64,000 nt of DNA from Hyphomicrobiales bacterium (lineage in GTDB: Bacteria > Pseudomonadota > Alphaproteobacteria > Rhizobiales > RI-29). Both the position numbers and the translations under genes were made by a program. Below the pieces are notes generated by a model. It ran no database searches. It was not told the DNA's origin and saw only the letters and a program-made list of their open reading frames with translations. How positions within the stretch are numbered: the stretch's first letter is position 1; every line of letters starts with the position of its first letter. The DNA lies in the NCBI GenBank assembly GCA_016125495.1, contig WGLQ01000035.1, positions 1-64,000 of the forward strand. The letters run 5' to 3'. Below are positions 1 to 64,000 of the stretch, in pieces.

Positions 1-132
1 CACGGCAAGGCCCGTCTCCGCGAATTCCTCCCCGATGCGGGCGAGATCGATCACCACCGGAGCCCACTCCAATCCGTGCCGCAGCGGCCCGCGCGACCGA
101 ACTTGGCCGGCCTTCGAGCGCACGGTCCCCAT
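1..132 (-). CDS. possible 5' part of an unidentified gene
   Basis: A reading frame on the minus strand runs open from an ATG at 132 off the left edge of the window (44 codons visible, beginning MGTVRSKAGQ). Codon third positions are mostly G or C, as in the neighbouring genes, and the last visible stretch (VIDLARIGEEFAETGLAV) looks like ordinary protein. A GGAGGGG run lies about 20 nt upstream, rather far for a ribosome binding site, so an upstream GTG could be the real start. It would be transcribed in the same direction as the MttB-like gene and follow it. No family is recognised from this fragment. Confidence 0.3.
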   Translation of the reverse strand, partial: MGTVRSKAGQVRSRGPLRHGLEWAPVVIDLARIGEEFAETGLAV

Positions 133-250
133 GAGGCCGCCGCCGCGAACCACCCCTCCGTCGTTGCCGTCATTCGTAGAGACGAAACGCCTTGCGGATC
201 ACCCGTTCACGCATCTCGTCCGCCACGACCCGCGCCACTCGCGGGCCGCT

Positions 251-1831
251 TCAATGGAAGGCGTCGGGCATCGATTGCTTGCGAGTGGCAACGAACGCAT
301 CGATCGCCTCGGCAATGCCGGGGTCGATCGCGGGGGCCTCGTAGCTCGCCAGCCACTCGCGCGCGATGGTGTTGGCTCGCTCCTCGACGCGCTTGCGGCC
401 TTCCGCCTCCCACTGCTCGAACGAATTGTTGTCCGCGACAATGGAACGATAGAACGCGGTCTCGAAATTCGCCTGGGTATGGGCGCAGCCGAGATAGTGC
501 GCTCCCGGACCGACCTCGCGGATCGCGGACATCGCCTGCCCGTTCTCGCTGAGATCGACGCCCGCCGCGAAGCGCTGCATCATGGCCAGCTGGTCGACGT
601 CCAGGATGAACTTGTCGTAGCTCGAGACGAGCCCGCCCTCGAGCCAGCCGGCGGCGTGCAGGACGAAATTGACGCCCGCGAGGAGCGTCGGCATGAGTGT
701 GTGCGCGCTCTCGAAGGCGGCCTGAGCATCCGGCACCTTGGAGCCGCAGAGCGAGCCACCCGAACGGAAGGGGACGTTCAGCCGTCGGGCGAGCTGCGCG
801 GCTCCGAAGAGAACCAGCGAGGGCTCGGGCGTGCCGAAGGTCGGGGCGCCGGACTGCATGGAGATGGAGCTTGCGAAGGTGCCGAAGACGACTGGCGCGC
901 CCTTGCGGCAGAGCTGGGCGAAGGCCATGCCGGCCATTGCCTCGGCGAGGATCTGCGTCAGGGTGCCGGCCACGGTGACGGGCGACATGGCGCCAGCGAG
1001 GATGAAGGGGGAAATGACGGTCGCCTGGCCGGCGCGGGCGTAGACCTTGAGGGCGCCGACCATCGTTTCGTCGTAGACCATCGGCGAGTTGGCGTTGATG
1101 AGATTGATGATGCAGCAGTTGGCATCGAGGAAGTCGGCGCCGAACACGAGCCTGGCCATCTCGACGGTGTCGGCGGCACGCGAGGGGTGCGTCACCGAGC
1201 CCATGAAGGGTTTGTCGGACCGCTTTATGTGCGCGGCCACCATGTCGAGATGGCGCTTGTTCACCGGGATGTCGACCGGCTCGCAAACCGTGCCGCCCGA
1301 ATGGTGCATCGCAGGCGCCATGTAGGCGAGCTTGACGAAATTCTGAAAATCCTCGAGGCGCGCATAGCGGCGCTCACCCTCGAGATCGCGCACGAAGGGC
1401 GGGCCATAGACCGGCGCGAAGACGGTGGCATTGCCGCCGATCTGCACGGAGCGCTCCGGGTTACGGGCGTGCTGGATGAACTGGCGCGGGGCATGGGCGA
1501 TGAGCGAGCGGGCGAGGCCGCGCGGCATGTGCACGCGGGCGCCGCGCACGTCAGCACCAGCCTCCTTCCAGAGGTCGAGGGCTTCGGGATCGTCACGGAA
1601 CTCGATGCCGATCTCCTCGAGGATCGTTTCGGCATTCGCCTCGATGAGGGTCAGCCCCTCCTCGGACAGCACTTCGAATGGGGCCATGGCGCGGCGGATG
1701 TAGCCGAACTGCTCGCCAGAGCCGCCGCCACGCCGCTGTGCGCGTCGTGCCTGGGCGCCGGAGCCACCCGGGCGTGCGCGGCGACGGCGCTCTCCTGCGC
1801 CCGAGGTTTCGGATTCCGGCTGATCGGTCAT
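251..1831 (-). CDS. MttB-family (non-pyrrolysine) methylamine:corrinoid methyltransferase
   Basis: A 526-residue protein of the trimethylamine methyltransferase (MttB) family. Family members move a methyl group from a tertiary or quaternary amine to the cobalt of a corrinoid protein. The frame has no in-frame amber codon, so it belongs to the non-pyrrolysine branch, which includes the glycine-betaine enzyme MtgB; its own substrate cannot be read from the sequence. Residues 10-37 are a low-complexity Arg/Gly/Ala tail before the folded domain begins near FGYIRRAM. The start is the ATG at 1831, with GGAG nine bases upstream; the open frame reaches back to 2017 without another convincing site. 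It is divergent from the corrinoid-protein gene, separated by a 400-bp regulatory region. Confidence 0.9.
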   Translation of the reverse strand: MTDQPESETSGAGERRRRARPGGSGAQARRAQRRGGGSGEQFGYIRRAMAPFEVLSEEGLTLIEANAETILEEIGIEFRDDPEALDLWKEAGADVRGARVHMPRGLARSLIAHAPRQFIQHARNPERSVQIGGNATVFAPVYGPPFVRDLEGERRYARLEDFQNFVKLAYMAPAMHHSGGTVCEPVDIPVNKRHLDMVAAHIKRSDKPFMGSVTHPSRAADTVEMARLVFGADFLDANCCIINLINANSPMVYDETMVGALKVYARAGQATVISPFILAGAMSPVTVAGTLTQILAEAMAGMAFAQLCRKGAPVVFGTFASSISMQSGAPTFGTPEPSLVLFGAAQLARRLNVPFRSGGSLCGSKVPDAQAAFESAHTLMPTLLAGVNFVLHAAGWLEGGLVSSYDKFILDVDQLAMMQRFAAGVDLSENGQAMSAIREVGPGAHYLGCAHTQANFETAFYRSIVADNNSFEQWEAEGRKRVEERANTIAREWLASYEAPAIDPGIAEAIDAFVATRKQSMPDAFH

Positions 1832-2231
1832 CTCTGCACACTCCAAGTGCTGCGGTCGCTGCCAATGCTGTGGTCGGGGTCGCGGCGCCAATCGAGGGCG
1901 GGGGTCCGTCTTGCCGAAGTGCCATGCGATCCGACTGTCGAGCCGAGCTAACCCGAGTATTCCGGTCCACAGATGTCCTGCGTCGCCAGCCAAGCGGCTG
2001 GAAGCGACATGCCCCACTCGGATCGAACGGAGTGCGCTGGCTCCTCCAGCCGCTGTTCACCGCACCAGGCGATTGTTCGAAAACGCATTTTTCCCTGCCG
2101 GTGTGTCGTGGGCCCGATCCCGCCCGTCGCAACCGGCACAACAAGGCGTCGCTTCCAGTATCGCCTCGCCAAGGCATTCGCTACATTACTCGCCACCGGC
2201 CCATCAATTCGCGACCCTGGAGGTCCAACAC
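1832..2231. promoter_or_regulatory. divergent promoter region of the corrinoid methyltransferase locus
   Basis: A 400-bp non-coding stretch between the divergent MttB-like and corrinoid-protein genes. It must hold both promoters. A relatively AT-rich patch near 2065-2100 and another near 2160-2200 are the likeliest promoter positions. No convincing consensus boxes, riboswitch or operator palindrome was seen by eye. Confidence 0.4.
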
Positions 2232-2930
2232 ATGTCCGACGACGATATCGTGCTCGCGGAGCTGTCCGACGACGAACTCGTGCTGCAAATGCACGACGAC
2301 CTCTACGACGGTCTCAAGGAGGAGATCGAAGAGGGGACGCGCATCCTGCTGGATCGCGGTTGGACACCTTACAAGGTGCTCACCGTGGCTCTGGTGGAAG
2401 GCATGCGGATCGTCGGGGAGGACTTCCGCGATGGCATCCTGTTCGTGCCGGAGGTGCTGCTCTCGGCCAACGCCATGAAGGCGGGCATGACGATCCTGCG
2501 GCCGCTGCTGGCGGAAACCGGTGCGCCCAAGGTCGGCAGCATGGTGATCGGCACGGTGAAGGGCGACATCCACGACATCGGCAAGAACCTCGTCGGCATG
2601 ATGCTGGAGGGCGCCGGGTTCGACGTGTACGACATCGGGATCAACAACCCGGTCGAGAAATATCTCGAGGCCATCGAGAAGCACAAGCCGGACATCATCG
2701 GCATGTCGGCGCTGCTGACCACGACGATGCCCTACATGAAGGTCGTCATCGACACGCTGCGCGAAAAGGGCATGCGCGACGATTTCACGGTGCTCGTCGG
2801 CGGCGCGCCGCTCAACGAGGAATTCGGAAAGGCGATCGGCGCGGATGCCTATTGCCGCGACGCGGCGGTCGCGGTCGAGACGGCCAAGGCCTACATGGCG
2901 CGCAAGCACAACCGGATGTCCGGATCGTGA
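2232..2930 (+). CDS. corrinoid (B12-binding) methyl-carrier protein, MttC/MtbC type
   Basis: A 232-residue two-domain corrinoid protein. Residues 1-95 form the helical methionine-synthase-type cap, and residues 96-230 the Rossmann-like B12 domain. The cobalt-ligand motif GDIHDIGKNLV is at 111-121, with His114 as the expected lower axial ligand. The protein would accept the methyl group from the MttB-like enzyme and hand it to the methyltransferase encoded at 4767. Length and domain order match MttC/MtgC/MtbC proteins. The start at 2232 is supported by a strong GGAGG about eight bases upstream; the longer open frame back to 1911 is not needed. A strong hairpin follows the gene. Confidence 0.93.
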   Translation: MSDDDIVLAELSDDELVLQMHDDLYDGLKEEIEEGTRILLDRGWTPYKVLTVALVEGMRIVGEDFRDGILFVPEVLLSANAMKAGMTILRPLLAETGAPKVGSMVIGTVKGDIHDIGKNLVGMMLEGAGFDVYDIGINNPVEKYLEAIEKHKPDIIGMSALLTTTMPYMKVVIDTLREKGMRDDFTVLVGGAPLNEEFGKAIGADAYCRDAAVAVETAKAYMARKHNRMSGS

Positions 2931-2987
2931 TCCAGGACCGAAGCCGGCCGGTGCGGGGCCGCCTCCATCAGCCGCCAGAATGCAAGG

Positions 2988-3024
2988 CGCCCACCGGAAC
3001 AACCGGTGGGCGTTGTCGTTCTGG
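2988..3024 (+). terminator. hairpin terminator after the corrinoid-protein gene
   Basis: A perfect 10-bp inverted repeat CGCCCACCGG (2988-2997) and CCGGTGGGCG (3003-3012) around a five-base AACAA loop, followed by a moderately T-rich stretch (TTGTCGTTCT). It sits 58 bp past the stop of the corrinoid gene and before the convergent bactofilin gene, so it could end transcription from either side. Confidence 0.7.
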
Positions 3025-3072
3025 GCGAGGTTGGTGGCGGACAAGTCTGGCAGGTCACCGCGACCTCGCCCG

Positions 3073-3675
3073 TCAGCGTCGCGGCGCACTCTCCTCGGTG
3101 GCCATCGAGACGTAGCTCGTCACCGTCCGCTCGCCTGGGCGGGTGTCCTGGAGCAGGCCCGTCGGATCGCCGCCGCGCTCGCGGTCCCAGCGAAGGGTGC
3201 CCTCGTAGTGGGTGCCCATCTCCATGCCGATACCCTGGTGGATGATATCGCCTTCGACGCGGGCCGTGCGGTGGAGCATCACGCTGCGGCCGCGCACGGT
3301 ACCGGAGACGCGACCGTAGATTTCGACCGTGTCGCCCTCGATGCTGCCGAGCACATTGCCGTCCTCGGAGATGGTCACCGAGCCGCCCTGGACGTCTCCG
3401 GCGACCGTGCCCTCGAGCCGCAGGCCGCGCTCGGTGCGTACGTTGCCCTCGATGGTGATGTCGGACGTGATGACCGCCTCGCTTGCCGGTTCGCCAGCGG
3501 GCAGGCCGGATCGTGGGCGAAGAAAGCTCTGGGCCCGCGAGAGCGAGGCGATGGCGGCACGCCCATCGCCCTCCCGATCGTGGTCGCGCTCACGATCACG
3601 CTCGCGCTCCCTTTCCGCCGTGTACGTTTCATTGCCCCGATCGCTCGAGCCATTCCTTCGGCTGAAGACCTGCAT
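3073..3675 (-). CDS. bactofilin (polymer-forming cytoskeletal protein)
   Basis: A 200-residue bactofilin. Bactofilins polymerise into membrane-associated filaments that help organise the cell envelope. Residues 1-65 are a charged, Arg/Glu/Asp-rich disordered segment. Residues 68-150 are the right-handed beta-helix, with regularly spaced short strands (ITIEGNVRTERGLRLEG, VTISEDGNVLG, VEIYGRVSGTVRG). A short polar tail follows. The ATG at 3675 has GGGGAG seven bases upstream. The gene lies on the opposite strand inside the corrinoid locus, between the corrinoid protein and DUF1638 genes, and has no obvious functional link to them. Confidence 0.9.
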   Translation of the reverse strand: MQVFSRRNGSSDRGNETYTAERERERDRERDHDREGDGRAAIASLSRAQSFLRPRSGLPAGEPASEAVITSDITIEGNVRTERGLRLEGTVAGDVQGGSVTISEDGNVLGSIEGDTVEIYGRVSGTVRGRSVMLHRTARVEGDIIHQGIGMEMGTHYEGTLRWDRERGGDPTGLLQDTRPGERTVTSYVSMATEESAPRR

Positions 3676-3869
3676 CTATCTCCCCAAGTCGCAGCCGTGC
3701 GATTTGAAGATGTCACCGCGATCCCGCAGTCGGACTTTGGTCACGCGAGAGGGCGGTATTGTGGCTACAACATGTGCGATCAGCGGCGATTGACGCGCCG
3801 GGCGGCGATTGCGACAACGGCCCGGCTTGCGGCGGCGCTCCGGAGCGCTTTGCGGAGAGGGAAATGTCG

Positions 3870-4664
3870 ATGAACGAAGGCGAGAGCGTAACGGGTGAGG
3901 CGGAGGGTGTTCACTCCCCGGTGATCCCGGAGGGGTTCCGCTATCGACGTGACGGCGTGCTCGCGGAGGGGCGCGTGCTGGTGATCGCGTGCGGCGCGAT
4001 CGCCAAGGAGATCATCGCCGTGGTCGAGGCAAACGACTGGCGACACATGGAAATCGCTTGTCTACCGGCGATCTGGCACAACCGGCCCGAGAAAATCCCC
4101 GAGGGCGTGCGCGAGAAAATCCGCGAGGCCAAGGCCAGCGGCCGCTACAGCGCCATCCTGGTCGGCTACGGGGACTGCGGAACCGGCGGCCTCCTCGACA
4201 AGGTCCTGGCCGAGGAAGGCGGCATCGAGCGGCTCCCGGGTGACCACTGCTATGCCTTCTTTTCCGGCACGCGGCAGTTCGAAGAGACCTTCGCCGGGGA
4301 GATCGAGACCTTCTATCTCACGGATTTCCTGGTGCGCCAGTTCGACGCCATGATCTGGCGGGGCCTCGGGCTCGCCAAGCATCCGGAATTGCGCGACATG
4401 TACTTCCACAACTACCGCAAGCTCGTCTATCTGGCGCAAACCGACGACCCGGACCTCGATCGCCGTGCCGAGGAGGCGGCCGAGCGCCTCGCACTGCCGC
4501 TCGAAATCCGACGGACCGGGTACGGTGACCTGGTCGGCTCGCTCGGCGGGCTCGCCGGAAAGGGCCAGACGCCGCCAGCACGGTTACCCAGGACCGGGCG
4601 CGTCGGTTTCCAGACACCAGACGTCGTCAGCGAGCAACCACCGAACCAGCGGTCGGGCGATTGA
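3870..4664 (+). CDS. DUF1638 protein of the corrinoid methyltransferase locus
   Basis: A 264-residue DUF1638 protein. The family has no established function, but its genes commonly sit beside MttB-type methyltransferase and corrinoid-protein genes, as here. Conserved Cys/His-containing blocks are visible: LVIACGAIAKEI, CLPAIWHNRPEKIP, GYGDCGTGGLLD and GDHCYAFF. They suggest a bound metal or cofactor, which is an inference. The C-terminal 40 residues are Pro/Arg-rich and probably disordered. Two ATGs compete (3864 and 3870); the second is preferred because the GGAGAGG element lies nine bases before it. It is followed after about 100 bp by the methyl-THF transferase gene. Confidence 0.85.
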   Translation: MNEGESVTGEAEGVHSPVIPEGFRYRRDGVLAEGRVLVIACGAIAKEIIAVVEANDWRHMEIACLPAIWHNRPEKIPEGVREKIREAKASGRYSAILVGYGDCGTGGLLDKVLAEEGGIERLPGDHCYAFFSGTRQFEETFAGEIETFYLTDFLVRQFDAMIWRGLGLAKHPELRDMYFHNYRKLVYLAQTDDPDLDRRAEEAAERLALPLEIRRTGYGDLVGSLGGLAGKGQTPPARLPRTGRVGFQTPDVVSEQPPNQRSGD

Positions 4665-4766
4665 GGTGGTCAGGCGATCGTCGCCGCCCTCGAAATGGGC
4701 TGGCAGGACGCTCGCAAGGCTCTCGCTTCGCGCCACGCCGCGCCCGATCCACCAGAAGGCTCGACC

Positions 4767-5699
4767 ATGACCCGCACGCTCGTCGCCTCCGCGCGCAAGG
4801 AAATCCACATCGGTTTCGATCAGCCGTTCTGCGTCATCGGTGAGCGCATCAACCCGACGGGGCGCAAGAAGCTCGCGGCCGAAATGCAGGCCGGCGACTT
4901 CTCGACGGTGGAGGCGGACGCGCTTGCACAGGTCGCGGCCGGTGCCACCATGCTCGACGTGAATGCCGGGGTCACGGCGGTCAACCCGAACGAGACGGAG
5001 CCGCCGCTCCTGCGCAAGACGGTGGAACTCGTGCAGAGCCTCGTCGATGTTCCGCTTTCGATCGATTCATCGGTGCCGGCCGCGCTCGCGGCGGGCCTCG
5101 AGGTTTGCAAGGGTCGGCCGCTGGTCAACTCGGTGACCGGCGAGGAGGACCGCCTCGAGATGGTCCTGCCGCTGGTCAAGAAGTACAACGTGCCGGTGGT
5201 CGCGATCTCCAACGACGAGACGGGCATCTCGATCGATCCGGACGTGCGCTTCGAGGTCGCGCGCAAGATCGTGCAGCGCGCCGCGGACTATGGCATTCCG
5301 GCGCACGACATCGTCGTCGATCCGCTGGTCATGCCGATCGGTGCCATGGGAACGGCCGGTCTCCAGGTTTTCGCCCTCGTGCGCCGGCTGCGCGAGGAGC
5401 TCAAGGTGAACACGACGTGCGGCGCTTCCAACGTCTCGTTCGGGCTGCCGCACCGGCACGGCATCAACGCCGCCTTCCTGCCGATGGCGATCGCCAGCGG
5501 CATGACCTCGGCGATTATGAACCCCTGCCGGCCGCAGGAGATGGAAATGGTGCGCGCCGCCAACGTTCTGATGTCCACGGACGAGAATTGCGCCCAGTGG
5601 ATCCGGATCTATCGCGAACCGGCCGGCGAGGGGGCGGCGCCGGCTGAGGAAGGGCGGCGGCGAGGCGGGCGCCGGCGGCGCGACGGCGAGGCCGCCTGA
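4767..5699 (+). CDS. methyltetrahydrofolate:corrinoid methyltransferase (MtgA/AcsE-like)
   Basis: A 310-residue pterin-binding TIM-barrel protein of the methyltetrahydrofolate methyltransferase family. It would move the methyl group between the corrinoid protein and tetrahydrofolate, connecting amine demethylation to the folate pool. Family motifs include VIGERINPTGRKKL near residue 23, MLDVNAGV, PLSIDSS and NTTCGASNVSFGLPHR. The last 25 residues (after IYREPAGE) are an Arg/Gly-rich low-complexity tail, like those of the MttB-like and activator proteins of this locus. The start chosen is the ATG at 4767 (MTRTLVAS), with a modest GAAGG before it. The activator gene follows 37 bp downstream, so the two are probably co-transcribed. 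Confidence 0.92.
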   Translation: MTRTLVASARKEIHIGFDQPFCVIGERINPTGRKKLAAEMQAGDFSTVEADALAQVAAGATMLDVNAGVTAVNPNETEPPLLRKTVELVQSLVDVPLSIDSSVPAALAAGLEVCKGRPLVNSVTGEEDRLEMVLPLVKKYNVPVVAISNDETGISIDPDVRFEVARKIVQRAADYGIPAHDIVVDPLVMPIGAMGTAGLQVFALVRRLREELKVNTTCGASNVSFGLPHRHGINAAFLPMAIASGMTSAIMNPCRPQEMEMVRAANVLMSTDENCAQWIRIYREPAGEGAAPAEEGRRRGGRRRRDGEAA

Positions 5700-5736
5700 C
5701 GACGAGCGAAGGCCGCCACGAAAGGGATCGAGCGAC

Positions 5737-7818
5737 ATGACGGACGGACCGGTCGAAGGCGGAGCGGGTGCGGTCGCCGAGGCGAGTGCCGACGTGAAGG
5801 ATGCCCTGGTGCTGTTCATGCCGAGCGGGCGGCGCGGCCGGTTCGCGCATGGTACGCCGGTGATCGAGGCGGCCCGCTCGCTCGGGGTCTACATCGAATC
5901 CGTCTGTGGCGGACGCGGCATGTGCGGGCGCTGCCAGGTTTCGGTGGCCGAGGGGCATTTCGCCAAGCACAACGTGACGAGCGCGCGCGACCATCTCTCG
6001 CCGTTCTCCTCCCTCGAAACGCGATACGCGGAAAAGCGCACGCTCGCGGAGGACCGGCGGCTGAGCTGCTCGGCGCTGATCCAGGGCGACCTCGTCATCG
6101 ATATTCCGGCCGAGGTGCAGGTCAACCGGCAGATCGTGCGCAAGAAGGCCGAGGACCGCCACATCCCGCGCGATCCGGCAACGCACCTCTGCTACATCGA
6201 GGTCGACGAGCCGGACATGGAGAATCCCTCCGGCGATGTCGAGCGGCTGCTCGAGGCGCTGACGAGGGAGTGGGGCTTCGAGAAACCGGGTATCGATTTT
6301 CATCTTCTTGCGCGCGCGCAGACGGTGCTGCGGCTCGGAGAATGGAAAGTCACGGTCGCGGTCAACGACGCCGAGGGCGCGCCGCGGGTGATCGCGATGT
6401 GGCCGGGCTTCCACAACGAGGCCTATGGCGTCGCCGTCGACATCGGCTCGACCACGATTGCCTGCCACTTGTCCTCCCTCCTTTCAGGGCGCACGCTCGC
6501 CTCCTCGGGAATCTCGAACCCGCAGATCCGGTTCGGCGAGGACCTGATGAGCCGGGTCAGCTACATCATGATGAACCCGGACGGGCATCAGGCGCTGACT
6601 CGGGCCGTGCGCGAGGCGGTCGCGGGGCTGATCAGCAAAGTGGCCGAGGAGGCCGGAATCTCGGCGGCCGACATTCTCGAAGGGGTTTTCGTCGGCAATC
6701 CGATCATGCACCATCTCTTTCTCGGCATCGATCCGCGCGAACTCGGCGGGGCGCCTTTCGCGCTCGCAACGAACGCCGCGCTCAACTGCCGGGCGAGCGA
6801 CATCGGGCTCGACATCAACGAGGGCGCCAGGGTTTACCTCCTGCCTTGCATCGCGGGCCACGTAGGGGCGGATGCCGCGGGCGCGACACTCACCGAGCAG
6901 CCCTACAATGGCGATGAATTGACGCTCCTGGTCGATATCGGAACGAACGCGGAAATCGTGCTCGGCAACCGTCACCGCATCGTGGCGGCCTCGTCTCCGA
7001 CCGGTCCGGCATTCGAGGGAGCGGAAATCTCGTGCGGCCAGCGGGCCGCGCCCGGCGCGATCGAGCGGGTTCGCATCGATCCGGCAACGCTGACGCCGCG
7101 CGTCAGGGTGATCGGGATCGATGCCTGGTCGGACGAGGCGGAGTTCCTCGAAAAGCGCGAGCAGGTCGGAGTCACCGGGGTCTGCGGCTCCGGCATCATC
7201 GAGGTGATCGCGGAGATGTATCTCGCCGGCATCATTTCGACGGACGGGGTGATCGACGGCAGCAAGGCGGAGCTGAGCGACCGGATCGTGGAGGATGGGC
7301 GCACGTTTTCCTATGTGCTCTGGCGCGGCGATCAGGAACTGCGCATCACGCAGAACGACGTACGCGCGATCCAGCTCGCCAAGGCGGCGCTCTATGCGGG
7401 CGTCAAACTGCTGATGGACCGTATGGGCATCGAAGAGGTGGACCGGGTCAAGCTGGCGGGCGCATTCGGCACCTATATCGATCCCAAGTATGCGATGATC
7501 CTCGGGCTCATTCCCGACTGCAATCTCGACAAGGTGCATTCGGTCGGCAATGCCGCCGGCACCGGCGCGCGCATGGCGCTGCTCAACAAGGGCTACCGGC
7601 ACGAGATCGAGGAGGTCGTGCGGCGGATCGAAAAGGTGGAGACCGCGCTCGAGGCGAAATTCCAGCAGCACTTCATCAATGCCATGGCCTTGCCGAACAA
7701 GGTGGATCCGTTCCCGAGGCTGAGGGCGGCGGTGCCGCTGCCGGAGGCGGCGCCTGCAGCGGGCGGCGACGATGAGGACGGCGGCCGGCGGCGCCGGCGT
7801 GGCGGGCGGCGCGGCTGA
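5737..7818 (+). CDS. ASKHA-family corrinoid activator with N-terminal [2Fe-2S] domain (RACo-like)
   Basis: A 693-residue protein of the DUF4445/RACo group. These proteins use ATP and a reduced iron-sulphur centre to bring inactive Co(II) corrinoid back to Co(I). A plant-type ferredoxin domain occupies residues 25-125, with cluster cysteines 57, 63, 66 and 111 (CX5CX2C...C). A linker follows, then the ASKHA ATPase domain with phosphate-binding motifs GVAVDIGSTTIACHLSS (about residue 229) and LLVDIGTNAEIVLGN (about 397), and late motifs LAGAFGTYIDPKY and VGNAAGTGARMALLN. The C-terminus ends in an Arg/Gly tail (GGRRRRRGGRRG). The gene is the last of the rightward corrinoid operon and converges on the aminotransferase gene. 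Confidence 0.93.
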   Translation: MTDGPVEGGAGAVAEASADVKDALVLFMPSGRRGRFAHGTPVIEAARSLGVYIESVCGGRGMCGRCQVSVAEGHFAKHNVTSARDHLSPFSSLETRYAEKRTLAEDRRLSCSALIQGDLVIDIPAEVQVNRQIVRKKAEDRHIPRDPATHLCYIEVDEPDMENPSGDVERLLEALTREWGFEKPGIDFHLLARAQTVLRLGEWKVTVAVNDAEGAPRVIAMWPGFHNEAYGVAVDIGSTTIACHLSSLLSGRTLASSGISNPQIRFGEDLMSRVSYIMMNPDGHQALTRAVREAVAGLISKVAEEAGISAADILEGVFVGNPIMHHLFLGIDPRELGGAPFALATNAALNCRASDIGLDINEGARVYLLPCIAGHVGADAAGATLTEQPYNGDELTLLVDIGTNAEIVLGNRHRIVAASSPTGPAFEGAEISCGQRAAPGAIERVRIDPATLTPRVRVIGIDAWSDEAEFLEKREQVGVTGVCGSGIIEVIAEMYLAGIISTDGVIDGSKAELSDRIVEDGRTFSYVLWRGDQELRITQNDVRAIQLAKAALYAGVKLLMDRMGIEEVDRVKLAGAFGTYIDPKYAMILGLIPDCNLDKVHSVGNAAGTGARMALLNKGYRHEIEEVVRRIEKVETALEAKFQQHFINAMALPNKVDPFPRLRAAVPLPEAAPAAGGDDEDGGRRRRRGGRRG

Positions 7819-7856
7819 GGGGGAACTCCCAGTCCTCCCCTCCGAGCAAGACGAAA

Positions 7857-8963
7857 TCAGTTGGCGGCGCGCCGCCACCCGGCGAGGCTGGCGACGACCG
7901 CCTCCATGTCCGAACGCGTGCCGATCGTGATACGCAGACAGTGGTCCAGCGCATAGGCGCGCATCGGGCGGACGATTATTCCTTCCCTCTTCAAGTGAGC
8001 GTAGGCGCCGGCGGCATCGTCCGGTGCCGGTTCTCCGTCGCGCTCGAAAGGCAGGAGAACGAAATTCGTCTCGCTCGGCAGGGGTGCAAACCCGATCCGC
8101 GTCAATGCGTCGATCGTCCATGAACGCGCGGCGATCGTCGCCTCGAGACAGGCCGCGAGGTGACCGCGGTCGGCGAGGGACGCGATCGCGGCGGCGATCG
8201 AGGGGGCGGCCATGGTGAACTGGGCGTTCGTGCGCGAGAGCACGTCGACAACGTCGGCAGGGCCTACCGCCCAGCCGATCCGAAGGCCGGCGAGCCCGTG
8301 CGCCTTGGAAAACGTGCGCAGGACGAGGGTCGCGGTGCCGGCGCGGGCGAGTGCCGCGCCGCTTTCATAGCCGTGCGCGGTGACGAAATCGGCGTAGGCC
8401 GCATCGATGAGGAGGAGAATGTCGTCGCGCAGCTCCCGCCTCAGGCGCTCCACCTCGCTCGCTGGAACCATGGCAGCGGTCGGATTGCCGGGATTGACCA
8501 GATAGACGATGCGGGTCGCCGGGGTGACGGCAGCGAGCATCGCATCGATGTCCGGCCGTAAACCGCACTCGGGAACACGCACGAGTGCGGCGCCGGCCAT
8601 CTGCACGGCTGTGGCAAAGAAGAGATAGCCGTAGGCGCTGGTGACCGCCTCGTCGCCGGGCCCGAGGTAGGCCGCCGTGACCAGTCGGATCGCCTCCATG
8701 GAGCCTGCCGTGCACCAGATTTGTGATGGCTCGAGGCGCTCAGAGGCGGCCACCGCGTCCATGAGGCGGAGTTCACCGTTCTCGGCATAGAGATTGGCGT
8801 CGGCCAGGGCGCGGGTCGCGGCCTCTATCGCGGCGGGGCTGGCGGGAAGCGCCAACTCGTTCTGCGCGAGCTGAATGCGGCGAACGCCGGGGGGCGCCGT
8901 GAGGTCGGCGTGCGCATAGGGAGCGAGAGAGAGGAAATTGGGGCGCGGCGCCGGTCGGGCCAT
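7857..8963 (-). CDS. histidinol-phosphate-aminotransferase-like PLP enzyme
   Basis: A 368-residue fold-type I PLP aminotransferase resembling HisC. The PLP-lysine motif TFSKAHGLAGLRIGW is near residue 225, the aspartate motif is LLIDAAYADFV and the arginine near the C-terminus is in CLRITIGT. HisC-like enzymes outside histidine operons act on various amino acids, so the substrate is unknown. The start at 8963 (MARPAPRPNF) lies 17 bp after the stop of the amidase gene; the two form a leftward operon with the amidase first. It converges on the corrinoid activator gene, with a weak GAGGGG/CCCCTC hairpin (7817-7842) between them. Confidence 0.85.
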   Translation of the reverse strand: MARPAPRPNFLSLAPYAHADLTAPPGVRRIQLAQNELALPASPAAIEAATRALADANLYAENGELRLMDAVAASERLEPSQIWCTAGSMEAIRLVTAAYLGPGDEAVTSAYGYLFFATAVQMAGAALVRVPECGLRPDIDAMLAAVTPATRIVYLVNPGNPTAAMVPASEVERLRRELRDDILLLIDAAYADFVTAHGYESGAALARAGTATLVLRTFSKAHGLAGLRIGWAVGPADVVDVLSRTNAQFTMAAPSIAAAIASLADRGHLAACLEATIAARSWTIDALTRIGFAPLPSETNFVLLPFERDGEPAPDDAAGAYAHLKREGIIVRPMRAYALDHCLRITIGTRSDMEAVVASLAGWRRAAN

Positions 8964-8980
8964 GGCGATGACCGATCCTA

Positions 8981-10231
8981 TTATTCATCTGCGGTGACAA
9001 GGGCGCGCAACACGGCGACGGACGCCATCAGGTCGTCGATCTCCATTGCCTCGTGCGGATTGTGGCTGCCGTTCTCGTTGCGCACGAAAAGCATGGCGGT
9101 CGGAATGCCGGCGAGGGCGAGAACTGCGGCATCGTGGCCGGCGCCGCTCGGCATGCGCATGACCGGGACGCCGGCGTCGCGGGCAGCAGACTCGAGGCGG
9201 TCGATCAGGGCGGGGTCCATGGGCGCCCCGTTCCATGTGAAGGGCTCGCCGAAGTCGATGCTCACGCCGCGCCGTTCCGCGATCGCTTCCGCCAGTTCGT
9301 CGAGACGGCGGTGCGCGTACTCGAGGGCGGAGGGGAATTGGCTGCGGATGTCGAGGGCAAAATCGATCTGGCCGAGGACCTTGCTACCGCCATGTTGCTC
9401 GGGATCGGACTGCACCTTGCCGAAGGTGATGGTGGCGGTCTGCCCACGGGCCTCGATTTCGTCCCAGACGGTTTCGAGGCCGGTCGCGAGGTCGCAAAAG
9501 CCGAGCACGGCATCCTGGCGATAGCCGCGCGCCGTGGCGCCCGAATGGCCGTAGGTGCCGGTCACCCGACCCTGCATGAAGCGGATGCCGCCGGCGATGC
9601 CTTCGACGAGACCGACGGGCAGATCGTTGGCGACGAGCGCGGGGCCCTGCTCGATGTGGACCTCGACGAAGCCGCGGCAGCGGGCGGGATCGATCGATCG
9701 CTCGCGGCGCGCAACGCCGTCGGGGTCGAGGCCGGCGGCGCGGAGGTGATCGCGCATGGTGCGGCCGGTGTCGAAGCGCGGGGCCTCGAGCCACTCGAGC
9801 GGCATCGTGCCGAGGGCGGCCTCGCTGCCGGGATAAGAGAGCGCGAACCAAGCCTCCTCGGCACGGAAGGCGACGACGCTGAAGGGAGCCCGCGAACGCT
9901 CACCACGCTCGGCGAGGTCGGCGGCAAGCGCGAGCCCGGCAATCACGCCAGCCGCGCCATCGAAATTGCCACCATGGCGCACGCTGTCGAGATGCGAGCC
10001 GAACAGCCAGGGGGTGAGCTTCGGGTCGGCTCCGGGAAAATCGAGGAAAAGATTACCGATGGCATCGACGCGGGTGGTGGCACCGAGCGCCTCGCCTGCG
10101 CGGCGCATGATGTCGTGGGCCGCCTGTTCGCTGGCATCGAAGGGGCGGCGTGTGACCCCGGGCGGATCGGCGGTCGCCGCCAGCAACTCGTCGAACAGCC
10201 GGTGCGCCAGATCCGTGGCCGCGCTCGCCAT
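8981..10231 (-). CDS. M20-family Zn-dependent amidase (N-carbamoyl-amino-acid hydrolase / allantoate amidohydrolase type)
   Basis: A 416-residue hydantoinase/carbamoylase-family amidase. The enzymes are dinuclear-metal cytosolic hydrolases that remove carbamoyl or ureido groups. Metal-site and dimer motifs are visible: FGSHLDSVRHGGNFDGAAG (His and Asp ligands), the paired glutamates in FRAEEAWF, EVHIEQGPAL, the GHSGATA segment of the lid domain, and GSHNPHEAMEIDD near the end. The start at 10231 (MASAATDLAH) has GGGGAG six to twelve bases upstream; the open frame extends back to 10366 without better support. It is the first gene of a two-gene operon with the aminotransferase and is divergent from the thioredoxin-fold gene. 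Confidence 0.88.
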   Translation of the reverse strand: MASAATDLAHRLFDELLAATADPPGVTRRPFDASEQAAHDIMRRAGEALGATTRVDAIGNLFLDFPGADPKLTPWLFGSHLDSVRHGGNFDGAAGVIAGLALAADLAERGERSRAPFSVVAFRAEEAWFALSYPGSEAALGTMPLEWLEAPRFDTGRTMRDHLRAAGLDPDGVARRERSIDPARCRGFVEVHIEQGPALVANDLPVGLVEGIAGGIRFMQGRVTGTYGHSGATARGYRQDAVLGFCDLATGLETVWDEIEARGQTATITFGKVQSDPEQHGGSKVLGQIDFALDIRSQFPSALEYAHRRLDELAEAIAERRGVSIDFGEPFTWNGAPMDPALIDRLESAARDAGVPVMRMPSGAGHDAAVLALAGIPTAMLFVRNENGSHNPHEAMEIDDLMASVAVLRALVTADE

Positions 10232-10462
10232 GTGTCGCTCCCCAATAAGCCGGGCTAGCCGCCCCGATATCCCGTTCGGCTGGCAGAATGGCGCATTTTC
10301 CGCGGTCGGCCAATCAGGATCGAACCTGACGGACGTTCGTTTACGATTCCTTAACTTTTGCTTCATCGCGCGGGCGAGCGCCTGCTAGCGTTGCCGCTGG
10401 TCGCGCTCTCGCGACTGCATTGCGGAGGGGAGGGCCGTGCGAAGGGCGCCGGCCGGGGTTCG

Positions 10463-10849
10463 ATGGATGAGTTCATGTTGCGTTTGGGCATGATCGCGGT
10501 CGCCGCGCTGACGGGTGTCGTCTCGAGCGTCGATGGGGCCGATTTCTCGGCGCCGCTGGAGCGGGAGATCGTGGTCTTCGAGGAACCACAGTGCGCGGCC
10601 TGCGAGGCGGCCAGACGTGAGGTGATCCGGCCGTTCCTGGCGCTGCGCACCGCGAGTGCGGCACTCAGTATCGTCGACCACGAGCGGCTCGGGACCGCTG
10701 GCCACGCTCTCGGCGCGCCGATCGTCAAGGCACCGACGGTGGTGTTTCTCGAAGACGGCATCGAACGCGCCCGCATCGAGGGCTATGTCGATCCGGCGCT
10801 CTTTCAGCACCTGCTCGCGCAACTGGTTCCGGTAGCGACGGCACGCTAG
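10463..10849 (+). CDS. small exported thioredoxin-fold protein with CxxC
   Basis: A 128-residue protein. It begins with a probable Sec signal peptide (hydrophobic LRLGMIAVAALTGVV, cleavage near VDGA), followed by a thioredoxin-like domain. The redox motif is CAAC in EEPQCAACEAARRE, and a proline that may be the cis-proline is in VKAPTVVFLEDG. It resembles the SoxS/SoxW-type periplasmic thiol proteins in size, though nothing nearby shows a sulphur-oxidation role. The start MDEFMLRLG at 10463 is chosen, with the ATG at 10475 as an alternative. It is a single gene, divergent from the amidase operon. Confidence 0.7.
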   Translation: MDEFMLRLGMIAVAALTGVVSSVDGADFSAPLEREIVVFEEPQCAACEAARREVIRPFLALRTASAALSIVDHERLGTAGHALGAPIVKAPTVVFLEDGIERARIEGYVDPALFQHLLAQLVPVATAR

Positions 10850-11167
10850 CAAGTTCATGATTTTAAAATATTTTGTTCATCCGACGCTTGGTTCGAAACC
10901 GAGCTGCGAGCGGGTACAAAACGTTGGATGTGCTGCACTGGCACCGCGAACGGCGACCCCGTGAACTCGGGTGCGTACCGCGCCGGGCGGTTCCGCCGGA
11001 GCCCGAGCGTGCGGACAACGATCCGATCTTGCGGAGTGGGGGGCTTTCATCCTTAGATGGCGGCGTGTGTGTCAGCGACGTGCCGGACGGGCGCGTACGC
11101 GAGCGGGTGACACGTCATCCGACGGCGGCGGAATGGACCGCGAGGCGAACGCCACGGGAGGCGCGAA
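10850..11167. other. intergenic region with AT-rich promoter-like patch
   Basis: About 318 bp without a convincing gene. An unusually AT-rich patch at 10856-10876 (GATTTTAAAATATTTTG) stands out against the high-GC background and may be part of a promoter for the following TRAP-like gene. An open frame from 10873 is Arg/Pro-rich and looks non-coding. Confidence 0.35.
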
Positions 11168-12250
11168 ATGGACCGGCGTGACATCTTGAAGCTGACCGGC
11201 GCAGGCGTGGCGGCGGCCGCTGTCGGTGGCGTGGAATTGCCGGCCGCGCGCGGCGAGGTCATCGGCCCGGTGGCGCCGCCGAAGCTCGAGAGCCGCCATG
11301 ACGTGCGTCTCGTCACACCCTGGCGGCCGTCCTCGCCCGTGACGCACGAACTGCACGCCATGGCGCGTGATCTTCACCAACTGACGGATGGGCGCCTTGC
11401 GATCGACGTCGTCGGACGTGGAGCCGACGAGGTGGCCGCGAACACCGACGGCCGGGCGACGATGGTGGCCGATCTGCAGTGGCGGCTCGCCGGCGACGAT
11501 CCTGCGCTCGCGCTCTTTTCGGGCCACGGCGTCGGCGCGGTGAGCGGCCAATTCGCGGCCTGGTGTGAATGCGGAGGTGGACTTTCGCTTTGGCGGGCGG
11601 CGGCGGAGCGGCGCGGCCGTATTCCGTTCATCGTCGCCGCGACGGGTCAGCCAGGTTCGATCTGGTCGTCGCAGTGGCTCGCGGATCAGGGTCAAGGGAG
11701 CGGCTGGCGCGGCGAGCGGGTGTCGCTGATCACCGCGAAGGTTCTCGAAGCGGTTCTCGGGCCATCGCGGATCGACGGTGCTCCGGTCGTCGAGGGTGGC
11801 GGGCTGGTGCTCGATGCCGATGGTCACCGCCCGGGCGAAGGGCTGCGTCATGCCATGGTCGGTGGCGCGGCGCCGGACGATGTCGTCATCGCGCTCGAGG
11901 CGCCGCTCGAAATCTGGAGCGCGATGGACGAGGACCTGCGGCACCGCTTCGAGGGCCGCCTCGCGATCACACGGCTGCGGCTCGAGGCGATGTTCCGAAC
12001 CTATGCGACGGTTGCGCGCGACCGAATGGCAATGGCCGCCGAAGGCCGCGTCGGGGCCCCCGTCGTTGCGGATCAGGCGCGATTTCGGACGGCCACGTTC
12101 CGAATTCTCGACGAGATCGCCCGAAGCGAGCCGCTCGCAGAGCGGATCGTGCAATCGTTGAAGGGCTTCCGGCGGCTGACGCAGGGTGGTGATATCCACT
12201 GGCCCGCCGACGTGGAGGAGGGGGGCCGGTCGGCCCCGTCCGTTGCATGA
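11168..12250 (+). CDS. TRAP substrate-binding-protein-like exported protein (degenerate DctP paralogue)
   Basis: A 360-residue protein starting with a Tat-type signal (MDRRDILKLTGAGVAAAAV). It looks distantly related to DctP-type binding proteins of TRAP transporters: LVTPWRPSSPVTHEL matches the first strand and helix region, and IALEAPLEIWSAMDEDLRHRFEG resembles the late DctP segment that packs over the ligand. It is more divergent than the canonical DctP encoded 258 bp downstream and could have lost or changed ligand binding. The start ATG at 11168 has GGGAGG about eight bases upstream. Co-location with the TRAP genes suggests a role in the same uptake system. Confidence 0.6.
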   Translation: MDRRDILKLTGAGVAAAAVGGVELPAARGEVIGPVAPPKLESRHDVRLVTPWRPSSPVTHELHAMARDLHQLTDGRLAIDVVGRGADEVAANTDGRATMVADLQWRLAGDDPALALFSGHGVGAVSGQFAAWCECGGGLSLWRAAAERRGRIPFIVAATGQPGSIWSSQWLADQGQGSGWRGERVSLITAKVLEAVLGPSRIDGAPVVEGGGLVLDADGHRPGEGLRHAMVGGAAPDDVVIALEAPLEIWSAMDEDLRHRFEGRLAITRLRLEAMFRTYATVARDRMAMAAEGRVGAPVVADQARFRTATFRILDEIARSEPLAERIVQSLKGFRRLTQGGDIHWPADVEEGGRSAPSVA

Positions 12251-12276
12251 CTTCGAGAGGGCGCGCCGCGGTCATG

Positions 12277-12315
12277 ACGTCAGCACTTCGGACGTCGGCG
12301 AAACGCCGCTGACGT
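12277..12315. promoter_or_regulatory. inverted repeat ACGTCAGC...GCTGACGT upstream of dctP
   Basis: Eight-base arms ACGTCAGC (12277-12284) and GCTGACGT (12308-12315) are separated by 23 bp. The spacer itself holds a smaller GGCG-AAA-CGCC fold. It lies about 195 bp before the dctP start and just after the stop of the TRAP-like gene. It could be a regulator-binding site or an RNA stem that ends the upstream transcript. Confidence 0.35.
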
Positions 12316-12508
12316 GCGGCGATGCGTATGCAGGCGCTGGAATACGACTTCCGTCGTAGGTGCCTCGGGCCGCGACGGGAACAGCCCGGAAACGGGGCGC
12401 CGAGGGGGGCTGGAGACGAGCACAAAAGCTGGACACTCCAGGTTCCCCATGCAAATGTCCGGCCCGCGACTTAACAGTCCGCAGGAGAGTAGGGAGGAAA
12501 TACTTACT

Positions 12509-13609
12509 ATGGACCGTCGTTCATTCATCAAGAAGGCCGGCCTCGTCACCGTCGGCGGTGCTGCGGCGACCGCTCTCGCTGCCCCGGCGATCGCACAGAG
12601 CCGCAAGGACATGGTCATCGTTTCGACGTGGCCGCGCGACTTTCCGGGCCTCGGCATCAGCGCGCAACGCGTCGCCGCCCGCATCGCCGAGCTGAGCGAG
12701 GGCACCATCAACGTCACGTATTTCGCGGCGGGCGAGAAGGTCGGCGCGTTCGACGTGCTCGACGAGGTGGCTGCCGGGAACTCGCAGGCCTACATCGGCG
12801 CCGACTACTACTGGAAGGGCAAGCACCCGGCGATGGCCTACTTCACGGCCGTTCCGTTCGGCTTCACGTATGCCGAGATGGATGCCTGGATGAAGTTCGG
12901 CGGCGGCAAGGAGCTGCATGCCGAAGTGATGGACCAGTTCGGCCTCACGCCTCTGCAGGTCGGCAACACCGGCGTGCAGATGGGCGGCTGGTTCAACAAG
13001 GAGATCAACTCGGCCGACGACTTCAAGGGCCTCAAGATGCGTATCCCGGGCCTCGGCGGTGACGTTCTCGCCAAGCTCGGCGCGTCGGTCGTGGCTCTTC
13101 CGGGCGGCCAGATCTACGAAAACCTCGTCTCCGGCGCAGTCGATGCGACCGAGTGGGTCGGTCCCTACAACGACTACTTCCTCAAGTTCTACGAGGCCGC
13201 GAAGTACTACTACTTCCCGGGCATGCACGAGCCGGGCTCGCAGCTCACCATGGCCATCAACAACGGCTTCTGGGGTGGTCTGACGAAGACCCAGCAGAAT
13301 CTCATCACCGCAGCCTGCATGGAAGAGAATGCCATGCAGATGGCCGAGACGAACGCCCGCAACGGCGAGTATCTCACCAAGCTCATCAACGAGCACGGCG
13401 TGCAGCTTCGCGAATTCAACGACGAAGTTTACGACGCCATGGCCGAGGCGGCCGAGGAGGTCTTCGAGGAGACTCGCGCGCACAGCGAGCTCGCCAAGAA
13501 GGTCCACGATGCGTTCGCTGCCTTCCGCTCCGACGTCGGCCGCTGGATGCTCGCCGCCGAGGCCAGCTACCTGCGTCAGCGCAACCGGACGACGGGCGTC
13601 AAGCTGTAA
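12509..13609 (+). CDS. TRAP transporter substrate-binding protein (DctP)
   Basis: A 366-residue periplasmic binding protein of the DctP family, closest in character to the mannitol/chloroaromatic (SmoM) group. It starts with a Tat signal (MDRRSFIKKAG, then a hydrophobic stretch and AIAQ cleavage). The conserved core is present: the GLKMRIPGLGGDVLAKLGAS segment, GGQIYENLVSGAVDATEWVG, which normally contacts the ligand, and QLTMAINNGFW. The start ATG at 12509 has GGGAGGAAA eight bases upstream. It is followed by a strong hairpin and then the two membrane subunits. The SmoM-like type suggests a 2-oxo acid or similar carboxylate, which is only an inference. Confidence 0.92.
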   Translation: MDRRSFIKKAGLVTVGGAAATALAAPAIAQSRKDMVIVSTWPRDFPGLGISAQRVAARIAELSEGTINVTYFAAGEKVGAFDVLDEVAAGNSQAYIGADYYWKGKHPAMAYFTAVPFGFTYAEMDAWMKFGGGKELHAEVMDQFGLTPLQVGNTGVQMGGWFNKEINSADDFKGLKMRIPGLGGDVLAKLGASVVALPGGQIYENLVSGAVDATEWVGPYNDYFLKFYEAAKYYYFPGMHEPGSQLTMAINNGFWGGLTKTQQNLITAACMEENAMQMAETNARNGEYLTKLINEHGVQLREFNDEVYDAMAEAAEEVFEETRAHSELAKKVHDAFAAFRSDVGRWMLAAEASYLRQRNRTTGVKL

Positions 13610-13635
13610 CGGCAGAACGTCGTCTCACCCACAAT

Positions 13636-13661
13636 GCGGACGGGGCACACACCCCGTCCGC
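13636..13661 (+). terminator. hairpin between dctP and dctQ
   Basis: A perfect 10-bp inverted repeat GCGGACGGGG (13636-13645) and CCCCGTCCGC (13652-13661) with a six-base CACACA loop. There is no T-run after it. In transporter operons such a stem between the binding-protein and permease genes usually protects the upstream mRNA or reduces read-through, so that the binding protein is made in excess. Confidence 0.65.
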
Positions 13662-13686
13662 AGTTCGCGCAGGGAACCGAAGCGTT

Positions 13687-14721
13687 TTGACCGCCGTGGC
13701 AACCTCCGGCGCCGAGCATCAGGCGCACTCCGTCCATGCCGCCCATAGACCGGCCACGCTGACCAGGCTGTTCGGCTGGATCATGCTCGGCGTCACGTTC
13801 GCATTCGTCGTCAATGTCTATCTCAGCTATTGGCGCGGCTGGCCCGGGGCCGGCCCCGCGATCGGCCTTTCGGGGAACGGCGGCGCGCCCGATGCCCTGC
13901 TCTCCGGCATTCAAGCAGCCGTCTACATGGCAGCCGTCGGCCTCGGCATCCTCGCCGTCGTCATGCGCGGTGACGTCGGCCTCAGGGCGGACAGCAAGGT
14001 CATCTCCGACTTCAACGCCTATCTCATTCGCGCCTGCTTCTGGGCGGTTCTGCTGGTCGGCGTCGTCGACGGGGTGATCTCGTTCCTCCGGATCGAAGGG
14101 CTGCTCGAAGGCGTCGTCGGTAAAGATCTCGCCGGAGCGCTGGGACGATCGAATTTCCGCGGGCCCTACGTGCACATGCCGCTAGTCGGTATCTCGTTCG
14201 TCATCGCCCTCTTCACGCGCACACTCGGGTTCACCTGGCTGGCGCTGCTCGTGGTCGCGGCCGAACTGCTCATCGTCATCGCCCGCTTCGTGTTCTCCTA
14301 CGAACAGGCACTGATGAGCGATCTCGTACGCTTCTGGTATGCGGCGCTGTTCCTGTTCGCGAGCGCCTACACGCTGATCGAGGAGGGGCACGTTCGGGTC
14401 GACGTCGCCTATGCCGGGCTCAGCGCTCGAATGAAGGGTTGGTTCAACGCGACGGGGACCCTCCTGTTCGGTCTGCCGTTCTGCTGGACGATCCTCCTGC
14501 TCGGGGCCGGTAGCAAGCAGTCGGTGATCGTCAGCCCGATGGTGACCTACGAGGTCACGCAGGCGGGCTTCGGTCTCTACATCAAGTATTTCATGGCCGG
14601 GTTCCTCGGCGTCTTCGCAGTGACGATGCTGATCCAGTTCGTCAGCTATCTGTTCGATGCCGTCGCCGACGTCCGCGAGGAGCCGGGCGGCCGCAACCAC
14701 GATTCCCACAACGTCCAGTGA
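13687..14721 (+). CDS. TRAP transporter small permease (DctQ), enlarged form
   Basis: About 344 residues, much longer than the usual 160-200 of DctQ proteins. The N-terminal half adds three hydrophobic segments (GWIMLGVTFAFVVNVYLSYW, IQAAVYMAAVGLGILAVVM and a third near ACFWAVLLVGVVDGV). The C-terminal half has the typical four-helix DctQ pattern, with FASAYTLIEEGHVRVDV and a final helix before the polar end. No ATG is available near the start. The TTG at 13687 and the GTG at 13696 are candidates, with AGGGAA about a dozen bases upstream; the TTG is used here. The dctM gene follows 17 bp downstream. Confidence 0.8.
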   Translation: MTAVATSGAEHQAHSVHAAHRPATLTRLFGWIMLGVTFAFVVNVYLSYWRGWPGAGPAIGLSGNGGAPDALLSGIQAAVYMAAVGLGILAVVMRGDVGLRADSKVISDFNAYLIRACFWAVLLVGVVDGVISFLRIEGLLEGVVGKDLAGALGRSNFRGPYVHMPLVGISFVIALFTRTLGFTWLALLVVAAELLIVIARFVFSYEQALMSDLVRFWYAALFLFASAYTLIEEGHVRVDVAYAGLSARMKGWFNATGTLLFGLPFCWTILLLGAGSKQSVIVSPMVTYEVTQAGFGLYIKYFMAGFLGVFAVTMLIQFVSYLFDAVADVREEPGGRNHDSHNVQ

Positions 14722-14738
14722 ACCGGTAAGCCCACGCC

Positions 14739-17402
14739 ATGGAACTGCTCTTTCTCGCGCTCCTGATCGGCATCATGGCGTATGCGCTCGGCTCGGGCTA
14801 TCCGGTGGCCTTCGCGCTGCCCGGCGCGGCCATCGTCACGATCGTCATCGCGGCGGGGGCCGGCTATTTCTTCGCCGGCAACCCGGACGCCTATTTCGTC
14901 CACGGGGGGCCCAGCCAGTGGCTCAGTGCCGGGGTGACGAACTTCCGCGGCATCTACTGGGAACCTGAACGCGATACGCTGATCGCCATTCCCCTCTTCG
15001 TGTTCATGGGGATCATGCTTCAGCGCTCGAAGATCGCCGAGGATCTCCTCGTGACGATGGCGCAGCTTTTCGGGCCCATTCCGGGCGGGCTCGGCATATC
15101 GGTCGTCTTCGTCGGCGCACTGCTCGCTGCAACGACCGGGATCGTCGGGGCGACCGTCGTCGCAATGGGCCTCATCTCGCTGCCGGCGATGCTGCGCAAC
15201 AAGTACTCCGTACCGCTCGCCACCGGCACGATCGCGGCCTCCGGCACGCTCGGGCAGATCATCCCGCCCTCGATCGTGCTCATCATCCTCGCCGACCAGC
15301 TGGCGAGCGCGGTCGATCAAGCGGGCGTCACGCGAGCGGCGCTCTACAAAGCCAATACCGGCCAGATCTCGATGCCGTCCGACTTCGCGATCACCTCGAC
15401 GAGCGCCGGCGAAATGTTCCTCGGTGCGCTCGTGCCGGGCGTTCTGCTGGTCGGCCTCTACATGCTTTTCATCCTCGGGTTGGCGATCGCCAAGCCGTCG
15501 GTGGCGCCGGCCGTCCATCGGGAAGGTGCCTTCGACCGGGCCTTCGCGGTGCGTGTTTTCGCTACTCTCGTGCCACCGCTCGCGCTCATCATCCTGGTTC
15601 TCGGCTCGATCATCGGCGGCATCGCGACGGTCAATCAGGCCGGTGCCATCGGCGCGGTCGGTGCGATGATCATGGCGGGATACCGCTTGCGCGAGGGCGA
15701 GCGTGGGGCCTACCGACCGGCGATCCTCGCCATCATCGCGTTGCTTGCGATCGCGGTCGTCCTCAGCTTCCATGCGGTCAACGTGAAGCGGATCGAAACG
15801 TCCGAGGACGTAACGGCGCTGATCGTCGCGGCGATTGCCGTTTCGCTGCTGGTCATCTCGATTTTCTGGAGCGGTTGGCGCACCTTGAAGATCGAGGACA
15901 CGCTGCGCGGCGTCATGGTCGAAACGGCAAAGACCACCTCGCTCGTCTTCATCATCCTCATCGGCGCGGCGATGCTGACGGCGGCCTTCCGGGCATTCGG
16001 CGGCGAGGACATCGTGCGCGAGTTCCTGCAGGGGCTGCCGGGCGGCTTCTGGAGCCAGTTCATCACCGTCATGGCGGTGATTTTCGTTCTCGGGTTCTTC
16101 CTCGATTTCATCGAGATCGCGGTGGTCGTCGTGCCGATCGTCGCACCGATCCTGCTTGCCGATCCCGGTGCGAACATCACGGCGGTCTGGCTCGGGGTCA
16201 TGATCGGGCTCAACATCCAGACCTCGTTCCTGACGCCACCCTTCGGCTTTGCGCTCTTTTATCTGCGTGGCGTCGCGCCGGCGTCGGTGAAAACGCTCTC
16301 GATCTACAAAGGCGTCGTCGCGTTCATCGGCCTGCAACTGCTCGCACTCGTCATCGTCGGATACAATCCCTGGCTCGTGAACTACCTGCCGAACCGCTCG
16401 TCGCTGCTCTCGGAAACCGCGCCGCCGCCGAAGAACCCGCGGCTCCAGTACTGCATGGAGGAATATGTCGCGGATCGCCTCGAGCGGGACGGTGCAGGTA
16501 TCGTCCGGGCGATCGAGCAGGCACGCGCGCTCGATGTGTCGGCACTTCCGCAGGACCTTCGCAAGAAGTTCGCCACTGCGACGACGGAGGCCGCAAAGGC
16601 CATCCCGGCAATGGAGGCGATCAAGGAAGCGAACCTTCGGATCACCGAATTCTCGGCCGGGTATCGACCGCTGCACATCGAAGTTCGCGCCATCGAGCGC
16701 GACATCGGGCGGGCGGAAGCCAAGCTCAAGCGACTGCGGACCATCGTCTCACAGTCGGGTGATGGACGCGCCTACACGGCGGCCCGCGGAGAGCTGGCGC
16801 GCCAGGAGATCGAGGAGATCGAGGGCGAGATCGCCGCTCTCAAGGCGCGCATTCCGGATCGCTGGCAAGCGCAGCGAGCCGAATTCACGACCTTGCAGAA
16901 GGCCGAATTCGCCGCGCGTCAGGGTTATCGCAGGATCGTCGATGGTGCCTACGATCCGCTTGTCGAAGTGCTGGCCGCGGTCCGCTCGACCTCGCAGCTC
17001 GAGGCGGTTGCAGCGGACGTGCGCGGGCTGCAGGGTGAACTGGAGAGCCTTTCGACCGCAGAGTTCGAAGCGCGGGTGACGGCCGTGCGCGACGCGGTCG
17101 GCCAGGTGGCCGGCGCCGGCGACATCCGCAGCGCCGTGAACAAGGCCAGGAGCGCCATGCGTGGCGCCGGCGCCGATCCCGCCAAGGCGCGCCCCAATCT
17201 CGTCAGCGCGGTTCAGCTTCTCGATCAGGGCCTCGAATGGCGGCGACGCGCGGTCGCCGAGGTGTTGCCCGGGCTCGAGAGTTTCGATGCCGCGATCCGC
17301 GACACCATCGGGCTCAGGGGCCAGCCCCGGCTGCCGCACGAGCAGGCCGCGTATGTGGCGGCATGCAGCTCGCATCACCGCGATCTGACGCTGAATTTCT
17401 GA
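14739..17402 (+). CDS. TRAP transporter large permease (DctM) with a long C-terminal helical extension
   Basis: An 887-residue protein. Residues 1-550 are a DctM permease with about a dozen or more membrane segments. Conserved motifs include LFVFMGIMLQRSKIAEDLL, GATVVAMGLISLPAML, ASGTLGQIIPPSIVL and the late LNIQTSFLTPPFGFALFYL. Residues 550-887 form a soluble, charged, Ala/Glu/Arg-rich extension with heptad-like stretches (for example residues 640-720) that predict long coiled helices. Ordinary DctM proteins end soon after the last membrane helix. The tail could bind a partner, oligomerise the transporter or couple it to regulation. The binding-protein and small-permease genes lie directly upstream. 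Confidence 0.9.
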   Translation: MELLFLALLIGIMAYALGSGYPVAFALPGAAIVTIVIAAGAGYFFAGNPDAYFVHGGPSQWLSAGVTNFRGIYWEPERDTLIAIPLFVFMGIMLQRSKIAEDLLVTMAQLFGPIPGGLGISVVFVGALLAATTGIVGATVVAMGLISLPAMLRNKYSVPLATGTIAASGTLGQIIPPSIVLIILADQLASAVDQAGVTRAALYKANTGQISMPSDFAITSTSAGEMFLGALVPGVLLVGLYMLFILGLAIAKPSVAPAVHREGAFDRAFAVRVFATLVPPLALIILVLGSIIGGIATVNQAGAIGAVGAMIMAGYRLREGERGAYRPAILAIIALLAIAVVLSFHAVNVKRIETSEDVTALIVAAIAVSLLVISIFWSGWRTLKIEDTLRGVMVETAKTTSLVFIILIGAAMLTAAFRAFGGEDIVREFLQGLPGGFWSQFITVMAVIFVLGFFLDFIEIAVVVVPIVAPILLADPGANITAVWLGVMIGLNIQTSFLTPPFGFALFYLRGVAPASVKTLSIYKGVVAFIGLQLLALVIVGYNPWLVNYLPNRSSLLSETAPPPKNPRLQYCMEEYVADRLERDGAGIVRAIEQARALDVSALPQDLRKKFATATTEAAKAIPAMEAIKEANLRITEFSAGYRPLHIEVRAIERDIGRAEAKLKRLRTIVSQSGDGRAYTAARGELARQEIEEIEGEIAALKARIPDRWQAQRAEFTTLQKAEFAARQGYRRIVDGAYDPLVEVLAAVRSTSQLEAVAADVRGLQGELESLSTAEFEARVTAVRDAVGQVAGAGDIRSAVNKARSAMRGAGADPAKARPNLVSAVQLLDQGLEWRRRAVAEVLPGLESFDAAIRDTIGLRGQPRLPHEQAAYVAACSSHHRDLTLNF

Positions 17403-17664
17403 CGCGACACGCTTCGGCGAACCGAACCAACCGACGGCCGCCGCGTGGCGGCCGGCCGGGCTCTTGCTTGCGCAGGCGCGGGCACGTGGGCAATGGCGGC
17501 TTTTCTAGTCGACATTGGCTCGGGTCGGCATCCATCCGTGTGGATCACGCGATCGCGTACGGGCGATCTGTCGGAGGGGACTAGCCGTATGGCCTAAAGT
17601 ATGTCAGCATTGTTGACCTATCAATTCCCGTGCTGATCGGCTCCAGCTCACGAGGGGTGGTATC

Positions 17665-20600
17665 ATGGCCAAGACAGGGTCCAGCCTCGGCGACAAGTTC
17701 GATCTCGCTGAAGAGCGCGTGCTGCTGACAGGCTCGCAAGCCATCGTCAGGCTCGTTCTGATGCAGCGTGCGCGCGACGTGGCACGTGGCCACAACACGG
17801 GCGGCTACGTCAGCGGCTATCGCGGCTCGCCGATCGCCGGGCTCGAGGCCCAATTCCAACGGGCCGGCAAGCTGATCGCGGACAGTCAGGTCGTTTTCCA
17901 TCCCGGTCTCAACGAGGACCTGGCGGCCACGGCGATCTGGGGCACACAGCAGGCCGAGTTGCGCGGCGAGGGTAAATACGACGGTGTCTTTGCCGTCTGG
18001 TACGGCAAGGGGCCGGGCGTCGACCGCTCCGGCGATGTCTTTCGCCATGCCAATCATGCGGGCACGTCGCCACTCGGCGGTGTCATCGCGCTCATGGGCG
18101 ACGACCACACCTGCGAGTCCTCGACCTCGGCGCACCAGAGCGAATTCGCATTCGTCGATGCCATGATGCCGGTGCTCAACCCCGCGGGTGTCCAGGAGCT
18201 GCTCGACTATGGCGTGCACGGGTTTGCCCTGTCGCGCTATGCCGGCGTCTGGGTCGGTATCAAATGCGTCAAGGACAACATCGAATCGACGACCGTGGTC
18301 GACGGGCGGGCGGAGCGTGTCGCGGTCGTCCTGCCCGATGATCTGGCGATGCCACCGGGAGGCCTCAACATTCGGCTCGGCGACACGGCGCTCGCCAAGG
18401 AGGCGCGGCTGCACGATCACAAGCGTGGAGCGGTGCTCGCCTATGCCCGGGCGAACCGTCTCGACCGCGTCGTCATGGGCGGTGGCAGCGCGCCGCGCAT
18501 CGGGATCATCTCCACGGGCAAAAGCTTCCTCGATACCGTCGAGGCGCTCGATCTCCTCGGCGTCGATGAAGCGGGCGCCGCCGCACTCGGCATCCGCCTC
18601 TACAAGGTCGCCATGAGCTGGCCGCTCGAGCCCGAAGGTCTCGCGGCCTTCGCCGAGGGGCTCGATCTCGTCATCGTCGTGGAGGAAAAACGCTCGCTCA
18701 TCGAGACCCAGGTGAAGGAGCAGCTCTACAACCGTCCTTCCCGGCCGACCGTGCTCGGCAAGCGCAAGGAGAACGGCCGCGACTGGCTGTTCCCCGCCAA
18801 GGGTGCGCTGGAGCCGCTCGAGGTCGCCATCGCCATCGGCGAGCGGATCGTCGAGCGAACCGGCGACAGCGCCGTCGGCGATGCACTCGCCGGCCTCAAG
18901 CGGGCCCGCGGCAACGCACCCAAGGGCGGGGAAGTGGCGAGCCGCATTCCCTATTTCTGCGCCGGCTGCCCGCACAATTCCTCCACACGCGTGCCCGAGG
19001 GAGCGAGGGCGTACGCGGGCATCGGTTGCCATTATATGGTGCAGTGGATGGACCGCAGCACCGAGGGCTTCACGCATATGGGTGGGGAGGGCGCGAACTG
19101 GATCGGCGAGGCCGCTTTCTCCAAGCGATCGCACGTCTATCAGAACCTCGGCGACGGCACCTATACGCACTCGGGCTCGCTGGCTATCCGCGCCGCGGTC
19201 GCCGCTGGCGTGAACATCACTTATAAAATCCTCTACAACGATGCCGTGGCGATGACCGGTGGCCAGGCGCTCGACGGAGGAATAACGGTCGGTGACATCG
19301 CCCGCCAGGTGGCGGGGGAAGGCGTGCGGCGCGTTGCCGTCGTATCGGACGACCCGGACCGGACGGCTGCCACGGGAGCGCTGCCAGCGGGAATCGCCGT
19401 GCACCACCGCAAGGACCTCGACGAGGTGCAGGAGGGGCTCGCCAGGGAGATGGGCGTCACGGTGCTCATCTACGATCAGACCTGCGCGGCGGAAAAGAGA
19501 CGCAGGCGCAAGCGCGGGCTCTATCCCGATCCGCCGAAGCGCGTGTTCATCAATTCCGAGGTCTGCGAGGGCTGTGGCGACTGCGGAAAGAAATCGAACT
19601 GCGTCGCGGTGGTGCCGCTCGAGACCGAACTCGGCCGCAAGCGCCAGATCGACCAGTCGGCCTGCAACAAGGATTTTTCGTGCCTCGAGGGGTTCTGTCC
19701 GAGCTTCGTGACGGTGCACGGGGGGAGCCTGCGCAAGGTGCGCGCGAGCGGTGGCGGCGGGCTCGCGAACGGACTGATCGAGGCAATGCGCGCGTTGCCG
19801 GAACCGGCCCGATCCGCGATCGGGCACGACCGCAACGTCTCGATCGTGATCACGGGCGTCGGTGGCACTGGCGTGGTGACGATCTCGGCTGTTCTCGGCC
19901 AGGCGGCGTTCCTCGATGGAAAAGGCTTCGGCTCGATCGACATGACGGGTCTCGCGCAGAAGGGAGGGGCCGTTGCCTGCCACGTCAGGATCGCGCCGCG
20001 CGCGGAGGATATCCATGCGATCCGCGCCGGGCTCGGCGGAGCCGACGTGGTACTCGGTTGTGATCTCGTCGTGACGGCTTCGGAAAAGGTGCTCGAGACC
20101 GTGGCGCACAACCGGACGGCACTCGTTCTCAACACACACGAGATGACGACGGGGGATTTCACCCGAAACGCCGATCTCGAGTTGCCGGTGGCGCGCATCC
20201 GTCGCGCCATCGCCGATCAGATCGGGCAGGGTGCGACGTTCGCGTTCGATGCGCATCGCCATGCCGTTGCTCTCTTCGGGGATTCCATCGCATCGAACAT
20301 GATGATGCTTGGCTATGCCTATCAGAAGGGGCTCATCCCCGTTTCCGAGGGCGCGCTGCTCGAGGCGATCCGGCTCAACGGGGCCGCGGTGCAGCTCAAC
20401 AGAGATGCCTTCGCCGTCGGCCGGCTGCTGGCGCACGAGCCCGCGCGCGTCGAGGCGCTGAGCGCAGCCGGTCGACAGGGCGCGGACGACGAACACGCCG
20501 AGCAGGCGACCCCGTCCCATGAAGAGGTGGTGCGCCGGCTCGCGGCCCGGCTCGCCGACTACCAGGACGCCGCCTATGCGCGGCGCTTCGAGGAGCGGAT

Positions 20601-21228
20601 CGCCGCGATCGCCCGGGTCGAGGAGCGCGTTTCTCCGGGTTCGCGGCGGCTCGCCACGGCGGCGGCCAAGGGACTGCACAAGCTGATGGCAGTCAAGGAC
20701 GAGTACGAGGTCGCGCGGCTCTATACCAACGGCTCCTTCAAGCGGGCACTCGAGGCCCAGTTCGACGGCGATTATCGGATTTCATTCCATCTCGCGCCGC
20801 CGCTCCTCGCCCGCCGCAATCCGGTGACGGGAGTGCCCGAGAAGCAGGCGTTCGGCGCATGGATGGGCGTGTTGTTTCACCTCATCGCGCCGCTCAAGGG
20901 GCTTCGCGGCGGCTGGCTCGATCCATTCGGGTACACGGGCGAACGGCGGATGGAACGCGCGCTCATCGGCGAATACGAGGGGCTGCTTGCCACGATCGAG
21001 CGGGAGCTCGATCCCGCAAACCTCGATCAGGCCGTGGCGCTGGCGGAGAGCGCGCTCGCCATCCGTGGTTTCGGGCACGTCAAGCACGCCGCGGTCGAGG
21101 AGGTCCGGCGGATGCAGGGGCGGCTCCTCGAGCAGATGCGCAGCCGGGCGCCCGCTGGCGGAGAGCCCGCAGGGGCGAAAACGGAACGCGCGGGACGGTC
21201 ACAGCGCGGTAGTGCCCACGCGGCTTAG
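17665..21228 (+). CDS. fused indolepyruvate-type 2-oxoacid:ferredoxin oxidoreductase
   Basis: A 1187-residue single-chain enzyme of the indolepyruvate ferredoxin oxidoreductase family, which oxidatively decarboxylates aryl or branched 2-oxo acids to acyl-CoA with ferredoxin as acceptor. The N-terminal alpha-type domain has GGYVSGYRGSPIAGLE near residue 48. The thiamine-diphosphate domain spans about 420-620, with YFCAGCPHNSSTRVPEG and GDGTYTHSG. A cysteine-rich iron-sulphur segment lies near 630-685 (CEGCGDCGKKSNC, then CNKDFSCLEGFCPS). The gamma-type domain begins at about 725 with GVGGTGVVTISAVLGQAA, and a helical C-terminal region completes it. Domain order and length match fused proteobacterial enzymes. 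The nearby CoA-ligase operon fits a role in aromatic amino-acid breakdown, which is inferred. Confidence 0.92.
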   Translation: MAKTGSSLGDKFDLAEERVLLTGSQAIVRLVLMQRARDVARGHNTGGYVSGYRGSPIAGLEAQFQRAGKLIADSQVVFHPGLNEDLAATAIWGTQQAELRGEGKYDGVFAVWYGKGPGVDRSGDVFRHANHAGTSPLGGVIALMGDDHTCESSTSAHQSEFAFVDAMMPVLNPAGVQELLDYGVHGFALSRYAGVWVGIKCVKDNIESTTVVDGRAERVAVVLPDDLAMPPGGLNIRLGDTALAKEARLHDHKRGAVLAYARANRLDRVVMGGGSAPRIGIISTGKSFLDTVEALDLLGVDEAGAAALGIRLYKVAMSWPLEPEGLAAFAEGLDLVIVVEEKRSLIETQVKEQLYNRPSRPTVLGKRKENGRDWLFPAKGALEPLEVAIAIGERIVERTGDSAVGDALAGLKRARGNAPKGGEVASRIPYFCAGCPHNSSTRVPEGARAYAGIGCHYMVQWMDRSTEGFTHMGGEGANWIGEAAFSKRSHVYQNLGDGTYTHSGSLAIRAAVAAGVNITYKILYNDAVAMTGGQALDGGITVGDIARQVAGEGVRRVAVVSDDPDRTAATGALPAGIAVHHRKDLDEVQEGLAREMGVTVLIYDQTCAAEKRRRRKRGLYPDPPKRVFINSEVCEGCGDCGKKSNCVAVVPLETELGRKRQIDQSACNKDFSCLEGFCPSFVTVHGGSLRKVRASGGGGLANGLIEAMRALPEPARSAIGHDRNVSIVITGVGGTGVVTISAVLGQAAFLDGKGFGSIDMTGLAQKGGAVACHVRIAPRAEDIHAIRAGLGGADVVLGCDLVVTASEKVLETVAHNRTALVLNTHEMTTGDFTRNADLELPVARIRRAIADQIGQGATFAFDAHRHAVALFGDSIASNMMMLGYAYQKGLIPVSEGALLEAIRLNGAAVQLNRDAFAVGRLLAHEPARVEALSAAGRQGADDEHAEQATPSHEEVVRRLAARLADYQDAAYARRFEERIAAIARVEERVSPGSRRLATAAAKGLHKLMAVKDEYEVARLYTNGSFKRALEAQFDGDYRISFHLAPPLLARRNPVTGVPEKQAFGAWMGVLFHLIAPLKGLRGGWLDPFGYTGERRMERALIGEYEGLLATIERELDPANLDQAVALAESALAIRGFGHVKHAAVEEVRRMQGRLLEQMRSRAPAGGEPAGAKTERAGRSQRGSAHAA

Positions 21229-21375
21229 CGAGTCCGGTTGGCAGCCTCGACCGTTGGCTGGTTGCGTGGTCGTGCGCGACGGCAACACGCTGGCGAGCAG
21301 CAATACGCCACTGTTTTCTACTATTGCGCGCAAATTGTGGTCTGATACACTCGCATTGGTTGAAATACGAGACCG

Positions 21376-21879
21376 ATGCGGGGCGGGATGATGATGGGCC
21401 GACGAGCGGCAGGGTCGGGGGTCGGGTCGGAACTCCTCAAGAGGCGCAGTGCGCTTTCGTTCGAGCGGGCGATGGCCCCCAAGGTCGGAACGGTGGTTCT
21501 GCTGTTTGCCGACGACTGCGATGCGGCTTTGGTTTCGGCGCTCGTCAACATGACGTTCGGCTACGAGACGAAGCTCCTCAGGCGACGTACCCTGGGGGAA
21601 TCGTTCGATATTCTCCTGACGCAACCGTCCGACCTCATCATCCTCGGTGAAATGTTGCCGCCGAACGTCAACGCCACGAATTCCCTCAGGATGCTCGCGC
21701 CGGCGCTCGGCATGGCGCCGGTCCTGGTGGTATCGGCGCACGGCGATCTCGGTTCCATCAGCCAGCGAATGGCGGCCGGGGCGGCGGCCGTCATCAGCCG
21801 CGACAATCTGGCAGGCGCGGACTTCGCCGAGGCGGTTTCGCGGTGCCTGCGGCCGCGGGTGCCACTCGCGGCGGAATAG
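21376..21879 (+). CDS. orphan receiver-like (pseudo-response-regulator) protein
   Basis: About 167 residues with the alternating strand/helix pattern of a CheY-type receiver: VVLLFADDCDAALVSALVN at the first strand, DLIILGEMLPPNVN at the third, APVLVVSAHG at the fourth and AAAVISRD at the fifth. The acidic pair of strand one is present. The position of the phosphorylated aspartate, after LIIL, is glycine, and the usual lysine before the last helix is missing, so phosphorylation is unlikely. No output domain or histidine kinase is adjacent. Several ATGs (21376, 21388, 21391, 21394) could start it; the first is used. Confidence 0.55.
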   Translation: MRGGMMMGRRAAGSGVGSELLKRRSALSFERAMAPKVGTVVLLFADDCDAALVSALVNMTFGYETKLLRRRTLGESFDILLTQPSDLIILGEMLPPNVNATNSLRMLAPALGMAPVLVVSAHGDLGSISQRMAAGAAAVISRDNLAGADFAEAVSRCLRPRVPLAAE

Positions 21880-21903
21880 CGCGCACGGGCTGGCCATATC
21901 CGA

Positions 21904-23157
21904 TCACGGCGCGGAATAATCCCGTTCGTCGGCGATTACCTTGCCGTCGTTCGGCAGGGAGCCCGGAGAGGCGATCTCCACCCTTCCGGCGAGCTTGGTG
22001 ACATCGCGCAACGTCGCCGCCAATTGCGCGGCAAGGTCGGCGGGCGTGCCGGTGGCCGCCTCGGCGCGGAGGGTCATGGTGTCCTGCTCGTTCGCCCGGG
22101 TGACGACGAGGCGAAGGCGCCCGAGCCCGGCGTGGCGTCGCGCGATATCGGCGATCTGGGAGGGGTGCACGAACATGCCCTTGATCTTCGTCGTCTGGTC
22201 GGCGCGGCCCATCCAGCCTTTGATGCGAACATTGGTGCGCCCGCATGGGCTCGGCTCCGGGATGATCGCCGAGAGATCACCGGTCGCAAGTCGGATCATC
22301 GGGTAATCGGGATTGAATGTGGTCACGACCACCTCGCCGACCTCGCCGTCCGCCACCGGATCGCCGGTGCCGGGGCGCACGATCTCGAGAATCACACCTT
22401 CGTTGACGATCATGCCATGCACGAGTTCGCCCTCGTGGCGCGTCTCGTACGCGACGACGCCGAGTTCAGCGGTCGCGTAACATTGCAGGCAGGTGATGCC
22501 GCGTGCCGCATAGGCTTCGCGAAGGGAAGGGAAAAGGGCGCCACCCGAGACCATCGCCTTGCGCAGCGATGAGGTGTTGGTGCTCGCGGCGGCCCCCTTT
22601 TCGAGGAGTATATTGAGGAAGTCCGGCACGCCGACATAGGCCGTCGGGCGCAGGTGTGCGATCGCGGCGAGCTGCTGCTCGGTGTTGCCGGGACCGGCGG
22701 CGATGACGGTACAGCCGAGGGCGCGCGCGCCACCGTCCATGATCCACCCGCCGGGAGTCAAATGATAGGCGAAGGTGTTGAGGACGATATCGTCGGCGCC
22801 GAGACCGGCGGCATGGAGGGCACGGGCGGCGCGCCACCAGTCCGTGCCGGCGCCTTCGGGCTCGTAGATCGGACCAGGAGAGGAAAAGATCCGGGTGGCG
22901 CGACCGGTCGAAAAGCCGCCGAACGGGGGGGTTGCCTGTTGATGGGCGGCGAGGTCGGACTTGCGCAGTACGGGAAGGCGGGCAAGGGCGGAACGGGATG
23001 CGATCTCGCGCGGCTCCGCGCCTGCGAGGTGCCGGGCCCAGCCGGGGGCCTGCCGCACGGCCTTGGCGATCAGATCGCCAAGGAGGGAGAACTGTGAGGC
23101 CTCGCGCGTCTGCGGCGATCTCGTCTCTAGGGAATCGTAATGGACGGCTGGCGGCAT
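21904..23157 (-). CDS. phenylacetate-CoA ligase-like AMP-forming enzyme (PaaK family)
   Basis: A 417-residue adenylate-forming enzyme of the PaaK group. This group activates aryl acids such as phenylacetate as CoA thioesters through an acyl-AMP. The N-terminal domain contains the SSPGPIYEPEG segment, at the place of the family's Ser/Gly-rich ATP loop. LQCYATAELGVVAYE forms the adenine-side motif, and the C-terminal lid begins near KGWMGRADQTTKIKGMFVHP. The start MPPAVHYDS at 23157 is preferred over the ATG at 23175 because GGAAGGG precedes it with a nine-base spacer. It is the last gene of the leftward CoA-ligase/ABC operon, 33 bp after livF. Confidence 0.88.
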   Translation of the reverse strand: MPPAVHYDSLETRSPQTREASQFSLLGDLIAKAVRQAPGWARHLAGAEPREIASRSALARLPVLRKSDLAAHQQATPPFGGFSTGRATRIFSSPGPIYEPEGAGTDWWRAARALHAAGLGADDIVLNTFAYHLTPGGWIMDGGARALGCTVIAAGPGNTEQQLAAIAHLRPTAYVGVPDFLNILLEKGAAASTNTSSLRKAMVSGGALFPSLREAYAARGITCLQCYATAELGVVAYETRHEGELVHGMIVNEGVILEIVRPGTGDPVADGEVGEVVVTTFNPDYPMIRLATGDLSAIIPEPSPCGRTNVRIKGWMGRADQTTKIKGMFVHPSQIADIARRHAGLGRLRLVVTRANEQDTMTLRAEAATGTPADLAAQLAATLRDVTKLAGRVEIASPGSLPNDGKVIADERDYSAP

Positions 23158-23190
23158 GCTCTGGCGCCCTTCCATGTTGTGGGTGGCGGG

Positions 23191-24036
23191 CTAGGCGAGC
23201 CAGCGCTTGCGCCGCTTGTAGTGCTTGACGTTCTTGAAGGAGCGGCGATCACCCCCCGAGACGCCGAGATAGAACTCCTTGACGTCCTCGTTCGTCGAGA
23301 GGTCGGCTGCCGTGCCATCCATCACGACGCGGCCATTCTCGAGGATGTAGCCGTAGGTCGCATACCGCAACGCGATATTGGTGTTCTGCTCGGCGAGGAG
23401 CACGCTCACGCCCTGCTCCTGATTGAGGCGGCGGGTGATCTCGAAGATTTCCTCCACGAGCTGCGGGGCAAGGCCCATCGAAGGCTCGTCGAGCAGCACC
23501 ATCTTCGGCTTGGAAAGGAGGGCGCGGCCGATCGCGCACATCTGCTGCTCGCCGCCGGAGGTGTAGCCCGCCTGGCTCGAGCGGCGCTCCTTGAGGCGCG
23601 GAAAATAGGTGTAGACCATCTCGAGGTCGCGCCGGATTGCCCGTCCACCGTCGCGGCGCGTGTAGGCGCCGGTGAGAAGATTTTCCTCGATGGTGAGGTG
23701 GCCGAAGCAATGGCGCCCCTCCATCACCTGGATGCAGCCGCGCCGCACGAGGTCATTGGGTGTCAGATCCTGGACCTGGGCGCCGTCGAAGACGATCGAG
23801 CCCTTGGTGACCTCGCCGCGTTCGGCGGAAAGGAGATTGGAGATCGCCTTCAGCGTGGTGGTCTTGCCGGCCCCGTTGGCGCCGAGGAGCGCAACGATGC
23901 CGCCGCGCGGCACTTCGAGTGAGACGCCCTTGAGGACGAGAATGACGTGGTCGTAGATGACCTCGATGTTGCTCACCGAGAGGATCACGTCGCCGGCCGG
24001 GCCGGTCTGTCCCGTGGTGGATTTGTTCTCGGCCAT
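23191..24036 (-). CDS. livF: branched-chain-type ABC transporter ATPase LivF
   Basis: A 281-residue ABC ATPase of the LivF type. Walker A is GANGAGKTT, the signature follows the YTSGGEQQMCAIGRALLSKP segment, Walker B is KMVLLDEPSMGL, and the switch histidine is replaced by the usual LLAEQNT of this family. The C-terminal 30 residues are basic (KNVKHYKRRKRWLA), longer than in plain LivF. The start MAENKST at 24036 has GGAA before it; upstream in-frame codons encode a Pro/Arg-rich stretch that is probably untranslated. It works with LivG, LivH, LivM and the binding protein of the same operon. Confidence 0.93.
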   Translation of the reverse strand: MAENKSTTGQTGPAGDVILSVSNIEVIYDHVILVLKGVSLEVPRGGIVALLGANGAGKTTTLKAISNLLSAERGEVTKGSIVFDGAQVQDLTPNDLVRRGCIQVMEGRHCFGHLTIEENLLTGAYTRRDGGRAIRRDLEMVYTYFPRLKERRSSQAGYTSGGEQQMCAIGRALLSKPKMVLLDEPSMGLAPQLVEEIFEITRRLNQEQGVSVLLAEQNTNIALRYATYGYILENGRVVMDGTAADLSTNEDVKEFYLGVSGGDRRSFKNVKHYKRRKRWLA

Positions 24037-24170
24037 CGGTCTCGGTTCCTTGCGATCACGGGGCGGTCGCGCTGCTCGGCCCGGGGCGGGTTCGGGCGGC
24101 CGGGGAATCGGGGCGAATCCCTTCATGGATGCGGGACGCCACCGGGGGCGGCGTCCCGCGAGAGCGTGGC

Positions 24171-25490
24171 CTACTGGCAGGTGCGGGGCGTGATGCCGTT
24201 CTCCTTGGCGAACGCTTCGGCGTCCTCGTCGATGAGGGGCTGAATCACGTCCATGTCAGGGGAAATGTAATCGCTGACGCGGTTCCACTTCGTGCCGTCC
24301 CACTGCTGGACCGCGACGAGGCGGGGCCCCTCGTGGTTGTCGCAGGTGATCTTGACGGGGATCGTGAAGCCTTCGAGGCCGAGTTCCTTGAGACGCGCCT
24401 CGTTCACGTCGAGCGCCTCGAAGCCGTCACGCACCTGGGCGGCCGTCGGAGCCTTGGTGTTGTGCATGGCCATGGCCGTGCGGATCGCCTCGGCGGCCCA
24501 CATGGCGGCAACGAGGCCGCGATTGTAGAGCACCTCACCGACGCGGTCCTTGAAGGCCGGATCGGCCGCCTTGCCGGCGTCGTAGACGTGCTTGATGATG
24601 TCACGATGCACCGGGAAGTCGGCGCCCGCGGCGTGGAAGGTGCCGGAGAGGTAACCCTTGGCGTCGTCGCCAGCCGGCTTGACGTCGTTCTCGGAGCCCG
24701 ACCACCAGACGCCGATGAACTTGTCCATCGGGAAGCGGATGGAGGCGGCTTCCTTGATGGCGACCTGGTTCATGACGCCCCAGCCCCACATCAGCACCCA
24801 GTCCGGCTGCTCGCGACGGATCTGCAGCCAGGTCGCTTTCTGCTCCTGACCCGGATGGTCGACCGCGAGGGCGCGGAACTCGAAACCGTGCTTGGCGGCC
24901 AGTGCCTCCAGCGTGCGGATCGGCTCCTTACCGTAGGCGGAGTTGTGATAGACGAGGTAGATCTTCTGGCCCTTCAGCTTGTCCATGCCGCCGAGACGGT
25001 TGTCGCCGATGTATTTGACGAGCGCGGAGGCCTGGCTCCAGTAGGTCGCCGGGAAGTTGAAGACCCACTCGAAAACCTTGCCGTTGGCGGCCGAAGTGCG
25101 GCCGTAGCCCATCGAATGGATCGGGATGCGGTCGACGGAGGCCTTGGGGATCAGCTGGTAGGTGATGCCGGTCGAGAGCGGCTGATAGAGCAGCGCGCCC
25201 GAACCTTCGGTCTTGGTCTTCTCGTAGCACTCGACGCCCTGGGTGGTGTTGTAGGCCGTCTCGCACGGAACGACCTGGACGCGCTGGCCGTTGATGCCGC
25301 CGTCGCGCTCGTTGAGGAGAGTGAAATAATCGGTCCAGCCGTTTGCAAAGGGAATGCCGTTGGGGGCGTAGGGACCGGTGCGGTAATCCATGGACGGCAC
25401 CACGAGATCGGCCGAAGCCGGTAGTGCCAATCCGCCCGCGAGCAGGATCGCCGCGAACGCACCGCCGAGGCGGGCAAGTCTTCGTGTCAT
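24171..25490 (-). CDS. branched-chain-type ABC transporter substrate-binding protein
   Basis: A 439-residue periplasmic protein of the Peripla_BP_6 family. It has a Sec signal peptide (basic MTRRLARLGG, hydrophobic core, cleavage at PASA). The mature domain shows the two-lobed pattern, with GPYAPNGIPFANGWTDYF at the ligand cleft, LKGQKIYLVYHNSAYGKE and the closing VAVQQWDG strand. The exact ligand is not clear: LivJ relatives next to CoA ligases often bind aromatic or short-chain acids rather than leucine. The start at 25490 has GGGAGGAAACG immediately before it, an excellent ribosome binding site. The gene lies between livM and livF. Confidence 0.93.
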   Translation of the reverse strand: MTRRLARLGGAFAAILLAGGLALPASADLVVPSMDYRTGPYAPNGIPFANGWTDYFTLLNERDGGINGQRVQVVPCETAYNTTQGVECYEKTKTEGSGALLYQPLSTGITYQLIPKASVDRIPIHSMGYGRTSAANGKVFEWVFNFPATYWSQASALVKYIGDNRLGGMDKLKGQKIYLVYHNSAYGKEPIRTLEALAAKHGFEFRALAVDHPGQEQKATWLQIRREQPDWVLMWGWGVMNQVAIKEAASIRFPMDKFIGVWWSGSENDVKPAGDDAKGYLSGTFHAAGADFPVHRDIIKHVYDAGKAADPAFKDRVGEVLYNRGLVAAMWAAEAIRTAMAMHNTKAPTAAQVRDGFEALDVNEARLKELGLEGFTIPVKITCDNHEGPRLVAVQQWDGTKWNRVSDYISPDMDVIQPLIDEDAEAFAKENGITPRTCQ

Positions 25491-25576
25491 CGTTTCCTCC
25501 CTTGTTGTGACCCGCGCGAACGAGCGAGCGGATCGGAACACGAACTCGAACTCCTGGTCGGCGAGTGTGGCCGAAG

Positions 25577-26653
25577 TCAGTGCGGGAACGGCCACAAACG
25601 CAACTTCTCCCTCGTGATCTGCCAAAGGCGTGCGAGGCCGTGCGGCTCGACGATCAGGAAGAATATGATGAGCACGCCCATGAGCATGATCTCGAGGTGC
25701 TTGGCAAAGACGGCCGAAAAGCCGAAGGCATCGACCATCGTGTTCTTCAAGAGGATGGGCAAGAGCACCATGAACGCCGCGCCGAGGAACGAGCCGAGCA
25801 CCGAGCCGAGCCCTCCGATGATGACCATGAATAGAACGAGGAAGGAGCGGTCGATGCCAAAGGCCTCTCCCGCCTCTGCTGCCCCGAGCCAGACGGCGAA
25901 CATCAGCGCGCCTGCGACGCCGATGTAGAACGAGGAGATCGCGAAGGCCGTGAGCTTGGCGACGAGCGGGCGGATGCCGATGAGTTCGGCGGCGATGTCC
26001 ATGTCGCGGATCGCCATCCACGAGCGCCCGATGTGGCCACGAACGATGTTGAGCGCGACGATGGTGAGCACGGTGACGATGGAGAGCACCGTCAGGTACT
26101 CGGTGCGCGGATCGGCGGAAGGCCCGGTCAGGGCGAAGCCGAACACCTCGCGCGGGGGTACCGTGATCTGCCCGGTCGGGCTGTAATTGTAGAACCAGCC
26201 GACCTTGTTGAAGAGCCAGATGAGGAAGAACTGCGCGGCGAGCGTTGCGACAGCGAGATAGAAGCCCTTGATGCGCAGACTGGGCAGGCCGAAGAGCACG
26301 CCGACGGCAGCGGTGATGGCGCCGGAAGCCAAGAAAACGAGGATGGGATCGAGGCCCGGAAAGCTCGTCATGAGCTTATAGGAAGAATAGGCGCCGACCG
26401 CGAGGAAGGCGCCGGTGCCGAGCGAGAGCTGGCCGCAATAGCCGGTCAGGATGTTGAGCCCGAGGGCGGCGAGCGCGTAGATGAGGAACGGCAGGAAAAT
26501 CGCGTTCGCCCAGTAGTCGTTTATGGCGAAAGGCACGACGAGGAAGGCGAATGCGAGGATCGCATACACCATCCAGCGATCTTGAGGGATCGTAAACAGC
26601 GCCTGATCGGCGGCATAACTGGTCTTGAACTGCCCGACCTCGCGATAGAACAT
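25577..26653 (-). CDS. livM: branched-chain-type ABC transporter permease LivM
   Basis: A 358-residue inner-membrane permease of the LivM family. It has about ten hydrophobic segments and the conserved LGLNILTGYCGQLSLGTGAFLAVGAYSSY motif region near residues 60-90. The cytoplasmic loop contacting the ATPases is GRSWMAIRDMDIAAELIGIR. The ATG at 26653 has a G-run about four bases upstream. It begins 9 bp after the livH stop, so the two are translated from one message. With LivH it forms the translocation channel for the substrate bound by the Peripla_BP_6 protein. Confidence 0.93.
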   Translation of the reverse strand: MFYREVGQFKTSYAADQALFTIPQDRWMVYAILAFAFLVVPFAINDYWANAIFLPFLIYALAALGLNILTGYCGQLSLGTGAFLAVGAYSSYKLMTSFPGLDPILVFLASGAITAAVGVLFGLPSLRIKGFYLAVATLAAQFFLIWLFNKVGWFYNYSPTGQITVPPREVFGFALTGPSADPRTEYLTVLSIVTVLTIVALNIVRGHIGRSWMAIRDMDIAAELIGIRPLVAKLTAFAISSFYIGVAGALMFAVWLGAAEAGEAFGIDRSFLVLFMVIIGGLGSVLGSFLGAAFMVLLPILLKNTMVDAFGFSAVFAKHLEIMLMGVLIIFFLIVEPHGLARLWQITREKLRLWPFPH

Positions 26654-26662
26654 CCGACCCCC

Positions 26663-27592
26663 CTAAATCCGCTCGATGATCTTGTCGCCGAACAGGCCCT
26701 GCGGCCGGAACAGCAGGAAGGCCAGCGCCAGCATGTAGGCGAACCAGTTCTCGATGGCACCGCCGACGAAGGGGCCGGCGTAGATTTCGGCGACCTTCTC
26801 GCCGACGCCGATGATGAGGCCGCCGACAATGGCGCCGGGAATGGAGGTGAACCCGCCGAGGATCAGCACCGGCAAAGCCTTGAGGGCGATCAAAGACAGC
26901 GAGAACTGGATGCCCGATTTCGCGCCCCACATGATGCCCGCGACCAGCGCCACGATGCCGGCGACCGACCAGACGATGACCCAGATGGTCTGCAGCGAAA
27001 TGCCGACCGAGAGCGCGGCCTGATGGTCGTCGGCGACCGCGCGCAGCGCGCGCCCGATGCGCGTCTTGTTGAAAAAGACGGCGAGTACGGCGACGAGGAC
27101 GGCGGCGACGGCTGCGGCGACCAGTTCGAGGTTCTCGACGTAGAGATTGTAATTGTCGAGCAGGTAGTCGTTGGCGCCCTGCGGCAGGCCGATGTCGAGC
27201 ACCTTGACGTCCGAGCCCCAGATGATGTCGCCGGTGCCCTCGAGCACGTAAGCGAGGCCGAGCGTCGCCATGAAGAGGATGATGTGCGGCTGGTTCACGA
27301 GGTGGCGCAGGACGAGGCGCTCGATCAGCCACGCGATGGCGATCATGACGAGGATGGTCGCCGGAATCGCGGCCCAGACCGGCAGGGCATAGGCTGGATT
27401 GTTGGTGTGGACGAACGGGATGGTGCCATCGAGGAGTCCGACGAGGGTGAGGCCGGCAAAGAGTGCCATCACGCCCTGCGCGAAGTTGAAGATGCCGGAG
27501 GCTTTGAAGATGAGCACGAAGCCCAGGGCAACGAGCGCATAGAGCACGCCCGCGGTCAGCCCCGAAATCAAAGTCTCCAAAAAGAACAGCAT
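26663..27592 (-). CDS. livH: branched-chain-type ABC transporter permease LivH
   Basis: A 309-residue inner-membrane permease of the LivH family, with about eight hydrophobic segments. Typical motifs are GLTAGVLYALVALGFVLIFKASGIFNFAQG near the N-terminus and the ATPase-contact loop RIGRALRAVADDHQAALSVGI. A GTG directly precedes the ATG; the ATG at 27592 is used because GAGGGCGA ends a few bases before it. It lies between livG and livM in the operon, and the livG stop is 65 bp upstream. Confidence 0.92.
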   Translation of the reverse strand: MLFFLETLISGLTAGVLYALVALGFVLIFKASGIFNFAQGVMALFAGLTLVGLLDGTIPFVHTNNPAYALPVWAAIPATILVMIAIAWLIERLVLRHLVNQPHIILFMATLGLAYVLEGTGDIIWGSDVKVLDIGLPQGANDYLLDNYNLYVENLELVAAAVAAVLVAVLAVFFNKTRIGRALRAVADDHQAALSVGISLQTIWVIVWSVAGIVALVAGIMWGAKSGIQFSLSLIALKALPVLILGGFTSIPGAIVGGLIIGVGEKVAEIYAGPFVGGAIENWFAYMLALAFLLFRPQGLFGDKIIERI

Positions 27593-27657
27593 CACTCGCC
27601 CTCGAACTCATTGCGCTCGGCCGCTCGGGCACGCTCGTGCCGCGGTCGAGCCCGCAC

Positions 27658-28494
27658 TCAGTGGGCCACGCCCAGGTAGGCGGCGATCACCGCCTCGTTC
27701 GCCTGCACGTCGGCCGGGGTGCCGTCGGCGATCAACTCCCCGTGGTCGAGCACCACGACCCGGTCCGACAGGTCCATGACCACGCCCATGTCGTGCTCGA
27801 TCAGCGCGATCGTGGTGCCGAACTGCTGGTTCACGTCGATGACGAAACGCGACATGTCCTCCTTCTCCTCGAGGTTCATGCCGGCCATCGGTTCATCGAG
27901 CAGCAACAACTCCGGCTCCATGGCCAGGGCCCGGCCGAGTTCGACCCGCTTCTGCAAGCCGTAGGGCAAGCGGCCGACCGGCGTGCGGCGGATGTGCTGA
28001 ATCTCGAGGAAATCGATGACGCGCTCGACCGCCTCGCGGTGACGCAGTTCCTCGTTGCGTGCGGGACCATAATGGAGGGCCTGCCAGAAGACGCCGCGCT
28101 TCATCTTGAGGGTTCGGCCCGTCATGATGTTGTCGAGCGTCGACATACCCTTGAAGAGGGCGACGTTCTGGAAGGTGCGGGCAATGCCTTGGGAGGCGGC
28201 GATGTGGGGGCGCATCTGGCGGCGCGCCGTGCCCTTGTAGGTGATCGTGCCCTGCTGGGGATGGTAAAAGCCGTTGATGACGTTGAGCATCGATGTCTTG
28301 CCCGCGCCATTGGGGCCGATGATCGCCCTGATCTCGCCTTTCAAGATGTCGAAGCTGACGTTCTGGATGGCGCGCACGCCGCCGAATGCCAGCGAGACGT
28401 CGGAAACCGAGAGCAGGACCTGCCGCGCGTCTTCGCCGCCCGCGGCGTCGGACCGCATCGCTCCGGAGGTGGGCTCGAGGTCGAGTTTGTTCAC
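27658..28494 (-). CDS. livG: branched-chain-type ABC transporter ATPase LivG
   Basis: A 278-residue ABC ATPase of the LivG type. Walker A is GPNGAGKTS, the signature region is PYGLQKRVELGRAL and Walker B is LLLLDEPMAGM, followed by the family's EEKEDMSRFVIDVN helix and IEHDMGVVMDLSDRVVVLDHG. The start is GTG at 28494, and its GTGA overlaps the TGA stop of the acyl-CoA synthetase gene by four bases, so translation is probably coupled. This places CoA ligation and uptake in one transcript. Confidence 0.93.
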   Translation of the reverse strand: MNKLDLEPTSGAMRSDAAGGEDARQVLLSVSDVSLAFGGVRAIQNVSFDILKGEIRAIIGPNGAGKTSMLNVINGFYHPQQGTITYKGTARRQMRPHIAASQGIARTFQNVALFKGMSTLDNIMTGRTLKMKRGVFWQALHYGPARNEELRHREAVERVIDFLEIQHIRRTPVGRLPYGLQKRVELGRALAMEPELLLLDEPMAGMNLEEKEDMSRFVIDVNQQFGTTIALIEHDMGVVMDLSDRVVVLDHGELIADGTPADVQANEAVIAAYLGVAH

Positions 28495-30476
28495 TCGGCG
28501 GCCTCCTTCATGATGGACGCAGGCGGGTGCGTCTGCATGTCGACGATGTGCACGTCGCCTTCGATGACGCCGCGGCGGCCGTCCTCGAAGGTGACCTCGG
28601 TGCGGATCCGGCAGCGCGGTGAGCCGTCGTAAAGGGCCTCGACGAGCGGCGCGTAGCGGTCGGCGATGAAGCTGCGGCGGACCTTCTGGGTGCGCGTCAA
28701 TTCACCGTCGTCGGCGTCCAGCTCCTTGTGGAGGATGAGGAAACGACGGATCTGCGATCCGGCGACGTTGGGCTCGCCGGCGAGGGAGCGGTTCACCGCG
28801 TCGACGTTCTCCTCGATCATGCGATAAACATCGGGATGGGCCGCGAGTTCCTGGTAGCTGGCATAGGAGACGTTGTTGCGCTCGGCCCAGTTGCCGACGG
28901 CGACGAGATCGATGTTCAGCATCGCCGCGCAGTAGTCGCGGCCATCACCGAATGCCACCGCCTCCTTGATGTTGGGATAGAATTTCAGCTTGTTCTCGAT
29001 GTATTTCGGAGCGAAGAGCGAGCCGTCGCGCAGGCGCCCCACATCCTTGGCGCGGTCGATGATCTTCAAGTGGCCGTGCTCGTCGAAGAAGCCGGCGTCA
29101 CCGGAATGGACCCAGCCGTCGGTCGTCTTGGTCGATGCCGTCGATTCGGGGTTCTTGTAATACTCCTTGAATCCGCCGGGGGAGCGAAACAGCACCTCGC
29201 CCGTCTCGGCGATGCGGACCTCGACGTCCGGAGCAGGGACCCCGACGGTGTCCGCGAAAATTTCTCCGTCCGGCTGCATGGTGATGTAGACGGAGGCTTC
29301 CGTCTGGCCATAGAGCTGCTTCAGGTTGATGCCGAGGGAGCGATAGAAGCGGAAAATCTCCGGGCCAATGGCCTCGCCGGCGGTGTAGGCGACCTTGACG
29401 CGGCTGAAGCCCATGCGATTGCGCAACGGGCCATAGACCAGGACCTCGCCGAGGCCGTAGAGCAGCCGGTCGATGAAGCCGACGCTGCGGCGGTCGAGGA
29501 TGTCGCCGCCGACGCGGCGGGCGAGACCGAGGAAATAGTTGAACATCGCGCGCTTGGCCGGGCCGGCATCTTCCATGCGCACCAGCACCTGCGTCAGCAG
29601 ATTCTCGAAGACGCGGGGAGGGGCGAAGAAATAGGTCGGGCCGATCTCGCGGCGGTCCTCGACGATGGTCTGCGGGCTCTCGGGGCAGTTCACGCAGAAG
29701 CCGGCCTCATAGGCCTGAGCGAGAGAGAAGATGTGGTCGCCGACCCAGGCCATCGGCAGGTAGGCGATGACCTCCTCGGTTTCGTCGAGCTTGTCGAAGT
29801 GGTTGCCGTTGCGGGCCGAGACGACGATGCTCTCCTGGGTCAACACGACGCCTTTCGGCTTGCCGGTGGTGCCGGAGGTGTAGAGCATAACGGCGGTCGC
29901 CGAGCCGGGAGTGGTGGCGATGCGCTCGAGCCAGCGCTGCTCGAGTCCGGCGTCAGCGGCGGCGGCGTCGCGACCGAGGCGCTGGACCTCGGTGAAGGCG
30001 TGCAGATTGTCGTGATCGTAGTCCTTGAGGCCGCGCGTCTCGTCGTAAACGACCTTCTGGAGCGTGCCGATTTCGCCGGAGATCGAGAGGACCTTGTCGA
30101 CCTGCTCCTGGTTCTCGACAACGGCGATGCGTACGCCCGCGTGCTGAAGGACGTAGAGCATCTCCTCGGCGACGCTGTCCTGATAAACCGGGACCGGAAT
30201 CGCACCGAGGCTCTGGGCGGCGACAAACGTCCAATAGAGGCGGGGCCGGTTGTCGCCGACGATGGCGACGGCGTCACCTTCGCGAAGGCCGAGGGCCTCG
30301 AGACCGAGTGCGAACTCGCGGACCTCACGAAGCACTTCCGCCCAGGTCCAAGTCTGCCAAATCCCGAGATCTTTTTCGCGCACGGCCGGGCGCCTGCCGA
30401 AGGTCGCGGCATTGCGTACCAGCAGCTTGGGAATGGTATCGAGATTGCTGTCCGAGGCGGCCGATCTCGCGCCCAC
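28491..30476 (-). CDS. long-chain-type acyl-CoA synthetase (AMP-forming)
   Basis: About 661 residues, an adenylate-forming ligase of the long-chain fatty acyl-CoA synthetase group. The ATP loop LYTSGTTGKPKGVVLT is near residue 205, the adenine motif LKQLYGQTEASVYITMQ follows, and the lid motif is SGDAGFFDEHGHLKIIDRAKD. Enzymes of this clade placed with Liv transporters probably activate the imported acid. The start is uncertain: a GTG at 30476 (VGARSAASDS) has a strong GGAAGGGAG six bases upstream, while an ATG at 30533 has no visible site. It heads the leftward operon acs-livGHM-binding protein-livF-paaK-like. Confidence 0.88.
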   Translation of the reverse strand: MGARSAASDSNLDTIPKLLVRNAATFGRRPAVREKDLGIWQTWTWAEVLREVREFALGLEALGLREGDAVAIVGDNRPRLYWTFVAAQSLGAIPVPVYQDSVAEEMLYVLQHAGVRIAVVENQEQVDKVLSISGEIGTLQKVVYDETRGLKDYDHDNLHAFTEVQRLGRDAAAADAGLEQRWLERIATTPGSATAVMLYTSGTTGKPKGVVLTQESIVVSARNGNHFDKLDETEEVIAYLPMAWVGDHIFSLAQAYEAGFCVNCPESPQTIVEDRREIGPTYFFAPPRVFENLLTQVLVRMEDAGPAKRAMFNYFLGLARRVGGDILDRRSVGFIDRLLYGLGEVLVYGPLRNRMGFSRVKVAYTAGEAIGPEIFRFYRSLGINLKQLYGQTEASVYITMQPDGEIFADTVGVPAPDVEVRIAETGEVLFRSPGGFKEYYKNPESTASTKTTDGWVHSGDAGFFDEHGHLKIIDRAKDVGRLRDGSLFAPKYIENKLKFYPNIKEAVAFGDGRDYCAAMLNIDLVAVGNWAERNNVSYASYQELAAHPDVYRMIEENVDAVNRSLAGEPNVAGSQIRRFLILHKELDADDGELTRTQKVRRSFIADRYAPLVEALYDGSPRCRIRTEVTFEDGRRGVIEGDVHIVDMQTHPPASIMKEAAE

Positions 30477-30817
30477 GGGTGGCTCCCTTCCGATCACGAC
30501 GCTCCTCCCCAGGAGCAGGGCTTCATCGCGCATCGCGCACCGGCGGCTGGACCGCTCTTGACGTCGCGAGCCGGGCACCGCTGGTCGCTTGCGACCCGTG
30601 GTGCCTCGTGAGCAAAATTCCACGAAACCCCGGCGCCGACAATAGGACCATTGACAGACGGGGCGCCGATTCGATGTTATGATCTGGGGAACTGTATCGA
30701 AGCGCCGGCCGGCGTTCGGCCGTTTCGACGAATTTCGGCGCTTTTCCAGTCGGTTGACTTTTTTTCGATGCTGGGCGGTGGGCGCTCACACCCTGGGCGC
30801 CGAGCGCTTGCGCGAAG
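30477..30817. other. intergenic region upstream of the CoA-ligase operon
   Basis: About 341 bp between two leftward genes. The left part must hold the promoter of the CoA-ligase/ABC operon. The right part contains a plus-strand TTGACA and TATGAT pair and a long stem-loop (see the candidate RNA entry). No protein-coding signal was seen; open frames here are shadows. Confidence 0.4.
30651..30747 (+). ncRNA. candidate small RNA: promoter-like boxes plus stem-loop with T-run
   Basis: On the plus strand, opposite to both flanking genes, TTGACA (30651-30656) is followed by an extended -10-like TGTTATGAT (30675-30683), although the spacer of 21 is long. Downstream, AAGCGCCG (30700-30707) pairs with CGGCGCTT (30736-30743) around a GC-rich inner fold and ends in TTTT. 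A further T7 run lies at 30757-30765. This could be a short intergenic transcript or only a structured terminator. Confidence 0.25.
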
Positions 30818-31492
30818 TCAGCTGCCGTAGTTCGCCAAGGCCTCGACATCCAGAACGGCGATGCCGCCACGACCGACCTCGAGCAGGCCGGCCTCCTCCA
30901 GTTCCTGCAGCGCGCGGTTCGTGACAGGGCGCGAGACGCCGGCGAGGAGGCCGAGTTCCTCTTGCGTGATTTCGAGGCAAGAGCCGGCATTGGGATAGAG
31001 GACGGGGTTGAAGAGCCAGGCGAGGTTGCGGGCGACGCGGGCCACCGGATCATGAATTCGGTCGTGCTCGATGGTCGCGATGAACTGGCCCATGCGCTCG
31101 TTGAGCTGGGTGACGAGGTAGCGGTTGAAGCCGACGCTGTGTTCATAGAGCCAGTCGAAGGTGGCTTCGCCCATCATTGCCAGCTCGGTCTCGCGCAGGG
31201 CGACGAGGTCGTACTTGCGCGCCTCCTTCTTGAGGACGGTGCCCTCGCCGAACCAGCCACCCGGGGCGACGCCGGCAAAGGTCATTGCTTTGCCGGAGGC
31301 CGAGATCGCACTGATCTTGACGAGGCCGGTGACGACGCCGGTCCAGTATTCCAGCCGGTCGCCGCGGTGACAGATGTAGTGTCCGGCCGGAAAGCGACGC
31401 AGGACGATACCCCGGCGAGCGCGCTCGGCTTCGTCTGGTTTCAGCATCCGCGCCCAGAACGCGATCCGGTCCAGTTCTTCTCGCCCGATCAT
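30818..31492 (-). CDS. Crp/Fnr-family transcriptional regulator
   Basis: A 224-residue regulator. Residues 10-125 form a cyclic-nucleotide-type beta-barrel (RRFPAGHYICHRGDRLEYW, GGWFGEGTVLKKE), then comes a dimer helix and a winged helix-turn-helix at 160-215 with recognition region TQEELGLLAGVSRPVTNRAL. There is no N-terminal cysteine cluster, so it is not an oxygen-sensing FNR. The glycine-rich barrel loops differ from E. coli CRP, so cAMP binding is doubtful. The start is the ATG at 31492. It lies upstream of the CoA-ligase operon in the same direction and is divergent from mmsA, making either a plausible target. Confidence 0.9.
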   Translation of the reverse strand: MIGREELDRIAFWARMLKPDEAERARRGIVLRRFPAGHYICHRGDRLEYWTGVVTGLVKISAISASGKAMTFAGVAPGGWFGEGTVLKKEARKYDLVALRETELAMMGEATFDWLYEHSVGFNRYLVTQLNERMGQFIATIEHDRIHDPVARVARNLAWLFNPVLYPNAGSCLEITQEELGLLAGVSRPVTNRALQELEEAGLLEVGRGGIAVLDVEALANYGS

Positions 31493-31628
31493 GGCTCCCT
31501 GCCCGTCCGGTGCGTCATCACGACCCGGTTGCCCCTCCCGCCGGGGCCGCGTATCACCAACTCCAGCGGCCGCTCCAACCTACCCGGAGCGCGCCCCATC
31601 GAGGCAGCATGTACGGGCGGAACGAGCC

Positions 31629-33128
31629 ATGGCGGAAGAACTCTATCACTTTATCGGCGGAAAGCGCGTCAAAGGCACGTCCGGGCGGTTCGCGAACGTC
31701 TATTGGCCGATGACCGGCGAGGTTGCCGGCCGTGTGCCGCTGGCATCAAAGGCGGAAGTGCGCGCCGCCGTCGAGAACGCGCGCGCCGCGCAACCCAAGT
31801 GGGCCGCCGAGAACCCGCAGAAGCGCGCCCGTGTCCTGATGAAGTTCATCCAGCTCGTCGCTCGTGAGAACGACAGCCTCGCGGAACTGCTCGCGCGCGA
31901 GCACGGCAAGACCATCCCGGATGCCAAGGGCGACATTCAGCGCGGCGTCGAGGTGTGCGAATTCGCGATCGGCATCCCGCACCTGCTTAAGGGCGAGTTC
32001 ACGGAATCGGCCGGGCCCGGCATCGACATGTATTCCATGCGCCAGCCGCTCGGGGTGGTGGCCGGCATCACGCCATTCAACTTCCCGGCGATGATCCCGA
32101 TGTGGAAGTTCGCGCCGGCGATCGCCTGCGGCAATGCCTTCATCCTCAAACCGTCGGAGCGTGACCCGGGAGTGCCGCTGCGGCTCGCCGAGCTGATGCT
32201 GGAGGCGGGGCTGCCGGAGGGTATCCTCAACGTCGTCAACGGTGACAAGGAGTCGGTCGACGCCATCCTCGACGATCCGGACATCAAGGCGATCGGTTTC
32301 GTCGGCTCGTCGGCCATCGCCGAGTACATCTATTCGCGCGGCTGCGCGGCCGGCAAACGTGTGCAAGCCTTTGCCGGCGCCAAGAACCACATGATCATCA
32401 TGCCGGATGCCGATATGGACCAGACGGTCGATGCGTTGATCGGCGCGGGCTATGGGTCGGCCGGCGAGCGCTGCATGGCGATTTCCGTGGCTGTGCCGGT
32501 TGGCGAGCGCACGGCGGACATGCTGGTCGAGCGGCTGATCCCGCGTGTCGAGGCGCTCAAGATCGGTCCGTCCACCGATCCGACCGCCGATTTCGGTCCA
32601 GTCGTGACGGCCGAGGCGCTGGCGCGCATCAAGAATTATGTCGACATCGGCATCAAGGAAGGCGCCGAACTCAAGGTCGATGGCCGCGACTTCAAGCTGC
32701 AGGGCTACGAGAACGGCTTCTACATGGGCGGCTGCCTCTTCGACCGCGTGACCAAGGACATGCGGATCTACAAGGAGGAGATCTTCGGTCCAGTGCTCTC
32801 AGTGGTGCGCGCCAAGGATTACGAGGAGGGGCTCGCGCTCGCGACCGACCACGAATACGGCAATGGCGTCGCCATCTTCACGCGCGACGGCGACGCGGCC
32901 CGCGACTTCGCCAGCCGGGTCCAGGTCGGCATGGTCGGCATCAACGTGCCGATCCCGGTGCCGCTCGCCTACCACACCTTCGGCGGCTGGAAGCGCTCGG
33001 GCTTCGGTGACCTCAATCAACATGGTCCCGACTCGATCCGCTTCTATACCAAGACCAAGACCGTCACCTCGCGCTGGCCATCGGGGGTCAAGGAAGGGGC
33101 CGAGTTCGTCATCCCGACCATGGGGTGA
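31629..33128 (+). CDS. mmsA: CoA-acylating methylmalonate-semialdehyde dehydrogenase
   Basis: A 499-residue aldehyde dehydrogenase of the MmsA/IolA type. It converts methylmalonate semialdehyde or malonate semialdehyde, NAD+ and CoA to propionyl-CoA or acetyl-CoA plus CO2. Visible motifs are GITPFNFPAMIPMWKFAPAI, the NAD-binding IGFVGSSAIAEYIY and the catalytic cysteine in YGSAGERCMAIS. The C-terminal FGGWKRSGFGDLNQHGPDSI is typical of the family. Length equals that of characterised members. The start MAEELYHF at 31629 is chosen although the frame is open from 31491. It is divergent from the Crp/Fnr gene and sits 161 bp upstream of the amino-acid ABC operon. Confidence 0.93.
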   Translation: MAEELYHFIGGKRVKGTSGRFANVYWPMTGEVAGRVPLASKAEVRAAVENARAAQPKWAAENPQKRARVLMKFIQLVARENDSLAELLAREHGKTIPDAKGDIQRGVEVCEFAIGIPHLLKGEFTESAGPGIDMYSMRQPLGVVAGITPFNFPAMIPMWKFAPAIACGNAFILKPSERDPGVPLRLAELMLEAGLPEGILNVVNGDKESVDAILDDPDIKAIGFVGSSAIAEYIYSRGCAAGKRVQAFAGAKNHMIIMPDADMDQTVDALIGAGYGSAGERCMAISVAVPVGERTADMLVERLIPRVEALKIGPSTDPTADFGPVVTAEALARIKNYVDIGIKEGAELKVDGRDFKLQGYENGFYMGGCLFDRVTKDMRIYKEEIFGPVLSVVRAKDYEEGLALATDHEYGNGVAIFTRDGDAARDFASRVQVGMVGINVPIPVPLAYHTFGGWKRSGFGDLNQHGPDSIRFYTKTKTVTSRWPSGVKEGAEFVIPTMG

Positions 33129-33289
33129 CGGCTGGGACGGTGACCGCTACCGTCCCTTGCGTTCGTGTGCGGATTGTTGAACTTTGGCGGTACTCCGGGT
33201 CACGTCGGGCGCCGGCCATGGCGGGTCACCGTCAGAAGAAATCGTGAGGCCGGCCGGGCAATTCCCGGTCGCACAACAGGGAGGAATTC

Positions 33290-34144
33290 ATGAAGAGACT
33301 TCTGATCGCGGGCGCCGCGCTGCTGGCCATGGTGGCGCCGGCCGCCGCGGACACGCTCGCGGACATCATCGCAAAGGGCAAGCTCGTTGCCGGCGTCAAG
33401 ACCGACTACGCTCCCTGGGGCATGCGTGATGCCCAGGGCAACATCGTCGGTCTCGAGATCGACATGCTGCAGGACTTCGTCAAGCGGATCGGAGCCTCTG
33501 CCGGCAAGACGATCGAACTCGAGCTGGTGCCGGTCGTCGCTTCCAACCGGATGCAGTTCCTCGAGCAGGGCAAAATCGACGTGATGATCGCGACGATGTC
33601 CGACACGGCCGAGCGCCGCAAGGTCGTCGGCATCCTGCAGCCGAACTATTACTCCTCGGGCGTCGCCGTTTTCGCCCACAAGGACAGCGGCATCTCGAGC
33701 TGGGAATCTGTCGCGGGCAAGAAGATCTGCGGCATCCAGGGTGCCTGGTACAACAAGGATCACGGCGAAAGGAACGGCGCGGAAATCGTCGCTTTCAAGG
33801 GCGTGCCGGAGGTCGAGGCCGCTCTGCTCGACGGGCGCTGCGTCGGCTGGCTCTATGACGACAGCGCGTTCATTCCGCGCAAGGTGAACGATCCGGCCAA
33901 GTGGGCCGACTATGCGATCGCAACGCCCGTGGTCGCCGATGCTCCCTGGGGTGCGGCGGTACGTCTCGCGGATCTCGACGCCCCGCTCGGCAAGGCACTC
34001 TCGGACGCCATCATCGACTGGCACAAGAGCGGAACCATCGTCGCGCTGGAGAAGAAGTGGAACATCCCGGCGACGCGCTGGGTTGCCGACATGGCGGCCA
34101 AGTGCCAGGCCGGCGACAAGGTCTGCGACGGCGTGCGTGACTGA
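33290..34144 (+). CDS. polar amino-acid-type ABC transporter substrate-binding protein
   Basis: A 284-residue periplasmic protein of the SBP_bac_3 family. It has a Sec signal (MKRLLIAGAALLAMVAPAAA, cleaved before DTLADI). The mature part has the usual GKLVAGVKTDYAPWGMRDAQ start, GLEIDMLQDFVKRIG, the hinge-region QGKIDVMIATMSDTAERR and a C-terminal cysteine pair (AKCQAGDKVCDG) that may form a disulphide. Ligand specificity is not evident. The start has an excellent GGGAGGAATTC before it. The operon continues with two permeases and an ATPase after a strong hairpin. Confidence 0.92.
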   Translation: MKRLLIAGAALLAMVAPAAADTLADIIAKGKLVAGVKTDYAPWGMRDAQGNIVGLEIDMLQDFVKRIGASAGKTIELELVPVVASNRMQFLEQGKIDVMIATMSDTAERRKVVGILQPNYYSSGVAVFAHKDSGISSWESVAGKKICGIQGAWYNKDHGERNGAEIVAFKGVPEVEAALLDGRCVGWLYDDSAFIPRKVNDPAKWADYAIATPVVADAPWGAAVRLADLDAPLGKALSDAIIDWHKSGTIVALEKKWNIPATRWVADMAAKCQAGDKVCDGVRD

Positions 34145-34170
34145 TCGAGCGTGCCTCGGGCAATGATACG

Positions 34171-34203
34171 GCGCCGGACCCGCAGTTGGTCCGGCGCACT
34201 TTT
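34171..34203 (+). terminator. hairpin between binding-protein and permease genes
   Basis: A perfect 10-bp inverted repeat GCGCCGGACC (34171-34180) and GGTCCGGCGC (34188-34197) with a seven-base loop, followed by ACTTTTC. It resembles a rho-independent terminator of moderate strength. Its position, 26 bp after the binding-protein stop and before the permeases, suggests partial termination or mRNA protection that favours binding-protein synthesis. Confidence 0.7.
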
Positions 34204-34256
34204 CACCACCGCGTGCCGGCGATCTCTCAAGGCCGATGAATCTCGGGGGACGGTAA

Positions 34257-35006
34257 TTGGAGGGAGTGCTCGAGCCCGTCTCGGAGTGGTTCCGCTGGCT
34301 CTATGAGGCCTATGGGATCAAGCTCACGATTTTCTACGACGAAATCGATCGCAAGCGCTTCTTCAGGGGCGTCTGGACGACCATCCATCTTTCGTTCGTG
34401 TGCATTGCGCTCAGCGTCCTGATCGGGCTCGTGGGCGCCTGGCTGCAGGGCTCCCCGTACGTTTGGGTGCGCCGTATCGTTCAGGGCTACATCCAGTTCT
34501 TTCGCAACACGCCACCACTGGTTCAGCTCTACTTCTTCTATTTCGCGGTCGACTCGGCGATCTCGGGGCTGCTCGGAATCCGTGGCGGCATGCTTTCGAG
34601 CTACGGCTGGGCGGTCTTTTCCCTCTCCTTTTTCGCCGGTGCCTTCAACGTGGAAATCTTCCGCGCCGGTATCGAGGCGGTCCCGAAGGCGACGACGGAG
34701 GCAGCCGAGGCGCTCGGTTTCACGCGCCTGCAGGTCTACCGTGAGGTGACGCTGCCTCTCGCCTACCGGGTCTGCCTGCCGGCGCTCAACAACAACCTCA
34801 TCAATCTCCTCAAGACGACGACGGTCGCCTATGCCATCGCGGTGCCAGAGACGCTCTACATCTCCAACCAGATCTGGTCCGACGAATTCAACGTCACGGA
34901 GATGATGAACGTCGTCTGGATCGTCTATATTCTTCTCGTCGGGTTGCTGGTCTGGCTGATGCACCGCTGGGAGAAGGCGATCAAGGTGCCGGGGTTCGGG
35001 AGATGA
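34257..35006 (+). CDS. amino-acid ABC transporter permease (HisM/GlnP type), first subunit
   Basis: A 249-residue inner-membrane permease with about five hydrophobic segments. The BPD-transport EAA loop is EAVPKATTEAAEALGFTR followed by REVTLPLAYRVCLPALNN. An N-terminal 35-residue polar stretch precedes the first helix. The start is a TTG at 34257 with GGGGGA seven bases upstream; no ATG is suitably placed. It is followed four bases after its stop by the second permease gene, and both are needed for the channel. Confidence 0.9.
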   Translation: MEGVLEPVSEWFRWLYEAYGIKLTIFYDEIDRKRFFRGVWTTIHLSFVCIALSVLIGLVGAWLQGSPYVWVRRIVQGYIQFFRNTPPLVQLYFFYFAVDSAISGLLGIRGGMLSSYGWAVFSLSFFAGAFNVEIFRAGIEAVPKATTEAAEALGFTRLQVYREVTLPLAYRVCLPALNNNLINLLKTTTVAYAIAVPETLYISNQIWSDEFNVTEMMNVVWIVYILLVGLLVWLMHRWEKAIKVPGFGR

Positions 35007-35010
35007 TCCG

Positions 35011-35922
35011 ATGAAGAGATCCGGGCCACCGCCCCTCGCCGGCGCGACGACCGATCTGCCCGTGATGCACGAGTTCCGTCCCGGCGGGACATCGACGTGG
35101 GGCGCTGGCGACTGGGCGGCAACGGCGACGGACCGGCGGATCGGCCTCGCTCTCGTCTTGCTGTTGGTCGGCTGGCTGATGATCGACACGGCCTACGCTC
35201 AGCTCCAGGCGGATCCGAACCAGACCGTGTTCCAGACCCTGGTCAAGTGGACGCCGCTGATGCTGTTCGGCCCGCCCGGACAGCTCGGCGGCTTCCTTCT
35301 CAACATCATCGTCAGCTTCGTCGCCATGGCGCTCGGCACGTTCATGGGCCTCTGGCTGGGGCTCGGGCAGATTTCGCCCAATACCTTCGTCAGGCGCTCG
35401 TCCTTTCTCGTCACGCAGCTCTTTCGCAACTCGCCGTGGCTGGTGCTGCTCTTCTACTTCATGCTGCTGCTGCCATTCCGCATCACCATCCTCGGGGAGA
35501 CCTACGACATTCCCGGCTGGTGGAAGGCAACCTTTGCTCTTTCCCTCCCGATCATGGCGAATGTGTCGGAGATCGTGCGCGGTGCCATCGCCTCGATCCC
35601 GACGGGGCAGTGGGAATCGGCCGAGAGCCTCGCCTTCTCGCGCGGCCAGACGCTCTGGCAGATCATCCTGCCGCAGTGCATCAAGCGGATGATCCCGCCG
35701 TGGATGAACTGGTACTGCATCCTCACCATGTCGACGCCGCTCATTTCCATCCTCGGAGTGAGTGACGGCATGACGCTGACGCAGGATGCGCTGGCGGCCG
35801 AGGGGCGCAGCGAGTTCCTCATCCCGATGTACCTCTGGCTGATGAGCTGGTTCTTCATCTACAGTTATCCGATCGCGGCCTGGACTCGGGCGCTCGAGAG
35901 GAAATATGCGGTCAATCAATAG
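35011..35922 (+). CDS. amino-acid ABC transporter permease, second subunit
   Basis: A 303-residue permease. After a polar N-terminal region of about 50 residues comes LVLLLVGWLMIDTAYAQL, then the core helices. The EAA loop is VRGAIASIPTGQWESAESLAFSRGQTLWQ and ILPQCIKRMIPPW. It is longer than the partner subunit because of the N-terminal extension and an additional loop (residues 55-85). ATG at 35011 begins right after the previous stop, and the ATPase gene begins 9 bp after its own stop. Confidence 0.9.
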   Translation: MKRSGPPPLAGATTDLPVMHEFRPGGTSTWGAGDWAATATDRRIGLALVLLLVGWLMIDTAYAQLQADPNQTVFQTLVKWTPLMLFGPPGQLGGFLLNIIVSFVAMALGTFMGLWLGLGQISPNTFVRRSSFLVTQLFRNSPWLVLLFYFMLLLPFRITILGETYDIPGWWKATFALSLPIMANVSEIVRGAIASIPTGQWESAESLAFSRGQTLWQIILPQCIKRMIPPWMNWYCILTMSTPLISILGVSDGMTLTQDALAAEGRSEFLIPMYLWLMSWFFIYSYPIAAWTRALERKYAVNQ

Positions 35923-35931
35923 GGGCGCCCG

Positions 35932-36687
35932 ATGAGCCAACGCGCGTGGACACCGGACCAGCCGATCATCTCCCTCAGGGACGTGCACAAATCGTTCGGC
36001 CCGGTGGAGGTTCTCAAGGGCATCACATTCGACGTGATGAAGGGCGAAGTGGTGTGCGTCATCGGGCCGTCCGGCTCGGGCAAGTCGACACTGATCCGCT
36101 GCATCAACGCGCTCAACGACATCCAGAAGGGCTCGATCAAGGTCGAGGGCCAGGAGGTCAATGATCCCAAGCTCGACAAGCTGGCGCTGCGCAAAAAGGT
36201 GGGAATGGTCTTCCAGCAATACAATCTCTTTCCCCACAAGACCGCGCTCGACAACATCATGATGGCGCCTATCAAGGTGCTGCGCCAGCCTCGGGCGGAG
36301 GTGGAGGTGCGGGCACGGGCGCTCATGCGCAAGGTGCGCCTCGAGGGCAAGGAGGACGCTTATCCGGGCGAGCTCTCGGGTGGCCAGCAGCAGCGTGTGG
36401 CGATCGCTCGTTCACTCGCAATGAACCCTGACGTCATGCTGTTCGACGAAGTGACGGCGGCGCTCGATCCCGAGACCGTCAAGGAGGTTCTCGTCACCAT
36501 CAAGGAGCTGGCGGGCGAGGGGATGACGTGCATCCTGGTGACGCACGAGATGGGCTTTGCCCGCGAGATCGCGGACCACATCTACTTCACCGACCGTGGC
36601 GTCATCGTCGAGCACGGCCCGCCGGCGACATTCTTTTCCGAGGCCAAGGACCCGCGCACACGCGAGTTCCTCAGCCAGATCCTCTGA
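35932..36687 (+). CDS. amino-acid ABC transporter ATPase (GlnQ/HisP type)
   Basis: A 251-residue ATPase of the polar amino-acid uptake family. Walker A is GPSGSGKST (residues 44-52), the Q-loop is VFQQYNLFPHKT, the signature is LSGGQQQRVAIARSLAMNP, Walker B is VMLFDEVTAALD and the switch histidine lies in VTHEMGFAREIAD. Length and motif spacing are canonical. It completes the rightward operon binding protein-permease-permease-ATPase and converges on the SDR gene after 21 bp. Confidence 0.94.
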   Translation: MSQRAWTPDQPIISLRDVHKSFGPVEVLKGITFDVMKGEVVCVIGPSGSGKSTLIRCINALNDIQKGSIKVEGQEVNDPKLDKLALRKKVGMVFQQYNLFPHKTALDNIMMAPIKVLRQPRAEVEVRARALMRKVRLEGKEDAYPGELSGGQQQRVAIARSLAMNPDVMLFDEVTAALDPETVKEVLVTIKELAGEGMTCILVTHEMGFAREIADHIYFTDRGVIVEHGPPATFFSEAKDPRTREFLSQIL

Positions 36688-36708
36688 CGGCGCGGGCCGG
36701 CCTCGCCC

Positions 36709-37497
36709 TCAGATCGTAAGGCGAGCGGTGAGCCCGCCGTCAACGACCAGCGTCTGGGCAGTGATGTTGCGGGCGCAATCACTCAAGAGGAACGCGGCCG
36801 CGTCGGCGATGTCGTCGGGCGCGATGAGGCGCCCGAGGGGGTGGCCGGCGGCGAGGCGCGCGAGTTCGGGCTCCACCTCGGCGCCGCGACCACGGATGGA
36901 ATTGCGCAGAAGCTCGGTGTCGACGAAGCCGGGGGCGACCGCGTTGACGCGGATGCCGTCTCGGGCATGGTCGAGGGCGAGGGCGCGGGCGAGCCCGGTC
37001 ATGGCGCTTTTCGCGGTGATATAGGCGGTGCGCTCGGGCACGGCCGTGACGGCCCAGATGGAGGAAATGAGGACGACGCCGGCGCCCGGCGAGCGGCGCA
37101 GGGCTTGCAGTGCCGCCTTCACCGCGGCGAAGGCTGCGCGCAGGTTGAGATCGAGGCAGTCGTCCCAGTCGGTGATGGAAAGGCGTTCGGCGCTGCCGAC
37201 GGTCGGGCGTCCGGCGGCGCAGACGAGGGCGCGTAACGCACCGTCCGCCCCGCCATCGAGAACCGCGCGGGTGATGGCCGCTTCGAGTTCGGCCGGGTCA
37301 CGAACATCGACGCGATGGGGCGAAATCGCGAGACCCTCATCGGCGGCCCAGCGACGGCAGCTCTCCACGCTCTCGGGCGTGGAACCGCAGACGGCGACGC
37401 GATAGCCGTCGCGTGCGAGTCGGGCGGCGATGGCGCGGCCGATGCCTCTCGTGCCGCCGGTCACGTAGGCGAGCGGTGGAGCGGGCGTGATGCTCAT
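36709..37497 (-). CDS. short-chain dehydrogenase/reductase
   Basis: A 262-residue classical SDR. The NAD(P) loop TGGTRGIG is at residues 13-20, the structural VCAAGRP motif follows, the catalytic Ser is in VVLISSIWA and the active-site Tyr/Lys pair in AYITAKSAM. PGFVDTELLRN and VVDGGLTARL close the fold as in 3-oxoacyl-ACP reductase relatives. Substrate unknown; as the last gene of the oligopeptide-type ABC operon it probably acts on the imported compound or a product. Its ATG overlaps the stop of the GntR gene (ATGA). Confidence 0.9.
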   Translation of the reverse strand: MSITPAPPLAYVTGGTRGIGRAIAARLARDGYRVAVCGSTPESVESCRRWAADEGLAISPHRVDVRDPAELEAAITRAVLDGGADGALRALVCAAGRPTVGSAERLSITDWDDCLDLNLRAAFAAVKAALQALRRSPGAGVVLISSIWAVTAVPERTAYITAKSAMTGLARALALDHARDGIRVNAVAPGFVDTELLRNSIRGRGAEVEPELARLAAGHPLGRLIAPDDIADAAAFLLSDCARNITAQTLVVDGGLTARLTI

Positions 37498-38255
37498 TGC
37501 GGCCGTGCCTCCTCCAACGAGGTGTCGTCCGTTTCGAGGTAGAGGTCGACGATCTGGCGGATGTGCGCGCGAATGGCAGCCTCGGCGAGCAAGGCATCGC
37601 GCTTGCGGATCGCCTGGAGAATGAAATTATGGCCCTCGAAGGCTTCTGTCGTGGAGTGCGGCTTGCCCCAGTAGCGGGCATTTATGACGAGCACCTTGTC
37701 GTGGAGGGCGTGGAGCTGGTCGCGGATCATCGGATTGCCGCAGAGGTCGGCGAGGGAGCGGTGAAAGAGGTTCGCATACTCGTTGAAGCTGGCGTAGTCG
37801 TGCTCGATGTCGAAGCCGGCATAGGCTTCGAGTTGCTCGGCGATTTCGTCGAGGTCGCTGTCGCTGGCGCGCTCGACACACAGCGTCACGGCCATGCGTT
37901 CGAGCGCCTCGCGTAGCTGGTAGAGGTGACGGACCTCGTCGGACGTGAAGGCCTTGACCGCGAGTTGGCGCCCCTGCTTCTCGATGAAACCTTCCTGATG
38001 CAGGCGCGTCAGGGCTTCGCGCAGCGGTGTGCGACTGGCGTTGAGTTCCTCGCTGAGAGCGATTTCGCTGAGGATGGTTCCCGGCACGAGCCGCTGGGCG
38101 GCGATGTCGCGGCGCAGTTCGTGATAAATGCGCTGGCTCTGAAGTGGCACGCCCCGGTCACCTGGCACGAGGGTGGCGGACCGCGCAGGGCGGACGGGCT
38201 TTCGGCCCGCGACTTTGCGCTTTCCTGTCGATGCACGCCTCGTTGGCTGGCTCAT
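37494..38255 (-). CDS. GntR-family (FCD) transcriptional regulator
   Basis: A 253-residue regulator. After a basic 35-residue N-terminus comes the GntR winged helix (residues 40-105: YHELRRDIAAQRLVPGTILS, NASRTPLREALTRLHQEGFI), then an FCD ligand domain with metal-type histidines spread over FHRSLADL, LHDKVLV and IRAHIRQIVDL. FCD regulators usually repress catabolic operons until an acid ligand binds. The start at 38255 has AAGGGG seven bases upstream. It is encoded within the operon it probably controls, and the TGTATACA palindromes at 43981 and 44135 match the operator style of this family. Confidence 0.92.
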   Translation of the reverse strand: MSQPTRRASTGKRKVAGRKPVRPARSATLVPGDRGVPLQSQRIYHELRRDIAAQRLVPGTILSEIALSEELNASRTPLREALTRLHQEGFIEKQGRQLAVKAFTSDEVRHLYQLREALERMAVTLCVERASDSDLDEIAEQLEAYAGFDIEHDYASFNEYANLFHRSLADLCGNPMIRDQLHALHDKVLVINARYWGKPHSTTEAFEGHNFILQAIRKRDALLAEAAIRAHIRQIVDLYLETDDTSLEEARPQ

Positions 38256-38259
38256 CGGA

Positions 38260-39282
38260 CTACCCCTTGTTGCTCGTCCTCTCCTCGACGCGGCGCGCCA
38301 CGTCGCGCCAGCGATAACATGATACGTCGTGGTCCGGGGAAACGGTTTCGCCATCCGGGTGTCGCACGGCGCATTCCTCGGCCCGAAGTGGGCAGCGTTT
38401 GGCGAACCGGCAGCCGCGCCGGTCGTCCGTCGTCGGGTTGAAGGCCTCCTGGGCGATCGAGCCGTTCTGGTCGATGGCGAGGCTGGTGTCGACGGTCGAC
38501 AGGAGCGCGACGGTGTAGGGGTGGCGCGGCGCGGTGAAGAGCTGCTCGGTGGGCGCGATCTCGACCAGCTTACCGAAATACATGACACCGATGCGCGTGC
38601 AGAGATAGCGCGCGACGTGCAGGTCGTGGGTGATGAAAATCATCGTCATGCCAGAACGTGTCTGGATATCCTTGAAAAGGTTCAAGATCTGAGCGCGGAC
38701 CGAAACATCGAGCTTGGAGACCGCCTCGTCGGCGATCATCAAGGCCGGTTCGAGCGCGAGGGCGCGGCCGATCGCGACGCGCTGGAGCTGTCCGCCGGAG
38801 AGTTCGTGTGGGTAGCGGTCGCGAAAGACCGGCGAGAGGCCGACCCGCGTCAGGATGCGGTCGACGGCGGCATCGAGTTCGGACGTCGGCGCGACATGAT
38901 GCAGGCGAAGCGGTGTCGCGATGGTCTCGCGGACGCGGTGGCGGGGGTTGAGCGACGAAAGCGGGTCCTGGAAGACGGTCTGGATACGGCGGCGCAGGGG
39001 TCTGAGTTCGCCCTGGGAGAGGTGCGAAATGTCGCGGCCCTCGAAAACGATCCGACCGGCGCTCGGGTCGACGAGCCGCAGGACGGCTTTGCCGAGGGTG
39101 GTTTTTCCGCTCCCCGATTCGCCAACGAGGCCGAGGATCTCGCCCGGGCGGACGGTGAGCGAGACGTCGTCGACGGCGGTCAGATGGCTCGGGCCGCGCG
39201 ACAGCAGCTGGTCGATGCCGCGACGCGTGCGAAACCGCACCGAGAGGTTTTCGATCGATAGGAGCGGCGTCCGGGTGTTCAT
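38260..39282 (-). CDS. oligopeptide-type ABC transporter ATPase (OppF/DppF)
   Basis: A 340-residue ATPase of the OppF type. Walker A is GESGSGKTTLGKAVLRL, the signature is LSGGQLQRVAIGRALALEP and Walker B is LMIADEAVSKLD, with the switch histidine in FITHDLHVARYL. The oligopeptide C-terminal domain includes a three-to-four cysteine segment (GCRFAKRCPLRAEECAVRHP) known in the family to hold an iron-sulphur cluster in some members. The start at 39282 overlaps the stop of the OppD gene (ATGA). Partner of the OppD-like ATPase. Confidence 0.92.
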   Translation of the reverse strand: MNTRTPLLSIENLSVRFRTRRGIDQLLSRGPSHLTAVDDVSLTVRPGEILGLVGESGSGKTTLGKAVLRLVDPSAGRIVFEGRDISHLSQGELRPLRRRIQTVFQDPLSSLNPRHRVRETIATPLRLHHVAPTSELDAAVDRILTRVGLSPVFRDRYPHELSGGQLQRVAIGRALALEPALMIADEAVSKLDVSVRAQILNLFKDIQTRSGMTMIFITHDLHVARYLCTRIGVMYFGKLVEIAPTEQLFTAPRHPYTVALLSTVDTSLAIDQNGSIAQEAFNPTTDDRRGCRFAKRCPLRAEECAVRHPDGETVSPDHDVSCYRWRDVARRVEERTSNKG

Positions 39283-40259
39283 CGGGGGCTCCCGGATTTC
39301 ACGCAGCGAACCTCGTGGCCGTCGGACGCGGTGAGCAGCCGTTGAGCGTGCTCGCATTCGGGCCCCGCGAGCGGGCAGCGCGCGCGAAAGCGGCAACCGG
39401 CCGGCATCGTGCGCCAATTGGGCAGTTCGCCGGGGATTTCGATGAGCCGGGCGACGCGGCGCTGGAGTTCATTCGCTGTGCGCACGAGACCTTGCGTGTA
39501 TGGGTGGCGTGGCGCCCCCAGGATCTCGGCGGCGCTGCCACGTTCGACGATCTGGCCGGCGTACATGACGGCAATGCGATCGCAGAGGCGCGCGGCGACG
39601 GTCATGTCGTGCGTGATGAACACGAACGAGGCGCGTGTGCTCTCCTTCAGCCCGCGGAACAGCTCGATGATCTGGTGCTCGACGATGTTGTCGAGGTTGG
39701 TGGTCGGCTCGTCGGCGACGATGAGGGAGGGCCCGAGGCCGAGGACGAGAGCGATCAGGGCGCGCTGCAACATGCCGCCGCTGAGCTGGTGCGGATAGCT
39801 CGAGAGGATTGCCTTTCCGTGCGGAATGCCGACGGTCGCGAGGAGTTCGATCGCCGCTTCCCGCCAATTGGCAGGAAGGGAGGCATTCCGGCCGACGGCG
39901 GCGCGGGCCGCAACCTGCTGGAAGTGCCAACCGATCGACTTGACCGGATTGAAGGAGCCGACCGGATCCTGGAAAATCATGGCGATGCGGGTGCCTCGCA
40001 GCGCCCGGAATTCGCCATCCGTGAGCGACCTCGTTTCACGTCCATCGAAGAGGATCGAGTCTGCCTCAACGTTCGCATGGCGCGGCAGGAGGCGCAGAAG
40101 AGAGAGGAATGTCACGGTCTTTCCGGAACCGGACTCCCCGATGATACCGAGCACCTCGCTCTTGCGCACGTCGAGATCGATGCCCTCGACGACTGGTACG
40201 GTGGCGCCGTGGAGGGCAAAGCCGGCGCGCAGGTTGCGGACCTCGAGCAGGTTGGCCAT
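39279..40259 (-). CDS. oligopeptide-type ABC transporter ATPase (OppD/DppD)
   Basis: A 326-residue ATPase of the OppD type. Walker A is GESGSGKTVTFLSLLRL, the signature is LSGGMLQRALIALVLGLGP, Walker B is LIVADEPTTNLD and the switch region is FVFITHDMTVAARLCD. The C-terminal cysteine-containing segment is GCRFRARCPLAGPECEHA. ATG at 40259 lies directly after the stop of the OppC gene. It works as a heterodimer with the OppF-like subunit to power uptake. Confidence 0.92.
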   Translation of the reverse strand: MANLLEVRNLRAGFALHGATVPVVEGIDLDVRKSEVLGIIGESGSGKTVTFLSLLRLLPRHANVEADSILFDGRETRSLTDGEFRALRGTRIAMIFQDPVGSFNPVKSIGWHFQQVAARAAVGRNASLPANWREAAIELLATVGIPHGKAILSSYPHQLSGGMLQRALIALVLGLGPSLIVADEPTTNLDNIVEHQIIELFRGLKESTRASFVFITHDMTVAARLCDRIAVMYAGQIVERGSAAEILGAPRHPYTQGLVRTANELQRRVARLIEIPGELPNWRTMPAGCRFRARCPLAGPECEHAQRLLTASDGHEVRCVKSGSPR

Positions 40260-40261
40260 GG

Positions 40262-41092
40262 CTACTCCGTTCGCCGGCGCAAGCGGGGATCGACCATGTC
40301 GCGCACTCCGTCGCCGAGAAGATTGAGACCGAGGAGGGCAAAGCAGATGCCGAGCCCGGAGAGCGTCAGAACCCAGGGGGCGCGGCGGAAATACTCCTGG
40401 CCGTCCGCCATGATGACGCCGAGGGAGGGTGTCGGCGGTTGAACGCCGAGGCCGAGGAAGCTCAGGCCCGCCTCGATGATGATCCCGAAGGCGAGGCTGA
40501 TGCTGGCCTGGACCATGAGTGGAGCGGCGATATTGGGCAGGATTTCGCGAGCCAGCAGGCGCGGCACCGGCTGGCCCATGACGCGGGCGGCCTGCACATA
40601 GGCCTCCTCGCGTACCGACAGGGTGAGGTTGTGGGCGAGGCGAGCGAAGATCGGTACGTAGACGAGGGCGATGGCGATCGAAACGTTCACGACGCCGAAG
40701 CCGATCACGACCATGAGGAAGAGCGCGAGCACGAACGCGGGAAACGAAAAGAGAAGATCCATGATGCGCATGACGACGAGGTCGTAAAGCCCGCCCGCAT
40801 AAGCCGCCGTCATGCCGATCGCGGTGCCGATGAGGAGGGCGGCCGCGACGCCGGCGCCGCTGATGAGGAGGGAAACGCGGGCCCCGTAGAGAACGCGGGT
40901 GAACACGTCGCGTCCGAGGGAGTCGGTTCCGAACGGATGGGCGAGGCTCGGCGGCTGGAAGACGGTGGTGAACGACATCGCGGTCGGCGAGTATGGCATC
41001 AGCATCGCCCCGACGGTGATCAGCGCCAGCACCAGCAGCGTGATGACGGCTCCGGTCATCGCCGTAAAGCTCGATCGGAATTCATTCCACAT
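40262..41092 (-). CDS. oligopeptide-type ABC transporter permease (OppC/DppC)
   Basis: A 276-residue inner-membrane permease of the DppC type. It has an N-terminal helix (MTGAVITLLVLALITVGAML), the periplasmic HPFGTDSLGRDVFTRVLYG motif that is diagnostic for DppC/OppC, and the EAA loop VREEAYVQAARVMGQP followed by ILPNIAAPLMVQ. The start at 41092 has GGAG/GGAA purine runs upstream. The OppB gene ends 87 bp upstream. Confidence 0.93.
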   Translation of the reverse strand: MWNEFRSSFTAMTGAVITLLVLALITVGAMLMPYSPTAMSFTTVFQPPSLAHPFGTDSLGRDVFTRVLYGARVSLLISGAGVAAALLIGTAIGMTAAYAGGLYDLVVMRIMDLLFSFPAFVLALFLMVVIGFGVVNVSIAIALVYVPIFARLAHNLTLSVREEAYVQAARVMGQPVPRLLAREILPNIAAPLMVQASISLAFGIIIEAGLSFLGLGVQPPTPSLGVIMADGQEYFRRAPWVLTLSGLGICFALLGLNLLGDGVRDMVDPRLRRRTE

Positions 41093-41179
41093 GAGTCGAT
41101 TCCATCTCCGGTCCCGACCGTTGCGGGTACCTGGCGCGGCGCAACGCCTCGCGCATAGTCCGATAAGCGGATGGGGCCC

Positions 41180-42133
41180 TCATTTCACCCTCTTGGGGTC
41201 GAGCGCCGCGCAGATGAGGTCAACAGCGAGATTCACCGCGAGCACGATGGCGAGGAAGATCACCGTGCAGGCCTGGACCACGGGATAGTCGCGGGCAAAG
41301 GCCGCGTCCACCATCAGGGATCCGACGCCGGGAACACCGAAGACCCTTTCGACGACCACCACGCCGCCGAGAAGGTAGCGGATCTGCAACCCGATGATCA
41401 CGAGATAGGGAATCACGGAATTGCGGAAGACGTAGTTGCGGAAGATGAAACCCTCCTCGAAGCCGAACGAGCGGGCGACGGTGACGTGGTCGCGGCTGGT
41501 GTTCTCGAGAAGCGCAGTGCGCAGCGTGCGCGAGAAGACCGCGGCCATCGGCGCGGCTATCGCGAGGGCGGGGAGCAATCCTGTCACCAAGGCGCCATGG
41601 AGGGAAACGAACGGGCTCGTGAAGCCGTAGGACGGCAACCAACCGAGGTTGAGAGCGAAGAAGAGGATGAGGACGTAGCCCAGCCAGAAGTCCGGCATGG
41701 ATACGCCGAGCGCGGCGATGGAGGTTGCGATGGTATCGACGGCCCGCCCCCGATTGAGGGCGGCGAGCGAGCCGATGAGGAGCGAAAGCGCGACCGCGAA
41801 GAAGACGGCATAGAGGCCGACGAAGATGGTGTTCGGCAGCCGAGCGAGGAGCAGGTCGGAAATCGAAATGCCGCCGGCGATCGTGAGTGAATTTCCGAAA
41901 TCTCCGGAGACGATCCCTCCGAGCCAGGAAAGGAACTGTTCCGCGACGGGTGCGTCGAGGTTGCGGTCCGCGCGGAACTTGGCGACAGCTTCGGGCGTCG
42001 CCGACTCCCCGAGAGCCGCGAGCGCCGGATCGCCGGGTGCGGCCTGCATGACGAGGAACACGGCGAGCGCGCCGACGAACATCGTGGCGATGGCGCCGAG
42101 GACGCGTGCCGCAACGAAGCCGAATGCCTTCAT
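41180..42133 (-). CDS. oligopeptide-type ABC transporter permease (OppB/DppB)
   Basis: A 317-residue permease of the DppB type. The first helix is VLGAIATMFVGALAVFLVMQ, followed by the family motif PGDPALAALGESATPEAV and the EAA loop ENTSRDHVTVARSFGFEEG. Helix count and length are typical. The start MKAFGFVAARV at 42133 is supported by the GAGGCGGGCG region upstream; longer in-frame extension to 42277 lacks helix or family similarity. It follows the binding-protein gene by about 170 bp. Confidence 0.92.
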   Translation of the reverse strand: MKAFGFVAARVLGAIATMFVGALAVFLVMQAAPGDPALAALGESATPEAVAKFRADRNLDAPVAEQFLSWLGGIVSGDFGNSLTIAGGISISDLLLARLPNTIFVGLYAVFFAVALSLLIGSLAALNRGRAVDTIATSIAALGVSMPDFWLGYVLILFFALNLGWLPSYGFTSPFVSLHGALVTGLLPALAIAAPMAAVFSRTLRTALLENTSRDHVTVARSFGFEEGFIFRNYVFRNSVIPYLVIIGLQIRYLLGGVVVVERVFGVPGVGSLMVDAAFARDYPVVQACTVIFLAIVLAVNLAVDLICAALDPKRVK

Positions 42134-42302
42134 CTGCGAACGCCCGCCTCGGAGCGGAGCATTGACCTGGCGGACCGCATGGCTGGTGAACCCGTCCCAA
42201 GAAACCTGATGCCGTACGTGCCCGGAAAATGGGGCGCGTGGTGGCCGAGAGGCGGGCGCCGCGCCGTGCACCGGCATGGCGTCCGCCTCCCGGTTCGTGG
42301 GG

Positions 42303-43877
42303 TCAGCAGCTCGTTACAGCCGCGAACTGGCCACCAAATCCGGAATAGGGAAGCTGCACGAAGCCCTCCACCTTGGGTGAAAGGAGATTGTGCACGTTGC
42401 TCTCGAAGCATGTCAGCACGGGCACGTCCTCGGCCATCATGTCCTCGATCTTGCGATAAAGCTCTCCGCGGGCGGCCTGGTCGCTTTCGCCGCGGGCCTG
42501 CTCGATGAGGGCATCCAGGCTGGCGTTGGAATAGCCGCGGAAGTTGCGCCAACCCTTGGTGTGGAGAATTTCATAGCAATATTCGTCCGGATCGACGAGA
42601 CCGAGCCAGCCCCAGATGCTGGCCTGGTAGTCGTGGGCCTTGAGGCGCGAGTAGACGGTGTTGGCCTCGGAAACCTCGACGCGAAGCTTGGTGCCGAGGG
42701 TCTCGTTCACCTGTGCAACGAATACTTCCGCGAAGCGCTTCCACCAGCCGGCGCCCCAGGTGAGGACGACGGCCTCCGTGCCGGCGCCATATTTCGACTT
42801 CGCCAACTCGGCCTTGGCGCGTTCGGCATCGAAGCCGGACGTTGCGCGGGCGCTCGAGGAATGGGCCCAGGAGAGCGCCGCCGGAATGAGACCGTTGGCG
42901 ACCTGGCCCTCGCCGAACAGAACCACCTGGACCAACGCGTTGCGATCGAACGCGAAGGCGCAGGCGCGCCGGAAATGGACGTCGTCGAACGGGGCAACCC
43001 GGTGATTGAGCTCAATGAACCGGGTGTTGAGGCCACCCGACTTCAGGACCTTGACCGCGGCGTTGGTGGAGAGGTTGGGAATGTCGGCGAACGGCGCCGT
43101 GCTGGTGAGGTCGATGGTGCCGCCGAGAAGGGCCGTCACGCCGCTCGATTCCTCGGGGATGAGCGGCACTTCGATCTGGCTGGCGGTCGGCTGGCCGGAG
43201 ATGAAATAGTCGGTGTTGGCGGCAAGCGACACGCTGACGTTCGGCTCGAGCTTGGTCAACTTGTAGGCTCCGGTGCCGATCGGCTGGCGCGCGAAGGCCT
43301 CGGCGTCTCCGCCCTCTAGGATGTGTCGCGGAACGATTTGGCTGCCCGTGCGCGTGTTGGTCAGATAGCCGAGCAGCGGCGCGAACGGCGTATTCGTCTC
43401 GAACTCCACGGTGTGGCTGTCGATCGCGCGGACCTCCTTGACGGAATCGAACTTACCCTTGTGTGGAGAGCCGAAATCCGGGTTGCGCAACCGATCGATG
43501 GTGAATTTGACATCGTCGGCGGTGCAGGGCTTGCCGTCGTGGAACTTCACGCCCTGGCGCAGCTTGAAGCGCCAGACGGTCGGCGAAGTGGCCTCCCAAC
43601 TCTCGGCGAGGTCGCCGACGAGGTTCATGCCCTCGTCGAATTTCAGGAGCGTGTTGAAGATGCCCCAGATGAGATAGAACTCGGGGATGAGCGAGGCCTT
43701 GCCCGGATCGAGCGTGTTCACGACGCTGTAACCGGTGATGCCGGCGCGGAGCGTACCACAGGCGGCCTCGGCGGCCAGCACGCCCACCCAGGGGCTGGCG
43801 CTGCCGACGAGAGCGCCGGCGGCGGCACCCTGCAGCAGGCTGCGGCGATTGAGAGCGAAAAGCTTCGAACTCGACAT
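42303..43877 (-). CDS. oligopeptide-type ABC transporter substrate-binding protein (SBP_bac_5)
   Basis: A 524-residue periplasmic protein with a Tat signal (ALNRRSLLQGAAAGALVG). The mature protein shows the SBP_bac_5 pattern: DLAESWEATSPTVWRFKLRQGVKFHDG (the family signature region), FTIDRLRNP, VEFETNTPFAPLL and ACAFAFDRNALVQVVLFGEG. Members bind peptides, nickel, opines or other small solutes, so the ligand is open. The start at 43877 has GGGAGGAATTATT before it. It is the first gene of the leftward operon SBP-OppBCDF-GntR-SDR. Confidence 0.92.
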   Translation of the reverse strand: MSSSKLFALNRRSLLQGAAAGALVGSASPWVGVLAAEAACGTLRAGITGYSVVNTLDPGKASLIPEFYLIWGIFNTLLKFDEGMNLVGDLAESWEATSPTVWRFKLRQGVKFHDGKPCTADDVKFTIDRLRNPDFGSPHKGKFDSVKEVRAIDSHTVEFETNTPFAPLLGYLTNTRTGSQIVPRHILEGGDAEAFARQPIGTGAYKLTKLEPNVSVSLAANTDYFISGQPTASQIEVPLIPEESSGVTALLGGTIDLTSTAPFADIPNLSTNAAVKVLKSGGLNTRFIELNHRVAPFDDVHFRRACAFAFDRNALVQVVLFGEGQVANGLIPAALSWAHSSSARATSGFDAERAKAELAKSKYGAGTEAVVLTWGAGWWKRFAEVFVAQVNETLGTKLRVEVSEANTVYSRLKAHDYQASIWGWLGLVDPDEYCYEILHTKGWRNFRGYSNASLDALIEQARGESDQAARGELYRKIEDMMAEDVPVLTCFESNVHNLLSPKVEGFVQLPYSGFGGQFAAVTSC

Positions 43878-43980
43878 AATAATTCCTCCCGTTTCGTTCC
43901 GGCGACAAACATCGAACTCGACGTGGCAGGCCACAGGGCGCAGGCGCCTTGCTGTGCGCCAGTCGCCACCAATCGCATTC

Positions 43981-43988
43981 TGTATACA
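43981..43988. promoter_or_regulatory. TGTATACA operator-like palindrome, left copy
   Basis: The palindrome in context TTCTGTATACAACAACTGCC lies about 105 bp upstream of the binding-protein gene. FCD-type GntR regulators typically bind TNGTATACNA-like palindromes, and such a regulator is encoded in the operon that starts here. Confidence 0.5.
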
Positions 43989-44134
43989 ACAACTGCCGCC
44001 GACGGGGCTGTATGTCAACGGGCTCGAAACGGGAATGGCTGCAATCGTCGAACGCTGTGCGTGTCAGGCCCGGTATCCATGTCGCGGATGCAGAGCTGGA
44101 ACGGCTTGACGGATCGGGGCATGGTGCTGCTTAG

Positions 44135-44142
44135 TGTATACA
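44135..44142. promoter_or_regulatory. TGTATACA operator-like palindrome, right copy
   Basis: The second palindrome, in context TTAGTGTATACAGAACTGCC, lies about 120 bp upstream of the GlpD-like gene. It shares the AACTGCC flank with the left copy, 154 bp away, so one regulator could control both operons. Confidence 0.5.
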
Positions 44143-44261
44143 GAACTGCCTGAGCGGGTGGGGATCGAGGGGATGACAGGTCTCCTTGGTGCACGAGCGC
44201 CTTTGCCAATCGGGTCGTCGTGCGGGGCGGTCGGGCCAGCAGATCAAGACGGGGACGGGAA

Positions 44262-45857
44262 ATGACCGCTGAATTCCGGGCGCGTGCCGAACTCGCCACA
44301 CTGGCCGGCCGTGGGTTCGACGTCGCGGTCATCGGGGCCGGAGTGAACGGAGCCAATACCGCACAGACGCTGGCGGCGGAAGGCTACGAGGTCCTGCTCG
44401 TCGACAAAGGTGACTTCGCGAACGGCTCCAGCGGGCGCTCGAGCCGGCTGCTGCATTGCGGCCTTCGCTATCTGGCGCCAGGTGCCTCGATGTGGGAGTT
44501 CGTGCGTCATCCGAGCCGGCTGGTGACGGCGATCCGAATGGCGCGCAAAGCGATGCAGTGTCGGCGGCAGTTCGTCGAGACGACGCCGGAACGGGCGCGC
44601 GCGATCACGTTCTGCTTTCCGTTCTACGAGGACGGCCCCTACCAGGCATGGCAGATCGACATCGCGTTTTCCATTCTCGGTGCGCTCGGTGGGCGCGGCG
44701 TGCCGCTCGACTACAAGCGACTCGGCCGACAGGAGGCGATGCGAACGCCGCTGCTCGAGCACCTCAGGGAACCGGACAAGCTCAAGGGTGTGGCCACCTT
44801 CTCGGAGTACCAGTTCGACTGGCCGGAGCGTATCGTGGTCGACACGGTGCTGGACGCCGGGAGGCTCGGCGCGACGGTGCGGAATTATACCCCGGTGACG
44901 CGGCTTGCGCGGCGGGGCGACGGCTGGAGGCTGACGCTCGCCGACGCCATGGATCGGGCCGCCCCGGAGATCGAGGTCGAGGCCCGCGCGGTGGTCAATA
45001 TGGCGGGAATCTGGATCGACGAGGTCGGCCGCTCGATCGAGGGGGCCGCGCCGAAGCGGCGGATCACGGGCACGAAGGGGGCGCACATCGTCGTCAGGCT
45101 GCCGCCTGAATGCCGAGGGCGCGGTATCGTCACGCTCAACCGGCTGGCCGAACCCTTCTACTGCATCCCCTGGAACGATCTGCACTATTTCGGTCCGACG
45201 GAGACGCTCTACGAGGGAGACATCGAGGATATCTATCCGACCGAGGAGGATTTCGCGTTCCTGCTGGCGGAAGCCAACCATCTGCTGCCCTCGCTCGAGC
45301 TGACGCGAGGCGACGTGCTCTATGGATGGGCCGGTGTTCGGCCGCTGACGTACGATACGGCTCTGCCGAAGGGGGCGCGGTCGCGCGAGGTCCATGACTA
45401 TGCGGGCGAGGGGCTCGGCGGCATGCTGGCGATGACGGCGGGGCCGGTGATGACACACCGCTCGGCCGGCGGTGAGGTGCTCGGAAGGCTGGAGCGCCGG
45501 GTGCGGCCCGGGCGAGGAAAGTCGGCTGTGTCCTACAGGGTTCCGCCACGCCGTGACGCGGAAAACTCTCCGCGCCTGCTCAATCACGGACCGGACGTGC
45601 GGCTCGACGACATCCGGCGCGGCGTGCGCGAGGAGTATGCCTGCACGCTCACGGACGTCATGGTGCGGCGCACGGGGGCGGCATGGTCGCAGACCATGGG
45701 TCGGGAGGGAGCGCTCGTCGCGGCCCAGGTGATGGGCGAGGAGCTCGGTTGGAGCGATGGGCGTATCGCGAACGAGGCAGAGGAATACATCCGCTTCCTG
45801 GAGCACCAGTTCCGGCTACCGCCGTCCGGTCGGGCGGATCGGCGCGCGGACGGATGA
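44262..45857 (+). CDS. GlpD-like FAD-dependent oxidoreductase
   Basis: A 531-residue flavoprotein of the glycerol-3-phosphate dehydrogenase/DAO family. The FAD loop is DVAVIGAGVNGANTAQTLAA (residues 19-38), followed by LLVDKGDFANGSSGRSSRLL and, in the substrate domain, the RRITGTKGAHIVVRL and GWAGVRPLTYD motifs. A C-terminal GlpD-type helical domain (residues 435-520) is present. True GlpD oxidises glycerol-3-phosphate and passes electrons to quinone. The neighbours here (demethylase, oligopeptide-type importer) suggest that another substrate is possible. The start at 44262 has GGGACGGGA upstream. First gene of the rightward operon. Confidence 0.85.
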   Translation: MTAEFRARAELATLAGRGFDVAVIGAGVNGANTAQTLAAEGYEVLLVDKGDFANGSSGRSSRLLHCGLRYLAPGASMWEFVRHPSRLVTAIRMARKAMQCRRQFVETTPERARAITFCFPFYEDGPYQAWQIDIAFSILGALGGRGVPLDYKRLGRQEAMRTPLLEHLREPDKLKGVATFSEYQFDWPERIVVDTVLDAGRLGATVRNYTPVTRLARRGDGWRLTLADAMDRAAPEIEVEARAVVNMAGIWIDEVGRSIEGAAPKRRITGTKGAHIVVRLPPECRGRGIVTLNRLAEPFYCIPWNDLHYFGPTETLYEGDIEDIYPTEEDFAFLLAEANHLLPSLELTRGDVLYGWAGVRPLTYDTALPKGARSREVHDYAGEGLGGMLAMTAGPVMTHRSAGGEVLGRLERRVRPGRGKSAVSYRVPPRRDAENSPRLLNHGPDVRLDDIRRGVREEYACTLTDVMVRRTGAAWSQTMGREGALVAAQVMGEELGWSDGRIANEAEEYIRFLEHQFRLPPSGRADRRADG

Positions 45858-45896
45858 CATTCGAGGCGGGCCGAGGGACGACGCAGGAGATCGAAG

Positions 45897-47957
45897 ATGG
45901 AAGAGTCGCGGAGAGCGGGAACACGGCCGGCAGGGAGTGATCCGCTTCTGACGCCATTGCGCATCCGTCACCTCGAATTGCGAAACCGGGTGATGAGCAC
46001 GAGCCACGCCTGCGGACTGCACGACGCGGGTATGCCCGGCGAGCGATACCAGAGCTATCACGAGGAGAAAGCGCGCGGCGGGATCGGGCTCACCATGTTC
46101 GGTGGCTCATCGAACGTCGCGCCCGACAGCCCCAATATCTTCCAGCAGCTCAACGTCGGCGTCGATGCGGTCATTCCGCATCTGCAGCGCTTTTCCGAGC
46201 GTGTCCACAAGCACGGCGCGGCCTTGATGTGCCAGATCACGCACCTCGGCCGGCGCGGGGAATCCTATGCCGGCGACTGGCTGCCGACGATTGCACCATC
46301 GCCGATCCGCGAGACGCTGCATCGCTCCTTTCCCAAGGAGATGGACGAGCACGATATCGAGCGCGTGGTGGCGGCCTATGCGGCGGCGGCGGTGCGCTGC
46401 AAGGAGGGCGGGCTCGACGGCATCGAGACGCTGACGGGGGGGCACCTCATCGGTCAATTCCTCTCGCCGATGACGAACAAGCGGAGCGACCGCTTCGGGG
46501 GCTCGCTCGAGAACCGCTGCCGCTTCGGGCTGATGGTCTACGAGCGCATTCGCAAGGCGGTCGGGGACGATTTCCTCGTCGGCATGCGGTTCGTCGTGGA
46601 CGAGGGCGTCGGCGGTGGCCTCGATGGAGAGGAATGCCTGCGGATCGCGACGATCTTCCAGGAGAGCGGACTCGTCGACTTCTTCAATGCCATCTATGGC
46701 CGAATGGATACCGAGCGCGGGCTAGCGCGCGACAACATGCCGGGGATGGATTCTCCGATCGCCCCGTGGGTGAGACCGGTCGGAGAGTTCAAGCGGCATG
46801 TCAAGCTACCCGTCTTTCACGCCGCGCGGATCGCGGATGTCGCCTCGGCGCGTTATGCGATCGCGGAGGGGTTGCTCGACATGGTCGGTATGACGCGGGC
46901 GCAGATCGCCGATCCGCACCTCGTCAACAAGCTTGCATCGGGACGCGAGGAGCAGATCCGCCCTTGTGTCGGAGCGACCCACTGCATGTCGCAATACCGT
47001 CCCTCCTGCCTGCACAACGCGGCGACCGGGCGCGAGACGACGCTCTCGCATACCATTTCCCGTTCGCCACGCGCTGGTCGCAAGGTGGTGGTGGTCGGTG
47101 GCGGTCCGGCCGGGTTGGAGGCGGCGCGGGTCGCGGCCGAACGTGGCCATGGTGTCGTTCTTCTCGAGGCGGCGCCTGCCCTCGGTGGCCAGGTGCGCAT
47201 CGGGGCACAGGGACCTTGGCGTCAGGATCTCATCGGCATCGTCGATTGGCGCCGGGCGGAGCTCGAGAGGCTGGGCGTCGAGGTCAGGCTCGACACCTAT
47301 GCCTCTCGCTCCGACGTGCTCGCGCTTCGCCCCGATGTCGTCGTGGTCGCGACCGGCGGCGTGCCGGACCTGGAGTGGCTCGAGGGCATGGAGCATTGCG
47401 TGTCGGCCTGGGATCTCCTCACGGGCCAGGCGCTCGCGGCGAACAATGTGCTGGTCTACGACGGCACGGGGCGGCATCCGGCGCCGCATGCGGCGGCGCG
47501 GGCGGCGCAAGCGGGCAGCACGGTGTCGCTGGTGACGCTCGATTCCTCGCTGGCGCTGGAACTCACCTATGCCGAGCGGGTCGCCTGGAAGGACCACTGC
47601 TACAAGGCGGGGATCGCCGTCGTGCCCGACCACCGGCTGGTCAAGGTGGAAAAATCCGGCAATCGGCTGATCGCCCATCTCGAAAACCTGGTGACGCAGG
47701 ATGAGCGGGTTCTCGAGGTCGATCAGGTCGTGGTCGAGCATGGCACGCGGCCGGTGGACGAACTCTATGGCGAGCTGCGTGCGGACTCGGTCAATGACGG
47801 AGTGACGGACATCGCGGCGCTCCTTGCCGTCGAGCCGCAACCGCGCAACTACCGGCCGGACGCCGCGTTCGAACTCTACCGCGTCGGTGATGCGGTCTCG
47901 AGCCGCAACATCCACGCGGCCGTCTACGATTCTCTCCGGCTCTGCTCGACCTTCTGA
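45897..47957 (+). CDS. StcD/DgcA-like N-methyl demethylase (OYE + FAD/NAD domain flavoprotein)
   Basis: A 686-residue enzyme of the trimethylamine dehydrogenase/2,4-dienoyl-CoA reductase superfamily. Residues 20-350 are the FMN-binding OYE barrel (SFPKEMDEHDIERVVAAY, RSDRFGGSLENRCRFG). Residues 360-385 carry a cysteine segment, CVGATHCMSQYRPSCLHNA. Residues 395-686 are an FAD/NAD-type domain starting KVVVVGGGPAGLEAARVAA. The cysteine segment and following ATGRE resemble N-methylproline demethylase (StcD) and dimethylglycine demethylase (DgcA), which release formaldehyde or methylene-THF. Only three cysteines are present where TMADH has four. The start at 45897 has AGGAG seven bases upstream. 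Second gene of the rightward operon. Confidence 0.85.
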   Translation: MEESRRAGTRPAGSDPLLTPLRIRHLELRNRVMSTSHACGLHDAGMPGERYQSYHEEKARGGIGLTMFGGSSNVAPDSPNIFQQLNVGVDAVIPHLQRFSERVHKHGAALMCQITHLGRRGESYAGDWLPTIAPSPIRETLHRSFPKEMDEHDIERVVAAYAAAAVRCKEGGLDGIETLTGGHLIGQFLSPMTNKRSDRFGGSLENRCRFGLMVYERIRKAVGDDFLVGMRFVVDEGVGGGLDGEECLRIATIFQESGLVDFFNAIYGRMDTERGLARDNMPGMDSPIAPWVRPVGEFKRHVKLPVFHAARIADVASARYAIAEGLLDMVGMTRAQIADPHLVNKLASGREEQIRPCVGATHCMSQYRPSCLHNAATGRETTLSHTISRSPRAGRKVVVVGGGPAGLEAARVAAERGHGVVLLEAAPALGGQVRIGAQGPWRQDLIGIVDWRRAELERLGVEVRLDTYASRSDVLALRPDVVVVATGGVPDLEWLEGMEHCVSAWDLLTGQALAANNVLVYDGTGRHPAPHAAARAAQAGSTVSLVTLDSSLALELTYAERVAWKDHCYKAGIAVVPDHRLVKVEKSGNRLIAHLENLVTQDERVLEVDQVVVEHGTRPVDELYGELRADSVNDGVTDIAALLAVEPQPRNYRPDAAFELYRVGDAVSSRNIHAAVYDSLRLCSTF

Positions 47958-48020
47958 GGGGGCGTCCGCTTGGGGCGAGGCGAGGAGCGGGCCGGCTGAC
48001 GAAATGCCGGCTGGTGCAAC

Positions 48021-49301
48021 TCAAGCGCTGGCGAGTGCCCGCGCCGCGGCTTCGACCGCCTCCTCGGTCAGGGCGAAGTCCTCTTCGCCGAGCGCGAGGC
48101 TCGGATAGACCTTGCCTGGTGCCTTCAGGATGCAGCCGGAGCGCAATACGGCATTGAAGCGGGCGGCAAGACCTGCGTCGGCGGTGATGGCGTCGCGGTA
48201 GTTGCGCACCTCGCGGGCGGTGAAAAGCACATCGAAGAGGGCCGGATGTCCGACGATGTGGTGGGCGATGCCGGCGCGTGCGAGGTGGCGGGTGAACATC
48301 TCCATGATGCGACGGCCGTTGGCGTGGAGCTGCTCGTAGGTGCCAGGGCGCCGCAGAATCTCGAGCGTTTTCAAACCCGCGACAGCGGCCACCGGATTTC
48401 CCGAGAGGGTGCCCAGCATCATGAGCCAACGGTCGGCCCCGACGGCGTTCTTGTCGAAATGGCGCATGATGTCCCTGCGCCCGGCGACGGCGGCGATCGG
48501 AAAGCCGCCGCCGATCACCTTGCCGAGGGTGCAAACGTCGGGCGTCACGCCATATTCTTCCTGGGCGCCACCGTAGGCGAAGCGAAAGCCTGTGACGACC
48601 TCGTCGAAGATCAGGACGATGCCGTGCCGGTCGCAGAGCGCGCGCAGTGCGGATAGAAATCCCGGCACGGGCGGAATGATGCGTTGGAGCGGTTCGACGA
48701 TGATCGCGGCGACCTCGTCGCCGTGCTCGGCAAGGAGGCTTTCGAGGAAGTCGGCGTCGTTGAACGGAGCGATCAGCATGCCGTCGCGGACGCATTCCTG
48801 GATGCCTGCGCTGTCGGGGATGGCCTGCGGATAGTTGACGAGCCGGGTCGGAGCCAGCGACATCTGCGCCTCCGGCCCCATGCCGTGGTATCCGCCCTCG
48901 AACTTGACGATCCGTTCGCGGCCCGTGAAGGCGCGGGCAAGGCGAATGGCATACATATCCGCCTCGCTCCCGGTAGCGAGGAAGCGGACCTGCTCGGCAC
49001 AGGGAACGGCGCGGCAGATCTCCTCGGCGAGTTCGAGGCCGGCGGCGTTGTTGGCAAAGAACGTCATGCCCTTCGGCAACTGCTCGGCGACCGCCTCCAG
49101 AACCTCGGGGTGGCCATGGCCGAGGAGCATCGGTCCGGAGCCGATCAGGAAATCGACGTACTCACGGCCGTCCTCGTCCCAGACCCGCGAGCCGCGACCA
49201 CTGCGGATGAAAACCGAATGGTCGAAATTGCCGAAGCCGCCGGCCGGCATCACTTCGCGTGCCCGCGCGGCGAGTTCGATCGATCTCGTGTTCTCGCTCA
49301 T
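48021..49301 (-). CDS. class III aminotransferase, glutamate-1-semialdehyde-aminomutase-like
   Basis: A 426-residue PLP enzyme of the HemL-like group. The PLP lysine is in TLGKVIGGGFPIAAV (about residue 258), the cofactor aspartate in LIFDEVVTGFRF, and TGSEADMYAIRLAR and GTLSGNPVAAVAG are characteristic. Its location apart from haem genes and its divergent N-terminus suggest amino-acid or amine catabolism rather than haem synthesis; the substrate is unknown. The start at 49301 is MSENTRSIEL. It converges on the demethylase operon, with a short GCCGGC-GCCGGC stem (47991-48011) between. Confidence 0.87.
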   Translation of the reverse strand: MSENTRSIELAARAREVMPAGGFGNFDHSVFIRSGRGSRVWDEDGREYVDFLIGSGPMLLGHGHPEVLEAVAEQLPKGMTFFANNAAGLELAEEICRAVPCAEQVRFLATGSEADMYAIRLARAFTGRERIVKFEGGYHGMGPEAQMSLAPTRLVNYPQAIPDSAGIQECVRDGMLIAPFNDADFLESLLAEHGDEVAAIIVEPLQRIIPPVPGFLSALRALCDRHGIVLIFDEVVTGFRFAYGGAQEEYGVTPDVCTLGKVIGGGFPIAAVAGRRDIMRHFDKNAVGADRWLMMLGTLSGNPVAAVAGLKTLEILRRPGTYEQLHANGRRIMEMFTRHLARAGIAHHIVGHPALFDVLFTAREVRNYRDAITADAGLAARFNAVLRSGCILKAPGKVYPSLALGEEDFALTEEAVEAAARALASA

Positions 49302-49447
49302 CCTGACGGCCTTTCTCGTTTCGTCGGACCTTCGGCGCCGGTGAACGGCCGACCGCCAGCCCCCGGCCAGGCATCAAGCCACGGCGGCGCCGACCTGTCG
49401 ATGGGGAACGGCGCCGGCCGATCCGCCGGGAACAAGCTCCCGACCCG

Positions 49448-50338
49448 TCAAACATCGGGCATGGCGATGCCGGCCGCGGCGGTCGCGGCCTGGACGGTGT
49501 TGCGCAGGAGGCAGGCGATGGTCATCGGTCCGACGCCTCCCGGAACCGGTGTGATCGCACCGGCCACCTTGGCGGCCTCGTCGTATGCGACGTCGCCGAC
49601 GAGGCGGCTCTTGCCGTCGGCGCCGTCGATGCGATTGATCCCGACGTCGATGACCGTGGCGCCGGGCTTGATCCAGTTGCCGCGCACCATCTCGGCGCGT
49701 CCGACGGCCGCGACCACGAGGTCGCCGCGACGCGTGACGGCGGGCAGGTCGCGGGTCCGCGAGTGGGCGATCGTGACGGTGCAGTTCTCCTGAAGAAGGA
49801 GCTGGGCGACCGGTTTGCCGACGATGTTCGAGCGGCCGATCACCACGGCTTCGAGGCCTGAGAGGTTGCCGAGCGTCTGTTTCGCGAGGATCACACAGCC
49901 GAGCGGCGTGCAGGGCACCAGCGCGGCTTCGCCCGTCGCGAGCCGGCCGGCATTGACCGGGTGGAAGCCGTCGACGTCCTTGGCAGGCTCGATGGCGTTC
50001 AGAACCTTGGTCGAATCGATGTGCTTGGGCAACGGCAACTGCACCAGGATGCCGTGGACATCGGGGTCGGCGTTGAGACGGGCGACGAGGGCGAGCACGT
50101 CGGCTTCGGGTGTCGATGCGTCCAGCTTGTGCTCGAAGGAGGCCATGCCGCAGGCCACCGTCTGGCGCGCCTTGTTGCGCACGTAGACCTGGCTTGCCGG
50201 GTCCTCGCCGACGAGCACCACCGCAAGGCCCGGCTGCAGCCCATGCGCCGCGCGTAGACCCGCAACCGCCTTGCCGATCCGCTCGCGCAAGCCTTCCGCC
50301 ACCGCCTTGCCGTCGATGATGCGTGTTTCAGTCGCCAT
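49448..50338 (-). CDS. folD: methylenetetrahydrofolate dehydrogenase/cyclohydrolase FolD
   Basis: A 296-residue bifunctional FolD. It oxidises 5,10-methylene-THF to methenyl-THF and hydrolyses that to 10-formyl-THF. Catalytic [10 protein letters not shown] (Tyr and Lys), [21 protein letters not shown] and the NADP motif [17 protein letters not shown] are all present, along with the C-terminal [13 protein letters not shown]. The start at 50338 has GAGGGACGGGA upstream and overlaps the end of the DUF167 gene by 11 bp, so it is the third gene of the leftward yggT-DUF167-folD operon. It could process one-carbon units made by the nearby demethylase. Confidence 0.95.
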
Positions 50339-50663
50339 TGTCCCGTCCCTCGTTTCCCGTTTCAAGCAGGCCGGCCAATCGGACCAGCAGTTCTCCGGGT
50401 GCGCCTCTAACGGCAACCCGCTTGGTACGTGCTCGCCCGCCGGCGATGACCGCGACCGAAGTGCGCGCGAGCCCGAGCCAATCCGCCAGGAGGCGCTCCA
50501 GCGCGGCATTCGCCTTGCCGTCCTCCGGCACGGCGCGAACGCGCGCCTCGATTCGCGGCCCATCGGGGCCATCCCTCACGCCGACGATCGTGTCGCGTGC
50601 CGCCCTCGGTGTGAGGCGGACCGCGAGGACCAGGCCGTCGGGCGATGTTTCGGCCGGGATCAG
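50328..50663 (-). CDS. yggU: DUF167 (YggU) family protein, probable CTG start
   Basis: About 111 residues. The conserved DUF167 core is visible ([49 protein letters not shown]). The function of the family is not established. No ATG, GTG or TTG exists in frame near the expected N-terminus. A CTG at 50663 lies in CTGA overlapping the yggT stop, and GAGGGG sits exactly six bases upstream, so start by CTG with translational coupling is proposed. Its end overlaps folD by 11 bp. Confidence 0.75.
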
Positions 50664-50971
50664 CCGATGCCCCTCAGCGAGGGCAACGCCACGGTCGCCA
50701 GGAAATTCTGCGCGATCCAGATCAGGATCAGCACGACGACGGGCGAGAGGTCGAATGCTCCGGTGTCGGGCATGAAGCGTCGGACGCGCCGAAAGACCGG
50801 CTCGGTGACCGCACGCAGGGCCTGATTGAGGCTGCGGACGAACGAATTGTAGGAGTTGATGACGTTGAAATTGATGAGGAGCTGGAGGATGACCGCCGCC
50901 AGCACGATCCAGGAATAGAGGCTCAGAAGATAGATCAGCGTCGTGACGATGAAGACCAGAAGATTGTCCAT
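50660..50971 (-). CDS. YggT-family membrane protein
   Basis: A 103-residue protein of the YggT family. Two hydrophobic segments (LLVFIVTTLIYLLSLYSWIVLAAVI near the start and LSPVVVLILIWIAQNFLATV near the end) flank the conserved amphipathic FNVINSYNSFVRSLNQALRAVTEPVFRRVRRFMP. The family has been linked to osmotic-stress tolerance and to cell division or envelope functions, and its genes often adjoin DUF167 as here. The start MDNLLVFIV at 50971 has GGAGCGGGA just upstream. First gene of the operon with DUF167 and folD. Confidence 0.9.
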   Translation of the reverse strand: MDNLLVFIVTTLIYLLSLYSWIVLAAVILQLLINFNVINSYNSFVRSLNQALRAVTEPVFRRVRRFMPDTGAFDLSPVVVLILIWIAQNFLATVALPSLRGIG

Positions 50972-51271
50972 TCCCGCTCCGCCGTCCATCTCGCCGGCCG
51001 CCTGCCCGGACGAGGTGCCCGGAGCCCGGTTCACCCCATGCCGCTCGAGCGATGCCGACGCCTCGAGGCTCCCGCCCCACCCGTCGACCGGTGACGATTG
51101 CCCCGGTGATCGTCCGCAACGTGCGCCGAAATCCGCGTTTCGCCGCCTCTCTGTCGCCCCTCATAGCCCCCAGGATGGCAGTGGGCAAGTCGTCGGGCGA
51201 GCAGCCCCCGAGCAATGCCGCGGGGCTTCACAAGGGGCGACGGACGCGCTAGATGGTGCGGTCTGACCGGA
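50972..51271. other. intergenic region between yggT and tRNA-Ala
   Basis: About 300 bp that should hold the leftward yggT promoter and the rightward tRNA promoter. Open frames here are high-GC shadows. No further element was recognised. Confidence 0.35.
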
Positions 51272-51341
<70 letters not shown>

Positions 51342-51347
<6 letters not shown>

Positions 51348-51450
51348 GCGTTTGGTTTTGAACGACGGTCCTGCCAGCCTGCTTCCGACGAGATCGAACC
51401 CCTGATTTGTTCGCTTTGCCACACTTCGCAGGCTCGTGTGGCGTGGTTCG
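51342..51450 (+). repeat. direct repeat, left copy (next to tRNA-Ala)
   Basis: Begins CCACCAGCGTTTGGTTTTG, overlapping the tRNA CCA end, and runs to GGCGTGGTTCG. It differs from the right copy by a few substitutions and a four-base gap in the CCTGC...GACGAG segment. Non-coding. Confidence 0.85.
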
Positions 51451-51461
51451 ATTCCCCTCAG
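51445..51461 (+). repeat. 17-bp T-arm direct repeat, second copy
   Basis: Identical to 51323-51339 of the tRNA and placed at the end of the left direct repeat. The stop codon of the DUF1127 gene (51458-51460, minus strand) falls within it. It may mark a former attachment junction. Confidence 0.65.
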
Positions 51462-51730
51462 AAATAAACCGCAATCGACGGGCGGTCCTGCGACGTATCC
51501 CGCAGCACCGAGTCGATCTCACTGCGGTCGAGAGCGATGTCCTTCAGCATGTGGTCATCGAGGGCCATGAGCTGAGCCTTGGCGGCACGGCGTTCGCGAT
51601 GAGCTCTGTATGCGTGCCACAGCCGCAGTACGCCGCGCCCCAGGTCGCTGGCGCACTGGCTCATTTGGTTTGGGATGTCCTTCAGGTGCGGGCTGGCAGC
51701 TTCACTCTTCATAAACAATGCTTTGTTCAT
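51458..51730 (-). CDS. DUF1127 small protein
   Basis: A 90-residue protein. The C-terminal half carries the DUF1127 motif (RAAKAQLMALDDHMLKDIALDRSEIDSVL), an Arg-rich helical domain. Small alphaproteobacterial DUF1127 proteins have been linked to RNA turnover and to phosphate and carbon metabolism; this longer form has an N-terminal polar extension. The ATG at 51730 has GAGGAA seven bases upstream. The stop lies inside the 17-bp T-arm repeat, so the 3' end of the gene coincides with the putative attachment site. Confidence 0.85.
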   Translation of the reverse strand: MNKALFMKSEAASPHLKDIPNQMSQCASDLGRGVLRLWHAYRAHRERRAAKAQLMALDDHMLKDIALDRSEIDSVLRDTSQDRPSIAVYF

Positions 51731-51838
51731 CGTCGTGTTCCTCGATTGGTATTTCTCCGATTTCGGCAGAGGTCGTTCGGTGAGGAGGCCGCCCGCTCGA
51801 GGCCGAGCCGGCGGCGCTCGTCCATTGGTTGTGCTTGA

Positions 51839-52423
51839 TCAGGCCGAAGCTCGTTGAATGACGACCGGCACAGGCCGGCAGACGGTGTTGCAGACGGGTG
51901 AATGCTGCTGGGCATAGGCCAGCAGGGCGTCGAGCTCCTCGTCGGAGCAATCGGCCTTCACCTTCATCTTGATGTCGATCTGCTCGTAGCCGGCAGGGAC
52001 GCTGTCATCGAGGCCGAGGAGGCCTTGAAGGTCGATGTTCCCCTTGAGCTCAGTCGACAGCTCCTTGATCGTGATGCCGCGTGCCATGGCATGAAGAACG
52101 AAGGTCGTCGTCACGCATCCTGCCAATGCATGCAGCAGGAATTCGACGGGATTGGCGCCCTCGTTGTTGCCGAGCAGAACCGGTGGCTCGCCGTTGGTGA
52201 ACTCGACCGCCGCCGTGCGCGACGAGTCCTCCTGGCCCGCGCCATAGAAGTCCCGGATCGTAGAGCGGTTCTCGCCGCCGTTGATCCAGGTGTTGCGCGC
52301 CCGAAACTGGAACTTGGCAAGGCTCTTGTCGGCTTTCAGAGCGGCGATCGTATCGACAGCGGCCTGAACATTCAGTCCGTTGACGTAGGTCGCTTCCTCG
52401 GCGACAGCAAGCTGAGCGGTCAT
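51839..52423 (-). CDS. OsmC-family peroxide-detoxifying protein
   Basis: A 194-residue OsmC/Ohr-family protein. The two redox cysteines that reduce organic peroxides in the family are in LLHALAGCVTTTF and QQHSPVCNTVC. A third cysteine in the second motif and the N-terminal helical extension (VNGLNVQAAVDTIAALKAD) match the OsmC subgroup found next to GlxA-type regulators. The start at 52423 has GGAAGGAG six bases upstream. Divergent from the AraC/GlxA-type regulator gene across about 150 bp, the usual arrangement for a regulator and target. Confidence 0.9.
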   Translation of the reverse strand: MTAQLAVAEEATYVNGLNVQAAVDTIAALKADKSLAKFQFRARNTWINGGENRSTIRDFYGAGQEDSSRTAAVEFTNGEPPVLLGNNEGANPVEFLLHALAGCVTTTFVLHAMARGITIKELSTELKGNIDLQGLLGLDDSVPAGYEQIDIKMKVKADCSDEELDALLAYAQQHSPVCNTVCRPVPVVIQRASA

Positions 52424-52572
52424 TGTCGTTCTCCTTCCGTTGGGTTTGCGATCTGCCGGCTTCAGCGGGTTGCTAGGGTGCGCCGGCGAGGCACAAACTA
52501 CGGGTGGAGGAGCCGCAGCATCAGAGTGGGTTTTGCCAAAAACGATCCGTTCGTGCCAACATCGGTTTCGCC

Positions 52573-53616
52573 ATGAACATTCGCGCCCCATCGCCCATCG
52601 ACGCCGTTATCCTGGCCCTGCCCGAGACAGCCGGCTCGGCGCTCTACGGCATGGTGGACGTCTTGGCGGCAACAGGGACGCTCTGGCGGGAACTGGTCGG
52701 CGACGATCCGGGCCATCGCCTTATAGATCCCCGCATTGTTGCGCCGAAGAAGCGCTCATTCCGGTGCGGTAACGGTATTCCCGTGAGCCCCGACCTCAGC
52801 CTCGAGGAGACGAAGCGCCCCGAGATCGTGATCTTGCCGGAGCTGTGGCTTGCTCCGACCGACGACATGGGCGATCGCTACCCGGAGGTAAAAGACTGGA
52901 TACGGCGCTGCTATCGCCAAGGCAGCACGATCTACACGGCCTGCTCCGGCTCGATTCTGCTCGCCTCCACAGGGCTCCTCGACGGGCGCGAGGCCACCTC
53001 GCATTGGGGTTATCAGGATCTCTTCCGCACATGCTTTCCCGCCGTTCGCTTTAACCCCGAGCCCAACCTCGTCATCGCGGATGCGGCCGGCCGGATCGTG
53101 ACGGCCGGCGGTACGACCTCATGGCACGATCTCGCGCTCCATATCATCGCCAGACATTGCAGTCCGGGAGAGGCGCTGCGGATCGCAAAAGTCTATCTGC
53201 TCAAATGGCATGGCGAGGGACAGCTGCCGTTCGCCAGCCTCGTGCGTCGCCAGCCCCACGCCGACTCCGTCGTGCGCCAGGCTAAGTCCTGGCTTGGCGA
53301 GCATTTTCGCGAAGCGCACGCCGTCGCAGCCGTCGTCGAGGCGTGTGGCATCCCAGAGCGCAGCCTGAAGCGCCGGTTCAAGGCAGCCACGGGCACGACG
53401 TTGATGGCGTATGCCCAGAACCTGCGCATCGAAGAGGCGAAGCGCCTGCTCGAGAACGGCGACCTCTCGGCGGACGAGATCGCGGCGACAGTCGGATACG
53501 AGAATCCGGCCTTCTTCCGACGCCTGTTCAAGCGTTCTACCGGGCTGACACCAGGCGCGTATCGTCGGATGTTCAAACCGATGACCGAATCCGCAATAGC
53601 TGCGGCAACGTCATAG
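52573..53616 (+). CDS. GlxA-type AraC-family regulator with DJ-1/PfpI domain
   Basis: A 347-residue regulator. Residues 10-190 form a DJ-1/PfpI-like domain with the nucleophile-elbow cysteine in YTACSGSILLASTGLLDG. Residues 235-330 hold the AraC double helix-turn-helix (ACGIPERSLKRRFKAATGT, IAATVGYENPAFFRRLFKRS). The ATG at 52573 has no clear ribosome binding site, and the frame is open upstream to 52504. The neighbour osmC, divergently transcribed, is the probable target. Ligand unknown. Confidence 0.9.
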   Translation: MNIRAPSPIDAVILALPETAGSALYGMVDVLAATGTLWRELVGDDPGHRLIDPRIVAPKKRSFRCGNGIPVSPDLSLEETKRPEIVILPELWLAPTDDMGDRYPEVKDWIRRCYRQGSTIYTACSGSILLASTGLLDGREATSHWGYQDLFRTCFPAVRFNPEPNLVIADAAGRIVTAGGTTSWHDLALHIIARHCSPGEALRIAKVYLLKWHGEGQLPFASLVRRQPHADSVVRQAKSWLGEHFREAHAVAAVVEACGIPERSLKRRFKAATGTTLMAYAQNLRIEEAKRLLENGDLSADEIAATVGYENPAFFRRLFKRSTGLTPGAYRRMFKPMTESAIAAATS

Positions 53617-53632
53617 CTGGGGGGCGCTCTCA

Positions 53633-54094
53633 ATGCCGGTGACCGCCGCGCGTTCCTGGTCCAGATCGAAGCCAGCCGAGGCGATTGCGTTCCCGGACCG
53701 CGCGACGTGGTGGGGCGGAGATTTCCAGACACCGCGCAATCACCTGCTGGCAGGACAGCAGCCACTGCCCTCAACGACGGTATCGCGCTTGTTTCCCACC
53801 TCGGACGGGACAGGTGACCGACTGATGGGGCGGCTCGAGCAACCGGTGCGCCCCGCTCCAGGAACGCCGCTCATTGTGCTCATCCATGGTCTCACCGGCT
53901 GCGAGGACAGCAATTATGTGCGCCGGTCGGCCCGGCTTCATCTGATGCGCGGCCGGCGGATCCTGCGGCTCAACCTGCGCGTCGCCGGCTTCGCGCGGAA
54001 ACTGGAAGTGGCCGCGATACCGGAGTCATTCCTTCCCCACGTCGGGCGTGACTTATCCAGAAGATGGCGGCGCTTCGCCACTCGGCAAGTCTGA
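53633..54094 (+). pseudogene. 3'-truncated copy of a YheT-type alpha/beta hydrolase
   Basis: The first about 125 codons match the N-terminal part of the intact hydrolase at 60381-61400 (shared WWGGD, RNHLLAGQQP, LIVLIHGLTGCEDS and HLMRGRR). The similarity stops near 54003, after LNLR and RKL. The intact gene continues with YYHAGCAPDL and the GYSLGGN nucleophile motif; here unrelated sequence follows to a stop at 54094, overlapping the DUF393 gene by 42 bp. The active-site serine and histidine are therefore missing. The 5' part keeps an open frame, so a short peptide could still be made. Confidence 0.8.
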
Positions 54095-54490
54095 TCGAGG
54101 GACTGTCGGTGCTTGGTGCACGACGCGCCCTACGACACGTGCCAGTCTCGGGCGAAGTGGCAAGAAGGCGCGATAAACGGTTTCGAGCACGGGGAGGATG
54201 CCGGGGATCCGCGCAAGGCGCGCAGCCCAGCGCCACCGAGGGAGATGGGCCCAGAGTGCAACGAAGGCTGCAGCGCCGGAAACGAGGGCCCCGTCAGCCC
54301 CACGAACGTGGAACCGGGCCAGTGCCTGCTCGCGCTCGAGGTTCGCGCCGAGATCGGCCCCAGGTTGGGCGACATCGACGAAGCAAAGCAACTCGGAGCC
54401 CTTCTGCGCCTGATAGTGCGAGATTTCCGCCCGACAAAGCGGGCAAGCGCCGTCGAAATAGACCGTTGCTGTATCTCGATCGGTGTCCAT
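54053..54490 (-). CDS. DUF393 (DCC) thiol-disulphide-like protein
   Basis: A 145-residue DUF393 protein. The N-terminal signature is VYFDGACPLCRAEISHYQ, with a CxxC pair in a thioredoxin-like fold. Later helices (FVALWAHLPRWRWAARLARIPGILPVLE) match the family. Members are presumed thiol-disulphide oxidoreductases and often neighbour photolyase/SDR genes, as here. ATG at 54490 is chosen; a GTG at 54499 is possible. Its 3' end overlaps the truncated hydrolase. Confidence 0.85.
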   Translation of the reverse strand: MDTDRDTATVYFDGACPLCRAEISHYQAQKGSELLCFVDVAQPGADLGANLEREQALARFHVRGADGALVSGAAAFVALWAHLPRWRWAARLARIPGILPVLETVYRAFLPLRPRLARVVGRVVHQAPTVPRSDLPSGEAPPSSG

Positions 54491-54579
54491 GCGGTTCACC
54501 CAAAAAACTCAGGATCAGCCAAGCGTACATTACGCGAACTCAACCAGTACTCACGCTCTGTGACGAGTAGTCGCCGGAG

Positions 54580-55341
54580 CTAAGGTGCGATCGTGCTTCC
54601 ATCCCATGCGATGAGCTGGCCGCTCTGCGAAGCTTCGAGAGCATCGATGACGGCAAGCAAGCGCGCAGCCGCGAAACTGGGTGTAAAGAGCCGGTCAGGA
54701 TCAACACCCGCCTGGAATGGACGCGACAATTCGCTAACGACTGTTCCCGGGTGAAGTCCAACACAGATCGCATCCTCGCGCTGCCGGGCGAGCTCTATGC
54801 TGAATGTCCGGATCAGCTGATTGAGCGCAGCCTTAGTCGATCGATAGGCGTACCATCCGCCGAGGCGGTTATCCGAGATGCTGCCGACGCGAGCCGACAG
54901 GGCAGCGAACACGGCTTTCCCCGAGCGTGGCAACCTTGGAAGAACCGACTTTGCGACAAGCGCTGGTCCAACGGCATTGACGGCGAAGCTCTCGATCAGC
55001 ATGTCTTTGTCGAGAGCGCGCCAGGACTTCTCGGGTTGCATTCCCCCCGGCGCATGCAATCGTCCCGTCGCAACGATGGCGAGGTCTATACGGTCCAGAC
55101 CGGCAAGCGCCATCTCGATGCTTCGTTCATCCAGGATGTCGATTGGGCGCGGCTTGATCTTGTCGCTGTCATGCCGCTTAGGCGCACGCGAGCAGGCCAA
55201 AATGCTGTGCACATTCGCGCACGCCGCGAGGTGGTCAACAAGGGCCCCGCCGATGCCACCGCCCGCGCCGATCACGACCGCGTGAACCGATTTGCCGAAT
55301 GAGGTTAGTGACGTCACGATCTCTCCAGAAGGATTGAGCAC
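54580..55341 (-). CDS. short-chain dehydrogenase of the photolyase-associated type
   Basis: A 253-residue SDR. The nucleotide loop is AVVIGAGGGIGGALVDHL, the catalytic Ser region AVFAALSARVGSISD and the Tyr/Lys pair WYAYRSTKAALNQL. The PGTVVSELSRPF segment matches C-factor-like SDRs that accompany DUF393/DUF3429/photolyase genes. The start is GTG at 55341 with AGGAG seven bases upstream. Its role is unknown. It is divergent from the DUF3429 gene, with 95 bp between them. Confidence 0.87.
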   Translation of the reverse strand: MLNPSGEIVTSLTSFGKSVHAVVIGAGGGIGGALVDHLAACANVHSILACSRAPKRHDSDKIKPRPIDILDERSIEMALAGLDRIDLAIVATGRLHAPGGMQPEKSWRALDKDMLIESFAVNAVGPALVAKSVLPRLPRSGKAVFAALSARVGSISDNRLGGWYAYRSTKAALNQLIRTFSIELARQREDAICVGLHPGTVVSELSRPFQAGVDPDRLFTPSFAAARLLAVIDALEASQSGQLIAWDGSTIAP

Positions 55342-55436
55342 GCGCCTGCTCCTAAACCCGCATAACCGCCCTGATCCTGAAAGAGCTCAGCGACGTTTTA
55401 TACGCTGAACGCAACCCTTGGGATCAGTGAATACCA

Positions 55437-55892
55437 ATGCCGCCAACCTCTCGGATTCCTCGACCGGCCCTCGTGCTCGGATGGCTCGGCGTCCTGCCGT
55501 TTGCCGCACTCGCTGTTCTGGCGGCAACTGGCGGCGAGCTGCTCAACGATGGCGCCATGAGCGGGCTCGTCCAGTACGGCTTGATCATCCTGTCGTTCAT
55601 GGGTGGTGCGCAATGGGGACTGGCGATGCGAGCGGCCAGCAGCGACGATGGCGTGGAGGGATGGAGGCTCGCCATCAGTGTTCTGCCTGCCCTGGCCGCA
55701 TTTGGCCTGTCGCTCCTGCCGGCAGGGTCGGCCCTTCTTGGCTTGGCGGGCGCCTTCGTTGCCCTGCTCGGCTATGACGTCTGGGCGGCTCGGGCAGGCA
55801 TGGCACCGGCCTGGTATCCGGCGCTTCGCTTGCAGCTGACGGGCGCCGTCGTCGTCTGCTTACTGGCTGCTTCTGCATTTGGGTTCAGATGA
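55437..55892 (+). CDS. DUF3429 membrane protein
   Basis: A 151-residue protein with five hydrophobic segments. DUF3429 features include VLGWLGVLPFAALAVLA, the YGLIILSFMGGAQWGLAM core and LLGYDVWAARAGMAPAWYPALR. The function is unknown; the genes frequently sit in photolyase/DUF2256 clusters. The stop TGA overlaps the first ATG of the photolyase remnant (ATGA), showing that the cluster was translationally coupled before decay. Confidence 0.87.
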   Translation: MPPTSRIPRPALVLGWLGVLPFAALAVLAATGGELLNDGAMSGLVQYGLIILSFMGGAQWGLAMRAASSDDGVEGWRLAISVLPALAAFGLSLLPAGSALLGLAGAFVALLGYDVWAARAGMAPAWYPALRLQLTGAVVVCLLAASAFGFR

Positions 55893-55981
55893 TGCGACAG
55901 GCCGAAGAGAGAATCGTCGTCTGTTTCAAGCGCGACTTTCGCGTCGTCGATCGCCACGCTTTGCTGAAGCTCGACCTATGA
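55889..55981 (+). pseudogene. N-terminal remnant of a CPD photolyase/cryptochrome gene
   Basis: A 30-codon frame beginning MMRQAEERIVVCFKRDFRVV. The stretch VVCFKRDFRVVDRHALL closely resembles the VVWFKRDLRVxDH start of DNA photolyases and cryptochromes. After the 30th codon the frame ends directly at the DUF2256 start (ATGA overlap). The remaining about 450 codons of a photolyase are absent, so an internal deletion removed nearly the whole gene but kept the junctions. A short leader peptide could remain. Confidence 0.6.
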
Positions 55982-56166
55982 ACCGATCCTCGATTGCCAG
56001 ACCGACTCGCTGTCGTGCAAAGGCCGACCTCACTAACAAAATCTGCGCGACCTGCAGTCGCCCGTTCGCGTGGCGCAAGAAATGGGAGCGTGATTGGAAC
56101 AGCGTTCGCCATTGCTCCGATCGCTGCCGACGCGGAAGAGCCCATTCTGTGAAGGAGACCTCATGA
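55978..56166 (+). CDS. DUF2256 zinc-finger-like small protein
   Basis: A 62-residue protein with the DUF2256 motif: NKICATCSRPFAWRKKWERD and HCSDRCRRGRA, four cysteines that could bind zinc. The family is small, of unknown function and usually adjacent to photolyase genes. The start ATG at 55978 overlaps the remnant's stop, and its stop overlaps the photolyase start (ATGA), so the cluster is tightly coupled. Confidence 0.85.
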   Translation: MNRSSIARPTRCRAKADLTNKICATCSRPFAWRKKWERDWNSVRHCSDRCRRGRAHSVKETS

Positions 56167-57998
56167 TAAAACGAGTGATTGTCGTGCTCGGTGACCAGCT
56201 CACTCCGCAGATATCGTCGCTCCGTGGTGCAGACAAGGACCACGATGTCGTTGTGATGTGCGAGGTCTGGGAAGAAGCGACCTACGTCCGGCATCACAAG
56301 AAGAAAATTGCGTTCATCTTCTCGTGCATGCGGCACTTCGCAATGGAGTTGCGCGAGAAGGGCTGGACGGTCGATTACCGCACCCTGCAACAGACGGGTC
56401 ATTCCAGCAGCTTCACCAGCGAGGTCCGTCGTGCCGTGGAGCGCCACGAGCCGCAACGGATTGTGGTCACGATGCCAGGCGAATGGCGCGTGCTTCAGGA
56501 CATGCGCGGATGGCCGGAGCGGTTCAAAGTTCCCGTCGATATTCTGGAAGACGACCGCTTCGTTTGCTCTCCTGCCGAGTTTGCCATGTGGGCCGAGGGC
56601 CGCAAACAGCTTCGCATGGAATTCTTCTACCGCGAGATGCGCCGCAAGACCGGCCTGCTGATGGAGGGCGATGGCCCCGTTGGAGGTCAGTGGAACTTCG
56701 ACCAGGAGAACCGCAAGGCCGCAAAGCCGGATCTCTTGATGCCACGGCCGCTTCGCTTCACACCGGACACCATCACGCAAGACGTTCTCAGTCTCGTTGC
56801 TGAACGCTTTGCCGATCACTTCGGCGATCTCGGGCCGTTCTGGTTCGGTGTGATGCGCGAAGAGGCCGAGCAGGCACTCGCGCACTTCGTCACGACAACG
56901 TTACCGCAGTTCGGCGATTTTCAGGACGCGATGCTCGAGGGCGAGCCGTTCCTCTATCACTCGTTGCTATCCATCTACATGAACGTCGGCCTGCTCGATG
57001 CGCTCGCCGTGTGTCGCCGCGTTGAAGCCGCCTATCGGGCCGGGCAAGTTCCGCTCAATGCCGCCGAAGGCTACATTCGCCAGGTCATCGGCTGGCGCGA
57101 GTTCGTCCGGGGCATCTATTGGCTGAAGATGCCGGACTATGTTGAAGAGAACTATTTCGGTCATAGACGACCCGTGCCTGAGTTCTACTGGACGGGCGAA
57201 ACCGATATGGCCTGCCTCAGGGCAGCGATCGGTCAGACCAAGCGCGAAGCCTACGCCCACCACATCCAGCGTCTGATGCTGACTGGCAATTTCGCGCTGC
57301 TTGCGGGCGTGTCGCCGCAGGCGTTGCACGAGTGGTACCTGCTCGTCTATGCCGATGCGTTCGAGTGGGTGGAGCTGCCGAACACGCTTGGCATGAGCCA
57401 ATTCGGCGATGGCGGCGTTCTCGCCTCGAAGCCCTATGTTGCCTCGGGTGCGTACATCAAGCGGATGTCGAATTACTGTTCGTCCTGCCACTATGACGTC
57501 TCAAAACCCCACGGCCCGGACGCTTGCCCGTTCAATGCGCTCTATTGGGCCTTCCTCGCCCGTCATCGCGACAAGCTTGCCGGCAATCCCCGCATGGCAC
57601 AGATGTATCGCACGTGGGACAGGCTCTCCGATGAGCGCCACGACCTGACCCTGGCGACCGCCAAAGCCTTCCTCGGCAAGCTCGATGCTGAAACGTCTCT
57701 GCGAGAAAAAGCACAAGCCGTGAATAGCGCCGACATCGCTGATACGATAGTTCGCCTGTGTACCGAGCGCGGACGGGGTAAGACGATTTGCCCGTCGGAG
57801 GTGGCCCGCGCCCTGGCAATAAACGACAATGAATGGCGAGACCTGATGCCCGACGTACGTCGCGTGGCCGGGACACTTGCCGTTCAAGGCCGTATCAGAG
57901 TGACCCAGGCGGGCAAGCTCGTCGATGCCGCTTCGGTCCGCGGTCCAATTCGGTTGTCGTTAGCCCGACAGAAGAAATCGAGGAGCCGAGTCTCGTGA
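56163..57998 (+). CDS. phrB: Fe-S (6-4) photolyase (PhrB type) fused to a C-terminal DUF3253 domain
   Basis: A 611-residue protein. Residues 1-510 are a photolyase-related/FeS-BCP enzyme, which uses FAD and light to repair (6-4) photoproducts. The start is VIVVLGDQLTPQIS. The four cluster cysteines fall at 351, 439, 442 and 455, the same spacing as in Agrobacterium PhrB. FAD-side motifs include GWREFVRGIYWL and EWVELPNTLGMSQFGDGG. Residues from about 520 to 605 are a DUF3253 winged-helix-like domain (RGKTICPSEVARALA, WRDLMPDVRRVAGTLA, GRIRVTQAGKLVD), normally a separate protein. The ATG overlaps the DUF2256 stop. Confidence 0.88.
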   Translation: MIKRVIVVLGDQLTPQISSLRGADKDHDVVVMCEVWEEATYVRHHKKKIAFIFSCMRHFAMELREKGWTVDYRTLQQTGHSSSFTSEVRRAVERHEPQRIVVTMPGEWRVLQDMRGWPERFKVPVDILEDDRFVCSPAEFAMWAEGRKQLRMEFFYREMRRKTGLLMEGDGPVGGQWNFDQENRKAAKPDLLMPRPLRFTPDTITQDVLSLVAERFADHFGDLGPFWFGVMREEAEQALAHFVTTTLPQFGDFQDAMLEGEPFLYHSLLSIYMNVGLLDALAVCRRVEAAYRAGQVPLNAAEGYIRQVIGWREFVRGIYWLKMPDYVEENYFGHRRPVPEFYWTGETDMACLRAAIGQTKREAYAHHIQRLMLTGNFALLAGVSPQALHEWYLLVYADAFEWVELPNTLGMSQFGDGGVLASKPYVASGAYIKRMSNYCSSCHYDVSKPHGPDACPFNALYWAFLARHRDKLAGNPRMAQMYRTWDRLSDERHDLTLATAKAFLGKLDAETSLREKAQAVNSADIADTIVRLCTERGRGKTICPSEVARALAINDNEWRDLMPDVRRVAGTLAVQGRIRVTQAGKLVDAASVRGPIRLSLARQKKSRSRVS

Positions 57999-58017
57999 AT
58001 AGAGCCTTATCTCTAGA

Positions 58018-58536
58018 TTATTCGGCTACCGGCACCAGCGTCTTGAGCCTGTCGATCCAACGCGCGATGCGGGCCTTTTTGATACCCATATCGCTATATC
58101 CGAGCTGTGAGCGGGAATAGATTGCCAGCGTGTTACCTTCGCCCGGCTCCAGCTGGAAGTAGCGCACGACAATGGTGTCAGGAAACCGCAGCAGCGGAGT
58201 GCGCTGTACATACCGCTCCGTCATAGCAACATCGCCGCTTCCAACATTTCTTATATTTGGCTCGGACGCTATGACACGGGCCATCGCTGCACGCAGGCCT
58301 TGTGCGTCGGTCGCGAACGTTGGGGGAAGAAAATCGCTGTTGGCTTTGCAGAAGCGCGGCGAGCACGCGAGAGCATCATTCGGGTTCGCGCGCCTTACAA
58401 GCGTCGCAAATTCCACGGGCCCGAGATCAGCCGACCCGAACATAGACCACAATCTCTCCGGCCCGACCAGGAACCACGCCACGACCGCTAGTAGCGCGAT
58501 GAGAGCTGCAACAATGAGCGTACACATCGATTTCAA
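58018..58536 (-). CDS. DUF1499 protein
   Basis: A 172-residue protein with one N-terminal membrane helix (TLIVAALIALLAVVAWFLV). It carries a DUF1499 domain (NPNDALACSPRFCKANSDF, VVRYFQLEPGEGNTLAIYSRSQLGYSD). The function is unknown. A TTG at 58536, in TTGA overlapping the SOUL stop and with GAGGGA upstream, is preferred; an ATG lies at 58527. Second gene of a leftward pair with SOUL and convergent with the photolyase. Confidence 0.82.
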   Translation of the reverse strand: MKSMCTLIVAALIALLAVVAWFLVGPERLWSMFGSADLGPVEFATLVRRANPNDALACSPRFCKANSDFLPPTFATDAQGLRAAMARVIASEPNIRNVGSGDVAMTERYVQRTPLLRFPDTIVVRYFQLEPGEGNTLAIYSRSQLGYSDMGIKKARIARWIDRLKTLVPVAE

Positions 58537-59201
58537 CCCGGGGTTCCCTCGCCAGCTCGTGACGACGTGAGTTTCAGCATGATCTCGTTGCGCCGGAAGA
58601 ACGGCAGTGTCCAGGGTGGGTTGTAAAAGGCGAGCACCGGCTCACCTCTGACCGACAGATTATTATCGGCGGCGTACCGTCGGAGCTCAGACGTTTTTGC
58701 GGCAATCGCCGCGTCAGTCGCAACTCCTGAGAAGCGAATCACGACCATTTGCTTCGACGGCAGGGGAACCAACTTGACGCGGTCGTCGGTAGGTGTGGGC
58801 AGCGTCGCCATGGTCCAGCTCTCGGGCATGATGAACCGCACGGTCCAGGACGCATCCCGCGATTGCTGGGTCACCGGCGCTGTCATGGCTAGTGTCTGCT
58901 TCGCCTGCTGTTCGACCGGAGCTGTCATGGCGATCTTCGCATTGGGCTTGTTGGCGCCGAAGATGTAGGCGGCAATCAGTCGAAATCCTTCATTGATGGC
59001 AGCACGGCGCTCGCCGCTGACCTCGACCTCGGCTGCGATCATTGCTCCGTAATCGCGCACCTCTATCGCACCGTCTGAACGGGTCACCGCATATTTCGGC
59101 TGCTCAACACGGCTCATGATTGGACCCGCTGCTGCGGCCGCTATCGCTGCAATGCCGGCGACTAGTAAGGCCCACATTATCATCCGGCGCTTCTTGGCCA
59201 T
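58533..59201 (-). CDS. SOUL-family haem-binding protein
   Basis: A 222-residue protein. An N-terminal hydrophobic segment (MWALLVAGIAAIAAAAAGPI) anchors or exports it. The SOUL/HBP domain follows: YAVTRSDGAIEVRDYGAMIAAEVEV, the AYIFGANKPNAKIAMTAPV block and TVRFIMPESWTMATLPTP. SOUL proteins bind haem or porphyrin and are common in light-response clusters. The ATG at 59201 starts it, and its stop overlaps the DUF1499 start. Confidence 0.9.
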   Translation of the reverse strand: MAKKRRMIMWALLVAGIAAIAAAAAGPIMSRVEQPKYAVTRSDGAIEVRDYGAMIAAEVEVSGERRAAINEGFRLIAAYIFGANKPNAKIAMTAPVEQQAKQTLAMTAPVTQQSRDASWTVRFIMPESWTMATLPTPTDDRVKLVPLPSKQMVVIRFSGVATDAAIAAKTSELRRYAADNNLSVRGEPVLAFYNPPWTLPFFRRNEIMLKLTSSRAGEGTPG

Positions 59202-59719
59202 GGCTATGCTATCGTCTGTCTCGTGTTTGATGCCAACCGGGACCGATGACGAGCCGGCTAGATGAGCTGACTTAGTCGACCCTATCTACCACATCGTCAG
59301 TAGCCGGGGTTGGCCCCCTCACCGATCGTAAGCCCACCATCGGCACTAGGCCTGATCTTGATCGTGTTTGCGTTGAGCACATGTGAGACGCTTGTCACAA
59401 TTTGATCGTCTCATCCGCAACAGGCACCAACTGCGTGCCTGAGTCCAGCGTTGTTGGAACGATCGGCGAGCGGACTCGGATTACACCTGCGGTTCAAGCC
59501 ACTCCGCGGCCTTGGCCAGTGAAGCACCGGCAACAGCAGGTGGTCCGGATTGTGGTTACCGGAATTGAGAAGTTCAGCGCCGCTGCAGACGATCTAGAGT
59601 CTCTGCCTATGCAAATGCCTGAGCGACGATATGGCTGTGTCTTCGACCCGACAGGATTAATCTCGTTGCGCTCCTCGAACGTTGAAAATACAGGCGTCCT
59701 CAGAGCTGGTACAAATCTC
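59202..59719. other. 518-bp intergenic region, no gene recognised
   Basis: Should include divergent promoters for SOUL-DUF1499 and for the NmrA-like gene. An open frame runs in phase with the NmrA-like gene from 59402, but its content has no family resemblance and mixed third positions. No repeats or hairpins stand out. Confidence 0.35.
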
Positions 59720-60370
59720 ATGGCTCACATTCTTGTCATCGGTGCTAGTCGCGACATTGGCCGAGCGGTGACGGAGTCCGCCGTCACAAGAGGTCACCGT
59801 GTTCGCGCCATGTCCCGCAGTGGCGAGGTGATACGCGACCGCGCAGGACGTATTGAAGCGTTCAAGGCCGATGCGCTCGCGCCAGACGATGTTTCCCAGG
59901 CACTTGACGGCATCGAGGTCGTGGTTCAGGTGCTTGGCGTACCGGCATCCCTCGATCTCATTACGAGGCCGGTCGCCCTATTCTCGGAAGCAACACAAGT
60001 GTTGCTTCCAACCATGACGACGGCGCGGGTCAAGAAGCTGATTGCCGTGACCGGGTTCGGCGCGGGCGACAGCAATGCCAGCATCAACCTGCTGCAGCGC
60101 CTCCCCTTCACCGTCCTCCTGGGGCGCGCCTTCGACGACAAGTCCGAGCAGGAGCGCCTGATCGAAGCCAGCGATCTCGACTGGCTGATCGTACGCCCGG
60201 GCGTGCTCACGGGTGGATCCAGGAGCGACGCCTATCGAGTGTTGACCGAGCCCGCTTCTTGGCGCAATGGCATCGTCTCGCGGACCGATGTGGCTGACTT
60301 CATCACCGAGCGCATTACGGCCGACCGCTTCGGGCGGGAGAAGCCAGTCATTATCCGCTGCCCTTTGTAG
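59720..60370 (+). CDS. NAD(P)-binding NmrA/atypical SDR protein
   Basis: A 216-residue atypical SDR. The nucleotide loop is HILVIGASRDIGRAVTESAV, with a substitution (GASRDIG) of the canonical GxxGxxG, and the second acidic region is VFKADALAPDDV-like. The late VRPGVLTGGSRSDAY motif matches NAD(P)H-binding proteins of the NmrA type. The start at 59720 (MAHILVIG) lacks a strong ribosome binding site. Hydrolase gene follows after 10 bp. Confidence 0.8.
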   Translation: MAHILVIGASRDIGRAVTESAVTRGHRVRAMSRSGEVIRDRAGRIEAFKADALAPDDVSQALDGIEVVVQVLGVPASLDLITRPVALFSEATQVLLPTMTTARVKKLIAVTGFGAGDSNASINLLQRLPFTVLLGRAFDDKSEQERLIEASDLDWLIVRPGVLTGGSRSDAYRVLTEPASWRNGIVSRTDVADFITERITADRFGREKPVIIRCPL

Positions 60371-60380
60371 GCACCGTGCC

Positions 60381-61400
60381 ATGCTCTCGTCAGCCGCACA
60401 TTCCTTTTCCAGATCGAATCCTGCCGAGGGGGTGCCCTTCCGCGATCGCGCGCCCTGGTGGGGCGGCGATTTGCAGACGCTGCGCAATCACCTGCTGGCA
60501 GGACAGCAGCCGTCAACGACGGTAACGCGCTTGTTTCCGATCTCGGACGGGAGTGGTGACCGCCTGATGGGGCGGCTCGAGCGGCCGATGCACCCTGCTC
60601 CAAGCACGCCGCTCATTGTGCTCATCCACGGTCTCACCGGCTGCGAGGACAGCACTTATGTACGCCAGTCGGCCCGGTTTCATCTGATGCGCGGCCGGCG
60701 GGTGCTGCGCCTCAATCTGCGTGGCGCCGGCCCGGGTCGGAAGCTCGCTACGGGCTACTACCACGCGGGCTGCGCCCCCGATCTTCGAGACGTTCTCGCC
60801 GGATTGACGGACGAGGATATCGGGTACGGGGTGTTTGCCATAGGCTATTCGCTCGGCGGCAATATCCTTCTTAATCTGCTCGGATCGCTACCTACCGGAG
60901 AGCGTCTCGTCGGCGCCGCCGTCGTCTCAGCGCCAATCGAGCCGGGTGAGGCCTGCCAGCGCAGCATGGCGCCGAGATACGCCTTCTATCATCGCTGGCT
61001 GTTGCGGCGCATGAAGCAGGATGTGTTGGCCTCGCCCGGACTGGCACCGGCCGAGCGCGAGGCCATCACAGAGGCACGATCGGTTTATGCGTTCGATGAT
61101 CAGTGGGTGGCGCCACGCAATGGCTTTCGTGATGCGGAGAACTATTACGCGCGGACGGCTGGCGCTCGGCATCTGGCGTCGATCTCCGTGCCGACGCTCT
61201 TGCTGCATGCCATGAATGATCCCTGGATTCCGGTGCGGCCCTATCTCGAGCTGCAGCAGCCGGCATCACCACACGTGGAGATCGTTGTCGCGCGGAGTGG
61301 TGGCCATGTCGGCTTCCACGAGCACGGGCACACTGAGACTTGGCACGATCGCAGGATCGAGGATTTCCTGGTCCGTCTGGAAGGACGTGATCGCGGCTAA
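60381..61400 (+). CDS. YheT-type alpha/beta hydrolase
   Basis: A 339-residue hydrolase of the YheT/EMB8 group. LIVLIHGLTGCEDSTYVR forms the oxyanion region, GYSLGGNILLNLL carries the nucleophile serine, the acid is in LHAMNDPWIP and the histidine in SGGHVGFHEHG. Substrate unknown; YheT relatives are esterases. ATG at 60381 follows the NmrA stop by 10 bp. The N-terminal third is duplicated as a truncated copy at 53633. Confidence 0.9.
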   Translation: MLSSAAHSFSRSNPAEGVPFRDRAPWWGGDLQTLRNHLLAGQQPSTTVTRLFPISDGSGDRLMGRLERPMHPAPSTPLIVLIHGLTGCEDSTYVRQSARFHLMRGRRVLRLNLRGAGPGRKLATGYYHAGCAPDLRDVLAGLTDEDIGYGVFAIGYSLGGNILLNLLGSLPTGERLVGAAVVSAPIEPGEACQRSMAPRYAFYHRWLLRRMKQDVLASPGLAPAEREAITEARSVYAFDDQWVAPRNGFRDAENYYARTAGARHLASISVPTLLLHAMNDPWIPVRPYLELQQPASPHVEIVVARSGGHVGFHEHGHTETWHDRRIEDFLVRLEGRDRG

Positions 61401-61431
61401 GGTCATGCGGACCGTTTCCGTCGCCCTGGCG

Positions 61432-62400
61432 TCAGTTGCCGCCCTTGAGCCCAGCAACTTTGAGGAACCCGGCAACCTCGGCGATGACGTCGTCCTGGTG
61501 GCCAACCAGCAGATGCCCGCCGGTCTCGAAGGCCGCGAGCCGCGCGTTGGGAATGCGCGTGGCGGCGAACCGCGCTGCAGGCAGCGTGTTGAAGAGATCA
61601 TCCTTCGCAGAGACGATGAGCGTCGGTGCCGTGATGCGCTCCAGCTGTGGCAGCTTGGTATCCGGGACACTGTCTAGATTGATGCCACGCACGCGCTGCG
61701 ACAGCGGCTGGATGCTGCTGACGATCCGATGCACGCGTATCTGCTCGGCCTCGGGTGCTGCCGAGACGACGGTAGGTGGTACCCCGATGAAGCGGATGAG
61801 CACCGAGGGGGCAATCGCCTCCAGCGTCCACCATGCGAAGTCCGCACCGGCATTGACGAGCCAGAAGGCAAGCCTGCTACCGCGGCTCTTCTCGATGGCA
61901 ACAGGATTTGCCGGCTCGAACGAGGCCGGTACTATCAGGATCAGGGCCGACACGCGTTGCGGATGGCGACGGGCAAGGGCAATCGCGGACCGGGCCCCGG
62001 CCGAGATCCCGACGACGATCGCTTTGTCGACTTGGAGCGCATCGAGCAAAGCCGCGTGCGCATCCGCCTGGGCTTCAGGGGTCGGCTCGGCTGGAATGGG
62101 CGTTCCGAGGTATCCAAACCGGGAAGGCGCGATGATGCGGAACCCGCCGCCGACGAGATCAGCGGCATTGGCAAGGCCTTGGTCGTAGCCGCCGCCCGCA
62201 CCGTGAATTGAGAGCAGCGGCGTGCCCGAACCTGTCTCGCCGTATTCGAGCGGTCCGACAGCTGTTGGTGCGATCTTGGCACCTTCAGAGATGGCGGCAC
62301 GCGCCGCGGCGATATCTTGGGCATAGCGGTAAAGGACGAGGCCGCCTGCGACGACCATGAGGAAAAGCAGCATGACCAGTGCCGTCTGGAGCCCGGTCAT
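61432..62400 (-). CDS. membrane-anchored alpha/beta hydrolase
   Basis: A 322-residue protein. One N-terminal membrane helix (LVMLLFLMVVAGGLVLYRY) is followed by an alpha/beta hydrolase domain: LLSIHGAGGGYDQGL, the nucleophile GISAGARSAIAL, the acid in VSAKDDLFNT and the histidine in TGGHLLVGHQDD. Substrate unknown. Its ATG overlaps the Acg-like gene stop (ATGA), so the two form a leftward operon. Confidence 0.87.
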   Translation of the reverse strand: MTGLQTALVMLLFLMVVAGGLVLYRYAQDIAAARAAISEGAKIAPTAVGPLEYGETGSGTPLLSIHGAGGGYDQGLANAADLVGGGFRIIAPSRFGYLGTPIPAEPTPEAQADAHAALLDALQVDKAIVVGISAGARSAIALARRHPQRVSALILIVPASFEPANPVAIEKSRGSRLAFWLVNAGADFAWWTLEAIAPSVLIRFIGVPPTVVSAAPEAEQIRVHRIVSSIQPLSQRVRGINLDSVPDTKLPQLERITAPTLIVSAKDDLFNTLPAARFAATRIPNARLAAFETGGHLLVGHQDDVIAEVAGFLKVAGLKGGN

Positions 62401-63452
62401 GGCGGTGTGATCACGGCGGAGAGCGGCCGCCGGAGGGAGTGCGGCATGGCCGGACCGCGTCCGAACCGGACAACGAGGTCCGGGCGTTGGTCGCGGAGGC
62501 CCAGCTCTGCGGCGAAGTGCGATCTGAGAGCCGGGACCTCGACCGGCTGATTGATGAAGGCATGACGGATGTCACGGGCTGTCGCTTCAAGCGCGAAGCG
62601 CTGATAGGCGCGGCCGGCCGCGATCCAGCCCGCCCTGTCGTCGCAGGCAGCAGCGAACACGGCGATGCCGGCCGAGGAGCGGATCTGACGGGCGATTTTG
62701 GCAGCCTCGCCCTTCTCGGTCATCACCAGCGGCAACAACAGGCGGGCGAGCCACGCCGGCAGAGACGGGTTGCCACTTGCCCGGCTCATTAGGCCATCGC
62801 GATGAGCGAGCGCCATCCGGTCATCAAAACGGATCCAGGCCTTGAGTTCCGCCATGAAGGCCGGATCACGCATCTGCGCCGTGTTGCCCTCGACCACATG
62901 CCCGGCGATCGCTTCTATACGGCTGCGGTCAGTGATCAGCAGGCAAGTGACGCCCTCGTGGGTGCCGGCAGCCTCCAGGCTTGCCAAATCATCCGGGGCG
63001 ATTGTCCGGCCATCATAGTCGGTTCGCGTGCACTGTCGCCTTCCGATGGCATCGGCAAGCGGATTGGCTGCCGGCTGTCGGGGCTGGAGCGCCAGCGTAA
63101 TGGCACCGTCGTTCGAAGCATCGAGGGTGGGCGTCACGTCGAAGCCGAGCACCGGCGCAGCCTGGACGATATTCTCGACCGCGCAGCCGAGCGAGGCAAA
63201 GAGATGATGGTCGTCAGGATCGACGGCCGGGCAGCGCCGGGTGAGATCGGGATGGATCGTGATCTCATGCTCGGCAAGCGAGAACCGCCAGGGCTGGGTG
63301 TTGTGGCTATTTGCGGCAAGGGTGCCTGCGCGCACCAGCTCCCGAAGACCGCCATCGGCCGCGAGAGGCCGCCAAACCTGACGGACGGCCTCATCGTAGG
63401 TCCGCAGTAACGCGCATTCTCCTGAGTCTGCGACTGTTGAACCGGACGCCAT
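62397..63452 (-). CDS. Acg-family FMN nitroreductase-like protein
   Basis: A 351-residue protein of the Acg (Rv2032-like) nitroreductase family. FMN-binding features are visible: LVRAGTLAANSHNTQPWRF near residue 40, RRQCTRTDYDGR and the late AGWIAAGRAYQRFALEATAR. The conserved catalytic residues of true nitroreductases are only partly kept, and some Acg members are thought to sequester flavin. The ATG at 63452 has AAGGGG before it; a GTG two codons upstream is the alternative. First gene of the pair with the hydrolase. Confidence 0.83.
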   Translation of the reverse strand: MASGSTVADSGECALLRTYDEAVRQVWRPLAADGGLRELVRAGTLAANSHNTQPWRFSLAEHEITIHPDLTRRCPAVDPDDHHLFASLGCAVENIVQAAPVLGFDVTPTLDASNDGAITLALQPRQPAANPLADAIGRRQCTRTDYDGRTIAPDDLASLEAAGTHEGVTCLLITDRSRIEAIAGHVVEGNTAQMRDPAFMAELKAWIRFDDRMALAHRDGLMSRASGNPSLPAWLARLLLPLVMTEKGEAAKIARQIRSSAGIAVFAAACDDRAGWIAAGRAYQRFALEATARDIRHAFINQPVEVPALRSHFAAELGLRDQRPDLVVRFGRGPAMPHSLRRPLSAVITPP

Positions 63453-63550
63453 GGTCACCCCTTCATCCAGGCGCCAGCTTCGTCAGCCCCGAACGTGCCG
63501 CCGCTTGGCTTTCAATGTAGACCGTGCATGACGGGTGACCAGCTTGGCGA

Positions 63551-63720
63551 TCCCTGTTTTGACGACGAGTGGTCCCTGTTCCGCTATAAGGCTTCCCTGA
63601 TCCGCGCTTAAAATTCCCTGTTTTTTTTTGGCCCAAATTTGGCGTAAGTCACTGAAACTACGTGTAATTTCCGAATTCTGGCGGCAATTTCAAGCCTGGA
63701 AAGCGCGAAAATTCCCTGTT
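63551..63720. repeat. periodic TCCCTG(TT) repeats
   Basis: TCCCTG occurs at 63551, 63573, 63594, 63615 and 63713; the first four are spaced 22, 21 and 21 bp. On the minus strand the 21-bp period reads as seven-residue units beginning Gln-Gly. Directly adjacent to the right island repeat. Confidence 0.6.
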
Positions 63721-63777
63721 TTTCCGGATTTCGGGGCTTCTGAAGGGCAGAGACTGCCTCGCTCGCGACTGCCTCCA

Positions 63778-63890
63778 CCACCAGCGTCTGGTTTTGAACG
63801 ACGGTCCTGCCAGCCTGCCCGCTCGCGACGAGATCGACCCCCTGATTTGTTTGCATTGCCACACTTCGCAGGCTCGTGTGGCGTGGTTCG
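63778..63890 (+). repeat. direct repeat, right copy
   Basis: Begins CCACCAGCGTCTGG, preceded by CTCCACCA as at the tRNA 3' end, and runs to GCGTGGTTCG. Matches 51342-51450 except for a few substitutions and four extra bases. Candidate right attachment site of the island. Confidence 0.85.
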
Positions 63891-64000
63891 CTCCCATTGG
63901 GTTCCGACTGCGTTCCAGTCACGCCTCGGGAACACCGGAGGTGGGGGCAGCGTCGTTCGAGGAAAATCCATGCTCGCCGCTTCAACCCGGCTCCCCCGGC

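Follow-up and report, generated by a model that had tools for sequence, protein, structure and literature searches.

What does a complete corrinoid methyl-transfer pathway do in a bacterium that is very likely aerobic, and which methylated compound feeds it? Both questions are raised by a locus in the 64,000-nucleotide stretch of Hyphomicrobiales DNA analyzed here (contig WGLQ01000035.1), which we refer to as “the window”. The original prediction named four genes, encoding an MttB-like methyltransferase, a corrinoid protein, a methyl-THF:corrinoid methyltransferase and a corrinoid activator, that together would supply every step from a methylated amine to methyl-THF.

Gene families and conservation of the locus

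All four genes are present between positions 251 and 7818 (the outer coordinates being ORF ends), and all four have strong profile matches (Table 1); the route leading from a methylated donor to methyl-THF is thus indeed encoded. A DUF1638 gene, absent from the original prediction, is the usual fifth part of the set. By protein families, the locus is the MtgBCD-RamA-DUF1638 system of aerobic Proteobacteria.

Table 1. Positions of the genes and protein segments of the locus in the window
Feature	Position	Strand	Remarks
MttB-superfamily methyltransferase, candidate MtgB, 526 aa	251..1831	-	PF06253 771.8 bits
Arg/Gly-rich N-terminal tail of MttB, residues 13-38	1718..1795	-	score 7.0
Divergent intergenic region mttB/mtgC, 400 bp	1832..2231	.	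GGAGG precedes mtgC ATG
MtgC-type corrinoid (cobalamin-binding) protein, 232 aa, pI 4.65	2232..2930	+	PF02607 57.7 and PF02310 96.7 bits
Acidic N-terminus of MtgC, first 35 residues, net charge -13	2232..2336	+	
Bactofilin gene, between corrinoid gene and DUF1638	3073-3675	-	
DUF1638 protein	3864..4664	+	PF07796 105 bits
MtgD-type methyl-THF:corrinoid methyltransferase	4767..5699	+	PF00809 100.3 bits; NF005719 404.7 bits, cut-off 259
Arg/Gly-rich C-terminal tail of MtgD, residues 296-310	5652..5696	+	score 9.0
RamA/RACo-like reductive activase, 2Fe-2S domain, 693 aa	5737..7818	+	PF14574 309.7, PF17651 163.9, PF17650 95.3, PF00111 24.3 bits
Arg/Gly-rich C-terminal tail of activase, residues 678-693	7768..7815	+	top terminal R/G score of 247 own-genome proteins

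The window's MttB is 74.6% identical to PDB 4yyc (E 2e-260) and 43.3% identical to the Desulfitobacterium hafniense glycine-betaine methyltransferase 9yce (E 9e-122). Its ORF has no in-frame stop or amber codon, and hence no pyrrolysine codon; together with a TIGR02369 score of 269.9 bits against a cut-off of 525, this excludes the pyrrolysine trimethylamine methyltransferase (MttB sensu stricto). The corrinoid protein is stand-alone, with cap and B12 domains and a D-x-H-x-x-G motif (DIHDIG at residue 112), and scores under the cut-offs of both D. hafniense-type MtgC models (NF047995/NF047996; 178.7 of 310 and 208.5 of 370). The methyl-THF:corrinoid methyltransferase is likewise a stand-alone protein. 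A profile search places Fer2, RACo linker, middle and C-terminal domains in the activase, which falls under the AcsV/RamA model cut-offs (NF040756 and TIGR04270; 392 of 800 and 126.2 of 500); judged by these scores, it is a relative of AcsV/RamA from a different subfamily.

The gene set is conserved, not a chance assembly. In the loci of the best 80 of at least 568 GTDB relatives, several of these loci being short contigs, tblastn finds matches to the corrinoid protein in 74, to DUF1638 in 70, to the methyl-THF methyltransferase in 70 and to the activase in 64. The hub genes stand in a conserved divergent order across Rhizobiales loci, an order also kept in the Sinorhizobium meliloti record; gene order is kept in a Paracoccus aminovorans record as well, and an Azoarcus record holds a similar set accompanied by glycine-betaine transporter genes. 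The S. meliloti locus (MttB-mtgC-DUF1638-mtgD-activase; PDB 4yyc) has an MttB of about 75% identity and carries the Arg/Gly-rich tails described below on MttB, MtgD and the activase. It differs in having bmt (MtgE) and MTHFR genes inside the locus, with a Bmt tail score of 5.5, under our threshold; the same 24.7 kb contains bmt as well as a transporter gene for glycine betaine/proline. The bactofilin gene is left out of the hub because it had no tblastn match of at least 70 bits in the 80 relatives. An Rfam scan of the window at the gathering threshold returned tRNA only, and the lack of a match at that threshold in the mttB/mtgC intergenic region speaks against a riboswitch in the divergent promoter.

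For the DUF1638 protein, fitness data from Phaeobacter tie a relative to the activase and to methionine synthesis (PMC5764234). Cysteines 43, 66, 105 and 129 are invariant among 30 sequences. The AlphaFold2 model is good (pLDDT 79.8); Foldseek gave 0 hits at E<=0.001, a profile search of PDB sequences gave a best E of 0.0085, and the best VIA match (Z 9.3, rmsd 2.4 over 101 residues) was tied among several alpha/beta folds. Despite the good model, such generic matches do not assign a function from the fold.

A probable shared methyl-transfer hub and its likely role in methionine synthesis

The aerobic or facultative host of the original prediction is borne out, with two PF00115 oxidase matches in the genome making an aerobic one very likely. 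The pathway is not, as had been supposed, odd for an aerobe: MttB occurs in 21/86 sampled families of the window's class (one genome per family), and the system has been demonstrated genetically in aerobic Ruegeria pomeroyi (PMC12478193). In the same sample, DUF1638 occurs in 19/86 families, all 19 of which have MttB (Fisher p 4e-17), and the only 2 MttB genomes lacking DUF1638 have fragmentary MttB matches. MttB matches number up to 15 per genome, some being fragments.

The MtgBCD(E) system of R. pomeroyi and Phaeobacter inhibens draws on the same families for MtgB, MtgC, MtgD, activase, DUF1638 and MtgE (PMC12478193; PMC5764234). The likeness extends to an aerobic alphaproteobacterial host with several MttB paralogues, in which no MetE or one-piece MetH was found. 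The layout differs: here MttB, MtgC, DUF1638, MtgD and activase are together, with the bactofilin gene inserted, whereas MtgE and a MetF-like gene lie elsewhere; MttBs also number ten, against up to seven in marine bacteria (PMC12478193). In Ruegeria, MtgC and MtgD have two roles, in glycine-betaine demethylation and, together with the homocysteine methyltransferase MtgE, in methionine synthesis; mtgC and mtgD mutants are methionine auxotrophs (PMC12478193). In Phaeobacter, the defects of corresponding mutants are rescued by methionine (PMC5764234). The MtgABC system of D. hafniense (PDB 2qne, 9yce) shares the MttB-superfamily sequence, the predicted glycine-betaine contacts and the three-part corrinoid logic, but belongs to an anaerobe, and its MtgC models are those whose cut-offs the window's corrinoid protein falls short of. 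The Eubacterium limosum set (MtpB, MtcB, MtyB and others), likened to the window's hub by description only, has many MttBs that are said to act through one core corrinoid protein (PMC12478193), but in an anaerobic acetogen.

The genome encodes 10 MttBs, i.e., nine beyond the window's, one DUF1638 protein and one MtgC of the window's type. Because it is a 36-contig assembly, 99.35% complete, absences in it are not absolute; within it, the MetE domain PF01717 has 0 matches, and no one-piece MetH was found, the only 3 PF02607 frames being 244, 368 and 295 aa long. There are 2 PF02574 (MtgE-type) proteins, both keeping the GGCCGT cysteines. MtgE without MetE or one-piece MetH is a usual, not universal, trait of the hub, and it is the combination found here. 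MtgE and the only MetF-like gene lie outside the locus, and the sole MTHFR match is weak (26.4 bits). A candidate free-standing MetH-activation domain on contig C7 (L104:8920-9603) was rejected for want of a Pfam match. With neither MetE nor a one-piece MetH, the MtgBCD hub is probably the organism's methionine synthase.

We consider it likely, with good confidence, that these genes form the core of an MtgBCD-type hub for shared cobalamin methyl transfer, with a role in methionine synthesis. Going by homology, MttB (MtgB) would methylate Co(I) of MtgC at the expense of a quaternary amine, glycine betaine being the likeliest, and MtgD would move the methyl group between methyl-MtgC and THF in either direction, as the Ruegeria genetics supports. 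The RamA-like activase, with help of DUF1638, would rescue oxidised Co(II). MtgC and MtgD, with MtgE encoded elsewhere, would very probably make the cell's methionine, given that the genome showed neither a MetE domain nor a one-piece MetH. Further MttB paralogues probably bring other methylated compounds into the same hub, and recruitment may work through the Arg/Gly-rich tails of its clients together with MtgC's acidic N-terminus. The original prediction pictured a dedicated catabolic pathway for one amine without a methionine role, which the adjacency of all pathway parts would suit; we regard it as improbable, given a genome without PF01717 or a one-piece MetH but with two MtgE-type proteins, and given the Ruegeria auxotrophs and the Phaeobacter mutants rescued by methionine.

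Substrate of the methyltransferase

Sequence comparison makes glycine betaine the best candidate for the compound that the window's MttB demethylates. The original prediction held that glycine betaine lacks direct evidence in this role, and we agree: its support consists of homology and of contacts predicted by docking. In D. hafniense MtgB, these contacts are Y94, N199, R309 and H345 (PMC6855144). The window's MttB keeps all four, as does one other of the 10 MttBs in the genome, and it is the closest of the ten to D. hafniense MtgB (43.3% identity; next 39.0%). In a midpoint-rooted tree with SH-aLRT support alone, built without the Ruegeria chromosomal MtgBs and the Eubacterium enzymes, D. 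hafniense MtgB lies outside the main alphaproteobacterial MttB clade, so the tree does not decide the substrate. Nine Rieske-type PF00848 matches, two perhaps from one gene, mean that an oxygenase route for glycine betaine may also exist in this genome.

Alternatively, the hub could be the same but with a different quaternary or sulfonium substrate for the window's MttB (proline betaine, a carnitine-type compound or others), leaving glycine betaine to a paralogue, e.g., that on contig C27. Substrates do differ within the MttB superfamily (PMC12155760, PMC12478193), and two positions neighbouring the predicted site differ in the window's MttB (I349 to Trp, F353 to Gly). Moreover, it is the paralogues on contigs C27 and C14, not the window's MttB, that adjoin dimethylglycine-dehydrogenase-like genes, a position that might fit a glycine-betaine enzyme; the C27 paralogue is also near an MtgE gene. 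However, C27 lacks one predicted contact (Y94 to Ser), whereas the window's MttB keeps all of them, is closest to D. hafniense MtgB and represents the type that accompanies the hub genes in relatives. We therefore regard a different substrate as rather unlikely.

Arg/Gly-rich tails and the acidic N-terminus of MtgC

The tails and the acidic MtgC N-terminus look new. Literature searches for such tails on these enzymes surfaced only unrelated papers, and term searches of the main texts of PMC12478193 and PMC5764234 found them nowhere mentioned. The tail is N-terminal in MttB and C-terminal in MtgD, RamA and, more weakly, MtgE. These four families are the ones that need access to the cobalamin of MtgC.

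Tails were scored as R + 0.5 G in 14 residues, a measure devised after they were noticed, with a threshold of 7 set after inspection of the 247 proteins in own-genome stretches; both were then applied unchanged to the Rhizobiales loci and to hub regions of 18 other genomes. In the Rhizobiales loci, which are related, so that the counts are not independent events, 76/81 MttB, 58/63 MtgD, 46/47 RamA and 23/57 MtgE proteins reached the threshold. Other proteins did so in 9/880 cases there, and in 2/183 and 3/225 cases in the remaining comparisons. MttB figures depend on the start codon: 60/81 with codon-model starts rises to 76/81 with extension to upstream ATGs (an extension that raised the controls from 2/881 to 9/880), and in the hub regions of the 18 other genomes, 6/9 by the first-ATG rule becomes 9/9 with it. 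Among 40 MttBs from 15 other genomes, 24/40 were tailed by the first-ATG rule, and 35/40 had at least 5 Arg in 14, by a start-independent rule used without a control set and with patterns drawn from the same data. A separate post-hoc test of the first 35 residues found a charge of -10 or lower in 70/72 MtgC proteins of the Rhizobiales loci vs 0/881 others. The annotated neighbours scored were 35, hand-picked from three records, with short and cut ones left out.

At the level of individual proteins, 6/10 own MttBs reach the threshold, and by eye 9/10 have an Arg-rich stretch ahead of the domain when an upstream ATG is taken as the start. MtgE is the weakest tail family (23/57, and 3/4), and the MttB on the Ruegeria megaplasmid (5.5) and one from Cereibacter (6.5), like S. 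meliloti Bmt, are sub-threshold. In an AlphaFold model of MttB, residues 1-54 have pLDDT <50, but the model as a whole, with a mean of 56.5 from 12 sequences, is too poor to show anything about tail disorder. The 9yce chain aligns from its own residue 5, leaving no room for an N-terminal tail in that construct.

We tentatively read the tails as a docking code through which a single corrinoid protein could serve many enzymes, although we put this at somewhat short of an even chance. The docking element would be short and basic (roughly G-[G/R/A]-x-A-R-R-x-x-R in MttB) and would bind the acidic N-terminus of the single MtgC, with MttB paralogues of different substrate classes using an N-terminal tail and MtgD, RamA and MtgE a C-terminal one. 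There is close to an even chance that the tails instead do not dock to MtgC. Their partner could be a polyanion such as RNA or polyphosphate, they could affect solubility or localisation, or they could simply be low-complexity ends that arise neutrally in GC-rich genes. Segments of the RGG/RG kind are familiar chiefly from nucleic-acid binding, acidity is not peculiar to MtgC (the genome's two other corrinoid proteins have pI 4.94 and 4.90), and MtgE tails are often weak. Drift, however, fails to explain why tails are limited to enzymes that visit MtgC, why Arg codons are mixed in the window's three tails, why the MttB core G-A-x-A-R-R-x-x-R is invariant in 12/12 aligned orthologues, and why the genome's three other activases, second pterin methyltransferase and second MtgE all end sub-threshold.

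The locus confirms and extends the system described in 2018 and 2025, and the tie between single-copy DUF1638 and MttB across families makes the role of DUF1638 testable. If the tails do form a docking code, this would account for the use of one corrinoid protein, under air, by many MttBs and by methionine synthesis alike, and new methyl donors would be added by tailing a methyltransferase, not by evolving a new corrinoid partner. Aerobes would then possess a tag-based, multi-client methyl hub that links the breakdown of many methylated compounds directly to methionine synthesis. Such a code would also provide a sequence test for hub membership of orphan MttBs, and the tag itself would be an easy means of bringing new methyl donors into central metabolism by engineering.

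The locus and the published system

The original prediction described a complete corrinoid methyl-transfer gene set, and this set is real: profile matches found all of the named genes (see table). The MttB reading frame has no internal stop, and the protein is therefore of the non-pyrrolysine type. Its nearest solved relative is PDB 4yyc, followed by 2qne and 9yce, the latter being the glycine-betaine methyltransferase of D. hafniense. In the MttB tree, 4yyc clusters with Sinorhizobium sequences, and it shares its N-terminal sequence with an annotated protein of S. meliloti. Elsewhere, the window encodes an old-yellow-enzyme-type flavoprotein (45993-47957), with the same family matches as one adjoining an MttB gene on contig C2 of the same genome, and FolD (49448-50338), which matches NF010785 with 493 bits.

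Genes of the corrinoid methyl-transfer locus
Feature	Position	Strand	Evidence
MttB-superfamily methyltransferase	251-1831	-	profile match
Corrinoid protein (mtgC), divergent from the MttB gene	2232-2930	+	profile match
Bactofilin (PF04519), opposite strand, between mtgC and the DUF1638 gene	3073-3675	-	profile match
DUF1638 protein	3864-4664	+	profile match
Methyl-THF:corrinoid methyltransferase (mtgD)	4767-5699	+	profile match
2Fe-2S/ASKHA activase	5737-7818	+	profile match

In Ruegeria pomeroyi, mtgC and mtgD mutants were shown to be methionine auxotrophs that fail to grow on glycine betaine even with added methionine, and candidate MtgB proteins, MtgC, MtgD, RamA, and DUF1638 proteins are up on such osmolytes (PMC12478193). 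The window’s locus has MtgB-type, MtgC, MtgD, RamA, and DUF1638 parts and therefore belongs to this system (the “hub”), as one more case of a kind already described. The presence of such a pathway in an aerobe, posed as a puzzle by the original prediction, already has a published answer: the system was demonstrated genetically in aerobic R. pomeroyi (PMC12478193). As first read, the finding is mostly accounted for by publications of 2018 and 2025.

Among the best 80 loci from at least 568 GTDB relatives, several of them short contigs, tblastn matches are most frequent for the corrinoid protein (74 loci), followed by DUF1638 and the methyl-THF methyltransferase (70 each) and the activase (64), with no bactofilin match of 70 bits or more; an MtgE-type homocysteine methyltransferase is present in 57. 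MttB is commonly divergent from mtgC-DUF1638-mtgD-activase. Named records of S. meliloti and Paracoccus aminovorans have a matching gene order; in the former, the same 24.7-kb stretch also includes bmt, two genes of the MTHFR type, and one for a glycine betaine/proline ABC transporter. The betaproteobacterium Azoarcus has mtgC, DUF1638, mtgD, and activase genes flanked by glycine-betaine transporter genes, and in one haloarchaeon an MtrH gene is clustered with genes for a corrinoid protein, an activase, and DUF1638. The interval from DUF1638 to mtgD in S. meliloti (L221:15948-17918) and Azoarcus (L222:10285-12109) contains two MTHFR-type genes and a small one whose annotation reads “virulence factor”; these are absent from the window’s locus and are possible further hub parts.

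DUF1638 fits best as part of the hub itself, not of any single substrate branch. In an even draw of 86 Alphaproteobacteria genomes, one per family, DUF1638 occurs in 19 and MttB in 21, including all 19 with DUF1638 (Fisher p = 4e-17); the two others (G006 and G062) have MttB fragments only. Each of the 19 genomes has one DUF1638 match, MttB matches range from 1 to 15, some of them fragments, and by coordinates MttB lies within 10 kb of DUF1638 in 10 of them. Four cysteines are invariant in 30 DUF1638 sequences, and the predicted fold is generic alpha/beta.

Candidate substrates and methionine synthesis

Glycine betaine is our first choice as the substrate of the window’s MttB, because this protein is the closest to D. 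hafniense MtgB of ten MttBs in its genome (43.3%; the next is 39.0%) and retains Y94, N199, R309, and H345, the contacts predicted by docking (PMC6855144), as does one other of the ten. Against this choice, two positions neighboring those residues differ, and other paralogues have more telling neighbor genes. The C27 MttB (L105:7459-15678) is near a dimethylglycine-dehydrogenase-like gene, threonine dehydrogenase, glycine C-acetyltransferase, an MtgE gene, and a cupin gene with a 61-bit match to PF16867, a DMSP-lyase family; the C14 MttB also adjoins a dimethylglycine-dehydrogenase-like gene. Dihydrodipicolinate-synthase-like and FAD-oxidase genes adjoin both the C6 MttB (L106:4806-10217), with an aldehyde dehydrogenase, and the C2 MttB (L112:3335-13859), with sarcosine oxidase and related genes; both neighborhoods would fit hydroxyproline- or proline-betaine breakdown. 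The divergent C4 MttB (26%; L113:3952-10872) has a sulfoacetaldehyde acetyltransferase gene in its neighborhood, along with one that by eye resembles alanine dehydrogenase, and its substrate could be an N-methylated taurine. Together, the paralogue neighborhoods suggest that a range of betaines feeds one hub.

The genome (4.05 Mb, 36 contigs, 99.35% complete) also encodes three PF02607 corrinoid proteins (frames of 244, 368, and 295 aa), four RACo-type activases, one DUF1638 protein, three PF00809 and two PF02574 proteins, and two PF00115 and nine PF00848 matches. Since PF01717 has no match in these contigs and the PF02607 frames span 244-368 aa, neither a MetE catalytic domain nor a one-piece MetH was found there. 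The single PF02219 (MTHFR) match is weak (26.4 bits versus a cut-off of 24; C7:14644-15177) and adjoins the second pterin-binding methyltransferase; similar proteins occur in nine of the best 80 loci, several directly upstream of mtgD. Both PF02574 proteins score above the NF005718 threshold for betaine-homocysteine methyltransferase, and in both the GGCCGT cysteines, presumed zinc ligands, are conserved. The C27 copy matches Rhizobiales MtgE better than the other copy does in 55 of 57 loci. The S. meliloti protein of that name was reinterpreted as MtgE in PMC12478193. Contig C7 has two more corrinoid clusters (L103:2993-7856 and L104:767-8144), each combining genes for a corrinoid protein and an activase with a URO-D-type methyltransferase gene; one of the clusters also encodes a CobW-type GTPase. 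Both are possible O-demethylase or halomethane-type systems, and neither activase has an arginine/glycine-rich tail at the threshold used below.

Arginine/glycine-rich tails and an acidic corrinoid protein

Enzymes of four families, i.e., MttB, MtgD, activase, and MtgE, carry similar sequence at their ends: N-terminal in the window’s MttB (...GERRRRARPGGSGAQARRAQRRGGG...), and C-terminal in its MtgD (...EEGRRRGGRRRRDGEAA), its activase (...DDEDGGRRRRRGGRRG), and the C27 MtgE (...SDRRRGRRGRG). Tails were scored as R + 0.5 G over 14-residue segments close to either terminus, with a threshold of 7 carried over to other sets, both devised after the tails were seen. Hub enzymes hold seven of the top nine scores among 247 proteins from stretches of the same genome. 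In Rhizobiales loci, the threshold is reached, always N-terminally, by 76/81 MttBs (extended to an upstream ATG, as for controls) and, always C-terminally, by 58/63 MtgDs, 46/47 activases, and 23/57 MtgEs, as well as by 0/71 MtgCs, 0/69 DUF1638 proteins, and 9/880 others. Hub regions of 18 other genomes gave 9/9 MttBs (same extension), 9/9 MtgDs, 10/10 activases, 3/4 MtgEs, 0/16 MtgCs, 1/18 DUF1638 proteins, and 2/183 others. Within the window’s genome, 6/10 MttBs and 3/225 others reach it; the remaining three activases and the second copies of the pterin methyltransferase and of MtgE fall below. For 40 MttBs of many subfamilies from 15 other genomes, a tail is present in 24 by a first-ATG rule and in 35 by at least five arginines in 14 residues.

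In NCBI-annotated records, the threshold is reached by MttB, MtgD, and activase of S. meliloti and Paracoccus, Azoarcus MtgD and activase, and Leisingera MttB, and by 0/35 chosen neighbor proteins. S. meliloti Bmt (5.5), a Ruegeria megaplasmid MttB (5.5), and Cereibacter MttB (6.5) fall below, and the haloarchaeal set has no tail at threshold. Of two post hoc patterns, G[GRAS]x[AGSR]RRxxR lies close to an end in 80/91 MttBs, 34/51 activases, 7/65 MtgDs, 1/59 MtgEs, and 0/1105 others, with one occurrence away from the ends; GGRxAR is found in 52/65 MtgDs, 12/91 MttBs, and 0/1105 others. Arginine codons are mixed in the window’s three tails, which disfavors simple repeat slippage as their origin. 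A term search of the main texts of PMC12478193 and PMC5764234 gave no mention of such tails, nor did searches of openly accessible article texts.

MtgC is acidic, with a pI of 4.65 (orthologue median 4.49, n = 63) and a net charge of −13 in its first 35 residues. In Rhizobiales loci, this charge is −10 or lower in 70/72 MtgCs, 3/81 MttBs, and 0/881 other proteins; it is −6 and −8 in the genome’s other two corrinoid proteins. The tail carriers are the enzymes that must reach MtgC’s cobalamin, and MtgC and DUF1638 lack tails, save for one of 18 DUF1638 proteins in the class sample. The simplest reading of these sequences is a hypothesis of electrostatic docking, in which the tailed client enzymes would dock on acidic MtgC, the corrinoid protein they all share. 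A fair rival is that the tails bind polyanions instead of MtgC. What is new and testable in the finding is the set of matching tails together with the acidic hub protein.
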